In this document: positions 1-41,591 of the stretch, piece after piece
Numbering within the stretch: position 1 is the stretch's first letter
Layout: each line of letters begins with the position of its first letter
IMG/VR virus record: IMGVR_UViG_3300032883_000366
Location: 1-41,591 of that record
Source of the DNA: a virus
Length of the DNA: 41,591 nucleotides
Strand: one strand, 5' to 3'
Position numbers and translations under genes: made by a program
The notes under the pieces: model-generated
Database searches by the model: none
Told to the model about the DNA's origin: nothing
What the model saw: only the letters and a program-made list of their open reading frames with translations

Positions 1-101
1 ACACGTATGTGAAATTCTATACAATAATTTAAAGAGGTGGATTTTCGCTAATTGGAATCATCTCGAACGTTACTCGATGTCAAGTTCACTACTTACCCAC
101 C

Positions 102-206
102 TCAAATTTTTAACAAAATTCTCTTGCCTTTATTCTCAATCCAACAAATTTCACACTTGAAACAAAAACATAAATGAATTTGATATGTAAGCATGATAGA
201 ATGCAT
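102..206 (-). CDS. Candidate 34-aa cysteine-rich small ORF
   Basis: An ATG at 206 opens 34 codons to a TGA at 102-104. The upstream AGGCGGAA is a weak ribosome site placed very close to the start. The middle of the peptide has four cysteines in a short span (CFCFKCEIC), which could bind metal. It lies beyond the hairpin that follows the last left-end gene, in a region that otherwise holds no gene. There is no family recognition and the ORF is short, so it may be chance. The rest of 1-231 shows only a GAGGTGG/CCACCTC inverted pair (34-40 and 97-103) with a 56-nt loop. Confidence 0.27.
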   Translation of the reverse strand: MHSIMLTYQIHLCFCFKCEICWIENKGKRILLKI

Positions 207-231
207 TTCCGCCTGATGTGGACAATTAACT

Positions 232-283
232 GTGCAGCGAACCGTACATCGATGGGGGATCCTCTTTATACGGTTCACTGCAC
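232..283. terminator. Long hairpin at the 3' end of the left - strand block
   Basis: Arms at 232-246 and 269-283 are inverted repeats of 15 bases with one mismatch (GTGCAG-x-GAACCGTA against TACGGTTC-x-CTGCAC), separated by a 22-nt loop. It begins 4 nt after the TAA of the 287-aa gene. There is no clean T-run on either side, so it is terminator-like rather than a textbook intrinsic terminator. It could equally protect or process the 3' end of the transcript. Confidence 0.5.
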
Positions 284-287
284 TAAA

Positions 288-1151
288 TTATTTGTAGGGT
301 TTGATTCGTTCGGCAGGAACATTGGTGTCGGGAAGTTTCCCTTTGTTGAACATGTTACGGGCCGTATTAACCCATTTCGCCCATTTTGTTTTTCTTCCAG
401 GGAATTGTTTCTCCATAAATTCAACGATCAGTTTTGGAGCATTTGGTTTAATCCCAAATTGCGTGAAGGCTTGACCCCAGGATTCGAATACACCAGATCC
501 CTTTTTACTTTTTGCTTGTGGTGCATTCACAACTGAAGTTTGCTTAGAAGACAATGGTGGTGCTTTTTTGACTTTTGGTGTCATTGAAGTTACCTCACTA
601 TGTAGAGTTAATTTGTAGTCCGCTTCGACGTCGACGCTGGACCACTCCCGGAGGGCCGGGAAGTATACGCAAAGGGTGTAGCGGCCCGGAGTTATTGTGG
701 ATGGACCTTCATAGCGGCACATGTAGTGTTTTGTGGGATCCTTTTGTTGGGCGGTGATATAAAGTTCGTTTGTGAGAGCATCTTTTGCAAAGATAATGTT
801 TGGCAGTTTGGACAGTATTTTAGAGTCACTTGCAGATTCGGAATATTTTTTATCAAGAGATTTTGTTTCCAGCAAAGGCAGATCTTTTGATTTTGGTTTG
901 TCATTGGAAGGAACCTCCTCTGGATCTTCTGAAATAGAAAAACACTGAATGAAGAATTGGTGAGCAAATGCTCCCCAAGATAGAACTTCTTTTTTGGGAA
1001 AAGGAATGGTGATTCGACGTGTGTCAGATTTGTAAGTTAGGTTAAGACCTATTAGGTTTGGATCACCAATCTTTTTAAAGTGAGCTTTGAAGGAAAGACC
1101 ATCTTTGGTGGTACAACGAAGTGGAAATACTGGCAGTTTTTGTTTGAACAT
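288..1151 (-). CDS. Hypothetical phage protein, 287 aa
   Basis: No family is recognised. The ATG at 1151 is preferred over the GTG directly before it because the ribosome site (CAGGAGGG) then has a 5-nt gap, like its relatives elsewhere on this strand. The N-terminal part is beta-strand-like. Around residues 75-115 it is Lys/Ser/Asp-rich and probably disordered. A second hydrophobic-patterned stretch is at about 115-185, and after a Lys/Pro/Ser linker a Trp- and Lys-rich helical end (about 220-275, with AKWVNTARNMFNKGKL) looks like a small nucleic-acid-binding or helical module. It is the last gene of the left block before a strong hairpin. The function is unknown. Confidence 0.75.
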   Translation of the reverse strand: MFKQKLPVFPLRCTTKDGLSFKAHFKKIGDPNLIGLNLTYKSDTRRITIPFPKKEVLSWGAFAHQFFIQCFSISEDPEEVPSNDKPKSKDLPLLETKSLDKKYSESASDSKILSKLPNIIFAKDALTNELYITAQQKDPTKHYMCRYEGPSTITPGRYTLCVYFPALREWSSVDVEADYKLTLHSEVTSMTPKVKKAPPLSSKQTSVVNAPQAKSKKGSGVFESWGQAFTQFGIKPNAPKLIVEFMEKQFPGRKTKWAKWVNTARNMFNKGKLPDTNVPAERIKPYK

Positions 1152-1180
1152 CACACCCTCCTGATTTAAGAGATGGATTG

Positions 1181-1202
1181 TGCCTTAATAAAAAGAGAAA
1201 GG
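1181..1202 (-). promoter_or_regulatory. 22-nt repeat, copy 1, upstream of the 287-aa gene
   Basis: This 22-nt stretch matches 4892-4913 at 20 of 22 positions; the core TGCCTTAATAAAA (as written on +) is identical. Both copies sit just upstream of a - strand gene. Read on -, TTTTATTAAGGCA includes a TATTAA that could be a -10 element, but no convincing -35 is seen. It is a candidate promoter or regulator site on the strength of the repetition only. Confidence 0.33.
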
Positions 1203-1217
1203 CACGAACTATTTAAA

Positions 1218-1448
1218 CTATTTTTCTTTTGATGTAAGGATCCCTAATTTTTGGATCGGTTCGGCTTGTAAAAACATAGGTGGCTTACCAGGGACAGGTT
1301 GGGCCGTACGGTAGTTGAATCCCAAACGATCCCCAATCTGTTTCCAGAGGATGGAGGACTTCATCTCCATATCATGTAACACTTCAGCGAAAGCATTAAG
1401 TCGAGTGAATTCTAGTTCTGTCATTTGATACTCTTGTAGGTTGGACAT
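1218..1448 (-). CDS. Hypothetical small protein, 76 aa
   Basis: The start at 1448 is chosen because AAGGAG lies 6 nt upstream (AAGGAGAAACAAATG). Longer versions of the frame run through the neighbouring gene without a ribosome site. The protein begins MSNLQEYQMTELEF and is helical in its first half, with a Pro-rich, less ordered second half. It overlaps the end of the upstream 104-aa gene by 53 nt. A 63-nt gap with the 22-nt repeat separates it from the next gene. No family is recognised. Confidence 0.6.
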   Translation of the reverse strand: MSNLQEYQMTELEFTRLNAFAEVLHDMEMKSSILWKQIGDRLGFNYRTAQPVPGKPPMFLQAEPIQKLGILTSKEK

Positions 1449-1710
1449 TTGTTTCTCCTTTTTTATTTTTGTAAACTGCAAATTTAAAGTCAAACGGTGG
1501 AACAGAAGTCGGATCCAAACAGTCCGCCGGACGAGCATAGAGTTCTTTACAAAAATTACACTGACGAATTTTCCAAAACCCTTGGATTGGAACTGTAGTA
1601 TGATTTCGTTTATTTTCTGGAGCCACAAATCCATGAACTATCACTGGGCCCTCGTGCCGGCATTCATTGTAAATAAAATAGTGGAGTTTGCGAAATAATA
1701 ATTTAAACAT
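1396..1710 (-). CDS. Small zinc-ribbon-like protein, 104 aa
   Basis: The ATG at 1710 is preceded by AAGGAATTAGTT. The sequence has a QCNFCKEL knuckle near residues 51-55 and a further Cys/His pair (ECRH) near 16-19, compatible with a single metal-binding ribbon. The N-terminus is hydrophobic and basic (MFKLLFRKLHYF). It overlaps the next gene by 53 nt at its 3' end. A GC-rich hairpin at 1735-1775 lies in its leader, so its expression may be set by that structure. The function is unknown. Confidence 0.6.
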   Translation of the reverse strand: MFKLLFRKLHYFIYNECRHEGPVIVHGFVAPENKRNHTTVPIQGFWKIRQCNFCKELYARPADCLDPTSVPPFDFKFAVYKNKKGETNVQPTRVSNDRTRIHST

Positions 1711-1734
1711 AACTAATTCCTTAATTTAAATTTA

Positions 1735-1775
1735 GGGGTGGGGAGTTCGCTCCCTCTCGAGCGGTTCCCCACCCC
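1735..1775. terminator. Very stable GC-rich hairpin between - strand genes
   Basis: The outer arms GGGGTGGGGA and TCCCCACCCC are perfect complements of 10 bases. An inner stem CGCTC/GAGCG stacks inside them. On the - strand it is followed by TAAATTTAAATTAAGG rather than a pure T-run, then the start of the 104-aa gene. It is probably a terminator or attenuator separating two - strand transcription units. The 1776-1859 stretch before it holds a second, weaker CGCCAC/GTGGCG stem and no gene. Confidence 0.55.
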
Positions 1776-1859
1776 ATCACTTTCCGGTTCTACTTTCACA
1801 GCGCCACCCTTAGCCTTGTGGCGACTGCAAAATTGGCTTTAGAATTGTGGACACCCACA

Positions 1860-2087
1860 CTACTTACCTTCCGCTTTGATAATGGCCGCACCCAGTTTTT
1901 TGAGGGCTGACAGATACTCCATAGAATCTTTACCAACAGTCGCTTTGATTTCCTTCGCTGCCGCCAAAAGTGACGTGTGCGTTTCAACAGCATGAAGTAT
2001 GAATTCAATGGAATTGGGAGTGAATCCGGATCTTTTGAGACAACTTTCCAACAACCAAACGTCTACTTTAGGATTTAGTGTTAGCAT
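1860..2087 (-). CDS. Hypothetical helical protein, 75 aa
   Basis: The start at 2087 (MLTLNPKVDVWLLE) is fixed by the stop of the upstream 44-aa gene, which ends in TAG one base before this ATG. AAGG lies 9 nt upstream. The sequence is predicted mostly alpha-helical by residue pattern, with a run of Ala/Lys/Leu in its second half. It is the last member of a coupled chain of small genes (2895 to 1860) and is followed by a GC-rich hairpin. No family is recognised. Confidence 0.65.
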   Translation of the reverse strand: MLTLNPKVDVWLLESCLKRSGFTPNSIEFILHAVETHTSLLAAAKEIKATVGKDSMEYLSALKKLGAAIIKAEGK

Positions 2088-2088
2088 A

Positions 2089-2223
2089 CTATTTTCCCTT
2101 TCCATCCACCTGGGCAATGACTTTGTCTATCTTTAATAGACCATCGTTTATAATTCTCTTCTTTTTTTTCTTTTGCTCTTTAATGTACTCATTGTATGTC
2201 TTCATCGAATTGAATCTAGGCAT
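2089..2223 (-). CDS. Lysine-rich mini-protein, 44 aa
   Basis: A strong ribosome site, GGAGG with a 5-nt gap (GTTAGGAGGTTCCTATG), opens 44 codons ending at TAG 2089-2091. The product begins MPRFNSMKTYNEYI and has a QKKKKKR basic patch at residues 17-23. It starts inside the last codons of the 34-aa gene (8-nt overlap) and ends one base before the next ATG, so the three genes look translationally coupled. A short, strongly basic peptide could bind nucleic acid or a host protein, but nothing shows this directly. Confidence 0.62.
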   Translation of the reverse strand: MPRFNSMKTYNEYIKEQKKKKKRIINDGLLKIDKVIAQVDGKGK

Positions 2224-2320
2224 AGGAACCTCCTAACAGTAGACCGATTGGTTTTTCTTTCCCTGTAGTTTCGAAATACTCATTTTTACTCATCCACGGT
2301 ATTCGTGTATGTTTTATCAT
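2216..2320 (-). CDS. Mini-protein, 34 aa
   Basis: AAGGAGGAATT directly precedes the ATG at 2320, and this ATG overlaps the TGA of the upstream gene (ATGA). It reads MIKHTRIPWMSKNEYF and ends with a small hydrophobic Gly/Leu tail. The stop lies inside the start region of the 44-aa gene. Perfect packing between two flanking genes with good ribosome sites supports a real gene despite the length. The function is unknown. Confidence 0.55.
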   Translation of the reverse strand: MIKHTRIPWMSKNEYFETTGKEKPIGLLLGGSYA

Positions 2321-2895
2321 AATTCCTCCTTCGGAATATACTGATAGATACAGTACAATTTATCTCCAAGATTTACGCCTTGGTAGTGAACGACGGATCC
2401 CTCTTGGGTGTACCAAAAGGCTCCACTGTAAGTGTGACCGAGCGCGAACCACTGGTTGATGGAAAGGTTTTTGAGAAATACTCTAATCCTTGCGCCCGGA
2501 GTAACGGGAATAACTCCGGAAGCGGGCATGTAGCCGTAGAGGATAATCCGGTCAAAACCCTCCGGGGTAGGAACATTAAAGACCGGAGCATCACCAAGCG
2601 GAGCCGGGCCTCCTAGAAGGGTTTGTGGAGGGCTGGGAGAGGCTGTAGAGCCTTCAAGAAGCCGATCCACCCCGTTGCAACCCCCAAGAAGGAATAGGAG
2701 AGTTATTAAGGTAGGGACGAACCACGTGTTCCGGGCTGAAGCTTGGGGGGACTTCTTTAAGGACTCCTCCGCAGCGTCGAGCTTTTGGTTAAACCAGACT
2801 TCGCAAGCGGAACACATCCCATGAGAAACCGCTGGGTTGGTGAGGGGTGGTTTTTCATCAAGGTCTTTTCTGCACCATGCACAGACAATTTTCAT
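2317..2895 (-). CDS. Zinc-knuckle protein with internal lipobox-like membrane segment, 192 aa
   Basis: Residues 1-35 hold two Cys pairs (CAWC near 5-8 and CSAC near 28-31) with an intervening His-Gly, a treble-clef/zinc-ribbon pattern often seen at the N-terminus of environmental bacterial proteins. After a charged helix, residues about 57-72 form a hydrophobic stretch ending in LLFLLGGC, which matches a lipoprotein cleavage box. The remainder is Pro/Ser-rich and then beta-rich. The frame is continuous, with no ATG, GTG or ribosome site just ahead of the hydrophobic part, so it is one protein. It may be a membrane-anchored protein with a cytoplasmic metal-binding head, or a lipoprotein with an unusually long n-region. 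Its start overlaps the upstream gene's stop (ATGA). Confidence 0.6.
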   Translation of the reverse strand: MKIVCAWCRKDLDEKPPLTNPAVSHGMCSACEVWFNQKLDAAEESLKKSPQASARNTWFVPTLITLLFLLGGCNGVDRLLEGSTASPSPPQTLLGGPAPLGDAPVFNVPTPEGFDRIILYGYMPASGVIPVTPGARIRVFLKNLSINQWFALGHTYSGAFWYTQEGSVVHYQGVNLGDKLYCIYQYIPKEEL

Positions 2896-3209
2896 GACCG
2901 TACCTCCCTGAACTGCGTTAGATGCTTTTGGGAATCCCGGCGGATTTTAATGGCTTCCTTGCGAGTATGCCAAAAAGACGATTCACTGGGAGTCACAAGA
3001 TGTCCGGTATGGATTTCGTCAACACACCCCTCGATAACTTTTCCGTATTCATCATAAACACGATACGGACTAAATGCTGAATTACCACAAGTGTTACAGA
3101 CCGGACTTCTCATAAATCCCTTACAACTTAATTTATGAGTTCTGGGATTTAAGCTTTTACCGCACTCTACACAAACGTCATGTTTCTTGGGTACGAGCAT
3201 GGTTTTCAT
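2892..3209 (-). CDS. Zinc-ribbon protein, 105 aa
   Basis: Two Cys pairs (CVEC near residues 13-16 and CNTC near 38-41) are spaced like a zinc ribbon in the first half. The second half is charged and helical and ends REVRS. The ATG at 3209 overlaps the stop of the upstream 64-aa gene, and its own TGA overlaps the start of the next gene, so it belongs to a coupled operon. The ribosome site is weak (GGTGCAG), consistent with coupling. The function is unknown; a small transcription or host-interaction factor is possible. Confidence 0.62.
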   Translation of the reverse strand: MKTMLVPKKHDVCVECGKSLNPRTHKLSCKGFMRSPVCNTCGNSAFSPYRVYDEYGKVIEGCVDEIHTGHLVTPSESSFWHTRKEAIKIRRDSQKHLTQFREVRS

Positions 3210-3400
3210 GACTGCACCGCTTTTGCTCTATCGAGTTCGTAGGCTAAGTCTTTGATGACTGTAGCAGCGGAGATAATTTGGCGGGCGGCACCATCAACGT
3301 CCATTGCACAAGGTAGCGATTCTCCAATATTCATTAGGAGAACCCTGATTTCGTTCGTTTGACTGATTATTTGTTCATGGATCTCTCTTCTAGTTTTCAT
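3206..3400 (-). CDS. Hypothetical helical protein, 64 aa
   Basis: The start is set at 3400 by the repeated leader AATCAGGAGGGTGTTATG. A longer frame reaching 3451 would run into the upstream gene with no ribosome site. The product (MKTRREIHEQIISQ...) is all helical by pattern, amphipathic and coiled-coil-like. It ends at a TGA shared with the next start. No family is recognised. Confidence 0.6.
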   Translation of the reverse strand: MKTRREIHEQIISQTNEIRVLLMNIGESLPCAMDVDGAARQIISAATVIKDLAYELDRAKAVQS

Positions 3401-3425
3401 AACACCCTCCTGATTTAGTTTTGAA

Positions 3426-3629
3426 TTAAGAACGAACTTCTCGAACGTCACAAATTTTATGTGTTTCGTTAAACACAGATGGGCGAGGATTTATACCGCC
3501 CGCATCACAAGTTAATCCATGACGGCGAACTATAACTCTATTTTCATGAGTTAATTGTACGAATTCAGCGGGAACCCATTTGTAAACATGAGGAGTTACT
3601 TCTATACGAACCTCTACTTTATTTGTCAT
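3426..3629 (-). CDS. Hypothetical beta-rich protein, 67 aa
   Basis: The ATG at 3629 follows AATCAGGAGGGCGTT, a member of the same leader family as at 3400 and 1151. The protein alternates hydrophobic and charged residues (VEVRIEVTPHVYKWV), typical of a small beta-barrel, and ends REVRS like the 105-aa zinc protein. It seems to be the first gene of a - strand unit, since 127 gene-free bases lie upstream. The function is unknown. Confidence 0.58.
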   Translation of the reverse strand: MTNKVEVRIEVTPHVYKWVPAEFVQLTHENRVIVRRHGLTCDAGGINPRPSVFNETHKICDVREVRS

Positions 3630-3756
3630 AACGCCCTCCTGATTACGACTTTACTGCTAACCTAAGTTTAACCCCTAAACTCTAAAAAAGCTCGAACTAT
3701 TTGATAATTATCGACGCTGAAAAGGCCTGAATATGAGCTAATTCCCAATATATTCG

Positions 3757-4512
3757 TCATTTTTGGGCGACTATTCTAATTGTCCCGGCTTTGTCAGGAA
3801 AAAAGAATCCAGCTAGTAAATAGGAAGTTATAGTAGTTCCATAAGAAGCTTTCATCCACTCTACAACCCTTGCAACACCTGCACAAGATCCTAAAGCAGC
3901 CTTTCTAACGTGTGGGAATTGTATGGAAGACCCAACATATCGAGCGGCCCCATTTTCGAGGATATTAAAACCAAGACTCGAAAGATATTGAATGAGAACG
4001 ATCCTTTTCCAAAAAAATACATGTCCGAAAATACGACGTTCTTTTTCGAGGTCGAGAGAATTAAGACTTTCTGGTGTAGTTAGAACTAGAATACCACCTG
4101 GCTCTAGTTTTTTATAGATTAAAGAAAGAGTAGTTTTCCCCAAAGACTCAGAAATATGTTCTAATACTTCAGTAAAAATGACAACGTTAAAAGAACCTTT
4201 AATAGTATCGAGTTTTTCGAAGGGGATTTGTACAGGTTCGAATTTTTTGTATTGAAGAATAACCTGGGCTAATGCATCAGCGCGAAGGTCGACTCCTACG
4301 TAACGGGCAGGGTAAAGCATTGAAGATAAAAGATAGGAAAGAATCTTAGCGTTTCCACATCCCACATCTAGTATGTCACAGGGAAGACAAGAGGATTTAG
4401 AATGTTGAATTATTCTATTAGCTGCCCAAATTCTGGTACCTAATTTAAAACCATCATCCAAGAAAGATCGACGCTCCTTCAGATCACCTCCATCTCCAAC
4501 TGGATTCTTCAT
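3757..4512 (-). CDS. Class I SAM-dependent methyltransferase, 251 aa
   Basis: The glycine-rich SAM-binding motif I (ILDVGCGNAKILSYLL, near residues 47-62) is followed by motif II acid (YVGVDLRADAL), and by FNVVIFTEVLEHIS (about 109-122), the motif IV/post-IV of the Methyltransf_11/12 group. LEPGGILVLTTPES is the strand-5 region. No DPPY/NPPY or PC motif is present, so it is not an obvious DNA adenine or cytosine methylase. Small-molecule, glycan, RNA or protein methylation are all possible. AAGGGAAACT precedes the ATG. The next - strand gene upstream lies 18 nt away. Confidence 0.8.
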   Translation of the reverse strand: MKNPVGDGGDLKERRSFLDDGFKLGTRIWAANRIIQHSKSSCLPCDILDVGCGNAKILSYLLSSMLYPARYVGVDLRADALAQVILQYKKFEPVQIPFEKLDTIKGSFNVVIFTEVLEHISESLGKTTLSLIYKKLEPGGILVLTTPESLNSLDLEKERRIFGHVFFWKRIVLIQYLSSLGFNILENGAARYVGSSIQFPHVRKAALGSCAGVARVVEWMKASYGTTITSYLLAGFFFPDKAGTIRIVAQK

Positions 4513-4530
4513 AGTTTCCCTTTAAATAAA

Positions 4531-4881
4531 CTATTTTTCAATGTATTCATCATTTTGAAGATTTGTAATTGCGATTCCATCCACATAAATAGTGAATCCC
4601 CGTCGTCGAGCCAGTTGACAAAATGAAGGAAAATGAGTCATGTAAATGGAACGCAAGGGCCGGGAATTCTCTGGAGAGAGAAGGTGATGAATAGCCGGAT
4701 TATTTATTCGAGTCAAAAGGGTAGGGGTTGGGCGAAGAATTCGACGGAAACGATTTTTCGAGCGCATACCCATAGGGATATAAAAGCCGGAGTGTGCCAG
4801 GCGCATATTGAGAGCGCGAGGATTTTCGTCTAAAGGGGACCGACGCGAAAGGGGAGGAAGTCTTTTCTTTTTATAAGTCAT
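4531..4881 (-). CDS. Basic hypothetical protein, about 116 aa
   Basis: This is the first - strand gene after the divergent hub. The frame is open to a GTG at 4947, but the ATG at 4881 (MTYKKKRLPPLSRRSP) gives a better-looking N-terminus. Neither start has a good ribosome site, and the 22-nt repeat ends 11 nt upstream of the ATG, so initiation from a very short leader is possible. The product is rich in Arg/Lys and Pro in its first two thirds. The C-terminal part (GFTIYVDGIAITNLQ) is more globular. It could be a nucleic-acid-binding early protein. No family is recognised. Confidence 0.5.
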   Translation of the reverse strand: MTYKKKRLPPLSRRSPLDENPRALNMRLAHSGFYIPMGMRSKNRFRRILRPTPTLLTRINNPAIHHLLSPENSRPLRSIYMTHFPSFCQLARRRGFTIYVDGIAITNLQNDEYIEK

Positions 4882-4891
4882 GAGTGGAGTA

Positions 4892-4913
4892 TGCCTTAAT
4901 AAAAGGAGGAAGG
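4892..4913 (-). promoter_or_regulatory. 22-nt repeat, copy 2, upstream of the first - strand gene
   Basis: This matches 1181-1202 at 20 of 22 bases. It lies 11 nt upstream of the ATG at 4881 on the - strand. The repetition ahead of two separate - strand units suggests a phage-specific start site or a regulator-binding site. No direct functional evidence is available. Confidence 0.33.
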
Positions 4914-4978
4914 ATTGATGAAAAATAAGAAAAGATGAATTGAGCACGTATATTGCTGCATTGAGGGGTTAGTTCACT

Positions 4979-5004
4979 ACTACAGTAAGGTGCGCTCGAC
5001 GGTA
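4979..5004 (-). promoter_or_regulatory. Bipartite motif copy 1 (leftward)
   Basis: Read on the - strand, this is TACCGTC, nine bases, TTAC, TG, TAGT. It points toward the left - strand genes, whose first start is about 30-100 nt away. It is an exact spacing match to the two rightward copies. Candidate leftward promoter or operator half. Confidence 0.55.
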
Positions 5005-5080
5005 GAAGGGGTTGAACTTGGAGGCCCCCCCCGACCCCTGGGGGAAGGTGCTAACCTAACATGGCTTGAATTTGACTAAC

Positions 5081-5153
5081 GTAACTCATAATTAATTGAT
5101 AATTATAAATTAATTAATTAATTAAGAGTTAAATTAATTAATTAATTAGTTAC
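5081..5153. repeat. AT-rich self-complementary tract
   Basis: The tract is bounded by GTAACT and AGTTAC as inverted ends and is filled with tandem TTAA/TTAATTAA units, of which two blocks are nearly identical. It can fold on itself and would melt easily, as expected of a DNA-unwinding element. There is no G or C in long stretches. Confidence 0.65.
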
Positions 5154-5210
5154 TTTAGTAGAAGATGAAATAAATAAATTGAAGTCACAACTTCACTCTT
5201 GAAGGGTGTT

Positions 5211-5236
5211 TACCGTCTAAGGAAGGTTACGTTAGT
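5211..5236 (+). promoter_or_regulatory. Bipartite motif copy 2 (rightward)
   Basis: TACCGTC, nine bases, TTAC, GT, TAGT. A TT precedes TACC, making TTTACC, a fair -35-like hexamer, with TTAGTA at 17-nt spacing as a poor -10. It faces the late gene arm, 188 nt before the terminase small subunit start. Confidence 0.5.
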
Positions 5237-5262
5237 AACTATTTTACTAAAGCCTTACCCAA

Positions 5263-5277
5263 GGGAGGGTGGGGGGG
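5263..5277 (+). other. G-quadruplex-type motif
   Basis: GGG-A-GGG-T-GGG-G-GGG can be read directly: four G-tracts with one-base loops on the + strand. This fits the strictest consensus for an intramolecular quadruplex. It lies between the two rightward bipartite motifs. Confidence 0.55.
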
Positions 5278-5296
5278 CATACATTTTGGGGTCATT

Positions 5297-5322
5297 TACC
5301 GTCGAGAAGGGGTTACTGTAGT
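5297..5322 (+). promoter_or_regulatory. Bipartite motif copy 3 (rightward)
   Basis: TACCGTC, nine bases, TTAC, TG, TAGT. With copy 1 it forms an inverted pair centred at 5150.5 in which the conserved blocks are CTACAGTAA and TCGACGGTA. About 100 nt of leader without a gene lies between it and the terminase small subunit. Confidence 0.55.
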
Positions 5323-5423
5323 GGGTGATCAGGCCTCTAATTGAATAGGTATAGAGTTTCTTTTGCTTTATGATAATTTTTAAAACAGAATGTTAGGGTT
5401 TGAAAATATTTTGGAGGACTGTA

Positions 5424-5966
5424 ATGATCCAAAAGAAGAAAATTCGAAGACCTAATTCTACTCTCCTTAACGTTGAACCTCAAAAAGTACAGACAGATTT
5501 CGAGCTACTTTCCGTCTCAGCATCCCAGAAATTTCCTCACTGGGCTGTTCCATTTCTTAAAGCTCTTCGTGATTCAGTTCACCTTTATCAGGCGTGTAAA
5601 ATTACTCATGTTCAGCGTCATGTTGCTTTGTGGGAACGTGAGAACAGTCCGGCTTTCGCTGCCGCGTGGGACATCGCTCTTCGAGAAGGAGTTGAGAAGA
5701 TGGAGACTGTTCTTAAGAATATGGCTCCTAAGAATGTGGCAGCCCTGATTTTTTGGTTAAAGGCACATGATAAGAAATACCGTGAAAACATTCACTTTGA
5801 GATTGTAGCACGGGTAGTCGAACGGTTTGTATTAGATGTGGGCGTTCGTCTGAAGGCCGTTATCCCAGAAAATTGTCCTCACTGTTCAGGTGTGTTAGCC
5901 CTAGGTCCTAAGATTTCTGATACAATTCGAGAACTCTCGACGGCACTTGAAAAAGGAGATGTATGA
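5424..5966 (+). CDS. terS: Terminase small subunit, 180 aa
   Basis: This subunit recognises the phage DNA and recruits the large subunit for packaging. The ATG at 5424 has GGAGG 6 nt upstream; an earlier TTG at 5400 has none. Residues about 40-110 form the helix-turn-helix-like region typical of the family, with FLKALRDSVHLYQACK followed by a W-E-R-E-...-F-A-A-A-W-D-A-L-R-E-G pattern. A pair CPHC near residues 152-155 could bind metal and is not usual. It ends in ATGA overlap with the large subunit. The call rests on the family pattern plus this adjacency. Confidence 0.82.
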   Translation: MIQKKKIRRPNSTLLNVEPQKVQTDFELLSVSASQKFPHWAVPFLKALRDSVHLYQACKITHVQRHVALWERENSPAFAAAWDIALREGVEKMETVLKNMAPKNVAALIFWLKAHDKKYRENIHFEIVARVVERFVLDVGVRLKAVIPENCPHCSGVLALGPKISDTIRELSTALEKGDV

Positions 5967-7474
5967 AAGACGGGACAACTAAAATCTTGTCCAGAGCTTA
6001 CAATCAATTAGCGGACGCTTTCCACTCTGAACAGATGTCTTATGTAGAGTTCATTCACAAGGCCTGGCCTGTCATAGAACCCGCTACTCCTTTGGCTGAT
6101 GGTTACTACATTGATTATGTTGCTGAACATCTTGAAGCAGTAATTCAAGGACAGATTCGAAATCTCATCATTAACTTTCCTCCACGCTATGGAAAGAGTA
6201 ACCTTGTCACAGTCATGTGGCCAGTGTGGGCATGGACGATGGATCCTGCACTCCGATTTATTTGTGCTTCTTTTTCCCAGAGGCTTGCAACCAAGCACTC
6301 GCTGTCTCGCCGTCGCATCTTAAACTCCTACTGGTTCCGAGCAAACTGGGGTGGACGAGTGCAGGTAATGGACGATCAGGATCAGAAAATGGAGTTTGAG
6401 AATACGGCACGTGGTATCATGGCCGCGACGTCCGTCGGCGGAACCGTGACGGGTACAGGAGGTGACGTCCTGATTGCGGACGACTTCCTGGATCCGGAAC
6501 GGGCCCGGAGCAAGTTGGTTCGGGAGAACACCATTGAGTTTTGGGACAAAACCTTTTCGACACGCTTGGATGACAAGCATAAAGGAGCGAAAGTGGTAGT
6601 GGAACAAAGACTTTGTAAACAGGACGTCACTGGTCACATTACCGAGAAGGAGGACCACGGATGGACACACATTGTGTTACCTGCCATTTGTACTTCTCCC
6701 CAGAAGTTGATCTTTCCCCTTTCCGGGAGAATTGTGACCCGCGATGTTGGCGACGTGCTCTGCCCGGTACGCGAGACTGGCGAAGAGATTATGGTACAAA
6801 AAAAGATTATGACCGACAAGAGAGGAGCTCACGCCTTCGAAGCCCAGTATCAACAGAACCCCACATCGGATGAAGGTGGGATGTTCCGTCGAGAGTATTG
6901 GCACTATCATAAAATCGTACCTCAAACTGTTTGGAAGCTTTGGAGTTGGGATACCGCCATGGAGGACGGAGAACAAAATGATTGGAGTGTTGGTATTTTG
7001 TTTTCCTTTCACGGACACGGAGCTTGCATTGAAAAAGTGGTTCGTGCCCGAATGCAATACCCGGAACTAAAGCGTGCCGTGCAGTCAGCTTTTGGAGCGT
7101 ACCCAGCTAATGCTTTATTGATTGAGGATACGGCTTCGGGTAAGTCTCTCGCACAAGATTTAAAACGATCCACTGATTTGCCAGTCATTCCGGTTCCCAT
7201 TGATGGGAAGGATAAAGTATTCCGTGCGTCCTTAGTCAGTCCTTATGTTGAGTCTGGGAGAGTAAGTATAAAAGAAGATGAATCGTGGGTGGCGGACTTC
7301 ATCGAGGAACTACAAGAGTTTCCGAACGGAGAGCATGACGATCAGGTGGATGCATTTTCCCAGGGGATGAGTCACTACTATCTTCACCAACAACGCCCAG
7401 CAGCAGCGATGGTTGGGAGTACTCTTGTGACGTCAGGAATGCGGAGCGCATCGGATTGGATGGACGGGAGGTAG
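5963..7474 (+). CDS. terL: Terminase large subunit, 503 aa
   Basis: This is the packaging motor and nuclease. The Walker A-type loop PPRYGKS is at residues 73-79, the Walker B strand DVLIADD near 165-171, and the RNase H-like nuclease acids appear in SWDTA (about 331), LIEDTASG (about 388) and EHDDQVDAFSQG (about 466). Length is normal for the family. The ribosome site AAGGAG lies inside the end of the small subunit gene. The N-terminal AFHSEQMSYVEFIHKAWPVIEP opening resembles terminases of long-tailed phages with headful or cos packaging; the mode cannot be told here. Confidence 0.97.
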   Translation: MKDGTTKILSRAYNQLADAFHSEQMSYVEFIHKAWPVIEPATPLADGYYIDYVAEHLEAVIQGQIRNLIINFPPRYGKSNLVTVMWPVWAWTMDPALRFICASFSQRLATKHSLSRRRILNSYWFRANWGGRVQVMDDQDQKMEFENTARGIMAATSVGGTVTGTGGDVLIADDFLDPERARSKLVRENTIEFWDKTFSTRLDDKHKGAKVVVEQRLCKQDVTGHITEKEDHGWTHIVLPAICTSPQKLIFPLSGRIVTRDVGDVLCPVRETGEEIMVQKKIMTDKRGAHAFEAQYQQNPTSDEGGMFRREYWHYHKIVPQTVWKLWSWDTAMEDGEQNDWSVGILFSFHGHGACIEKVVRARMQYPELKRAVQSAFGAYPANALLIEDTASGKSLAQDLKRSTDLPVIPVPIDGKDKVFRASLVSPYVESGRVSIKEDESWVADFIEELQEFPNGEHDDQVDAFSQGMSHYYLHQQRPAAAMVGSTLVTSGMRSASDWMDGR

Positions 7475-7475
7475 A

Positions 7476-9350
7476 ATGAGAAACACAAAACTTAAATTTA
7501 ATAAATCTGTCCTGAAGAAAGGGCGGGCGAACGATTGGATGGAAGCGGTTGGTAATTCTAGTACTGTACCCACTGCTCGAATGGCTTCCGCTGCATTTCC
7601 ACAACCGAACTATGATCCTGATAAAGAATTTCTCGACATTCAACAAACTCTTGTTAGGAATCCAGTAGTTGCCTTCAACGAACGGCTTGTGAAAGGTGAG
7701 GTGATGGTTGAAGAGGCTTGGATCTATGAAGGAAAGTTTGATTTCCGTGGGAAGTTGATGAAGGAAACGGAGCACTTAAAGTACCACGACCTTACAGTTC
7801 CTTATCGTTTGAGGTATGTTTCCGGCGTAGATTACAAAGTGTCTTTGAATAAAGCCGCAGTGTACTTTGAATCTCTTCCAGGAAAGCTTGATAGGTTGGA
7901 GAAAATCAAAGCGAAACATGTGGAAGGTGTTCGAAAGTTACAAAAAGTCCACATGCTTGAAGACAGTTTTAGTTTGGACAGCATCACCGGCCCTTACGAT
8001 GCGAACCAGTATACTGAGTTCGTTCCAACCTACGGCGGACCATTTAACAAACAACTTTACATTTACGATTATCTTACTATGCACGCCCGTGCATTTGAAT
8101 CTTGGAACCACAACCCAGTGGCAAAGAGAATTGTTAATGTGCTTGCACAATATGCCTTCGGACGTCGGTTTAAAGTTCGTATTCAAAAGCCCGCTTTGAA
8201 AAAGGTATGGGATGCTGCGAATTTGGAAAATAGATTTGTTCATAAGGCTTCGAAGTTCTGGAGTAGAGAGTACCTTATCTATGGAGAGTTAATGCTCGAT
8301 AAATTACGCTGGGATTCTATCGATCCTTCCACTGTTTGGGATATCATTACTGATCCGGACAACATCGGAGATATCTATTACTACTACCAATCTTACCCTA
8401 CTGCTTTCCAGACTTTTACTGGTTACACTGTTCCTGGTGCGCCTGGTTCGGCTCAACAAGCTCCTTTGAAGTATATCATTCGTCAACTTCCAGCTAAACA
8501 AGTTCTTCATATTAAATCGAACGTAGTTTCTCAAGAAAAGCGGGGCCGTTCGGTTTTGTTCTCGATATTAGGGTGGCTTAAACGGATTAAGGATTTGTAT
8601 AATGCTGAAGTAATCCGTGCTCAACTTGAAGCTTGTTTCATATGGGATGACACCATCGACGGGAGCGCAAGTGATGTGTCTGCGCACGCGGCAGCTTACG
8701 CTTCCATGCCAAAGCCCGCTTCTATCTTTGTCCACAACAAAGCTGTTGAACGAAAACCAATGCAAGCTATCACAGGAGCCTCCGGACGATCTTCTGCCGG
8801 AGTTTCGGATGAACTTCTTGCTCTCATTGCTACTGCCATTGGTATGCCAAAGGATTTCTTGAACGTTTTGGCTGCTGGAGGAGGGAACCGAGCCACTGCA
8901 CTCGTGTCCGCAGAACCATTTGAAAAAGTTATTGAAGACTTGCAAGCAGACTTTGAACACCTCTTCACAGAAATTGCAAAGGATGTCTTTGAACAAGCGG
9001 GTGTTGAAATGGAAGAAGGAGATGTGGAATTTTTGTTTCCTTCGGTTACCAAAGACACTACCTCCGAGACTGTGGCAAACGTTAACCGTGGAGAAGTAAT
9101 GGGTTATATCGATCATCAAACTGCTGCTGAGATGTTCGCTGCTGAACTTAACATTACGAATTACGACTATGAAGAAATGATGGCTAAAATTGAAGAGGAT
9201 CGGGAGAACGGAATTGATCCTCTCATGCCGCCCTTGGGACGTTCGGGTTCACCTATCCCCGGAGAGGACGACGGGTTGGTTTCGGACGACACTTCTCCCA
9301 TTCATGGTACTGGGAAGAAGAATTTGAAGGGACAACTTAAAACTTTATGA
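7476..9350 (+). CDS. Portal protein, 624 aa
   Basis: The portal forms the dodecameric ring at the capsid vertex through which DNA passes. Typical portal features are visible: a central KQVLHIKSNVVSQEKRGRS clip-wing stretch (about 345-365), SILGWLKRIKDLYNAEVIRAQ as the long helix, and FEKVIEDLQADFEHLFTEIAKDVFEQAGV with LFPS near 515-520 in the stem/crown. The C-terminus is Gly/Asp/Pro-rich and probably flexible. GGGAGG overlaps the terminase stop. Size is within the normal range, with an N-terminal extension of about 100 residues. Confidence 0.93.
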   Translation: MRNTKLKFNKSVLKKGRANDWMEAVGNSSTVPTARMASAAFPQPNYDPDKEFLDIQQTLVRNPVVAFNERLVKGEVMVEEAWIYEGKFDFRGKLMKETEHLKYHDLTVPYRLRYVSGVDYKVSLNKAAVYFESLPGKLDRLEKIKAKHVEGVRKLQKVHMLEDSFSLDSITGPYDANQYTEFVPTYGGPFNKQLYIYDYLTMHARAFESWNHNPVAKRIVNVLAQYAFGRRFKVRIQKPALKKVWDAANLENRFVHKASKFWSREYLIYGELMLDKLRWDSIDPSTVWDIITDPDNIGDIYYYYQSYPTAFQTFTGYTVPGAPGSAQQAPLKYIIRQLPAKQVLHIKSNVVSQEKRGRSVLFSILGWLKRIKDLYNAEVIRAQLEACFIWDDTIDGSASDVSAHAAAYASMPKPASIFVHNKAVERKPMQAITGASGRSSAGVSDELLALIATAIGMPKDFLNVLAAGGGNRATALVSAEPFEKVIEDLQADFEHLFTEIAKDVFEQAGVEMEEGDVEFLFPSVTKDTTSETVANVNRGEVMGYIDHQTAAEMFAAELNITNYDYEEMMAKIEEDRENGIDPLMPPLGRSGSPIPGEDDGLVSDDTSPIHGTGKKNLKGQLKTL

Positions 9351-10330
9351 GAAGAACTCAAACTCAAGTCCTAGAGAGTTTGGAACGAGACTCCATTTAC
9401 GCTACTGACAAGATGGTGGACGAAGGACGTGCGGAACTTAAAACAATGTGGGAGAAAACGAAAGTGTGGTTGAAGACTTCCATTCAGTACGAGTACCATC
9501 AGGATTTTCGTGGGGCCGCTTGGAACTTGCAGGAGGCGCACCTTCGGGGTACCTTTGAACGTATCCAAAAAAGGGTGCACGAACTCCTGAACCGGTTTCA
9601 TGATGAGTCAGTTTCTGCGGCTACCGTTCATTTTAAAGCTTTGCATCGAGAATCCGTTCTTCGGAACGCGTGGATGTTGGATCAAGTTACTCCTTCCAGC
9701 CAAAGGGTTGCTCTTCCTTTGGGGTTCACTCTTCGGGAAGCGAAAGTTTATGAAGAGACTCAGTGGAACGATCGTTGGGGTGCGTGGTTAACTTCTTACC
9801 AGGCATCTTTAGTTAATAATTTAAAGATGGGAGCTATGAATTCTTCGAGCGTGGACGATGCAGCGGACGAAGTGGATGCTACTCGCCCAGGGAGTCCCAC
9901 GGCGGACATGTGGTCAGCTATGGATAGGATTTACCAACATGAGTCTGTCTCCATTTATACTTCCGCACAACTCGACGTTTCCAAAGCGAATGATCAATTT
10001 AATTTGATAGAGGTTTGGCAGACTCGTTACTACAAAAGAGTTTGCGATATCTGTGAAGGGAATCGAGGCCTTAAGCGCGAGGAGGCTTCGGACGAAATCC
10101 CGGCACATCCGAATTGTAATTGTTTCTGGAGAGTAGTACCGATGTCCTGGGCGGAACTGATGCGAAGCGGAAATGCGGATGAACGGGAGATTGCGAAAGT
10201 GATGGACGCGGCGGATGAAGTACCCGACATGATGCTTGTACTGAACGATAAAGGAGAACTTGTGGGTGCGGCGACGGTGGAATTTGGAGACTGGATTCAA
10301 GACAAAATGAAAGTGATTGTAGGAGGGTAA
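9347..10330 (+). CDS. Minor head protein (SPP1 gp7 / Mu F-like), 327 aa
   Basis: The signature of the phage head morphogenesis family is near residues 228-260: a VCDICEGNRGL cysteine pair, then IPAHPNCNCFWRVVP, that is, CxxC followed by HPNCxC, a likely metal site. The N-terminal 200 residues are helical. It begins in ATGA overlap with the portal, with no close ribosome site, so translation is probably coupled. Such proteins sit inside or at the portal and help early capsid assembly. The position directly after the portal supports the call. Confidence 0.9.
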   Translation: MRRTQTQVLESLERDSIYATDKMVDEGRAELKTMWEKTKVWLKTSIQYEYHQDFRGAAWNLQEAHLRGTFERIQKRVHELLNRFHDESVSAATVHFKALHRESVLRNAWMLDQVTPSSQRVALPLGFTLREAKVYEETQWNDRWGAWLTSYQASLVNNLKMGAMNSSSVDDAADEVDATRPGSPTADMWSAMDRIYQHESVSIYTSAQLDVSKANDQFNLIEVWQTRYYKRVCDICEGNRGLKREEASDEIPAHPNCNCFWRVVPMSWAELMRSGNADEREIAKVMDAADEVPDMMLVLNDKGELVGAATVEFGDWIQDKMKVIVGG

Positions 10331-10807
10331 ATGAACAGTCCGGCACAAGTTATCGAGTCTAAGTCAAAAACTTTGTTTGAGAAATTGGTTTCTAACTACG
10401 AATTGTCGAACATAATGATGGCCATTCTTGGACAGATGATCATAATTTCTAGTCAAAAAGGTACTCCAATTGAAGGGATTGTGCTCGGAACTCCGAATTG
10501 GTTGGGCCGGTCCATTAGATCCAAGATTGCCTTCAACGCAATTTCGGTTCCTTCGATGAGCCTTTGGCGAGGGGAAGAGGACATCGCACACTACGTTCAA
10601 GGCCGGGCCGCGCATTTGGGGAAGGTGTTCTATAAGAATCCAGGAATACTAAAGTTTTTCACCACACTCATTAAGGAAATAGATTTGTTTTGTACTCATA
10701 AGGGGATTGATTTTAAGGATGTAAAAATTGAGAAGGCAATCATTACTCCAAATTATGTAATGATCATAACTCTAAGTAAGGAGCACGTAGGCTTATGGGA
10801 GAGATAA
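10331..10807 (+). CDS. Hypothetical head-module protein, 158 aa
   Basis: GGAGGG lies 3 nt before the ATG, overlapping the stop of the minor head protein. The protein contains NPGILKFFTTLIKEI and a WRGEEDIAHYVQGRAAHLGKVFY stretch that looks helical. The first half has a small hydrophobic patch (SNIMMAILGQMIIISS). No family is recognised. Its place between minor head protein and protease makes a head-assembly role plausible but unproven. Confidence 0.7.
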   Translation: MNSPAQVIESKSKTLFEKLVSNYELSNIMMAILGQMIIISSQKGTPIEGIVLGTPNWLGRSIRSKIAFNAISVPSMSLWRGEEDIAHYVQGRAAHLGKVFYKNPGILKFFTTLIKEIDLFCTHKGIDFKDVKIEKAIITPNYVMIITLSKEHVGLWER

Positions 10808-10986
10808 TTAACCTAAGTGCGGATGAAAAAGAACTCGTTCAAGAATACCGTAGAGTAAAGGATATGAAACACGGTGACTTAAATGTGTCAGTTAAAAATG
10901 AGGAGATGGTTAAGCTTTGGATTACAACTCAAACTACTCGAAAGGTTGATCTTTCGAACATCGCTCATTTAAAGGAGGGTATTTAA
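10795..10986 (+). CDS. Hypothetical protein, 63 aa
   Basis: It overlaps the end of the 158-aa gene by 13 nt, with AAGGAG 11 nt or so before the ATG. Charged, helical, no cysteines. The gene ends just before the GTG of the next small ORF, whose ribosome site lies in its last codons. No family is recognised; it could be a small assembly factor. Confidence 0.6.
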   Translation: MGEIINLSADEKELVQEYRRVKDMKHGDLNVSVKNEEMVKLWITTQTTRKVDLSNIAHLKEGI

Positions 10987-11244
10987 GTGCTTGATAAACT
11001 AGATATAAAGACTATAGTACGGTGTTTAGAGTTTAATCCATATCATGATTCCGCTGGAAGATTTGCTGTAGGGGATTCTGTGACACTTGATGAAAAGCCG
11101 GGAGAAATTCATAAAGTTACTGGACAAATTGGAGGAAGAGGTACTCCTCAGCATGATAGATATATAGTTAAACACGGTGATGGAACCCGTACTATCGTTC
11201 ATAGTAATTATCCTGGATTGAAAAAGGATAAGGAGAGGAGTTAA
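10987..11244 (+). CDS. Small protein with the NPYHDxxGRF phage motif, 85 aa
   Basis: GTG start with GGAGGG 8 nt upstream. Residues about 16-26 read FNPYHDSAGRF, a short motif that recurs at termini of phage head-associated proteins. After it comes a compact beta-rich stretch (VGDSVTLDEKPGEIHKVTGQ) with an SH3-like look, and a YIVKHGDGTRTIV strand pair. It overlaps the protease start by one base. Usually this motif is part of a larger protein; here it stands as a short gene. The function is unknown, perhaps head assembly or protein targeting to the capsid. Confidence 0.65.
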   Translation: MLDKLDIKTIVRCLEFNPYHDSAGRFAVGDSVTLDEKPGEIHKVTGQIGGRGTPQHDRYIVKHGDGTRTIVHSNYPGLKKDKERS

Positions 11245-12578
11245 TGAAAACTTTATCAATAAGGAAGGTTGTAGATACTTTTAAGGATGAGTGCATGGAT
11301 TCGTTTGACGAACTATTAAGGAATGCAGCAAAAAAGAAAAAACAATCCAACTCCGTTAACGTGTTCGCCCAACTGATGCGGGGAATGAAAAAGATGAAGT
11401 GTTCCGAAGCGGCCAAGGTCATTTCTCAAAAGCCCTCTTTACCTGGTTCCGAGGATCCTTCTTCTTTCCCAGAAAATATTGTCGATGTTCTCTTGATTAC
11501 TGAAGGCTTGGGGAATCGTAACGATATGAATTATTACGGGCCCGAAGCTTTAGCTTCTGCTCCTTCCGCTTTTGAAGGGAAGTCTTGTTTTTTAGATCAT
11601 CCTTCTGAAAGCGAGGAGCGGGACATTCCTGAGCGACATGTTTTGAGTAAGTGTGGTTACTTTAAAAACGTTCGAGTTGAAAAGGTGAATGGAACACTTA
11701 GTGTTTTGGGGGAATTGCATTTTGACATTTCCGAGTCTGGCAAGCAAGGCTATTTAAAAGCGCTCTCAGCTTTGCACTACCGGGATGAGTTTCCCGACCT
11801 TGACTCAGAGTACGTCGGGCTGTCCATAAACTCAGGTGGGGTACGGGAGCATCGGCGCATCGAGTGGAAAGGAGAGAAACTCGATGTTAATTACGTAACG
11901 CGGTTTATTGACGCGTTTTCGTGCGACATAGTAACGTCACCCGCGAGAGGAGGACGTTTCCTAGCCTTGGTGGAGAGCGTAGCTGGGGCGAAACATCACA
12001 GAGGAGGTTCTGCAATGGATGAACTAAGAAAGTGTCTTGAAGCGGTAGCCTCTGCCTTGAAGGAAGCAGTTAAGGAGACGGATCCGGAGAAAACCAAAGT
12101 TAAACTCGCGGAAGCCGACAAGCTCTTTGACGACTTCATTACTAAGGCGGAGGAAGCATCTAAAAAATCCTCGAAGGAAAAGAAGGAAGAAGAGGATGAG
12201 GACGAAGCGGAAGAAGCAGTAGCTAAAGCTAAAAAGGAAAAGAAAAAAGAAGGGTGTGATAGTAAAGAAGACGAAGATGATGATGAAGATGAAGATGAGG
12301 ACGACGACGCTGTCGAAGCTCATCGGATTGCCATCACGTCACTCGCAAAAGAGTCCGGGGTCGAGTTACCGGAGGAAAAAGTAGCTGAGTTAATTAAAAT
12401 GCCGTTAAAGGAAGCGAAACAGGAAATCGTTTTCTACGGTAGTTTGGTTAAAGCGGCAACAAAAAAAGCAATCAGCAGCATCGGCGTCCCAGCGGCCCGC
12501 TTTGCTTCAATGAGTGAAGCGGAACGCAAAGAAGCCGGGGCCGGAAACAATGGCCTGTTCGCTGATTGCCATCGATAA
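11244..12578 (+). CDS. Prohead protease fused to scaffold domain, 444 aa
   Basis: The N-terminal half (about 75-250) looks like a capsid maturation protease: ENIVDVLLITEGLGN, then CFLDHPSESEERDIPE with a candidate catalytic His, then VGLSINSGG with a candidate Ser, and the SCDIVTSPARGGRF strand common in this group. The C-terminal part (258-444) is helical and highly charged, with a Lys/Glu coiled region and an acidic run of alternating D and E around 350-360, as in scaffolds. A strong internal ribosome site opens a nested start at residue 258. The start overlaps the previous stop. Catalytic assignments are inferred by position. Confidence 0.82.
   Translation: MKTLSIRKVVDTFKDECMDSFDELLRNAAKKKKQSNSVNVFAQLMRGMKKMKCSEAAKVISQKPSLPGSEDPSSFPENIVDVLLITEGLGNRNDMNYYGPEALASAPSAFEGKSCFLDHPSESEERDIPERHVLSKCGYFKNVRVEKVNGTLSVLGELHFDISESGKQGYLKALSALHYRDEFPDLDSEYVGLSINSGGVREHRRIEWKGEKLDVNYVTRFIDAFSCDIVTSPARGGRFLALVESVAGAKHHRGGSAMDELRKCLEAVASALKEAVKETDPEKTKVKLAEADKLFDDFITKAEEASKKSSKEKKEEEDEDEAEEAVAKAKKEKKKEGCDSKEDEDDDEDEDEDDDAVEAHRIAITSLAKESGVELPEEKVAELIKMPLKEAKQEIVFYGSLVKAATKKAISSIGVPAARFASMSEAERKEAGAGNNGLFADCHR
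12015..12578 (+). CDS. Nested in-frame scaffold protein, 187 aa
   Basis: Inside the protease gene, GAGGAGG (12001-12007) lies 7 nt before an in-frame ATG at 12015, giving a product that starts MDELRKCLEAVASAL. It contains only the charged helical scaffold region and its C-terminal segment. This is the arrangement known from the lambda C/Nu3 pair, where protease and scaffold share a C-terminus. The ribosome site is as good as those of separate genes nearby. Synthesis of the short form is inferred, not shown. Confidence 0.65.
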   Translation: MDELRKCLEAVASALKEAVKETDPEKTKVKLAEADKLFDDFITKAEEASKKSSKEKKEEEDEDEAEEAVAKAKKEKKKEGCDSKEDEDDDEDEDEDDDAVEAHRIAITSLAKESGVELPEEKVAELIKMPLKEAKQEIVFYGSLVKAATKKAISSIGVPAARFASMSEAERKEAGAGNNGLFADCHR

Positions 12579-12592
12579 GGAGGGATTGAGAA

Positions 12593-13066
12593 ATGTCTAC
12601 TACTTCTCAAAACAATCAGGTTTTTGATCAGCGGTCCCCTCTGTGGTACCCGGTACTCACGGATGGAACTTATGACATAAACCAGGGAGATCTCCTTTGG
12701 TTCGACGCTTCTGTGCATGTGGTGAAACCACTTGACTCAGATGCCCATGCTGCTTACCTCGCAGGGGCAGCATTGCAACAATCAGTCCTGAATGTGTACG
12801 GAACGAAATCGTATCCGACCGGTGGGGTTGAAGTTGCTACCAGAGGAATATTCACGTTCGGTACCATCACTGGCGACACGCTTAATCATGGTGACGCGGT
12901 GTATTTTAGTACTGACGCTCAAACGGTCACCAATACAGTGGGAGGAATGTCCTACTTGATTGGTTACGTTCAGTTAAAACCCGGACAGTCAGCAGTCGCT
13001 GGTGGAACAGGAACAGTGAAGATCGATGTTCTGATCTACGCTCGATTCCCGTTCGCTGGTATATAA
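12593..13066 (+). CDS. Capsid decoration protein, 157 aa
   Basis: The pattern is that of small all-beta head decoration (DUF2190/cement-like) proteins: DINQGDLLWFD near 29-39, a central VATRGIFTFGTITGDTLNHGDAVYFSTDAQTVT (split by positions: about 82-114), and IGYVQLKPG (about 123-131). Such proteins bind the capsid surface and stabilise the expanded shell. AAGGAGGG is upstream. It sits between protease and major capsid protein, the usual position. Seen: beta-rich, Gly-rich. Family assignment is by pattern and context. Confidence 0.82.
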   Translation: MSTTSQNNQVFDQRSPLWYPVLTDGTYDINQGDLLWFDASVHVVKPLDSDAHAAYLAGAALQQSVLNVYGTKSYPTGGVEVATRGIFTFGTITGDTLNHGDAVYFSTDAQTVTNTVGGMSYLIGYVQLKPGQSAVAGGTGTVKIDVLIYARFPFAGI

Positions 13067-13078
13067 GGAGGAACTCAT

Positions 13079-14266
13079 ATGGGCAAAGAAACTAATGATT
13101 CAGTTGTTCGGTTGAGTCCTCTGATTGAGGCTAACCGGAAATTAACAAAACGTGTTCAGGAGCACGCTTTCAACGGGCTTCTGGAGAGTATTCGTAGGAC
13201 GTTCCGTGTGGATCTTTTGGAGAAGAATCACTTCGACTTCGAAGATCCTTTCTTCCACTGGAGCAAATTCCGTGAAGCAGCTTACAGAGTAGCGGAATCC
13301 CAGATGCAAGAAGCAAACGCGGAAAATACCTTTGCGCAGCTTTTACGTGCGGGTATTAACATGATCGCTAACAACTGGTACAATCTAGTTGAAACTAACC
13401 ACGAAATGGTTGGAGCTACCACGTTCTCAACCAAAGCGGTTGAGCCGTACGCTCCAATGAATCGTGGTGGGATTCCTAGAAGAGTTCCAGCAGGCGGTCC
13501 GTTCCCACGAACGAAAGTTATGGGGCTTGACATTCAAATTGTTAACGAAAAGTTCGGCGCAATTTCGGACTTCGAACGGGAACTTTTTGATGATGATCAA
13601 ACTGGCCAGATTGCCGCTCGTGCCAAAGACATTGGTGAGAACATGCGCATCCTGGAGGATGCTTGGTTCTTCCAGCGTTTCATTGGTACGGCAGGTTCTT
13701 ATGCCGGAGATATCATTCCTGCTTCCCAGACTTACTCAACCGTCTGGTCGACGACGCTAAGTGGTGGAGGGAAAAATAAACCTTCGTCCTACGTAGCGTT
13801 TAATCCGGACGCAGTGCAAGCTGCAGATCTTGCTCTCATGAATCAACTTGACCTGCTTGGAAACAAGATGATGGTTAATCCGAACACGTTGCTCACTGGT
13901 ACGAGCAACAAGTTTACTGCTCGGACACTGTTGAATTCTGAGTGGTATCCGGCGACGGGTGCGATGCTTGTGGGCGGAACCGGTGGAACCGGAACGACCA
14001 TTGGTACAACCTTCGCGAAGAACGTGCTCGAAGGGCTTTACAACTTAGTTGTAAGCCGCTTCCTGCCGATCAAAACGTGGGCGCTTGGAGAAGGCGGAAA
14101 GGGAATCGTGTTTCAACGACGCGATGCTCTGGAAGTTATTCAAGAAAATCCAGCAAGCGGAATGGCATTTTCACTCGATGTCTTTCAGTTCCGCTCGCGC
14201 GCTCGATGGGAACCAGACTGGGTTGATCCTCGGTTTTGGTACCTTGGGAACGACGGAAACACTTAA
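13079..14266 (+). CDS. Major capsid protein, 395 aa
   Basis: Length, position and an AAGGAGG ribosome site 5 nt from the ATG suit a highly expressed capsid protein of the HK97 fold. The N-terminal 60 residues are charged and helical, followed by a region with NTFAQLLRAGINMIANNWYN. The middle (about 225-320) has Gly/Thr-rich loops such as GGTGGTGTTIG. No motif proves the fold by eye; the call is based on gene order behind protease and decoration protein. A hairpin follows 20 nt after the stop. Confidence 0.9.
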   Translation: MGKETNDSVVRLSPLIEANRKLTKRVQEHAFNGLLESIRRTFRVDLLEKNHFDFEDPFFHWSKFREAAYRVAESQMQEANAENTFAQLLRAGINMIANNWYNLVETNHEMVGATTFSTKAVEPYAPMNRGGIPRRVPAGGPFPRTKVMGLDIQIVNEKFGAISDFERELFDDDQTGQIAARAKDIGENMRILEDAWFFQRFIGTAGSYAGDIIPASQTYSTVWSTTLSGGGKNKPSSYVAFNPDAVQAADLALMNQLDLLGNKMMVNPNTLLTGTSNKFTARTLLNSEWYPATGAMLVGGTGGTGTTIGTTFAKNVLEGLYNLVVSRFLPIKTWALGEGGKGIVFQRRDALEVIQENPASGMAFSLDVFQFRSRARWEPDWVDPRFWYLGNDGNT

Positions 14267-14286
14267 ACTGAAAATTGATTAGGACG

Positions 14287-14322
14287 GGCGTGCCTCCAAC
14301 CCCGTGAAGGACGGGGCACGCC
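14287..14322 (+). terminator. Stable two-tier hairpin after the major capsid gene
   Basis: The outer stem is GGCGTG/CACGCC and the inner stem is CCCCGT/ACGGGG with a short GAAGG loop. There is no T-run afterwards (ACATTTG), so it is not a classic intrinsic terminator. It may limit read-through, or protect the 3' end of the capsid message to keep capsid protein in excess. Confidence 0.55.
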
Positions 14323-14344
14323 ACATTTGAAGGGAGGACTATTT

Positions 14345-15700
14345 ATGAAAAAGCTTTTAGTTATCGTGGCGGCCTGTGCCTCCTTGCTGGCCTCAATAGC
14401 AGTGGTTAAGGCCGCCCGCGTGATTTATAATCAAACGTTTGTTAGTGAAACGGCTCTGGCTTATGACAATACTTACACCCTGGACGCGGGCGCAAGTCCG
14501 CTCATGTGGAGTAACATAGATTCTTTATCTATGCAGGCGGCTTATTCTAGCGCTACTGTGGCAGCGGTATCCTTCATAGATGGAACTGCTTCTACTGCTA
14601 CAATTACTGTGAGTTCGTATTCTGCTTTAACTACCGCGCAAGGTTCGAATACTCTAACGGTTTCTTCAAACACAACTAGGGCTATTAAAGGACAAAAGTT
14701 TACTCTGAATGGACGTCCCTTTGTGGAAGGAGAACTTTGGAGTATAAAAGGATCCACTACCCTTACGGCAGTTGACATTACGAACGCTATAAATAATGAT
14801 GCAGAAGTAAATTCCGTATTTTCGGCCACGAATTCTCTTGCAGTGATTACAATTACCTGTAAGAGTTCAGGAGCTGTTTGTAATTCTTACACTCTTACCT
14901 CCAGCACTCCAGCAGCTTTAACAGCTGGGGCTGCGAAGTTTTCTGGAGGAAGGAATCATGGAGTGTTGGTGGTTGCGGGGCAAGCGTTGACTGAAGCGAC
15001 GGACTTTTCAGCCCTCACTTCAAATGCAGTTACTGCAAAGTCTGTAAGTGATTCTATTCAAGCTAACTTAGTTCTTGCTAGTGTCATAAAATCAACCTGG
15101 ATGGCTGGAGGAGTTGTAACGGCAACGTCCGCCGTGGTTGGTGCAGATATTCGTTACAATATGCAGTCCTCTTCTTATGCAGCGTTGACTCCTTTCGCTC
15201 CGCAGTTCTACGGTGGAACGGCTAGTAATATTGTGACTGTTTCGAGTAAGATTAATGTTACAGCCCACGGATTCACTACAGGACTCCCGGTTTTCTATAC
15301 GAGATTTGCCGGAACAAGTCCTGGATCTTTGATTGCGAACGCCACCTACTATGTTGTCAGAGTGGATGCGAACAACTTTAAGTTAGCTTCAAGTCAAGCG
15401 AATGCGCTCCTTGGAACATTCGTTTCAATTGCAACCCAAACTGCTCAGGGTGGTGGGTCATTTGCCTTGACACCCTTGGCAATTGCAGGGACACCTGCTT
15501 TTAAGTGGCAGTATTCGAATGATAATTTAAACTGGGTAGATATGTCTGTGTCCTCAGTGACTATGTCCTCGCTTGCGCTCGCGACGACCGTGTGGGATTT
15601 TGGAACGATAACTTATCGGTACTTGCGTTTGAACGTTGTGGCCCCAACTGCTGGAGGAATTAATCTAGTGGTGACGGGAGTCGGGAGATCTTCGAATTGA
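14345..15700 (+). CDS. Beta-rich structural-module protein with signal peptide, 451 aa
   Basis: The ATG at 14345 is chosen because GGGAGG lies 7 nt upstream. Residues 1-23 are a textbook Sec signal: KK, a hydrophobic run (LLVIVAACASLLASIAVV), and a KAA-type cleavage site. The mature part is Ser/Thr/Ala-rich and beta-patterned. Around 300-365 is an AHGFTTGLPVFYTRF ... ATYYVVRVDANNFKLASS unit, familiar from fibre-type proteins, and the C-terminus (WQYSNDNLNWVDMS) resembles carbohydrate-binding-type domains. It probably decorates the head or modifies the host surface. A secreted virion protein is odd. Confidence 0.7.
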   Translation: MKKLLVIVAACASLLASIAVVKAARVIYNQTFVSETALAYDNTYTLDAGASPLMWSNIDSLSMQAAYSSATVAAVSFIDGTASTATITVSSYSALTTAQGSNTLTVSSNTTRAIKGQKFTLNGRPFVEGELWSIKGSTTLTAVDITNAINNDAEVNSVFSATNSLAVITITCKSSGAVCNSYTLTSSTPAALTAGAAKFSGGRNHGVLVVAGQALTEATDFSALTSNAVTAKSVSDSIQANLVLASVIKSTWMAGGVVTATSAVVGADIRYNMQSSSYAALTPFAPQFYGGTASNIVTVSSKINVTAHGFTTGLPVFYTRFAGTSPGSLIANATYYVVRVDANNFKLASSQANALLGTFVSIATQTAQGGGSFALTPLAIAGTPAFKWQYSNDNLNWVDMSVSSVTMSSLALATTVWDFGTITYRYLRLNVVAPTAGGINLVVTGVGRSSN

Positions 15701-15722
15701 AATTAACTACGGAGGTTCAACC

Positions 15723-16124
15723 ATGAATGGAAAACCTGCATCCGCTACAGTGGAGCCAGGTAGTCGTCCGCTGAATAAAGAATCACAAGAGGCTTTGTTC
15801 GAGGCCCAGGAACTTAACATTCGAAGAGCAGAACTTGACCGAAGAAATGCCGCTCGATCAAATAAAGTGGCACAGTTTCTCAAGGCTAATTATTACATTA
15901 CGGATAAGGCGTTCCCCTGGTTGGTGTATAAAGGGGAACGCTTGTCTGTGACCGAATACTACCCAGAGATTAAGGTGGCCATAGATAAGTATTATGAGGA
16001 AGTAGATTTTAAGGCTGAGGTCTGTAATGCGAAAAGGTTAATTTTTCATAAGCACAAAATTCATTACGCATTTCTGATACCAGGGAAACAATTAGTCGAA
16101 ATAGAAAAGGAATTGGAGGTTTGA
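15723..16124 (+). CDS. Hypothetical protein in the head-tail region, 133 aa
   Basis: GGAGG is 7 nt before the ATG. The first third is helical and charged (QEALFEAQELNIRRAELDRRNAARSNKVAQFL). Then come aromatic-rich segments (FPWLVYKGERLSVTEYYPEI). No cysteine pattern apart from a lone Cys. No family is recognised. The place between capsid and connector genes suggests a virion or assembly role. Confidence 0.68.
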   Translation: MNGKPASATVEPGSRPLNKESQEALFEAQELNIRRAELDRRNAARSNKVAQFLKANYYITDKAFPWLVYKGERLSVTEYYPEIKVAIDKYYEEVDFKAEVCNAKRLIFHKHKIHYAFLIPGKQLVEIEKELEV

Positions 16125-16127
16125 TTT

Positions 16128-16787
16128 ATGCCCTCTTTATCGGATAGGATTATAAGTCTTCGAATCATGGCGCATGATGCTCCTACTTCTAATTTAAAGA
16201 CAGGGGAAACTCCGGTTGGGAATACGTCGAACGGAAAACCGGATGGAGTTGGTACAAAGTTTCGACTTCAACACCAGAACATTGTACCTTTAGGTATTTA
16301 TGTTACAATGGGGCTCCTGGCTGTAAATTATAGATTGTCAACCGGATTTACACTTGATGCGGCTAACGGAATTTTAACTTTTGCTTCTGCTCCGGCTTCA
16401 GGATTGGATCCACTTCTTGTGGACTACAATTGGCAATGGTTCACAGATGCTGAACACTTGGAGTTTTTAACCGAAGGAGCTATGGATTTATCTGTGGCTG
16501 ATGCTACGTTAGTTGTTGCGGGTTTGGTCCCGGCCCTTATGCAATTTGCTTTGAGCGCTTACTACAACCGTTTAGCTTCCCGGTACGCTCCACTCTATTC
16601 CTCAAGTGGTGGGCAAACCGGACATCAAATTGATGTAGTGACGTCAAGCTTTAAGAATTTATCGAAGGCGGCTTTTGACCGGGCCATTCAGTTCCGGGAC
16701 GACTACTACAAACGTCAAGGTCAGAGGGAAGCTCCTGTTTCGAAAGCCGGAAATTATGCTATTGATCCTTACACTCCAATAAGGTGA
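16128..16787 (+). CDS. Probable head-tail connector protein, 219 aa
   Basis: GGAGG lies 8 nt before the ATG. The N-terminal half is beta-patterned with GTKFRLQHQNIVPLGIYV and LSTGFTLDAANGILTFASAP. The second half is helical: DAEHLEFLTEGAMDLSV, LVPALMQFALSAYYNRLASRYAPLY, then RAIQFRDDYYKRQGQREAP. This mix and the position between capsid and tail-completion genes fit adaptor proteins of long-tailed phages. The family is not certain from the sequence alone. Confidence 0.6.
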   Translation: MPSLSDRIISLRIMAHDAPTSNLKTGETPVGNTSNGKPDGVGTKFRLQHQNIVPLGIYVTMGLLAVNYRLSTGFTLDAANGILTFASAPASGLDPLLVDYNWQWFTDAEHLEFLTEGAMDLSVADATLVVAGLVPALMQFALSAYYNRLASRYAPLYSSSGGQTGHQIDVVTSSFKNLSKAAFDRAIQFRDDYYKRQGQREAPVSKAGNYAIDPYTPIR

Positions 16788-16790
16788 CGG

Positions 16791-17405
16791 ATGGAAGATG
16801 CTCCGCCAGTTTGGCAAGAAGCTCAGACCGAAGGAAAGCTGAGTTTTAACATAAGTGTCATTTGGAGAAACGTTCACCTCCTTCCAGAAATGGAGGCTCG
16901 GTTAAAGGACATGCGGCCCGTGTTCGAACAGATTGTTCAGGATTGGGCAAAGGGAAATGTAGACAAATTTGGCGCTGCAATGGGAATGGAGGTAGTCGGA
17001 GCACAAGTTGACCCTGGAGTGTTTTGGGAGGCTCTATCGCCCGAATACAGCGCCTGGAAGCGAGAGCAGGGGATGTCCAACCAGATTATGGTGGCTACCG
17101 GAGCCTTGCAGGCAGCTTTATCGGATCCAAGTATGTTCTTTCACATGGAAATGCCAAGGGAGGCGGCTTTCGGGATACCTCTATCTCCAGACGAATCTGG
17201 AAAGATGAGTTACAATTGGTATCGAAGACAGACGTTATTTTTGGGTGTGGATGATCAAACTATGATTCGACACCACATTAAGAGTTATCTTGAACTTGGA
17301 GAAAAGTGGCAATCGATACTTTTTACGCGTGGTCTGGAACGGGCCTACACACGAGATGAAGTAGCGTCAATGGATGTAGCGTTCGGGAAAACTGTTGGAG
17401 CTTAA
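16791..17405 (+). CDS. Virion morphogenesis / tail-completion protein (Mu gpG-like), 204 aa
   Basis: The central FWEALSPEYSAWKREQG followed by MVATGALQAALSDP (about 83-110) matches the W-x-LSP-x-Y-x-x-K ... TG-x-L-x-x-S-x pattern of gpG-like virion morphogenesis and tail-completion proteins. The N-terminal helical part is MEARLKDMRPVFEQIVQDW. The ATG follows AAGGTG within the end of the previous gene. The family members act in joining tail to head. Moderately sure. Confidence 0.7.
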   Translation: MEDAPPVWQEAQTEGKLSFNISVIWRNVHLLPEMEARLKDMRPVFEQIVQDWAKGNVDKFGAAMGMEVVGAQVDPGVFWEALSPEYSAWKREQGMSNQIMVATGALQAALSDPSMFFHMEMPREAAFGIPLSPDESGKMSYNWYRRQTLFLGVDDQTMIRHHIKSYLELGEKWQSILFTRGLERAYTRDEVASMDVAFGKTVGA

Positions 17406-17912
17406 ATGAGAACAATTGCAGTAGATACAATTGTGGTTGTAAACGCAACAGATGTACGTGGGCAAGCTATTCTGAGTTTGGTTAAACAATACATTCCAGG
17501 ATTCCCTGGGTTGTATTATGGGTTCCGTCCGTTTGGAGCAAATGACTTGTCATTTCCTTGTTTGATGGTAGATGTGGTGGATCAGAAACCAAGGATGGTT
17601 TCAACTGGAAAGTATCACATTAAATTTTTGTATGACATTTGGTTCTTTGTGATTGACAGTAGTCCGGAAGATGTAGTAACACTTGCTACGAGTGGAATGG
17701 AAGCGCTCATAAAACTTTTTTCGAATAATGCATTGAGCGACTTAGGGACTACCAATTCGAGACAATTTAAGTTGTACCCTGGGTTTTGGATTGACAGTGA
17801 GATGATGGATGCACAAATTAGCCGAAGTCTTCTCAGTCCTCTCCCGAACAAAGGGAAGTACATGCGGGCCGGTTGGTTACGGTTTGAAGTACAAGACGTA
17901 GTAATTAAATAG
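17406..17912 (+). CDS. Probable tail terminator protein, 168 aa
   Basis: The start follows GGAGCTTAA. The pattern of alternating strands and helices with a central FLYDIWFFVIDSSPEDVVTLA stretch, preceded by FPCLMVDVVDQ, fits the small alpha/beta fold of tail terminators (gpU-like), which cap the tail tube. The gene sits immediately before the tail tube gene, the expected order. No catalytic features. Identification is by context and pattern. Confidence 0.62.
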   Translation: MRTIAVDTIVVVNATDVRGQAILSLVKQYIPGFPGLYYGFRPFGANDLSFPCLMVDVVDQKPRMVSTGKYHIKFLYDIWFFVIDSSPEDVVTLATSGMEALIKLFSNNALSDLGTTNSRQFKLYPGFWIDSEMMDAQISRSLLSPLPNKGKYMRAGWLRFEVQDVVIK

Positions 17913-17922
17913 GAGGATCATT

Positions 17923-19230
17923 ATGTATACAGGTCAATTACGTGCCGCTGGGATATCGAAAGAAAATCCAGTCGGTACTCTTAAAACTCCGCCGGACACT
18001 TATATCGCTTACATTCCGCCGGATTCTTTCTTTCCTACCATTACGCTTCTGGAATCCACTGCCGTTCGTGCGGTTCCGGACAAGGTGGCAAAGGTTACCC
18101 AGGGGCCTGGAGACCTGAAAGGAATGAAAATAAAGTTCGAGATGGAACCGGAGAACATTGGTGAACATCTCATGGCCGCTTTTGGGGTAGATACGCTTGT
18201 AGATCTAGCGTCCTTTACTGTAACGTTAAACATCAACGATCATATCGACTTCAATATTGGTGCGGGTGAACTTAATGCACTTTTAACTCCAGGAATTTAT
18301 GCGATGGGTGCATCGAGTGCGGTGGTTGGGTCTTTGTGTGCATTGATTAAATCTGCGATGGAAGCGGCAGATGCTGGTGCCACTTATACCGTTACTTTCA
18401 ATGGTGCCACTAAAAAATTGACCATTGTCCGTGGAGCGGGAAGTTATACACTCATGTGGTTAACAGGAACGAATAATCTGATGAGTGCCGATATTCTTCT
18501 TGGATTTACACATGCAGATACAAGTTCTGCAATCACCCACACTTCTGACAGTACTACTGCAGCGGCAGTTTATCAGCATACCTTTACACGGTTAGTTGCT
18601 TCTCAACTACCTCAGTATTCGTGGTGGTTCGATAAAGGTGCTAAGTTTCCTCAGTTCGTTGGGTGCATGCTCAATAAACTTGACTTCACCATTAAGGCTA
18701 AGGAAGCTGTGCAAGTTGAAGCTGACTGGACAGGACTTTCTTACGATGATACTGGAATCGCAAAGTCTCCAGTTTATTCGGCACTAAAATTCTTAACGTT
18801 TGCACAAGCAACCGTTAATATTGACTCGGCTCCTATTCAGAATTATGATAACATTAAAATAACTCTGGACAACTTGGTGAAGGCCGATCATGTAGTGGGA
18901 AGTTCAATCTACCCAGCTAAGATTTACTCTGAAGGATTTGAAGCTACGGTAACTATGGACTTGATTGTTGAAGACGCTGTCCAGTATGCAAAATTCCTTG
19001 CAGGGACTCCGATGGTTCTAGGAGTAGTTCTTACTTCTGGCGAAACGATTAAGGCTACTAAATACTACAGTCTTACCTTCGATCTCCCAGTTGGAAACTA
19101 CAGTGCGGCCCCATATCCGAATGCGCCGGGACTCCTGAAGATAAGCTTTACGACTCGTGGAGTGTACAGTGTTTCGGACGTCAAAACTATATCAGCCAAA
19201 CTCGTGAATTCAAGAAGCACAACATACTAA
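17923..19230 (+). CDS. Major tail tube protein, 435 aa
   Basis: TAGGAGG is 6 nt before the ATG, as befits an abundant protein. The sequence is nearly all beta: a FPTITLLESTAVRAVP opening, then MKIKFEMEPENIGEHLMAAFG, a repeat-like central insertion rich in Gly/Thr/Ala (about 95-210), and FTRLVASQLPQYSWWFDKG further on. Long for a tail tube (most are 150-300 aa), so the middle insertion may be an added Ig-like or surface domain. It is directly followed by the frameshifted tail chaperone pair, the diagnostic gene order. Confidence 0.8.
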   Translation: MYTGQLRAAGISKENPVGTLKTPPDTYIAYIPPDSFFPTITLLESTAVRAVPDKVAKVTQGPGDLKGMKIKFEMEPENIGEHLMAAFGVDTLVDLASFTVTLNINDHIDFNIGAGELNALLTPGIYAMGASSAVVGSLCALIKSAMEAADAGATYTVTFNGATKKLTIVRGAGSYTLMWLTGTNNLMSADILLGFTHADTSSAITHTSDSTTAAAVYQHTFTRLVASQLPQYSWWFDKGAKFPQFVGCMLNKLDFTIKAKEAVQVEADWTGLSYDDTGIAKSPVYSALKFLTFAQATVNIDSAPIQNYDNIKITLDNLVKADHVVGSSIYPAKIYSEGFEATVTMDLIVEDAVQYAKFLAGTPMVLGVVLTSGETIKATKYYSLTFDLPVGNYSAAPYPNAPGLLKISFTTRGVYSVSDVKTISAKLVNSRSTTY

Positions 19231-19242
19231 AGCGGAGGAAAA

Positions 19243-19602
19243 ATGGAACTACTAAAACTCGATGAGAGACCAGTAGAATATAAATGGGAGGATGTCACCT
19301 TCGTAGTTAAGAAGACTCTCAGCCCAGAAGACAAGTTCGCCATCGACACAGCAGGTCAGTTAATGGAGAATGGAAAGGTATCCTTTAAACCCTGGGAACT
19401 TTACAAAGTCTTAATTAGAACATTTGTAGTCAGTTGGAAAGGTGTCACTGAAGACGGTAAAGAAATCCCTTGGGACTATACTATATTCATGTCCAGATTT
19501 CCAGTGAAGGATAAGGATATAGTGATGTTGCTAGGACTTTTTATCTCCGAACAGGTTAACATTTTCGGAAGTGAGGCGACGGGTCAACTAAAAAACGGTT
19601 AA
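19243..19602 (+). CDS. Tail assembly chaperone, short form (G-like), 119 aa
   Basis: AGCGGAGG precedes the ATG. The protein is small, acidic to neutral and alpha/beta, with WEDVTFVVKKTLSPEDKFAI at the start. Its penultimate codons form the slippery heptamer A AAA AAC in the correct reading phase. Most ribosomes should finish here at TAA 19600-19602. Chaperones of this group coat the tape measure before tail-tube assembly. It lies between the tail tube and tape measure, as in lambda G. Confidence 0.83.
   Translation: MELLKLDERPVEYKWEDVTFVVKKTLSPEDKFAIDTAGQLMENGKVSFKPWELYKVLIRTFVVSWKGVTEDGKEIPWDYTIFMSRFPVKDKDIVMLLGLFISEQVNIFGSEATGQLKNG
19590..19596 (+). other. Programmed -1 ribosomal frameshift site
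   Basis: The heptamer A AAA AAC is read in zero frame as CTA AAA AAC GGT TAA, the standard phase for -1 slippage. After a shift at AAC the frame continues with CGG TTA AGG CAG and stays open for 111 residues to 19931. A small CTGCC-AGA-GGCAG hairpin sits about 50 nt downstream, too far to be a sure stimulator. Confidence 0.85.
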
Positions 19603-19931
19603 GGCAGGCGATTGAGTGGTTGGAGCGGGCCGGCACTTTCGTCTGCCAGAGGCAGGACTGTCCTAAGGAAATTGGAAAACAGTGTTCACTTTGCCAAAGA
19701 CCGGTAGTAACACGGGACATTCTAGCTATCATTACTTTGTACCGTCGTTGTAAGGAATGGAGGACTCTTCCAAGAAAAGGTGGACTGTTTGACCAGGATG
19801 AAAAACTACTCGAGTTGTTTGATGTAATTTCTGAAGAAGTAGATTTCTGGAAAAGAAAACAACAACAAGAACAGGAAGGGGATATGTTGAGCGAGAAGAT
19901 GATGGCTGGGAGAATGTATGGCAGATGTTGA
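19596..19931 (+). CDS. Tail assembly chaperone T extension, made by -1 frameshift
   Basis: This is the downstream part of a fusion with the 119-aa chaperone, giving a total of about 229 aa (118 plus 111). It has no good start of its own. A pair of short Cys motifs (CQRQDC and CSLC) near the beginning looks like a zinc knuckle. The rest is helical and ends in Lys/Gln/Glu-rich residues before TGA at 19929-19931. The tape measure starts inside its last 14 bases. The fused form should bind the tape measure or tube. Confidence 0.78.
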   Translation, partial: RLRQAIEWLERAGTFVCQRQDCPKEIGKQCSLCQRPVVTRDILAIITLYRRCKEWRTLPRKGGLFDQDEKLLELFDVISEEVDFWKRKQQQEQEGDMLSEKMMAGRMYGRC

Positions 19932-21633
19932 GCAAAATATACATCTTTCTGCAACTGGTGGAGATGAAGCTGCTGCCGCCATTAACAAGACAACCTCTGC
20001 TTTTCAGAATGTTGGTGGACAACATGATGTTCTCGTAAATAAATTTTCCGCTAAATTCCAACACGTTGGACTCATGATGTTCGTTGGGGATGCGCTTCGG
20101 GCCTCGGGGGCCGGATCGGAAACTCGTATAGTAGTCTCTACCCTTAACATGGCCATGACGGCTTTGGCGGGAAGTTTTGGAGCTGCTGCTGCGCCAATTT
20201 TCTTGGTAGGAACCGCTTTAACGGCGATTGTAGGGCTGACCGCAAAGATAATAAATCACCATAAAGACGAAGCAGAAAATCTTGCAAAATTAATTAGTGA
20301 GGATGAAAAACAAGTTAAAGTTCTTACCGATTCAATTACCACTCTAGAAGAATACCAACAGATCCTTGGAAAACTCCCTCAGACTACACTTGATGTACTC
20401 ACTGCCAAAAAAGAACTTCGAGAGTTTGAAGCACAAAATGAAATTGAAACCCTCCATAAACAGATTGATGTCTTAGGTAAACTTATAGTTGAAGAAGAAA
20501 AAGCTATCGAGTCTTCGAAGAAACTCGCTATAGCAAAAGGTGATCAAAACATGGTTACAGCGGCAGCGAACATGGTCATTGGTAACTATGGAGCAGCTAC
20601 TGCTAGTATTACCACTAAATATGTAGATTGGGATGCTAAAGTTCATACTACTACTAAGTCTCTTCTTGAGCATAAAACAATGGTTGCCGAAGCGGCAGAC
20701 AAGTTAAGACTTCTTGGGGATAGGAACTACCAAACTTATAAAGAAATGGCAGACGGGGCCAAAAAAGCGACTGAAGAAGACGCTAAAATGGAGAAGGCAA
20801 GACTGACTGCTTTCAACCATATTAATAAAGGACTCGGAGAACTTCAGTCTAAAGAAAATGAGTACTACACTGAAGCAGAAGTGAAATCAGCGGATACGTT
20901 TAACAAAAAGAATCAGGCCGCAGATTTATGGTACATTCGGCAGAAAGCTATTCTTGATAAGATGTACACTGATGAAGTTCAGTATGCAATCATGAGTCTT
21001 ACGAATATAACTGATTTAAATATGAAGGTGAAGGAACTAACTGAAGCACATAACAAAGCCATTGAGGGTTTGCAAGTAGATCATAAGTCGAAAATAGATA
21101 CAATAAATAAACAAATCTGGACTAATTTTAAGGATCAAGCTAAGGGAGCCATGAATTCTCTTACCCAGGAAACTGGTCAAGCATTTGCAAAGATGGTTAT
21201 AGAAGGTAAAGATTTTGGAAAGTCTATGCAGGAAGTATTTAAAAACATGGCGGAAAGGTTTATCGCTTATGTGGTGGAAATGACTCTAAAATGGTTAGCT
21301 TTCCTAGCGCTTAAAGCAGCCACGGGAGGTGCAACTGGATTTCTTATGGCAGAGGGCGGCACCATGCTTGTAGACAAGCCTACGTTGTTCGTAGCAGGGG
21401 AAGCGGGGCCTGAAATTGCATCCTTTACCCCTCTTTCCAAACTTAGTAGTGGTGGGACACGCGAGGGAGGAGGAAGTCGATCCGGAAACAGTACTGTAAA
21501 CATTAATGTTGGTGGAGTTTCGAATAGTATTTCTGGAGTGAATAATCCGGACGCTATTGCAGACGTAATAGGGGAAAAGATTATCAGTCGTATACGCGGG
21601 CGTGGGGAACTTGATTTTTTAAGGAAGGGATGA
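19918..21633 (+). CDS. Tape measure protein, 571 aa
   Basis: The tape measure sets tail length. A 571-residue helical protein implies a short tail, roughly 85 nm at about 0.15 nm per residue (rule of thumb). A hydrophobic stretch is at about 72-112 (MAMTALAGSFGAAAAPIFLV ...), followed by long coiled coils (110-420). The C-terminus has FGKSMQEVFKNMAERFIAYVV and GGTMLVDKPTLFVAGEAGPE, typical of tape measures. It follows the frameshifted chaperones and precedes the distal tail protein. The start overlaps the T frame. Confidence 0.9.
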   Translation: MADVEQNIHLSATGGDEAAAAINKTTSAFQNVGGQHDVLVNKFSAKFQHVGLMMFVGDALRASGAGSETRIVVSTLNMAMTALAGSFGAAAAPIFLVGTALTAIVGLTAKIINHHKDEAENLAKLISEDEKQVKVLTDSITTLEEYQQILGKLPQTTLDVLTAKKELREFEAQNEIETLHKQIDVLGKLIVEEEKAIESSKKLAIAKGDQNMVTAAANMVIGNYGAATASITTKYVDWDAKVHTTTKSLLEHKTMVAEAADKLRLLGDRNYQTYKEMADGAKKATEEDAKMEKARLTAFNHINKGLGELQSKENEYYTEAEVKSADTFNKKNQAADLWYIRQKAILDKMYTDEVQYAIMSLTNITDLNMKVKELTEAHNKAIEGLQVDHKSKIDTINKQIWTNFKDQAKGAMNSLTQETGQAFAKMVIEGKDFGKSMQEVFKNMAERFIAYVVEMTLKWLAFLALKAATGGATGFLMAEGGTMLVDKPTLFVAGEAGPEIASFTPLSKLSSGGTREGGGSRSGNSTVNINVGGVSNSISGVNNPDAIADVIGEKIISRIRGRGELDFLRKG

Positions 21634-21634
21634 T

Positions 21635-22306
21635 ATGAGCGGATGGTTTAGTCAATTTTGGTTGGGAATTCCAGGGTATGAATACTACTTTGATGTGAAT
21701 CCGGAAGCTATGAGTGTGGACGAAGGCCCTTTAGTTATTCGGGGACGAGTTCTTAACGGGGACTTGAAGAAGTCTATTTTACGTTCGAGCGTTCCTTCTA
21801 TAAGGTTGAATTCCAGTTATCTGACTCTTGCCCAGAGAAATCAATTCTCCTCTTTAGCTTCTATAGACTATTCATTTCTATCTTTTCAATGTCGGGATGA
21901 CTTTCAAACCTGGTCGGAGCGCTCAATTCCAATAGATGCTTCGCATGTAAAGTTACAGAACAACTCTGCTACGAAGCTTTCTGCTCTCCTTGTGGCTGGA
22001 GGATTTTCTGGAATCATTACCATACAGTCGGTTTATAATGTACCGACTGGATATCTTGGAAGTCTTTACGGTCAAAATGGATTCGGTTTTGGAGGGTACG
22101 CAGGCCCAGATTATTTCGCCGGAGGTTCCTATGACGATGCTACGCGCATTGTAACCCTTGGAACACCCCTTCCTTCACCAACTGATCCAGCTTTTACAAC
22201 TTATATCTACAAGGGCTGGTTAACGGATATGGAGAAATTTTCGCATGCTGTACAAGGTGGTTGGTTAGACCGGTTCACTTATGACTTTATTCTGACAGGA
22301 GCTTAA
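21635..22306 (+). CDS. Probable distal tail protein, 223 aa
   Basis: AAGGAAGGGA precedes the ATG by a few bases, overlapping the tape measure stop. The protein is beta-patterned with aromatic residues (FWLGIPGYEYYFDVNPEAM) and ends WLDRFTYDFILTGA. It is placed between tape measure and the fibre/hub genes, where Dit-like distal tail proteins occur. A Gly/Tyr/Phe-rich loop (about 144-170) may be a small surface insertion. Family assignment is by context only. Confidence 0.6.
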   Translation: MSGWFSQFWLGIPGYEYYFDVNPEAMSVDEGPLVIRGRVLNGDLKKSILRSSVPSIRLNSSYLTLAQRNQFSSLASIDYSFLSFQCRDDFQTWSERSIPIDASHVKLQNNSATKLSALLVAGGFSGIITIQSVYNVPTGYLGSLYGQNGFGFGGYAGPDYFAGGSYDDATRIVTLGTPLPSPTDPAFTTYIYKGWLTDMEKFSHAVQGGWLDRFTYDFILTGA

Positions 22307-22308
22307 AA

Positions 22309-23340
22309 ATGAAAAGATTAACATTATTACTTTCTTCATTACTTCTTTTTTGTGGTGTTGTATTTGCAGATACTGTAACTCCTAGAACCGGAATGACGAA
22401 ACCTTCAATTTTATCTCCAAATTGGGGACCAAAGTTAAATTCTAACTTCGATATCATAGATTCGTCTTTTGCTGCTGTAGATTCAACTAACACCTTTACA
22501 AAAACCCAAACCATATCAGATTTACGTGTTACATCTATAACGGTTCCTTCTGGTTCTGCTGCTAATCCTTCGATTAAAGTAGGGTCAACTACAACGGGTA
22601 TTTATAGTGTAGGAACTAATCAGATTAATTTTACGATTGGTGGTACTCTAAGATTTAGTGTTAGCGATACAGCAGTTACTTCAACACTACCTTTAGTTCT
22701 CCCCGTTGGGGCAGTAGGAACACCATCTTTAACATTTACAGGAGATCTAAATACAGGTATTTATAATCCAGGAGCAGATCTGATTGGATTAGTAGTTAAT
22801 GGTAAACATGTAATAACTGCGAACACTACAGATGTTTATCTATATTCAAACGGAGTTGCAAAATTTTACCTAGAAGCCGCTAGTGTAACATCAGACGTTA
22901 AATTAATAGCTAAAGGTACAGCGACAAATGATTCTGCTGCTTCTGGATACATTGGTGAATATATTACTTCTGCTGTATCAGCCGGTTCTCCAATAGGTGC
23001 AGGAACATCTAACACATTTAAAAATATAACTACAATTTCATTAACTGCTGGAGATTGGGATGTATCGGGAGTTATTGGATTTGTTCTTAACGGATCAGTG
23101 ATTACTAGGACGCGTGGAGCAGTTTCATTATATTCGAACGATACACAAACTGACCAGAATCAAGGAGATAACGATGCTGATGCAGTTCTACCCTCTGCTA
23201 CATATAATTCAGAAGCAATCGTTCCTGTTTGGAGAGTTTCTCTTGCATCAACTTCCACTGTTTATCTAAAAGCAAACTGTAGTTATACAGGAGCGGTTCC
23301 AAATACTTTTGGAAGAATTTCGGCAAGGAGAGTCCGCTAA
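22309..23340 (+). CDS. Fibre-like protein with signal peptide, 343 aa
   Basis: GGAGCTTAAAA precedes the ATG. Residues 1-20 (MKRLTLLLSSLLLFCGVVFA) form a Sec signal peptide with an A-x-A-like end. The mature part starts TVTPRTGMTKPS ... NWGPKLNSNFDIID, a familiar opening of phage tail-fibre-type proteins, then repeats of the form PSIKVGSTTTGIYSVGTNQ (about 84-150) and a jelly-roll-like C-terminus. The gene looks more AT-rich than its neighbours, which hints at separate origin. It probably contacts the host surface. Confidence 0.68.
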   Translation: MKRLTLLLSSLLLFCGVVFADTVTPRTGMTKPSILSPNWGPKLNSNFDIIDSSFAAVDSTNTFTKTQTISDLRVTSITVPSGSAANPSIKVGSTTTGIYSVGTNQINFTIGGTLRFSVSDTAVTSTLPLVLPVGAVGTPSLTFTGDLNTGIYNPGADLIGLVVNGKHVITANTTDVYLYSNGVAKFYLEAASVTSDVKLIAKGTATNDSAASGYIGEYITSAVSAGSPIGAGTSNTFKNITTISLTAGDWDVSGVIGFVLNGSVITRTRGAVSLYSNDTQTDQNQGDNDADAVLPSATYNSEAIVPVWRVSLASTSTVYLKANCSYTGAVPNTFGRISARRVR

Positions 23341-23341
23341 A

Positions 23342-23377
23342 ATGGATGAAATAATTGATACAAGGTGTGTCAGATGA
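23342..23377 (+). CDS. Possible 11-codon coupling peptide
   Basis: An ATG at 23342 follows AGGAGAG by 9-10 nt and opens 11 codons (MDEIIDTRCVR) ending in TGA overlapping the ATG of the next gene. It may simply be chance, or a leader that couples translation of the large hub gene. Too short for any family call. Confidence 0.22.
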   Translation: MDEIIDTRCVR

Positions 23378-26346
23378 CAATTTTAGTCCCTGCTTTATTT
23401 ACCGATGCTCAGAACGCGGACGTTAACCAGATCGCTTCAAAAGTACAACTTGTTCTTGGTAACTATGCATCTGCTGCTGCTTACGGAACCATAGTTATAA
23501 GTTCTGGGGACGATGCTTCGGGGAACTACCCTGTCGCCGGAGCCATTGACGGCGACCGGACAGAGATTAACATTGGGGCCGCGTCCGTAGCAGATAACGA
23601 TATCGGCTTGAGTTCTTGGCGGTCAGCGGTGGCCCCGGACACAACACCTCAAACTTTAACTCTTACTTTTTCCCAGAGTCGAACAATTAATCGAATTAAG
23701 CTTTATCATCTTTTTAGCCATGGTCTTAAGACTTATAAACTTAGTTATTGGAATGGTGCAAGTTGGATTGACTTTGCCGCCACTTCGGATATCGTAACTG
23801 GTGGACAGGTGAGTATTACAACCATTGGAACCGTGGATACAGTAGATTTTCCGGACATTTCCACAACCAAACTTCTTCTTACCATTAGTCATACTCAAAT
23901 ACCTGCTGAGGTGGCAAATGTTGTGGAATTTGAAGTGTACAGAATTGTGGACATCACCGCCCGCGTAAAAAGTGTTTCAGTCGATCGGAGTAGAGACTAC
24001 AAAATGGCTCAGCCGATTGCATCACAAGTGAGTCTGGTTCTGGATAATACAGATCGTTTCTTTTCTATAAGTCATGTCCCTACTGCCGCTGAAGTCACCA
24101 CTGGGTATGTTAACGCAGAACTCCTTCCAAGCATTGGAATCGTTGTTCAAATGGGATTCGAACTTGTTGGGGTTCAAACGCTCGCCACTCAATTTACTGG
24201 ACTCCTGGACAAAATTGTGGTTAAGCCTTCTTCCAGGGAAGCGGAGATGGTAGCACGCGACTATATGAAACCTCTTATCAATAAAACTATTTCTACAAAA
24301 TTAAAAACTAGTACAGATATATCGAATTTAATAAAGTATCTATTAAACCTAGGGAATATTTCTACATTCGAAACTTCTGTAGATACTTCTGGAATTATAA
24401 TTGATAATTTCTTTACCTCTTCTGAAACAATTATATCTATAATAAGGAATTTAGTTCAAGCCTGTGGAGATGCGGGATTTTGGTTTGATGAGACGGGAAT
24501 TGCTACGTTTAAAATGTGGTTGAATTCAGTACCTTTAAGTCATATCGATACTGTTAACGCTGACTTTAACGCAGGGACTTTGCTTCAAAATATTACGGAT
24601 AATATTACAGTCAATAGTTTTACTCGACGATGGTTTCTTTTAGATAACTTTGAAGATGGAAGTTATTTTAGCAGTCCGACGTGGCAAGTTATTTCTGGAA
24701 GTTCAGCAGAGTGGGGGGTGATAAACTACTTTTCAAATTATAAACTATGGTATTATAATGTTGGCCCTGGGGCTGTTGGAGATACACTTCGAATGTCTTA
24801 TGCGACTGGAGCGGCTCTGAATACAGGATCCTGGTATTTTACATATCGTTACGACCCGACTCCCTATACTCCTGGTAATTTCATGATGTTTTTTGTAGGA
24901 GACAAAACAAATAACGGATATTTTTTATGGTTTACAGGAGCCGAAATAAGATTGTGTAAAGGGAATTATGGTGTTAATTCTGTACTAGCAAATTATTTTT
25001 CCACTACGAACGACGGGAATTTTCATACGATTTTTGTTAATCGTAACAGTTCTGGAGTGATGAATGTCTACCTGGACGGGACTTTAAGACTAACGGCAAC
25101 TGATACTTCTTATTCTACTGGACTTAGTACAATTGACCTGATTCTTGCTACAGCACTTCCTAGTGGTCCAGTTGGAATTTTGTGGGATGATTTCTATTAC
25201 TCCAGAGAAATTCTGACACCATCATTGCCTCCAGTTTATATACGATCAATTTTTGAATCACAAGTTGTAGATCAAGGTGTAACTATAAATATCGAAGGAC
25301 ACCTTGAGGCTACTTTAGTAGTTCCTTCTGGGTGCAGTACGGCTTGGTTTACGGCCACAAGCGCTGATGGATTGACTTTTGATGCCTGGCAACCTGTTCC
25401 CCTTAATGGACCAATTATATCTACTCCTAAAAGGTATATTAAATACCGAGTAGTATTCACAACTCCTCAAGATAGCGGAGTGTCCGGGAATGCGAACTTA
25501 TCCACACCAACAGTGTACGACGTAACAGTCTATTGGTTTGTAAATTCGGGTACTTCCAAATTTCCAGTTTTAGCTTCTTTTACATTTACTTATGAACAGA
25601 ATTTGTTTGATATTACTCAAGAATTAACAGATTCTCTGGGAGGAGACACGGCTATTATAAACGATGTCCTTGTTCAAGCTCGCCCATTTATTTTAATTGG
25701 TACGAACACAGATACTCAATGGCAAGCTACGGTTAACGTTCCAGCGGTTCCGGTTTCTGCAGCGGCTCCATTAAACATTGTAACGGGACAAGTTTTAACT
25801 TACAGTCCGAATCTTAACGCTGGAATGGACGTTGCTAACATGGCCGGAGCAAGTCCTGCAGCAGCAGTTGTAACCTTTGGGGGAGGAGCAGCGGGGACTT
25901 GGCGCTTTATTTCTATTCACCCATCTCGGCCTGTGCTCGAGATTACTATAACAACTAGCGGCACTATTACAGACTTACGGATTATTGGAAAAGTATATTC
26001 GAATTCTACAACAATTGAGCAACAACGTTTCATCGATGCATTGTCAGATAAATTGTACGGGAATCGACAACAGTCGATTTCCAACCAGTGGATAATCAAC
26101 AAGGTTATCGCATTAGCGGTTGCTGCACGTTTGGTTGAAAATTATAAAGTTCCTTTTGCTATAATTTCTTCTCTCCAAGTTCGTCCTACTTTTTCGGTTC
26201 AACTTGGGGACCGGGTTACTGTGGTTGATATTAATGCGGATGTGAACGCTGATTATATTGTGGCTGGAATTAACCACAAAATTGCTGCGAGCATGGACGC
26301 TGCTCAAGTTTCTACAGATTTAACGGTGATTAAAATACCTGTATGA
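23374..26346 (+). CDS. Tail hub / baseplate protein with discoidin and LamG-type domains, 990 aa
   Basis: The ATG at 23374 with AAGGTG is preferred over GTG at 23365. Residues about 45-190 are an F5/8-type C (discoidin-like) domain: AIDGDRTEI ... SWRSAVAPDTTPQTLTL ... INRIKLYHLFS. The hub-like part follows (about 250-410: FTGLLDKIVVKPSSREAEM), then a LamG-like insertion (about 420-610) with WYFTYRYDPTPYTPG and IDLILATALPSGPVGILWDDFYY. The C-terminal quarter (TIEQQRFIDALSDKLYGN) matches tail-spike/hub endings. Presumably at the tail tip, binding host glycans. It overlaps the next start. Confidence 0.75.
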   Translation: MTILVPALFTDAQNADVNQIASKVQLVLGNYASAAAYGTIVISSGDDASGNYPVAGAIDGDRTEINIGAASVADNDIGLSSWRSAVAPDTTPQTLTLTFSQSRTINRIKLYHLFSHGLKTYKLSYWNGASWIDFAATSDIVTGGQVSITTIGTVDTVDFPDISTTKLLLTISHTQIPAEVANVVEFEVYRIVDITARVKSVSVDRSRDYKMAQPIASQVSLVLDNTDRFFSISHVPTAAEVTTGYVNAELLPSIGIVVQMGFELVGVQTLATQFTGLLDKIVVKPSSREAEMVARDYMKPLINKTISTKLKTSTDISNLIKYLLNLGNISTFETSVDTSGIIIDNFFTSSETIISIIRNLVQACGDAGFWFDETGIATFKMWLNSVPLSHIDTVNADFNAGTLLQNITDNITVNSFTRRWFLLDNFEDGSYFSSPTWQVISGSSAEWGVINYFSNYKLWYYNVGPGAVGDTLRMSYATGAALNTGSWYFTYRYDPTPYTPGNFMMFFVGDKTNNGYFLWFTGAEIRLCKGNYGVNSVLANYFSTTNDGNFHTIFVNRNSSGVMNVYLDGTLRLTATDTSYSTGLSTIDLILATALPSGPVGILWDDFYYSREILTPSLPPVYIRSIFESQVVDQGVTINIEGHLEATLVVPSGCSTAWFTATSADGLTFDAWQPVPLNGPIISTPKRYIKYRVVFTTPQDSGVSGNANLSTPTVYDVTVYWFVNSGTSKFPVLASFTFTYEQNLFDITQELTDSLGGDTAIINDVLVQARPFILIGTNTDTQWQATVNVPAVPVSAAAPLNIVTGQVLTYSPNLNAGMDVANMAGASPAAAVVTFGGGAAGTWRFISIHPSRPVLEITITTSGTITDLRIIGKVYSNSTTIEQQRFIDALSDKLYGNRQQSISNQWIINKVIALAVAARLVENYKVPFAIISSLQVRPTFSVQLGDRVTVVDINADVNADYIVAGINHKIAASMDAAQVSTDLTVIKIPV

Positions 26347-26786
26347 TAGACTTTGTACTAAAACTCAAAAGACGATGGTTGGGGCCGAAAGCCTCAATCG
26401 GAGAACTTTATGCTGGAGACGATCCACACAAACTTTGTTTTACCCTTGAGGACGCTGAACGTGAAACTAAAGTGCAAGGAGAAGCGGCCATTCCTTGTGG
26501 AAGGTATCAAGTTATAGTTAATTTCTCCCAGAGATTTCAGCGCTCAATGCCTTTATTACTCAGTGTTCCTGGATTTGAAGGAGTTCGAATTCACTCTGGT
26601 AACACAGAAAAGGATACAGAAGGGTGTATTCTTCTGGGAAAGATACTAATAAACTCTAGTTGTATTGGAGAGTCTAGGACTGCTTTTAATGATGTATTCC
26701 TAATGTTGGAAGATGCTTCTAAACATGGAAAAATATTCGTAGAAATTACAAACGAACCGTACGATCTAGGGAAGCAGATCGTATAG
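26343..26786 (+). CDS. DUF5675-like protein, candidate lysin, 147 aa
   Basis: The core IPCGRYQVIVNFSQRF (about 50-65) and VRIHSGNTEKDTEGCILLG (81-99), with His84 and Cys95, match the DUF5675 family of phage and bacterial proteins. The His/Gly-Cys arrangement is reminiscent of the L,D-transpeptidase catalytic motif, but the spacing differs, so peptidoglycan cleavage is only an inference. It is followed at once by small membrane proteins of the lysis type and no other endolysin is visible. It overlaps the hub gene by 4 nt. Confidence 0.72.
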   Translation: MIDFVLKLKRRWLGPKASIGELYAGDDPHKLCFTLEDAERETKVQGEAAIPCGRYQVIVNFSQRFQRSMPLLLSVPGFEGVRIHSGNTEKDTEGCILLGKILINSSCIGESRTAFNDVFLMLEDASKHGKIFVEITNEPYDLGKQIV

Positions 26787-26798
26787 GTAAAGGAAATC

Positions 26799-27104
26799 AT
26801 GGACATTTCAACTAATGCACTCATTTCAAGTGGAGGTACTCTAGCAGCAATTGCTGTATCTTGGGGTGTGGTAAAATCAAAATTGGTTGAATACAAGATT
26901 GAAATTGACAAGCTTGTAGAATGGAAAGATAAGCATGCGGAGCTTGATATTAATCGACTTCGGGATATTGAAAAGAATATGGCTGAACTACGAGGGATGT
27001 TGAGTGTGAGCGCAGAACAATATAAAGAAATACTTCGACGTTTAACCATTATTGAAGTTAAAATGGAAGAGCGACGATCAATTTTTAAAGAAATTAATGA
27101 GTAA
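26799..27104 (+). CDS. Small membrane protein with coiled coil, holin-associated type, 101 aa
   Basis: The N-terminus (about 7-22, LISSGGTLAAIAVSWGVV) is a short hydrophobic segment, followed by a long charged coiled coil (about 30-95) rich in Lys/Glu/Leu. This resembles XhlA-type or holin-partner proteins in outline. AAGGAA precedes the ATG. It is adjacent to a two-segment membrane protein, so it is probably part of the lysis unit. Family assignment is tentative. Confidence 0.6.
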   Translation: MDISTNALISSGGTLAAIAVSWGVVKSKLVEYKIEIDKLVEWKDKHAELDINRLRDIEKNMAELRGMLSVSAEQYKEILRRLTIIEVKMEERRSIFKEINE

Positions 27105-27113
27105 GGAGGATAT

Positions 27114-27377
27114 ATGAACTCAATTAATAAAGCGCTTGACATGGTAAACTTGGTTAAGATACTTTTGTTCAATGAGTCCCGAAAAGTAGGATTTGGATTG
27201 TGGCTCTTTTTGGTGTCGAGTTGGTTACTCCTGAAAGGATCCCTCATCACCTCTGAACAGTGGATGACGTGCGTAATGTTATGTTCGGCACTTTTGGGCG
27301 GAGGAACAATTGCAGATAAGTGGCTTTCTAACCAGAAAGGGGGACAGGATGTTATTCCAACTACTCCGAAATCTTAA
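27114..27377 (+). CDS. Putative holin, 87 aa
   Basis: AAGGAGG precedes the ATG with optimal spacing. Two hydrophobic segments are visible (about 25-42, VGFGLWLFLVSSWLLL, and 47-66, WMTCVMLCSALLGGGTIA), joined by a short loop, with a polar C-terminus. Small size, two transmembrane segments and a position after a candidate lysin fit a class II-like holin that permeabilises the inner membrane at lysis. The 3' end overlaps the next gene by 29 nt. Confidence 0.68.
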   Translation: MNSINKALDMVNLVKILLFNESRKVGFGLWLFLVSSWLLLKGSLITSEQWMTCVMLCSALLGGGTIADKWLSNQKGGQDVIPTTPKS

Positions 27378-27846
27378 AAATCCGTATGGAATCATTTTCA
27401 TTTTGGTTGGTTGCTTGGCTGCTGAGACTTATTATATTCGGTATCAGTGGGCACAATGGAATGCTGTAAAGGCTTCCTATGAGCACCCTAAAACAATCGA
27501 AGTGGTTCGGGTGGTACGGACTGAGGGACCTGTTCGGATTGTTACTAGGGTTGTGGAAAGCTCGGTTGGTGATAAAGTCACAACCATTGAAGAAAACAAG
27601 GGTCCGACGCTTGAAGAAATATTACAAGGCGAAGAGTCCCAACCAGCACCTGTATCCGAAGTAATTCCGTCGACTAAGAATAGTCGGTTGTTGATAGGTT
27701 TGTCTTTGTTGGATTTTTCTCCCAGAGATGTCCGGCAGTATACCCTTTGGGGTGGATATTCTTTTTGGAATAGACTAGATCTTTTGTATGGACTTAATTA
27801 TAAAGATGGTATCCATCAAAATGTGATGGGTATCGTTAGATTTTAA
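27349..27846 (+). CDS. Membrane-anchored protein, candidate spanin-like, 165 aa
   Basis: The start at 27349 (MLFQLLRNLKNPYG) is chosen because AAGGGGGACAGG precedes it; the frame is open farther upstream. A hydrophobic run about 14-22 ends FILVGC, a lipobox-like motif. A Val/Glu/Arg-rich middle (about 45-80) and a beta-patterned end (LLIGLSLLDFSP ... YSFWNRLDLLYGLNY) follow. It begins inside the holin gene, a typical arrangement for spanins. No C-terminal membrane segment is clear, so it is neither a sure o- nor u-spanin. Confidence 0.5.
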   Translation: MLFQLLRNLKNPYGIIFILVGCLAAETYYIRYQWAQWNAVKASYEHPKTIEVVRVVRTEGPVRIVTRVVESSVGDKVTTIEENKGPTLEEILQGEESQPAPVSEVIPSTKNSRLLIGLSLLDFSPRDVRQYTLWGGYSFWNRLDLLYGLNYKDGIHQNVMGIVRF

Positions 27847-27855
27847 GGAGGAAGT

Positions 27856-29526
27856 ATGAACGTTTTAAATTTTTCAACTGTGGATTCTTATGTTGAATGG
27901 TCACTCTTAGATTTGCCACACAATTTGGTGACCGGATTTACGCTCGCATTTTGGGCTAACATAATAGCCACTGACTTAGGAGGAGTTGTTTTATCGGAAG
28001 AAATTGTTAGTGGTGCAGATTTAACTGGTTTGACACTTGACTTTGGTGGATCAAATTATCTATATTTTGTAGATAAAGGTGCCACTCCATCGCAATATAC
28101 TGATATTGGATACGCTGGCGCTTGGCATCATTTTGTTTATGTTTTTACAGGTACGAACGTGAATCTCTACATCGATGGTGTTTTTGTTTTAGCTGGTTCG
28201 GGTCCGCTTACTCAAGGATTTAAGAAGGGAAGTCGGATGCGGCTTGGAAAGTCTTATGTTGGAGATTTACCTTCGTCCATCTTTAAAATATGTAACTTAC
28301 ACCTTTACCTTCGAGAATTAACCATTGTTGAAATAGTCCGACTTATGCAGTATCAGGGTTATTACTTCACTGATCTGGAAACATTTTTTAAACTTGATAA
28401 GCTTTCGGATACGTTCATAAATCATATATCAGGAGCAGTTTATACCTACACTGCAAGTGGAGTTACTCTTGAAGACACACACGCTCTTGATATTTACAAC
28501 TTTAAATATGGAACCAATGTGGTACCACAAGCAACTATTGGTAATGCTTTAGGTGAACCTCAGTTTGTGTCGATTCCAAAAATGACATCAGCCGGAGAAC
28601 TTCTTCTGCAAACAGAAAAAGACTTATCTGGATGCTCTATTCTAGAGTTGTTTCTTAAAAATTCTTCTGGACAACAAATTTTTGCATCAATTGATTCTTA
28701 TGTATGGTATCATTTTGACGAAACATCTGGAATAAGTATTAAAGATAGTTCTAAGAATAGTCGGTATGCGACACTAATTCCAGGCTCTGGAGGTGGATAT
28801 ATTCCTGGAAAATTAGGTAACGCGATTCTCTTTGTTGGAGATACGTATGTGGATGGTGGAGACATTGCAAATTTTGAGTACAGTCAACCTTTCAGTTTGG
28901 AAGCATGGATTTATTTCACGAATGATGGGTATCCAAGAACTATCATGTCCCGAATAGATCGGACGGCCCAAAACCGAGGTTTTCAATTCTTTACGAATGA
29001 TGGGTACCTAACTCTATATATTTCAAATGACGAGAGTATTGGAAAGACAATTTATGTTTATACTAATGTACAGGTTGGTGATGCTGCTTTTCATCATGTG
29101 GTTGCTACATACGACGGGAGCGGTTTGGCGGCAGGTATTAAACTCTATATTGATGGTGTCCAACAATCAGTGGGTATTACTTCGGATGGTTTGGCAGGAG
29201 GCACTATTCTTAATTTAGCAAAGTTTACCATCGGTTGCGCAAACGCGATCGATCTATTTTATTTTGGGAGTATCGATGAAGTTGTTGTTTATTCACAGGT
29301 TTTAAATCAAGATCAAATTGATTTTAGGTATAATTCTGGACTTGGTACAGAGATAATGATACAACAAGGATTCGTATCTGTAATTCCAGGTCAGGTTTGT
29401 TTCTCCATTCCACCTCTCGTTTTAGCAACTCCTGGAGAGTATCAAGTTCAATTAAAATTTGGAAATGATGTGTTCGTTGATTATTCTCCGATTCATAAAT
29501 TAGAAGTTCTTGCTACTTTAGAATAA
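27856..29526 (+). CDS. Two-LamG-domain surface protein, 556 aa
   Basis: AAGGAGG lies 5 nt before the ATG. Two concanavalin/LamG-type domains are visible: about 1-165 (FTLAFWANIIATDLGG, WHHFVYVFTGTNVNLYIDG) and about 285-490 (VWYHFDETSGISIKDSS, FSLEAWIYFT, HHVVATYDG, IKLYIDGVQQS, GSIDEVVVYSQVL). These folds bind glycans or proteins. No enzyme motif. It closes the late arm, and likely acts in adsorption as an accessory fibre. Its last codons overlap the convergent - strand gene by 9 nt. Confidence 0.78.
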   Translation: MNVLNFSTVDSYVEWSLLDLPHNLVTGFTLAFWANIIATDLGGVVLSEEIVSGADLTGLTLDFGGSNYLYFVDKGATPSQYTDIGYAGAWHHFVYVFTGTNVNLYIDGVFVLAGSGPLTQGFKKGSRMRLGKSYVGDLPSSIFKICNLHLYLRELTIVEIVRLMQYQGYYFTDLETFFKLDKLSDTFINHISGAVYTYTASGVTLEDTHALDIYNFKYGTNVVPQATIGNALGEPQFVSIPKMTSAGELLLQTEKDLSGCSILELFLKNSSGQQIFASIDSYVWYHFDETSGISIKDSSKNSRYATLIPGSGGGYIPGKLGNAILFVGDTYVDGGDIANFEYSQPFSLEAWIYFTNDGYPRTIMSRIDRTAQNRGFQFFTNDGYLTLYISNDESIGKTIYVYTNVQVGDAAFHHVVATYDGSGLAAGIKLYIDGVQQSVGITSDGLAGGTILNLAKFTIGCANAIDLFYFGSIDEVVVYSQVLNQDQIDFRYNSGLGTEIMIQQGFVSVIPGQVCFSIPPLVLATPGEYQVQLKFGNDVFVDYSPIHKLEVLATLE

Positions 29527-29739
29527 GTCTTCTACCGTTTTTCGTTTAGATTTTACTGATTCGAATCCTTCCACCCATAGTTCAAACCATAGATGAGCTT
29601 CATCAAACGGACAATCCTTCTTTCCTTCACCCCTTAGCTTCGAACACCTTCCACGACTAAACACCATTTGTTCAACTTGAGTCATTCGTCCGTTAGAACG
29701 GAGCGTATTGTGTTTAGAACGAAGTATATGAATTAGCAT
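29518..29739 (-). CDS. Hypothetical small protein, 73 aa
   Basis: AAGGAA precedes the ATG at 29739. Basic N-terminus, with a lone Cys pair far apart (about 32 and 43). The FDEAHLWFELWVEGFES stretch looks globular and the end is Lys/Arg/Glu-rich. It is the last gene of the right - strand block and converges with the late arm, overlapping by 9 nt. The upstream gene ends 10 nt before its start. No family is recognised. Confidence 0.55.
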   Translation of the reverse strand: MLIHILRSKHNTLRSNGRMTQVEQMVFSRGRCSKLRGEGKKDCPFDEAHLWFELWVEGFESVKSKRKTVEDLF

Positions 29740-29749
29740 TAAAATTCCT

Positions 29750-30211
29750 TTAGTCCCAGTGTAGTCCAGGCCCGTACCAAGTTCCGAAGCAAATCTCTTT
29801 TCCGAACAATTTAAACTTTAATTTTACAACCCCACCCATGTTCGGATCCCATCGCGCAGCACCAACCCTCCAATAGAAAACCGTTTCACTTCCAGGAATG
29901 TACCCACCTTCACCGTATCCCTGTGGTTTAAATTGGAACCAACAACAAAACATTAAAGGTCTTTTGGTAAAGAGGAATCCGAATCTGGATTCCCGTTGAA
30001 TACTGGACGGACCCCAGTGTTCTGAAGATCTATCCACCCATACTACAATCCCACACCTATCCCAATACCATTCCTTTACTCCGTACACCATTTTTTCAGT
30101 ATGTGGACACATTTCAAAAAAAGCGTCCTGAGGTAAACGTTCCCATCTTTTTATTCCGATTCCCATAAGTACAATTGGATATTCTGCTGTTGGAACTAAT
30201 TTAATTTCCAT
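29750..30211 (-). CDS. Hypothetical protein, 153 aa
   Basis: The ATG lies inside the last codons of the primase gene (11-nt overlap); AAGGTG is 12 nt away, so coupled translation is likely. The sequence is unusually rich in Trp, Phe, Gly and Tyr (YWDRCGIVVWVDRSSEHWG, FYWRVGAARWDPN), compatible with a beta-rich, compact fold. No recognisable motif and no membrane segment. It may be a replication-associated factor given its neighbour. The function is unknown. Confidence 0.6.
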   Translation of the reverse strand: MEIKLVPTAEYPIVLMGIGIKRWERLPQDAFFEMCPHTEKMVYGVKEWYWDRCGIVVWVDRSSEHWGPSSIQRESRFGFLFTKRPLMFCCWFQFKPQGYGEGGYIPGSETVFYWRVGAARWDPNMGGVVKLKFKLFGKEICFGTWYGPGLHWD

Positions 30212-32261
30212 TTTTAGAGTACACCTTCCCTTCTTGGATTAGTTGTGTCAGTACTTCGCTTACGTTCCATTCCGATTTCCCACTTCTTCCACTCCGATCA
30301 ACAAGTCTTAAAAGCTCCAAATCCTGAAGGATTCGAAGGCAAGTCCCTTGAGGAAGACGAGTCTTGACCGAAATATCTCGCGTTGTAAGCACTTCTCCAG
30401 GGGCTTTACACCCCTCCCAGAGGCGACGGACTACCTCCTCGACCGTGTCTGGGGCTGTATCCAGTGCTACACGGCACACTAGGAGGTAGATGTCAAGGTC
30501 AATTTCGGGCTTTTGGAGGTAAATGGCAATGCCAATGGCCAGTTTGGCGAATTGTTTAGCCAGTCTGGTTCCTACCTCTACGGCAGGCTTGTAGATTACC
30601 ATTTGGGTGTACCTATCTCGTTCTACAATTCCCCGCATCATTGCACAAGTTTGGGCTAAGTTAACAATCTTCTCAAAAATACTTTCTGGGATGGTTGGAA
30701 GGATGTCTGGTAAGGGCATGCTAAGGACTTGAGTGGCTGTCCTGCAAAGTTCGGTTCGCATTTGTTCTTCGTGGTTAATGTTGGAAAGAGCGCGACGGAT
30801 TCGATCAGCTTCAGTTTTAGTTTTCGTACCAGTGTCGATACGGTACTTCAAAAATCGTTCCCCTAAAGACTGATGGATAGCTCCAAACTCTTCAATCTTT
30901 GGAGTCACTCCGGCCAGGATTCCGAAGTGGGAGACGTAAGATCGTTTATATCCCATTCCGAAAATCTTTTCTGTTTTACCATCATAACAGTCTCTAAGTA
31001 TTCCAAAAATTTCATCACGGCTAGTGAAGTGCATTGATAGAAGGGTTGTAAAGTCCTTCACTACCAAAATTCGATTATGTAGTCTTGGAAGTAAAGACGG
31101 ATCGTTATTTCCGGTAAATCGAACACCACTGATTAAGGTATGGGGAGTTAAAGAAGTTGTGGTTTCGATCATAGAGTGTTTCGACAAACTCATTAAGAGT
31201 TCACTTTTTGAACCTCCTGGAGGGGCCACTAAAAACATCCACAATGGTTCACCTTGGATTTTGTTGGCAAACACAACCCCAAAAATTATCTTTAAAACTT
31301 CGTCCGAAGGAAGGTATAACCATTTACGATAAGCTGCCGCCACTTCTTCGGAAGTTATTCTCACACCATTAAATACTTCGTCCGGAGAAGGCTCCATTGC
31401 TTCGGATGACAAGCCCGAACTCACTGGAGCTATCCGTACTTCTTCAGGAATTTTAAGGAGTTTTTTCAATTCTCCCCAAGCGTTTCGAGGTTTTTGTTTA
31501 GCGATAGCCTCATTTACAACAAAATCTCGGATGTCGAATCCTTCTGGGAGAAATTCAGGCCATTCCACTACTTTGATTTCTTTCGCTACTCCCTTCAATT
31601 TTCCAAAGCAAAGTTTTTTCCCTTCCTCTCCAGCTTTGTCCTTGTCATGCATTAAGAAAACTTTTCTTCCTTCAAATAAGGATATCCAAGTGTCCTTAAA
31701 AACTGAAGCTCCGGGTACTCCTACCGCTACACAATTCGTATTAAGTTTCTTAAATAGCCATGCCAAAGCGATGCAATCCCACTCCCCTTCGCAAATGTAG
31801 GCCTCTGAACCAGGCATTTGAGCTAACTTGTGGGCCCCGAGGAGTCCTAGCTTTGCTCCGGAGGTAGCTTGGGTTTTTCCTCCTAGAGAGTATCTCCGAA
31901 GGTCTTCCACCACTCCATTTGGGTTCCGGACTGGAAGAGTGTACTCTTTTCCGTTCCAACCTACCTCCCATTTTAAAAAAGCACTTTTAGGAAGCTTCCG
32001 GTCAATGGCTAGAACCATCATTTTGGAGGGTTGTTCATAGAGCGTTTTAACATTTTGTTTAGATATCAAATCCAAAAATTTATGAAAATTTCCTTTAGCA
32101 CCACACTTTTTACAGTCCCAAAGTTGATTTTCAACATTCACAAAAAAATGGTTGTCTTTATTGCAAAATGGACAATTTCCGATAGCTTGATTTCCGGCCG
32201 TTTTTTCGAATTCAACTCCATGGTCTATAAAACCACGAGGGACATCTTTTCGGTTTGACAT
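30201..32261 (-). CDS. Primase-helicase, 686 aa
   Basis: N-terminal CHC2-type zinc ribbon with Cys30, 33, 50 and 53. A TOPRIM region follows (about 150-235): CEGEWDCIALAW supplies the Glu and LMHDKDKAG the Asp pair. After a linker, an ATPase domain (about 340-490) has APPGGSKSE as the P-loop and ILVVKDFTT as a Walker B-like strand. A winged-helix-like end is at about 625-680 (LTTRDISVKTRLPQGT). GGAGG is 5 nt before the ATG. It primes and unwinds phage DNA. The ATPase is not DnaB-like; the superfamily is uncertain. Confidence 0.86.
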   Translation of the reverse strand: MSNRKDVPRGFIDHGVEFEKTAGNQAIGNCPFCNKDNHFFVNVENQLWDCKKCGAKGNFHKFLDLISKQNVKTLYEQPSKMMVLAIDRKLPKSAFLKWEVGWNGKEYTLPVRNPNGVVEDLRRYSLGGKTQATSGAKLGLLGAHKLAQMPGSEAYICEGEWDCIALAWLFKKLNTNCVAVGVPGASVFKDTWISLFEGRKVFLMHDKDKAGEEGKKLCFGKLKGVAKEIKVVEWPEFLPEGFDIRDFVVNEAIAKQKPRNAWGELKKLLKIPEEVRIAPVSSGLSSEAMEPSPDEVFNGVRITSEEVAAAYRKWLYLPSDEVLKIIFGVVFANKIQGEPLWMFLVAPPGGSKSELLMSLSKHSMIETTTSLTPHTLISGVRFTGNNDPSLLPRLHNRILVVKDFTTLLSMHFTSRDEIFGILRDCYDGKTEKIFGMGYKRSYVSHFGILAGVTPKIEEFGAIHQSLGERFLKYRIDTGTKTKTEADRIRRALSNINHEEQMRTELCRTATQVLSMPLPDILPTIPESIFEKIVNLAQTCAMMRGIVERDRYTQMVIYKPAVEVGTRLAKQFAKLAIGIAIYLQKPEIDLDIYLLVCRVALDTAPDTVEEVVRRLWEGCKAPGEVLTTRDISVKTRLPQGTCLRILQDLELLRLVDRSGRSGKSEWNVSEVLTQLIQEGKVYSKNGN

Positions 32262-34115
32262 TTAAACCTCCACTTCTTCTTTCTCCATCCAATTTGTTCT
32301 TACCCTTTCAATGTCTACAGGCAAATAAGGTATACTGAATGGTTTCCCATAAGACTCCATAATATTCTTTAAACTCCGAATTAGTTCTATGGATTCATGT
32401 CTCTTATTGATTTCAAAAGCAAGTTCGTCGTGAATAGTCATTATTAGGTGAGCATCTTTTCCACTCCTTTTTAGGTAATCGTGTGTATCAATCATGGCCT
32501 TTTTAAGGATGTGTGCAGCGGAACCTTGAACAAGGTGATTAGCAATTTTGTAAGCCGTGTTTCTGTTAGCTTGGTACTTCCTTCCAAGCGGCCCTTTTAT
32601 GAAGCCTCTATGGTAAACCTCACGGATAGATTGTTGCATATAGTTATCAATATTCGGATAACGTGTTTTGAATTTATTTAAGTCTTCTACGGCTTCCTGG
32701 TAGGGAATTTTGTTTAGGAGGGACAAACCCATTGGTCCAATCCCATACACAATACCGTAAAGCATTAGCTTCACCCGAACTCGTGTTACCCCACGTCCGA
32801 TTCTTTTGTCTTCCTCCAACTGATTTCCCCAACCCATTTCAATGGCTACACTTGAGGGTAAGTCTTCTCCAGAAAGGAGAACGGAAAACATTTTCTGTTC
32901 ATTTGCTAAGGCTGGTGAAGAAAATAACCAGAGTTCCATTTGTTTGTAGTCGAAATGGTACCAAACATAACCTGGTCGAGGAACAAAAGCCATTCGGGCG
33001 GGGATTGGAATTGGGGAACGAGTCCCATATGGGTCAGCGACATTCTGTAAATTAGGTTCTCGACAAGAATAACGTCCAGTAATGGGACCAATCTGGTGAA
33101 AATCTGGGTGAAGGATTTGAAGTCCCTTTTCTTCAACCATTAACTTTTTAAAACGTCCAAAGAATCCATTTAGGGCTTTTTCAGCGGTTTTATGTTCTAT
33201 GATTAATTTACAAATTGGGTCTTCAATTGACATCAAGACTTCTGTACATACTGAAGGGTTCCCAGCGTCAGTCATTAAGGAGGGAGTGTAACCCTTTTCC
33301 TGGAAGAGATACTTAGAGAGTTGCTTATGGGAATTTGGGTTGAGTTCAAAGCAAATTTTATCTATCCGTTCTCCGGACTCATTTACAATTTTCGTGTTTC
33401 GTTTAATCTCACTTTCAATTACAACTGGATCAACTCGAACCCCACGTTCCTCCATTGCGTAGGTAACCTTTAGCAGTCTAATTTCTTCCAAATAGATGTC
33501 CCATAATCCTTCTTCTTTAAGTTTGTCCTGAAGAAGAAGCCATAAGGTCATGGTTCTTTCGGCATCACGAACAGCGTAAATTTTACAAAGTTCCGGAGGA
33601 GCAAGCCAGTAATCTGCATGAATGAATTCGGCACCATGAGTTTCGTCTGTAGCAACCATGGTGTTTGTTCCTTTCAATTCTCTTCGACGTTTTCGAGTAG
33701 CTTCGATTAGAATTTCTTCATCATCAATTGGAATGTTAACGTATTTCTCGGCCAGGGGCTTTAGCTTTAAGGTAGGTTCGTCGTTACGAAGAATGTGCAT
33801 GGCAAACATTGTATCATGAATTTCCCCCTTCGTTTCAATTCCAATTTTATCAGCCATACGTAAATCGAATTTTGCGTTATGATATACTTTGGCTATAGAG
33901 GGATCCTCCAGAAACTTCTTTAATTCTATGAACCCTATCCCTATTTTAATTTGTCTTGTGTTCGGATCAACTTCCCACCGTAAGTAACCAGTTTCTCCTT
34001 CTTCGTTGCAAAAAGAGAATGCAAAAGGTCGGTCATTTTTCCAGGGATTTAATCCGGTTGTTTCACAATCAACCGCAATTAATTTTCCTGAAGGTATTGT
34101 AAATCCTTTCGTCAT
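32262..34115 (-). CDS. Family A DNA polymerase, 617 aa
   Basis: N-terminal 3'-5' exonuclease: AVDCETTGLNPW (Exo I, about 14), VYHNAKFDLRMAD (Exo II, about 78) and a YAVRDAERT Exo III. The polymerase part has TGRYSCREPNLQN, motif A FDYKQMELW (usually DYSQIEL-R, here Trp replaces Arg), motif B RVRVKLMLYGIVYG, and motif C MTIHDELAFE. There is no 5'-3' exonuclease domain. The O-helix has Tyr where Pol I and Taq have Phe, as in T7 polymerase. It starts in ATGA overlap with the ThyX-like gene. Replicative role expected. Confidence 0.95.
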   Translation of the reverse strand: MTKGFTIPSGKLIAVDCETTGLNPWKNDRPFAFSFCNEEGETGYLRWEVDPNTRQIKIGIGFIELKKFLEDPSIAKVYHNAKFDLRMADKIGIETKGEIHDTMFAMHILRNDEPTLKLKPLAEKYVNIPIDDEEILIEATRKRRRELKGTNTMVATDETHGAEFIHADYWLAPPELCKIYAVRDAERTMTLWLLLQDKLKEEGLWDIYLEEIRLLKVTYAMEERGVRVDPVVIESEIKRNTKIVNESGERIDKICFELNPNSHKQLSKYLFQEKGYTPSLMTDAGNPSVCTEVLMSIEDPICKLIIEHKTAEKALNGFFGRFKKLMVEEKGLQILHPDFHQIGPITGRYSCREPNLQNVADPYGTRSPIPIPARMAFVPRPGYVWYHFDYKQMELWLFSSPALANEQKMFSVLLSGEDLPSSVAIEMGWGNQLEEDKRIGRGVTRVRVKLMLYGIVYGIGPMGLSLLNKIPYQEAVEDLNKFKTRYPNIDNYMQQSIREVYHRGFIKGPLGRKYQANRNTAYKIANHLVQGSAAHILKKAMIDTHDYLKRSGKDAHLIMTIHDELAFEINKRHESIELIRSLKNIMESYGKPFSIPYLPVDIERVRTNWMEKEEVEV

Positions 34116-35059
34116 TTCATTTTTCCAGTCATTGTATCTCGTTCCCAGAGCGATTCGAAATCCGCTTCTAATTTATTGTAGTGTGGGTATTTTCTACAAT
34201 TCTTCAAATCCCTTTGTCTCTCAACTTCGAATTCGAGTTGCTTTTCATTTGAAAGATAAAGTGGGCAAGGCATTAATGGGTCCTCTCCAAGAACTCTTCG
34301 TTCATTATCTAGTTTATAAATACAATTTTCAAATGTGTCTTCCTTCATACATGGCGGAGTTACGAGCTTTCGGAAGTAAGGATCGACTTTCACTACTAGT
34401 TCGTTTACCATTCCTTCAATAACTGGCCCCCAGGTTCCGATCTGTGGAATCCAACAACTTCTTTTTTTACAAATATGTATGAGAGCCGATAAATTCAGTC
34501 CCCAAGAGAGACGATGTTGGGCGGCCAAGGGGATGACTTCACGGGCGTCCTCAATCGGTACACCAGAAGCAAGAAGCTCAGTATAGGCGTCTTGAGCGCA
34601 ATGCATAGCCTGTCGGAATTTCGTTTCTAGAAACAGGTCACCCCTGGTTGTGTCCGGTAGTCGATAGAGTTCCTTATCTGCAAATTTTCCCATATCAAGG
34701 ACGCGCATAGATTGTACCCACCATGTGGAGTCGTGTAGGTCTGGAAACATATCTACCCCAAAACGTTCACCAACTTTAACACCAATCTTGTGTCGAACCA
34801 TTTGTTCTCGAAAGGAAATTGAAACTCCTTCCAGAAGAAACACAAAATTTAAGTTTTCCGAAATTGGAATAGCAGAATCGACCACTTTTTCAAAAATCTC
34901 CCGAACTCTTTTATTGAATTCCGGATCACTTTCGCAACGAGCGCGAATGCCATCCGGCGTTTCCAACAGGGGATCGTTGCTTCGGGCTGCTTCCCACAGG
35001 TAGAACACAGTCTGGATTGGATTTCGGGGCCACTCCACAAGGGTCACTTTTGTTTGCAT
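34112..35059 (-). CDS. Divergent ThyX-like protein, 315 aa
   Basis: The start at 35059 (MQTKVTLVEW) has GGAGG 6 nt upstream; a longer frame has none. The fold of flavin-dependent thymidylate synthase is recognisable: GVSISFREQMVRHK (about 78-91), and EDAREVIPLAAQHRLSWGLNLSALIHICK. However, the RHR-x7-S signature reads RHK-x7-R (89-99), and the N-x-R contact downstream reads N-L-S. The C-terminus carries an extra Cys-rich part (PPCMKEDTFENC). Either another nucleotide substrate or loss of dTMP synthesis is suggested. It overlaps both neighbours. Confidence 0.72.
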   Translation of the reverse strand: MQTKVTLVEWPRNPIQTVFYLWEAARSNDPLLETPDGIRARCESDPEFNKRVREIFEKVVDSAIPISENLNFVFLLEGVSISFREQMVRHKIGVKVGERFGVDMFPDLHDSTWWVQSMRVLDMGKFADKELYRLPDTTRGDLFLETKFRQAMHCAQDAYTELLASGVPIEDAREVIPLAAQHRLSWGLNLSALIHICKKRSCWIPQIGTWGPVIEGMVNELVVKVDPYFRKLVTPPCMKEDTFENCIYKLDNERRVLGEDPLMPCPLYLSNEKQLEFEVERQRDLKNCRKYPHYNKLEADFESLWERDTMTGKMK

Positions 35060-35375
35060 TAGAATCCTCCTTAATAATTGCTTCAAGTAAAATAAGGTAA
35101 TTTATAGCATCTCCGAGTTTTTCATCCCAAACTTCCAATGACCACGTTCGTTTTTTTTGATCCAAGTCATCCACCATATCAAGGAGGGAAGTTAAATGCT
35201 TCGACCATGCCCCAACACAAGCACGGGCCGGGTGACACTTCAACAAGGCAGCGGCACGCTTAAAATTTGAAAGCCGGTCTCCATCTCGCGCGTACTCTTC
35301 CGCCTTCTTTCCGAGTACGTTCCTTATCTTCTCTATTCTAGAATCCAGAATACTGTTAAACTCTCCGATGCGCAT
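34926..35375 (-). CDS. MazG-like nucleotide pyrophosphohydrolase-type protein, 149 aa
   Basis: GGAGG is 6 nt before the ATG. Residues about 20-100 give an all-alpha NTP-pyrophosphatase-like pattern: KKAEEYARDGDRLSNFKRAA, then W-S-K-H, and VWDEKLGDAINYLILLEAI. Members remove pyrophosphate from selected dNTPs. The last 45 residues are Pro/Ser-rich and overlap the ThyX-like gene by 134 nt in another frame. It begins inside the HD gene's end. Exact family (MazG, DUF6378-like) cannot be fixed by eye. Confidence 0.65.
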   Translation of the reverse strand: MRIGEFNSILDSRIEKIRNVLGKKAEEYARDGDRLSNFKRAAALLKCHPARACVGAWSKHLTSLLDMVDDLDQKKRTWSLEVWDEKLGDAINYLILLEAIIKEDSNANKSDPCGVAPKSNPDCVLPVGSSPKQRSPVGNAGWHSRSLRK

Positions 35376-36000
35376 GAATTTCCTCCGGTAAGTTTTTTAG
35401 GATTTCTTCAGCTTGATTCACATATACCTCCAGAAACTTGAATTCTGGAGTATAGAAAGAAGAGTGAAACTTTTTTAGTTCTGGAATTTGTCTACGCATT
35501 CGAACGTTTCCAAGTTCAATTTCTTGTGCAACATAGGACAAAACTGAGAGGTAGTCTGCAAAAGCAACAATTCTACCTTCGTTTCCAAGTTTTGCTTTTT
35601 CCCAATCAGCGAAATAAACGTCAGAAAGTAGAGAGGTTTTCGCTACATCTTTTAATATGCCCTTTGTAAATTTTGCAGAAGCTTGGTCGATGGCTTGTTT
35701 CAGTTCTGGAGTACTGTGTTTGAACATACGAATAAAGTCTCCAGAAATGCATTCGTCTACATCGTGCATTAGAGCTTTTGCCAAAACTTGTCCTACATAG
35801 ACTTCAAATCCTTGAACCCGAAGGCTAACGGCTATGAAGTAGGAATAAAGAGCGGTATAAAAAGAATGCTCCCCAACGCTTTCGTTATGAATTCTAGGAC
35901 AATTGCTGAACCGGATCACAAACCGTAATCGTGCCAGATCTCCAATGATCATCTTAGCTAAATTTACAGTGTGATCTTTTACACTATTTGCTTTTGCCAT
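35356..36000 (-). CDS. HD-domain 5'-deoxynucleotidase (YfbR-like), 214 aa
   Basis: The metal-binding HD signature is clear: NESVGEHS (39-46, His45), ALMHDVDE (76-83, His79-Asp80) and FADYLSVL (about 147) with the last Asp. Bacterial YfbR removes phosphate from dNMPs; a related phage enzyme (DatZ of Z-genome phages) destroys dATP, and the sequence does not distinguish these. GGAGGCGAAAAA precedes the ATG. It is one of four neighbouring nucleotide genes and overlaps both neighbours. Confidence 0.85.
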   Translation of the reverse strand: MAKANSVKDHTVNLAKMIIGDLARLRFVIRFSNCPRIHNESVGEHSFYTALYSYFIAVSLRVQGFEVYVGQVLAKALMHDVDECISGDFIRMFKHSTPELKQAIDQASAKFTKGILKDVAKTSLLSDVYFADWEKAKLGNEGRIVAFADYLSVLSYVAQEIELGNVRMRRQIPELKKFHSSFYTPEFKFLEVYVNQAEEILKNLPEEIHAHRRV

Positions 36001-36452
36001 TTTTTCGCCTCCGTATCAGAATTCATTGTTATCATTTCATGAAGAAATTTGAACACAGAAGGTAGTCCTTGGAGGAATCCATCTACTCCTAGGGCCAACA
36101 TAAGATTTAAACCTCTGGAAGGAATGGTTGTGTAAGCGTAAATTCTTGGAATCTTTGAAGAGAATAATCGTGTAGAACTAACATGTCTAATTCCATGAGC
36201 AAATCCTAATTCCCATACTGTTCCCGGATCGAAATCATCAATACGGGCAAGTATAACTTCACAATATTCAATACCTTCACAATTTCCTTCAAATGACTTT
36301 GTTCGTTGTTTTAGAGACGCGTTTGGAGGACAAAAACATTTACTTCTTGGAGAAAAAATATCATAACCAAGACGGAGCGCTTCTAATGCTACTTCATTAA
36401 TCACATGAAGTTGTTCTTCATTAAAAAATGGTCCGGCTAAGTAAATTTTCAT
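35979..36452 (-). CDS. Nucleoside 2-deoxyribosyltransferase-like protein, 157 aa
   Basis: The N-terminal KIYLAGPFFNEEQ and the DPGTVWELGFAHG motif (about 75-87), with the catalytic Glu, and GLNLMLALGVDGFL are hallmarks of the family, which moves deoxyribose between bases or hydrolyses deoxynucleotides. Length is typical. AAGGAG is 5 nt before the ATG. The upstream intergenic gap (36453-36540) holds a strong stem-loop. It leads the cluster NDT, HD, MazG-like, ThyX-like, each overlapping the next. Confidence 0.85.
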   Translation of the reverse strand: MKIYLAGPFFNEEQLHVINEVALEALRLGYDIFSPRSKCFCPPNASLKQRTKSFEGNCEGIEYCEVILARIDDFDPGTVWELGFAHGIRHVSSTRLFSSKIPRIYAYTTIPSRGLNLMLALGVDGFLQGLPSVFKFLHEMITMNSDTEAKKWQKQIV

Positions 36453-36463
36453 AATTTCTCCTT

Positions 36464-36535
36464 AAAAATAGGGCCTGCCCGCCCGTTCGTAGGCTCTTCA
36501 TTCAAAAGCCAACTACAAGGGCGGACACAAAGCCC
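36464..36535 (-). terminator. Multi-tier stem-loop with T-run before the nucleotide cassette
   Basis: On the - strand, GGGC ... CCGCCC-TTG-TAG-TTGGCT pairs with AGCC-TAC-GAA-GGGCGG ... GCCC, with the arms at 36471-36487 and 36520-36535, and is followed by CTATTTTT (T5 at 36464-36468). The start of the deoxyribosyltransferase gene is 12 nt away. It is likely an intrinsic terminator, perhaps partial, dividing the ssDNA-binding/recombination part from the nucleotide cassette. Confidence 0.6.
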
Positions 36536-36540
36536 AAATG

Positions 36541-37260
36541 TTACTTCTTTTTTACTTTGGTTTTCGCAGCAGGACGGAGCTTATCATACTTGACAAAGAA
36601 CTTTCTTCCGTCATCAAGTTTAACAGTGGCTTTTTCTTGATCGGGATCTACTTTAATTACCTCTCCAGCTACTTCTTTTCCAGAAAGATCGAACGCGGCC
36701 CGAATACCAACTTCCATGGTTGGGACATCGTCCGAAGGTTCTGGTTCCGGATCAGTGGGTTCCGGTTCGGGATCTGAAGGCTCTGGTTCAGGATCCAGAT
36801 CGTAATCATCTCCCGAAGGAGCATCATCATCGTCCTCCGGAACATCGAGTCCTTCGAGCTTCTTGAGCAAACGAACGTTTTGGAATTCTCCGTCCGTTTT
36901 AATTTTGAACCGAACGGAAGGTTTTTCTTTTTCTATTCCTTCCAGAATTTCTTCTAGTTCATCAACTCCTTCTGGGACTTCTTTTCCGAGTCGGGCAATG
37001 TCTCTTTGGAGGTACATGAAGTTCTGTTCGGTTTTTAAACCGCTCCACCACCTTACAGTTTCTCCCTTGAACTCTCCAACAGAGATTACTGCTCCCCAGG
37101 ACACTTGTAGTCTTCCTGAAGATTCACTTTCTCCAAGTTCGGCTTTCATAATTCGTCCGACATACACCCCATCATTAACCGGACTTTCGAACTCCGGCTT
37201 CATGTCTTTTGCTTTATTCCAAAGACTTTTAGCCTTCGCCAACTGTGCTTTTAGACTCAT
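36541..37260 (-). CDS. ssDNA-binding-like protein (DUF669-type), 239 aa
   Basis: GGAGG lies 7 nt before the ATG. Residues about 25-125 have the beta-rich pattern of DUF669-like phage ssDNA-binding proteins: GVYVGRIMKAELGESESSG, QVSWGAVI, ETVRWWSGL. Then comes an acidic linker with three heptad-like repeats of the form DPEPEPS/T (about 150-185). The C-terminus (about 195-230) is a small SH3/Tudor-like domain (AGEVIKVDPDQEKATVKLDDGRK split at V-K) and a Lys-rich tail. It neighbours Sak4-like and RecB-like genes. Confidence 0.7.
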   Translation of the reverse strand: MSLKAQLAKAKSLWNKAKDMKPEFESPVNDGVYVGRIMKAELGESESSGRLQVSWGAVISVGEFKGETVRWWSGLKTEQNFMYLQRDIARLGKEVPEGVDELEEILEGIEKEKPSVRFKIKTDGEFQNVRLLKKLEGLDVPEDDDDAPSGDDYDLDPEPEPSDPEPEPTDPEPEPSDDVPTMEVGIRAAFDLSGKEVAGEVIKVDPDQEKATVKLDDGRKFFVKYDKLRPAAKTKVKKK

Positions 37261-37275
37261 TTAAGTCCTCCTGAT

Positions 37276-38061
37276 TTATTTATTTTTCCACCTAAATTTT
37301 ACTGGTGGAATAGTAGTCTTTGTAGCCGGAGAACTTAAACGGTTCTCAAAAGCCGCTACAAAATTTTGGTAGGCTTCACCCTCATCCTTGCCGGCAGGAA
37401 TGGTAGTTATTCCCAGAAAATGATTCCGCGTCCGATGTCCAGCGGAAACTTCTTCATCCCCTCGGAGAACGATTTCCCGTTGCTTTCCGTTGTAACGGTA
37501 GTAAGCCCAAATATCTACTATTGGATCTAGGATTTCTCGTGCTTGTTTGGACATAGTAGGAACGACTCTAGTTATTTTTGAACCAGACTTAGTTTTAAAT
37601 TCCTTTTCTGTGGAGTGCGAAATGAAAAGAACTCCCTTTCCGGACTTAAGCAAACGTTGAACACAGGTTGAAAACTCTAAGCGAAGTTTTCGCCACCCTT
37701 TTCCAAAATCCATCTCGTCTACGTCGCTAACTCCATTTGCTTCGCAAACATATCGATCACACATTATCGAAGCAACATCAGCGGTGTCAAAGATCACATT
37801 GTCGAATTTCTTATCCGTTTCAATCTGTTTTAACAAATGTCGAAAATGTGCCCAATCTTTAATGTCTGATTTATGAACCGACAAATCCTTTCCTCCAGGT
37901 TCGAACATGAAGAAGTAAGGATTTGGAAATTCTGCAGCGAAGGTTGTCTTTCCTATTTTTTCTTGACCGTAAAGAAGAATACTGTAGTCCGACAACTTCT
38001 TTGCAGGTTCCGACTTTTGGTATGACAAGCCCGGATAGCTTGGTTTTGTTTTAGTAATCAT
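37276..38061 (-). CDS. Sak4-like single-strand annealing ATPase, 261 aa
   Basis: The RecA-like core is seen: Walker A GQEKIGKT (32-39), Walker B FDNVIFDTADV (about 86-96), GKGVLFISHSTE (about 140-150), and a following acid. This pattern defines the Sak4/AAA_24 phage recombinases, which pair single strands with the phage SSB. The leader AGGAGGGTGTTATG precedes the ATG and is shared with several genes. SSB-like protein is the next gene down. The residues after 220 are Ser/Lys/Pro-rich. Confidence 0.8.
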   Translation of the reverse strand: MITKTKPSYPGLSYQKSEPAKKLSDYSILLYGQEKIGKTTFAAEFPNPYFFMFEPGGKDLSVHKSDIKDWAHFRHLLKQIETDKKFDNVIFDTADVASIMCDRYVCEANGVSDVDEMDFGKGWRKLRLEFSTCVQRLLKSGKGVLFISHSTEKEFKTKSGSKITRVVPTMSKQAREILDPIVDIWAYYRYNGKQREIVLRGDEEVSAGHRTRNHFLGITTIPAGKDEGEAYQNFVAAFENRLSSPATKTTIPPVKFRWKNK

Positions 38062-38070
38062 AACACCCTC

Positions 38071-38235
38071 CTAGATTAACATCGTTGTAAGCCATTCGAC
38101 AATTCCTCTCCACCAATTTATGAAGAACCATCTACTTTTAAACCAAAAACACCAACAAATCGGAAACCGACAAGCTCCTGTTCCGTTCACATGGTCTTTG
38201 AATTCATGATGACATCCTACTCTTCGACAACGCAC
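38071..38235 (-). CDS. Small zinc-type membrane protein, 54 aa
   Basis: A GTG at 38235, one base after the stop of the upstream gene, opens 54 codons to TAG 38071-38073. The N-terminal part holds Cys3, Cys8, His9, His10, Cys22, Cys27 and Cys29 (pattern CxxxxCHHEFxDH ... GTGxCxxPxC), as in small zinc-binding phage proteins. The C-terminal half is Trp/Phe-rich (WCFWFKSRWFFINWW) and may sit on a membrane. Its stop is followed by the ribosome site of the next gene. The ribosome site of its own is weak; translation is probably coupled. Confidence 0.55.
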   Translation of the reverse strand: MRCRRVGCHHEFKDHVNGTGACRFPICWCFWFKSRWFFINWWRGIVEWLTTMLI

Positions 38236-38236
38236 T

Positions 38237-39169
38237 TTAGTCCACTAATTCTGGGAACATGTGTTCACGTTGATTGTAAAGCCCAATATCATTATTGGCA
38301 CACTTTGGTAAGAATCGGCACGGCCCAAAACGTTGTAAGCAGGACGACGTATTCCGGTAGTGTGCAAACTCTCCTTTCCACCACTTTAGGAATTCCTCAA
38401 TTACACTTTTCAGTTCCCCTTCGAAGCGTTCGAATTCAGTACCAGGGATAGAGATTTCATAGCGAAGAAAATAATAAGAAGGATCCTTCTTCACTTCTTC
38501 CTCGATTCTCTGAGAAAAGGAAACGAGATTTTCGTCCTTTTTTAATTTTTGACCAGGACGACGTATGATATTATAAAGAACACCTTGGGGCTTCACTTTG
38601 TACTTGTGCCGAACGGCGTACTGGTAAACGTTGGTTTGGAAGTCGAAGGAGAGCGCGTCCGTAAGGTTGTCTTCTTCAATTCTTGACTTTGTCTTGGATT
38701 CAAAAAGCCAGACTTCTTTCTTTTGTTTATGAACTCCGTCAATCCTTCCAACTAAATTTACTCCAGAAACTGGCGAAGGGACACAGAACTTCTCTTCAAG
38801 TTCCAACCAATTGTGAGTCTTAAAGTCTTCAGCATTGTAGACAAAGTAGGAAGGTATTACGGCTTTAAGAATGGCCGAATTTGTATGGAGATTCTCCAAA
38901 CCTTCTGGAGAAAGTCGTCCTCCGTCTTCTTTCATGAATTCCTTATAAACGGAATCAAGAATTTTTAGAACGTCGTTTTGAGAAGGAACTTTTTTCCATC
39001 CCCGATAGATGTTTTCCAAGGTTCGATGTGTCAAGGAGCCGAATTGAAGCGCGGCAGAAGCCCGTACTTGTTCGAGTCCTTCGAGGTAGTTTTTTGCTTC
39101 CTCCCTACATCTCATGAATGTAGTTAAAACTCCTTGTGTAACTCCATCCTTCATTGGATCATACTTCAT
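38237..39169 (-). CDS. RecB/Cas4-like PD-(D/E)XK nuclease, 310 aa
   Basis: The nuclease signature is spread over GSLTHRTLENIYRGW (about 44-58, His), VGRIDGV (about 146-152, Asp) and EVWLFESKTKS (about 158-168, E-x-K). A Cys in FMRCREE near residue 21 plus C-F-x-PC-x(4)-KC at the end (SCLQRF, GPCRFLPKC) could ligate an iron-sulfur cluster as in Cas4/AddB. The ATG has the AGGAGGGTGATATG leader. It probably trims ends or branches for phage recombination. No adjacent CRISPR genes. Confidence 0.83.
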   Translation of the reverse strand: MKYDPMKDGVTQGVLTTFMRCREEAKNYLEGLEQVRASAALQFGSLTHRTLENIYRGWKKVPSQNDVLKILDSVYKEFMKEDGGRLSPEGLENLHTNSAILKAVIPSYFVYNAEDFKTHNWLELEEKFCVPSPVSGVNLVGRIDGVHKQKKEVWLFESKTKSRIEEDNLTDALSFDFQTNVYQYAVRHKYKVKPQGVLYNIIRRPGQKLKKDENLVSFSQRIEEEVKKDPSYYFLRYEISIPGTEFERFEGELKSVIEEFLKWWKGEFAHYRNTSSCLQRFGPCRFLPKCANNDIGLYNQREHMFPELVD

Positions 39170-39214
39170 ATCACCCTCCTAATTTTTTAATCTCCAGTGA
39201 ATCGACAACTTGAC

Positions 39215-39709
39215 TCATTCGAATTTGCCTTCTGCCCATAAACCAATGCCGATTGCATCCATAGCATGGTCGGAAATTTTCTTATTCCCTATACGATCTT
39301 TTAAAATTTCCCTTACTCTAGATGATGCCACCCATTTTGGAAGTTGTCCTTTCCACTGTACCGGAGACACGATTTGAATCTTTGCTTTGTGCGCTAAAAC
39401 GCAAGTCATTAACATTCCGGTCAAAACAGACAACTTTACTAAGTCCCCTCGGGCCGCCACCATTCTTCCTCCAGAACCTTGCATAAAATTTGGAAACTCC
39501 AACACGACTTTTTTGTCTTCGGACAAAAGATAAGTGTCCAGTACATGATTAAATTGTAAAACAATACTCCCGGCCCTTTCCATCCAGTTGGAACTACTAT
39601 CCTTAGAGTGAATGACTCCATAGTTTATAAGATTTCCTGTTTTGAATACACTGGATGACTTCCAAACGGCCCACCCTGTTCCGCCCACTCCCGGATCCAC
39701 GGAAATCAA
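39215..39709 (-). CDS. RuvC-like Holliday junction endonuclease, 164 aa
   Basis: The start is the TTG at 39709, sharing bases with the helicase stop (TTGA) and with AAAGGAGG 7 nt upstream; the longer upstream frame lacks a ribosome site. RNase H-fold motifs: SVDPGVGGTGWAVW (first Asp), VVLEFPNF (Glu), and HAMDAIGIG (last acids). Length fits the RuvC/phage resolvase family. It resolves branched DNA before packaging. TTG plus coupling suggests lower expression. Confidence 0.8.
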   Translation of the reverse strand: MISVDPGVGGTGWAVWKSSSVFKTGNLINYGVIHSKDSSSNWMERAGSIVLQFNHVLDTYLLSEDKKVVLEFPNFMQGSGGRMVAARGDLVKLSVLTGMLMTCVLAHKAKIQIVSPVQWKGQLPKWVASSRVREILKDRIGNKKISDHAMDAIGIGLWAEGKFE

Positions 39710-41067
39710 ACAAACACCTCCTTTTTCAAAGCGTTCATGAGTCTGGAGCGAAAATATTGCGCTTCGCATTTCTTGTCCCGAAGAAGTTCTACGATATCTT
39801 CTTCCACAGTACCTTCCGTTATGAGATCAAGGTACAAAAGCGGTTCGTGTTTAGCAGGATTAAGAATCCGGTCTTCGGATTGGATTCTCTCCTCCAAGGA
39901 ATGAGAATTTGAAAAATACACAGCTGTTGAACTGTTCGAAAGATCAATGGCGGACTTTCCGCATTTGATTTGGCAAAGTAGTATTCGAACACCACTCGCT
40001 CGAAAAAGGTCAATTGAAGCTTCCCTAGAGTTACGACTTTCCTCTCCGACAATTTTTCGATGGTCAATGCCTTGAAAGTATAACCAACGGGATGTCTCAA
40101 AAAGTGGTGCGTTAAATTTGTACCACACAACAACTTGTTCATTTTTAAGCTCCCCGTTCAGAAGTTCAAAGAGTTGTTTAATTTTTCCATCCCAGAGAAA
40201 TTTGTCTCCAAGAAAACCGGAGGAAAGTTGTTGTAACCAAGTGTACTGGACCGGAACCCATTTTGTTGTTACAACTACTTTTTTATCCATGGTTAGGAGA
40301 AAGTCTTTTTTAATTTCTTCGTACATGTTTCGAATTTCTTTTGGGAAACGTAAAGCTCTGGTTTCGTAAATCTTGTTATCCTTTAAACCGGCTTGTTTTC
40401 TGGAGAGGAAAAAAGCATTACTTTGAATTTCTTTTTTGAGTCGATCTAGTTTCGAAGGGATCGGAACCCATTCGTGTGGAGTTAGTTCTTTGAAGAAATT
40501 GTTTCGAAATTGCCAATAGTTTCTATTTCCACAAAACTCTCCATTTATAAAGGTGTACTGATTAAAGTATTCCAGTGGTGATTCGGGGGCCGGTTCTCCG
40601 GCTAAGACTATACGTATCATATCTAAGTTGTCCCAGCGAAGTAAAGCTTTAGTAGTTTTCGATTTTGGATTTGCAATTCTGCGAGATTCATCCAGTATAC
40701 AAAAGTTCCACTGTTTCTGTTTTATTTCTTCTTGAATAGAAAGGAAGCCTTCGTAGTTTATAAGAAACCACTTTTGATTTGGACTACCCCAAAGAAGGTG
40801 TAATCGTTGAGTACGAGAACCTACTAAAACGGTTGGTTCTACCTTTTCCAAGGCCAACTCCCTCTTCCACGCCCAAAGGCCTTCCACAGGGGTAACCACA
40901 AGGCCTACACACCATCCGGAGGAAGGTTGGGAAGCCTTAAAACTGTGTACATAACGGATACACACAATCGTTTTCCCTAAGCGCATTTCCATGAAAAGGG
41001 CACCACCACCATTTTTCTGGAGGTAGGAAAGTGCTTTTTCTTGGTAGGGGTGAAGCTTTCGAGTCAT
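39706..41067 (-). CDS. SNF2-family DNA helicase/translocase, 453 aa
   Basis: Motifs in order: HPYQEKALSYL (Q-motif-like), MEMRLGKT (I), VVTPVEGLWAWKRE (Ia), NFCILDESRRIANPKSK (II), VLAGEPAPESPLEYFNQ (III), QVVVWYKFNAP (IV), CGKSAIDLSNSS (V), EERIQSEDRILNPAKHEP (VI). Motif VI lacks the second Arg of Q-x-x-x-R-x-x-R-x-G-Q. It is small for SNF2 and typical of phage forms. The start overlaps the methyltransferase stop by 4 nt and its TGA overlaps the RuvC start. Confidence 0.88.
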   Translation of the reverse strand: MTRKLHPYQEKALSYLQKNGGGALFMEMRLGKTIVCIRYVHSFKASQPSSGWCVGLVVTPVEGLWAWKRELALEKVEPTVLVGSRTQRLHLLWGSPNQKWFLINYEGFLSIQEEIKQKQWNFCILDESRRIANPKSKTTKALLRWDNLDMIRIVLAGEPAPESPLEYFNQYTFINGEFCGNRNYWQFRNNFFKELTPHEWVPIPSKLDRLKKEIQSNAFFLSRKQAGLKDNKIYETRALRFPKEIRNMYEEIKKDFLLTMDKKVVVTTKWVPVQYTWLQQLSSGFLGDKFLWDGKIKQLFELLNGELKNEQVVVWYKFNAPLFETSRWLYFQGIDHRKIVGEESRNSREASIDLFRASGVRILLCQIKCGKSAIDLSNSSTAVYFSNSHSLEERIQSEDRILNPAKHEPLLYLDLITEGTVEEDIVELLRDKKCEAQYFRSRLMNALKKEVFV

Positions 41068-41576
41068 TGTTTCCTGAAAAAAATTGCTACTCTTGGAATA
41101 TGATAAACTCGATTTCCAACGAAGACTCTTCTTACGACAGTGTAGATTTTGGGATCAGGGTTTGGCATGATATATTTATGGTAAACAATAAGAATTCCTT
41201 TCGGGAGAAGGAGTTTAGTTACCTCGAACGTCCATTTCATATAATGCAAGGGGTCAGTTCCGTACAATTCTTTTGCTTCTTCAGTACTATAAGGAGGATC
41301 AGCTAGAACTATGTCGAACTTTATTTTAAGTATCGAAGAAAGTTTATGGGCGTCACACAATAAGTCTGGTTTAACTTCCTTTTTAATATCTACTCGATAT
41401 CCGTATTTGTTCATACCACAGAATAGATTAAGAAGTGATGGGGCTGGATTTTTGAGGATTAATTTCGCTTCCTTAAGTAGCCATTCTTCACAGTAAAGAG
41501 GCATTCCTCCCTTATAGTGATCACGCTTGGGCCGTGGTAAATACCAAGCGATATTTTTTTCTTGAGCAATTCCCAT
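41064..41576 (-). CDS. Phage-type DNA methyltransferase (DPPY), 170 aa
   Basis: AAAGGAAAGTTAA precedes the ATG at 41576. The opening RDHYKGGMPLYCEEWL is the common beginning of phage N6-adenine/N4-cytosine methyltransferases, LLNLFCGMN (about 49-57) is motif I and FDIVLADPPYS (about 87-97) is motif IV. The small size suggests a minimal catalytic domain with no target-recognition insert. It overlaps the helicase start. Such enzymes guard phage DNA from restriction or mark it. The substrate base is most likely adenine, unproven. Confidence 0.85.
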   Translation of the reverse strand: MGIAQEKNIAWYLPRPKRDHYKGGMPLYCEEWLLKEAKLILKNPAPSLLNLFCGMNKYGYRVDIKKEVKPDLLCDAHKLSSILKIKFDIVLADPPYSTEEAKELYGTDPLHYMKWTFEVTKLLLPKGILIVYHKYIMPNPDPKIYTVVRRVFVGNRVYHIPRVAIFFRKQ

Positions 41577-41591
41577 TTAACTTTCCTTTAA

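Follow-up and report, generated by a model that had tools for sequence, protein, structure and literature searches.

An outward-facing array of asymmetric sites in the divergent hub of a phage genome and its two close relatives

The region from which the two gene blocks of this phage diverge contains a real, conserved array of cis-elements of a familiar general kind, which in the collections searched was found only in three related genomes. The window, by which we mean the whole 41,591-nt stretch of DNA analysed, is filled by two gene blocks that converge near 29.5 kb and diverge only at this hub, just where the sequence-only reading had located it. TerL searches identified two close relatives, L004 (95% TerL identity) and L005 (85%). 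Since L005 is continuous across the two ends of the window (1 and 41591), the window represents an essentially complete permuted genome of ~41.6 kb. The leftward arm encodes hypotheticals, methyltransferases, a SNF2 helicase, a RuvC-like nuclease, an exonuclease, a Sak4-like protein, nucleotide enzymes, ThyX, a primase/helicase and PolA (the last identified via tblastn), and the rightward arm encodes TerS, TerL, portal, capsid and tail proteins. As the blocks diverge only at the hub, the promoters of both arms must lie either there or inside genes.

Several features of the gene content were observed alongside. A nucleotide-metabolism cluster at 34112-36452 (- strand) comprises ThyX, a YfbR-like 5'-deoxynucleotidase and a nucleoside deoxyribosyltransferase; it could point to nucleotide salvage or to modified DNA. 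A class I methyltransferase gene at 3757-4512 (- strand) is missing at the corresponding place in both relatives, and would represent either an insertion specific to the window genome or a loss in both relatives. A PolA scan led to a further contig, L063, without a hub match; its last tail gene (7148-8095; 27856-29526 in the window) is only ~33% identical to ours, whereas the flanking DNA on either side has 80-83% identity, which suggests that a receptor-binding or decoration gene has been replaced. No integrase was recognised, nor any repressor among the left-arm proteins scanned, and a prophage scan gave two TerL matches at 32%, which are uninformative for the host.

The features of the hub and of its immediate surroundings are as follows.

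4531-4881, - strand: first leftward-arm gene, encoding a 116-aa basic protein, family unassigned
4947-4952, - strand: TATACG, 26 bp downstream of outL; TATACA at equal distance in L004 and L005; no -35 found
4979-5004, - strand: outL, bipartite leftward copy, exact match; orthologues in L004 and L005
5075-5084, - strand: inL, right half only, TTACGTTAGT; leftward, 96 bp from outL
5088-5149, no strand: AT-rich core with inverted arms at 5108-5123 and 5132-5147 (16 bp, 100%) and loop AAGAGTTA
5150-5159, + strand: inR, right half only, TTACTTTAGT; rightward, identical in L004
5211-5236, + strand: R2, bipartite, exact match; core extends as GTTAC-GTTA-GTAAC
5297-5322, + strand: R3, bipartite, exact match, 86 bp after R2; orthologues in L004 and L005 with an 8-bp spacer
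5350-5355, + strand: TATAGA, 27 bp downstream of R3; TAATTT in L004 (27 bp), TACATT in L005 (26 bp)
5424-5966, + strand: terminase small subunit (TerS), first rightward-arm gene; PHROG 4044 and 309, alignment

A pattern scan of the window recovered exactly the three copies of TACCGTC-N9-TTAC-N2-TAGT that had been noticed by eye (outL, R2 and R3), each at the coordinates and on the strand first given. The claim that no other complete copy exists was also borne out: beyond these three there were no matches at up to 3 mismatches in the whole 41,591-nt window, nor at up to 2 mismatches in a search of its own record, and no equally good copy was present inside a coding region. A shuffled window, by comparison, contained 0.88 matches on average at up to 3 mismatches. 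Because the pattern had been spotted by eye, we also applied a test that did not presuppose it, in which any 26-mers of the hub, on both strands and with the AT core removed, were compared three ways without gaps. The best agreement was 16 identical columns, whereas none of 400 dinucleotide shuffles exceeded 14. The nine bases between the two halves do mostly vary, as had been described, except that the second is A in all three copies and that GAG is common to copies 1 and 3, which also have an N2 of 'TG' in common.

On the sequence comparison, the conserved unit is wider than first noted, and the strict 26-bp form is not that unit. The right half alone, TTACNNTAGT, has two additional copies, inL and inR, and the looser form TTNCNNTAGT returns the same five hub sites with just two matches in the remaining ~41 kb. 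Written as TTNC-N2-TAGT, the right half thus marks five sites in the hub, at 4979 (-), 5075 (-), 5150 (+), 5227 (+) and 5313 (+). The three bipartite sites carry CCGTC 9 bp upstream of the right half; the two inner sites lack CCGTC and flank the AT-rich palindrome. The outer sites end ~70-105 bp ahead of the first gene of each arm, with the TerS start 101 bp past R3. The core of the element is partly palindromic, with TTAC-N4-GTAA fully present in R2, and would be compatible with a protein that is dimeric or has two domains. G-runs of 7-8 were seen at mirror positions upstream of outL and R3 (5024-5045 and 5261-5279), in this genome only.

The array is conserved in the hubs of both close relatives, where the sequence-only reading had proposed looking for it. 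L004 has five sites and L005 four (inR was not found in L005), with order and orientation unchanged from the window. The fixed bases and spacers hold among the copies of the window but relax in the relatives, where spacers of 8 or 9 bp occur and TTNC replaces TTAC, such that the bipartite form becomes CCGTC-N8/9-TTNC-N2-TAGT. R2 of L004 is the one relative copy still matching the strict 26-bp form exactly, and R2 of L005 has lost the CCGTC half and kept TTACTCTAGTAAC. The counterparts of inL are TTTCGTTAGT in L004 and TTTCATTAGT in L005. Spacing is also maintained, at 96, 96 and 95 bp between outL and inL (window, L004 and L005, respectively), 77 and 86 bp between inR and R2 (window and L004) and 86, 85 and 87 bp between R2 and R3. 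All 14 sites in the three genomes point outward from the common AT-rich core, aligned with the direction of transcription. The letters T, T, C, T, A, G and T of the 10-mer are identical at 14/14 sites, although the sites were selected by those seven letters and the independent evidence is their common position, order and strand. Of the 45 fixed letters in the three motif copies, 93% are retained in L004 and 80% in L005. Elsewhere in the hub the figures are 67% and 62%, a difference with binomial P of 3e-5 and 0.008, respectively, if letters are taken as independent. With 89% (L004) and 92% (L005) identity, the AT core is the best-conserved non-coding stretch. Strong conservation across the three genomes also marks GCCTTAATAAAAGGAGGAAGG (4893-4913), a segment that immediately precedes the first gene of the leftward arm.

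Since the element is absent from the eight ~40% TerL relatives examined (from a TerL alignment scan that gave relatives at 25-51%) and no similar DNA was found in the phage record collection, it is known only from these three genomes. Scans for further relatives with TerS, the left gene and the AT core led to no contig beyond L004 and L005, and in some cases to just L004. Pattern scans found 10 other contigs with a single exact match each, and tandem-pattern scans 25 other contigs with a match on one arm only, against a rough chance estimate of ~20.

What might read these sites? We did not recognise a conventional promoter in the hub. Sigma-70-like sites numbered 2 in 4400-5700, versus 2.8 expected, both at or inside terS, and no -35/-10 hexamer pair 16-18 bp apart occurs at the sites. 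A sigma-70 promoter was therefore rejected as the identity of the element: such sites are not in excess, and a TAnnnT hexamer does not keep its A. An ECF-type -10 (CGTC) with AAC 16 bp upstream fits L004 only and is not common to the others, and a recombinase or inversion site was discarded for want of palindromic arms and of any invertase seen. A T7-type promoter was also set aside: by eye the core TTACTGTAG resembles TCACTATAG, yet the spacer is variable and no RNA polymerase turned up among the proteins scanned. These proteins, which included part of the late ORFs, gave no match to an RNA polymerase family or sigma factor, and host RNA polymerase is therefore the likely enzyme. Of the three functions initially suggested (a divergent phage-specific promoter, an operator or iterons), a phage promoter in the T7 sense is not supported, and a promoter element, an operator and an origin would each fit the sequence.

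The TA-rich hexamers downstream of the outer sites are possible -10 elements, TATACG at 4947-4952 on the left and, weakly, TATAGA at 5350-5355 on the right. If so, the outer sites would lie at about -64 to -39, an activator position, as judged from few sequences. In the left leader, a block at 4940-4970 (- strand; ACCC..CAAT..AGC..TATAC) is conserved in the three genomes at a constant 26 bp from outL.

The explanation we favour, with a probability a little above even, is that the hub is a single divergent control region whose sites are read by one putative protein setting transcription of both arms. On this view a single DNA-binding protein would recognise the repeated element as its asymmetric site and work together with host RNA polymerase; it could be a regulator encoded by the phage or an initiation factor of the host. 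It would contact TTNC-N2-TAGT at all five sites and, where the site is bipartite, CCGTC as well, TAGT always lying on the gene side, and its binding would set initiation, by activation or early-time repression, of the left replication arm and the right packaging and structural arm. In every case the direction of a site matches the arm that it serves, as was first described for the three bipartite copies (the leftward one facing the - strand arm, the two rightward ones the late arm), and this speaks for a process with polarity. Order, orientation, spacing and conservation of the sites, and the absence of full copies outside the hub, are direct observations; binding by a protein, its action on transcription and the sign of the effect are what we infer. 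A candidate regulator, solely by position and charge, is the 116-aa basic protein; its structure model is too poor to use (pLDDT 48.5). No DNA-binding regulator family and no immunity repressor was detected among the left-arm proteins scanned, several of which have no family. Further points against this reading are the lack of a recognisable -35/-10 pair, the small number of related genomes (three), and the near identity of the sites on both arms, which alone would not set early and late expression apart.

Asymmetric sites aligned in direction have their nearest parallel in the L5 group of repressors. The operators and stoperators of L5 and TipsytheTRex are likewise asymmetric, aligned with transcription, read by two domains of one protein and variable between conserved ends (PMC9283540), and two-domain recognition is plausible here. 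However, L5 sites are 13 bp long, number >20, are distributed genome-wide and serve immunity, whereas here there are five sites in one hub.

For the layout as a whole, the closest precedent is the c2-type hub, which also contains an origin. Ceduovirus phages (c2, bIL67) are siphovirus-type tailed phages that similarly have two divergent blocks, early and late, with one non-coding region between them, and that region contains the origin (PMC7150918). What defines their hubs, however, is a non-coding transcript together with the early promoters PE1/PE2 flanking the origin; promoters of this kind were not recognised here, nor was similar phage DNA found for this hub. A replication origin is a possible but doubtful alternative to a control region, in which a phage initiator would bind the outward sites and bend and melt the AT palindrome between them, perhaps with transcript priming as in lactococcal c2 phages. 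The AT core has perfect inverted arms and tops the non-coding stretches in conservation, the phage encodes its own PolA and primase/helicase, and opposite-orientation sites flank the core much as OBP Boxes 1 and 2 surround the AT-rich spacer of HSV-1 oriS (PMC12543377), although the oriS array is far larger, its sites differ and no related origin-binding protein was identified here. Against an origin, no initiator gene was recognised among the scanned proteins, and a spacing of 77-96 bp with strict agreement with gene direction is atypical of iterons. Because every site points outward in three genomes, we favour a direction-dependent, transcriptional role over ordinary iterons. A GC-skew change at the hub coincides with the coding-strand switch and so is not independent evidence for an origin. 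The sites most likely serve to control the transcription of both arms, and may at the same time be involved in starting DNA replication. In a bolder version, which we regard as quite unlikely, the polar two-part element would be recognised by a single phage protein from a new DNA-binding family, which would use the five-site array both to fire divergent transcription and to melt the AT palindrome as an origin.

The proximity of terS raises a packaging start (pac or cosB-like), at which the small terminase would bind the repeats and bring the large terminase to cut nearby. TerS recognition sequences can indeed be multiple points flanking the cut, or lie within terS (PMC9611059). However, the hub sites face both ways from the AT core and reach the opposite arm, the left copies lying up to 0.44 kb from terS and facing away. 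Moreover, the sampled ~40% TerL relatives lack the element, the hub is internal in 3/3 contigs that hold it, the four contigs of the group break at different places, and no fixed end was seen at the hub, though concatemers could hide one. We therefore consider this explanation unlikely. RNA antitermination sites (nut/put-like), which an RNA-binding factor would read in the leader transcripts of both arms, are very improbable: lambda nutL and nutR do lie in sense orientation in both leaders, as do the sites here, but of eight copies folded none was clearly better than shuffles (z -0.6 to +1.8), the folds differ between copies and no Rfam family matched. It is equally hard to credit that the sites have no function of their own and merely inherit their similarity from an inverted duplication of hub DNA. 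In L004, outL and R3 do have a 59-bp inverted repeat in common, with 26 identical bases in a 28-bp matched stretch upstream of the element (0/500 shuffles). Within-genome likeness of the outer flanks is a weaker trend in the window genome (0.012) and nil in L005, and the same flanks compared across genomes are mostly not significant (one, L005 outL versus R3 of the window, 0.004). This suggests that the two outer sites sometimes evolve in concert, through copying or common constraint. Yet the flanks have diverged in the window genome and L005 while the core letters persist, the inner sites have the 10-mer alone in common, and the letters around the fixed ones are less often retained than the fixed ones themselves.

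The array provides a precisely defined candidate control element, open to testing, for a group of phages that only metagenomes have so far revealed and that has no annotated regulator or recognisable bacterial promoter. Once its binding protein is identified, an unusual type of host promoter, and hence the host group, or else a new phage regulator could come to light.
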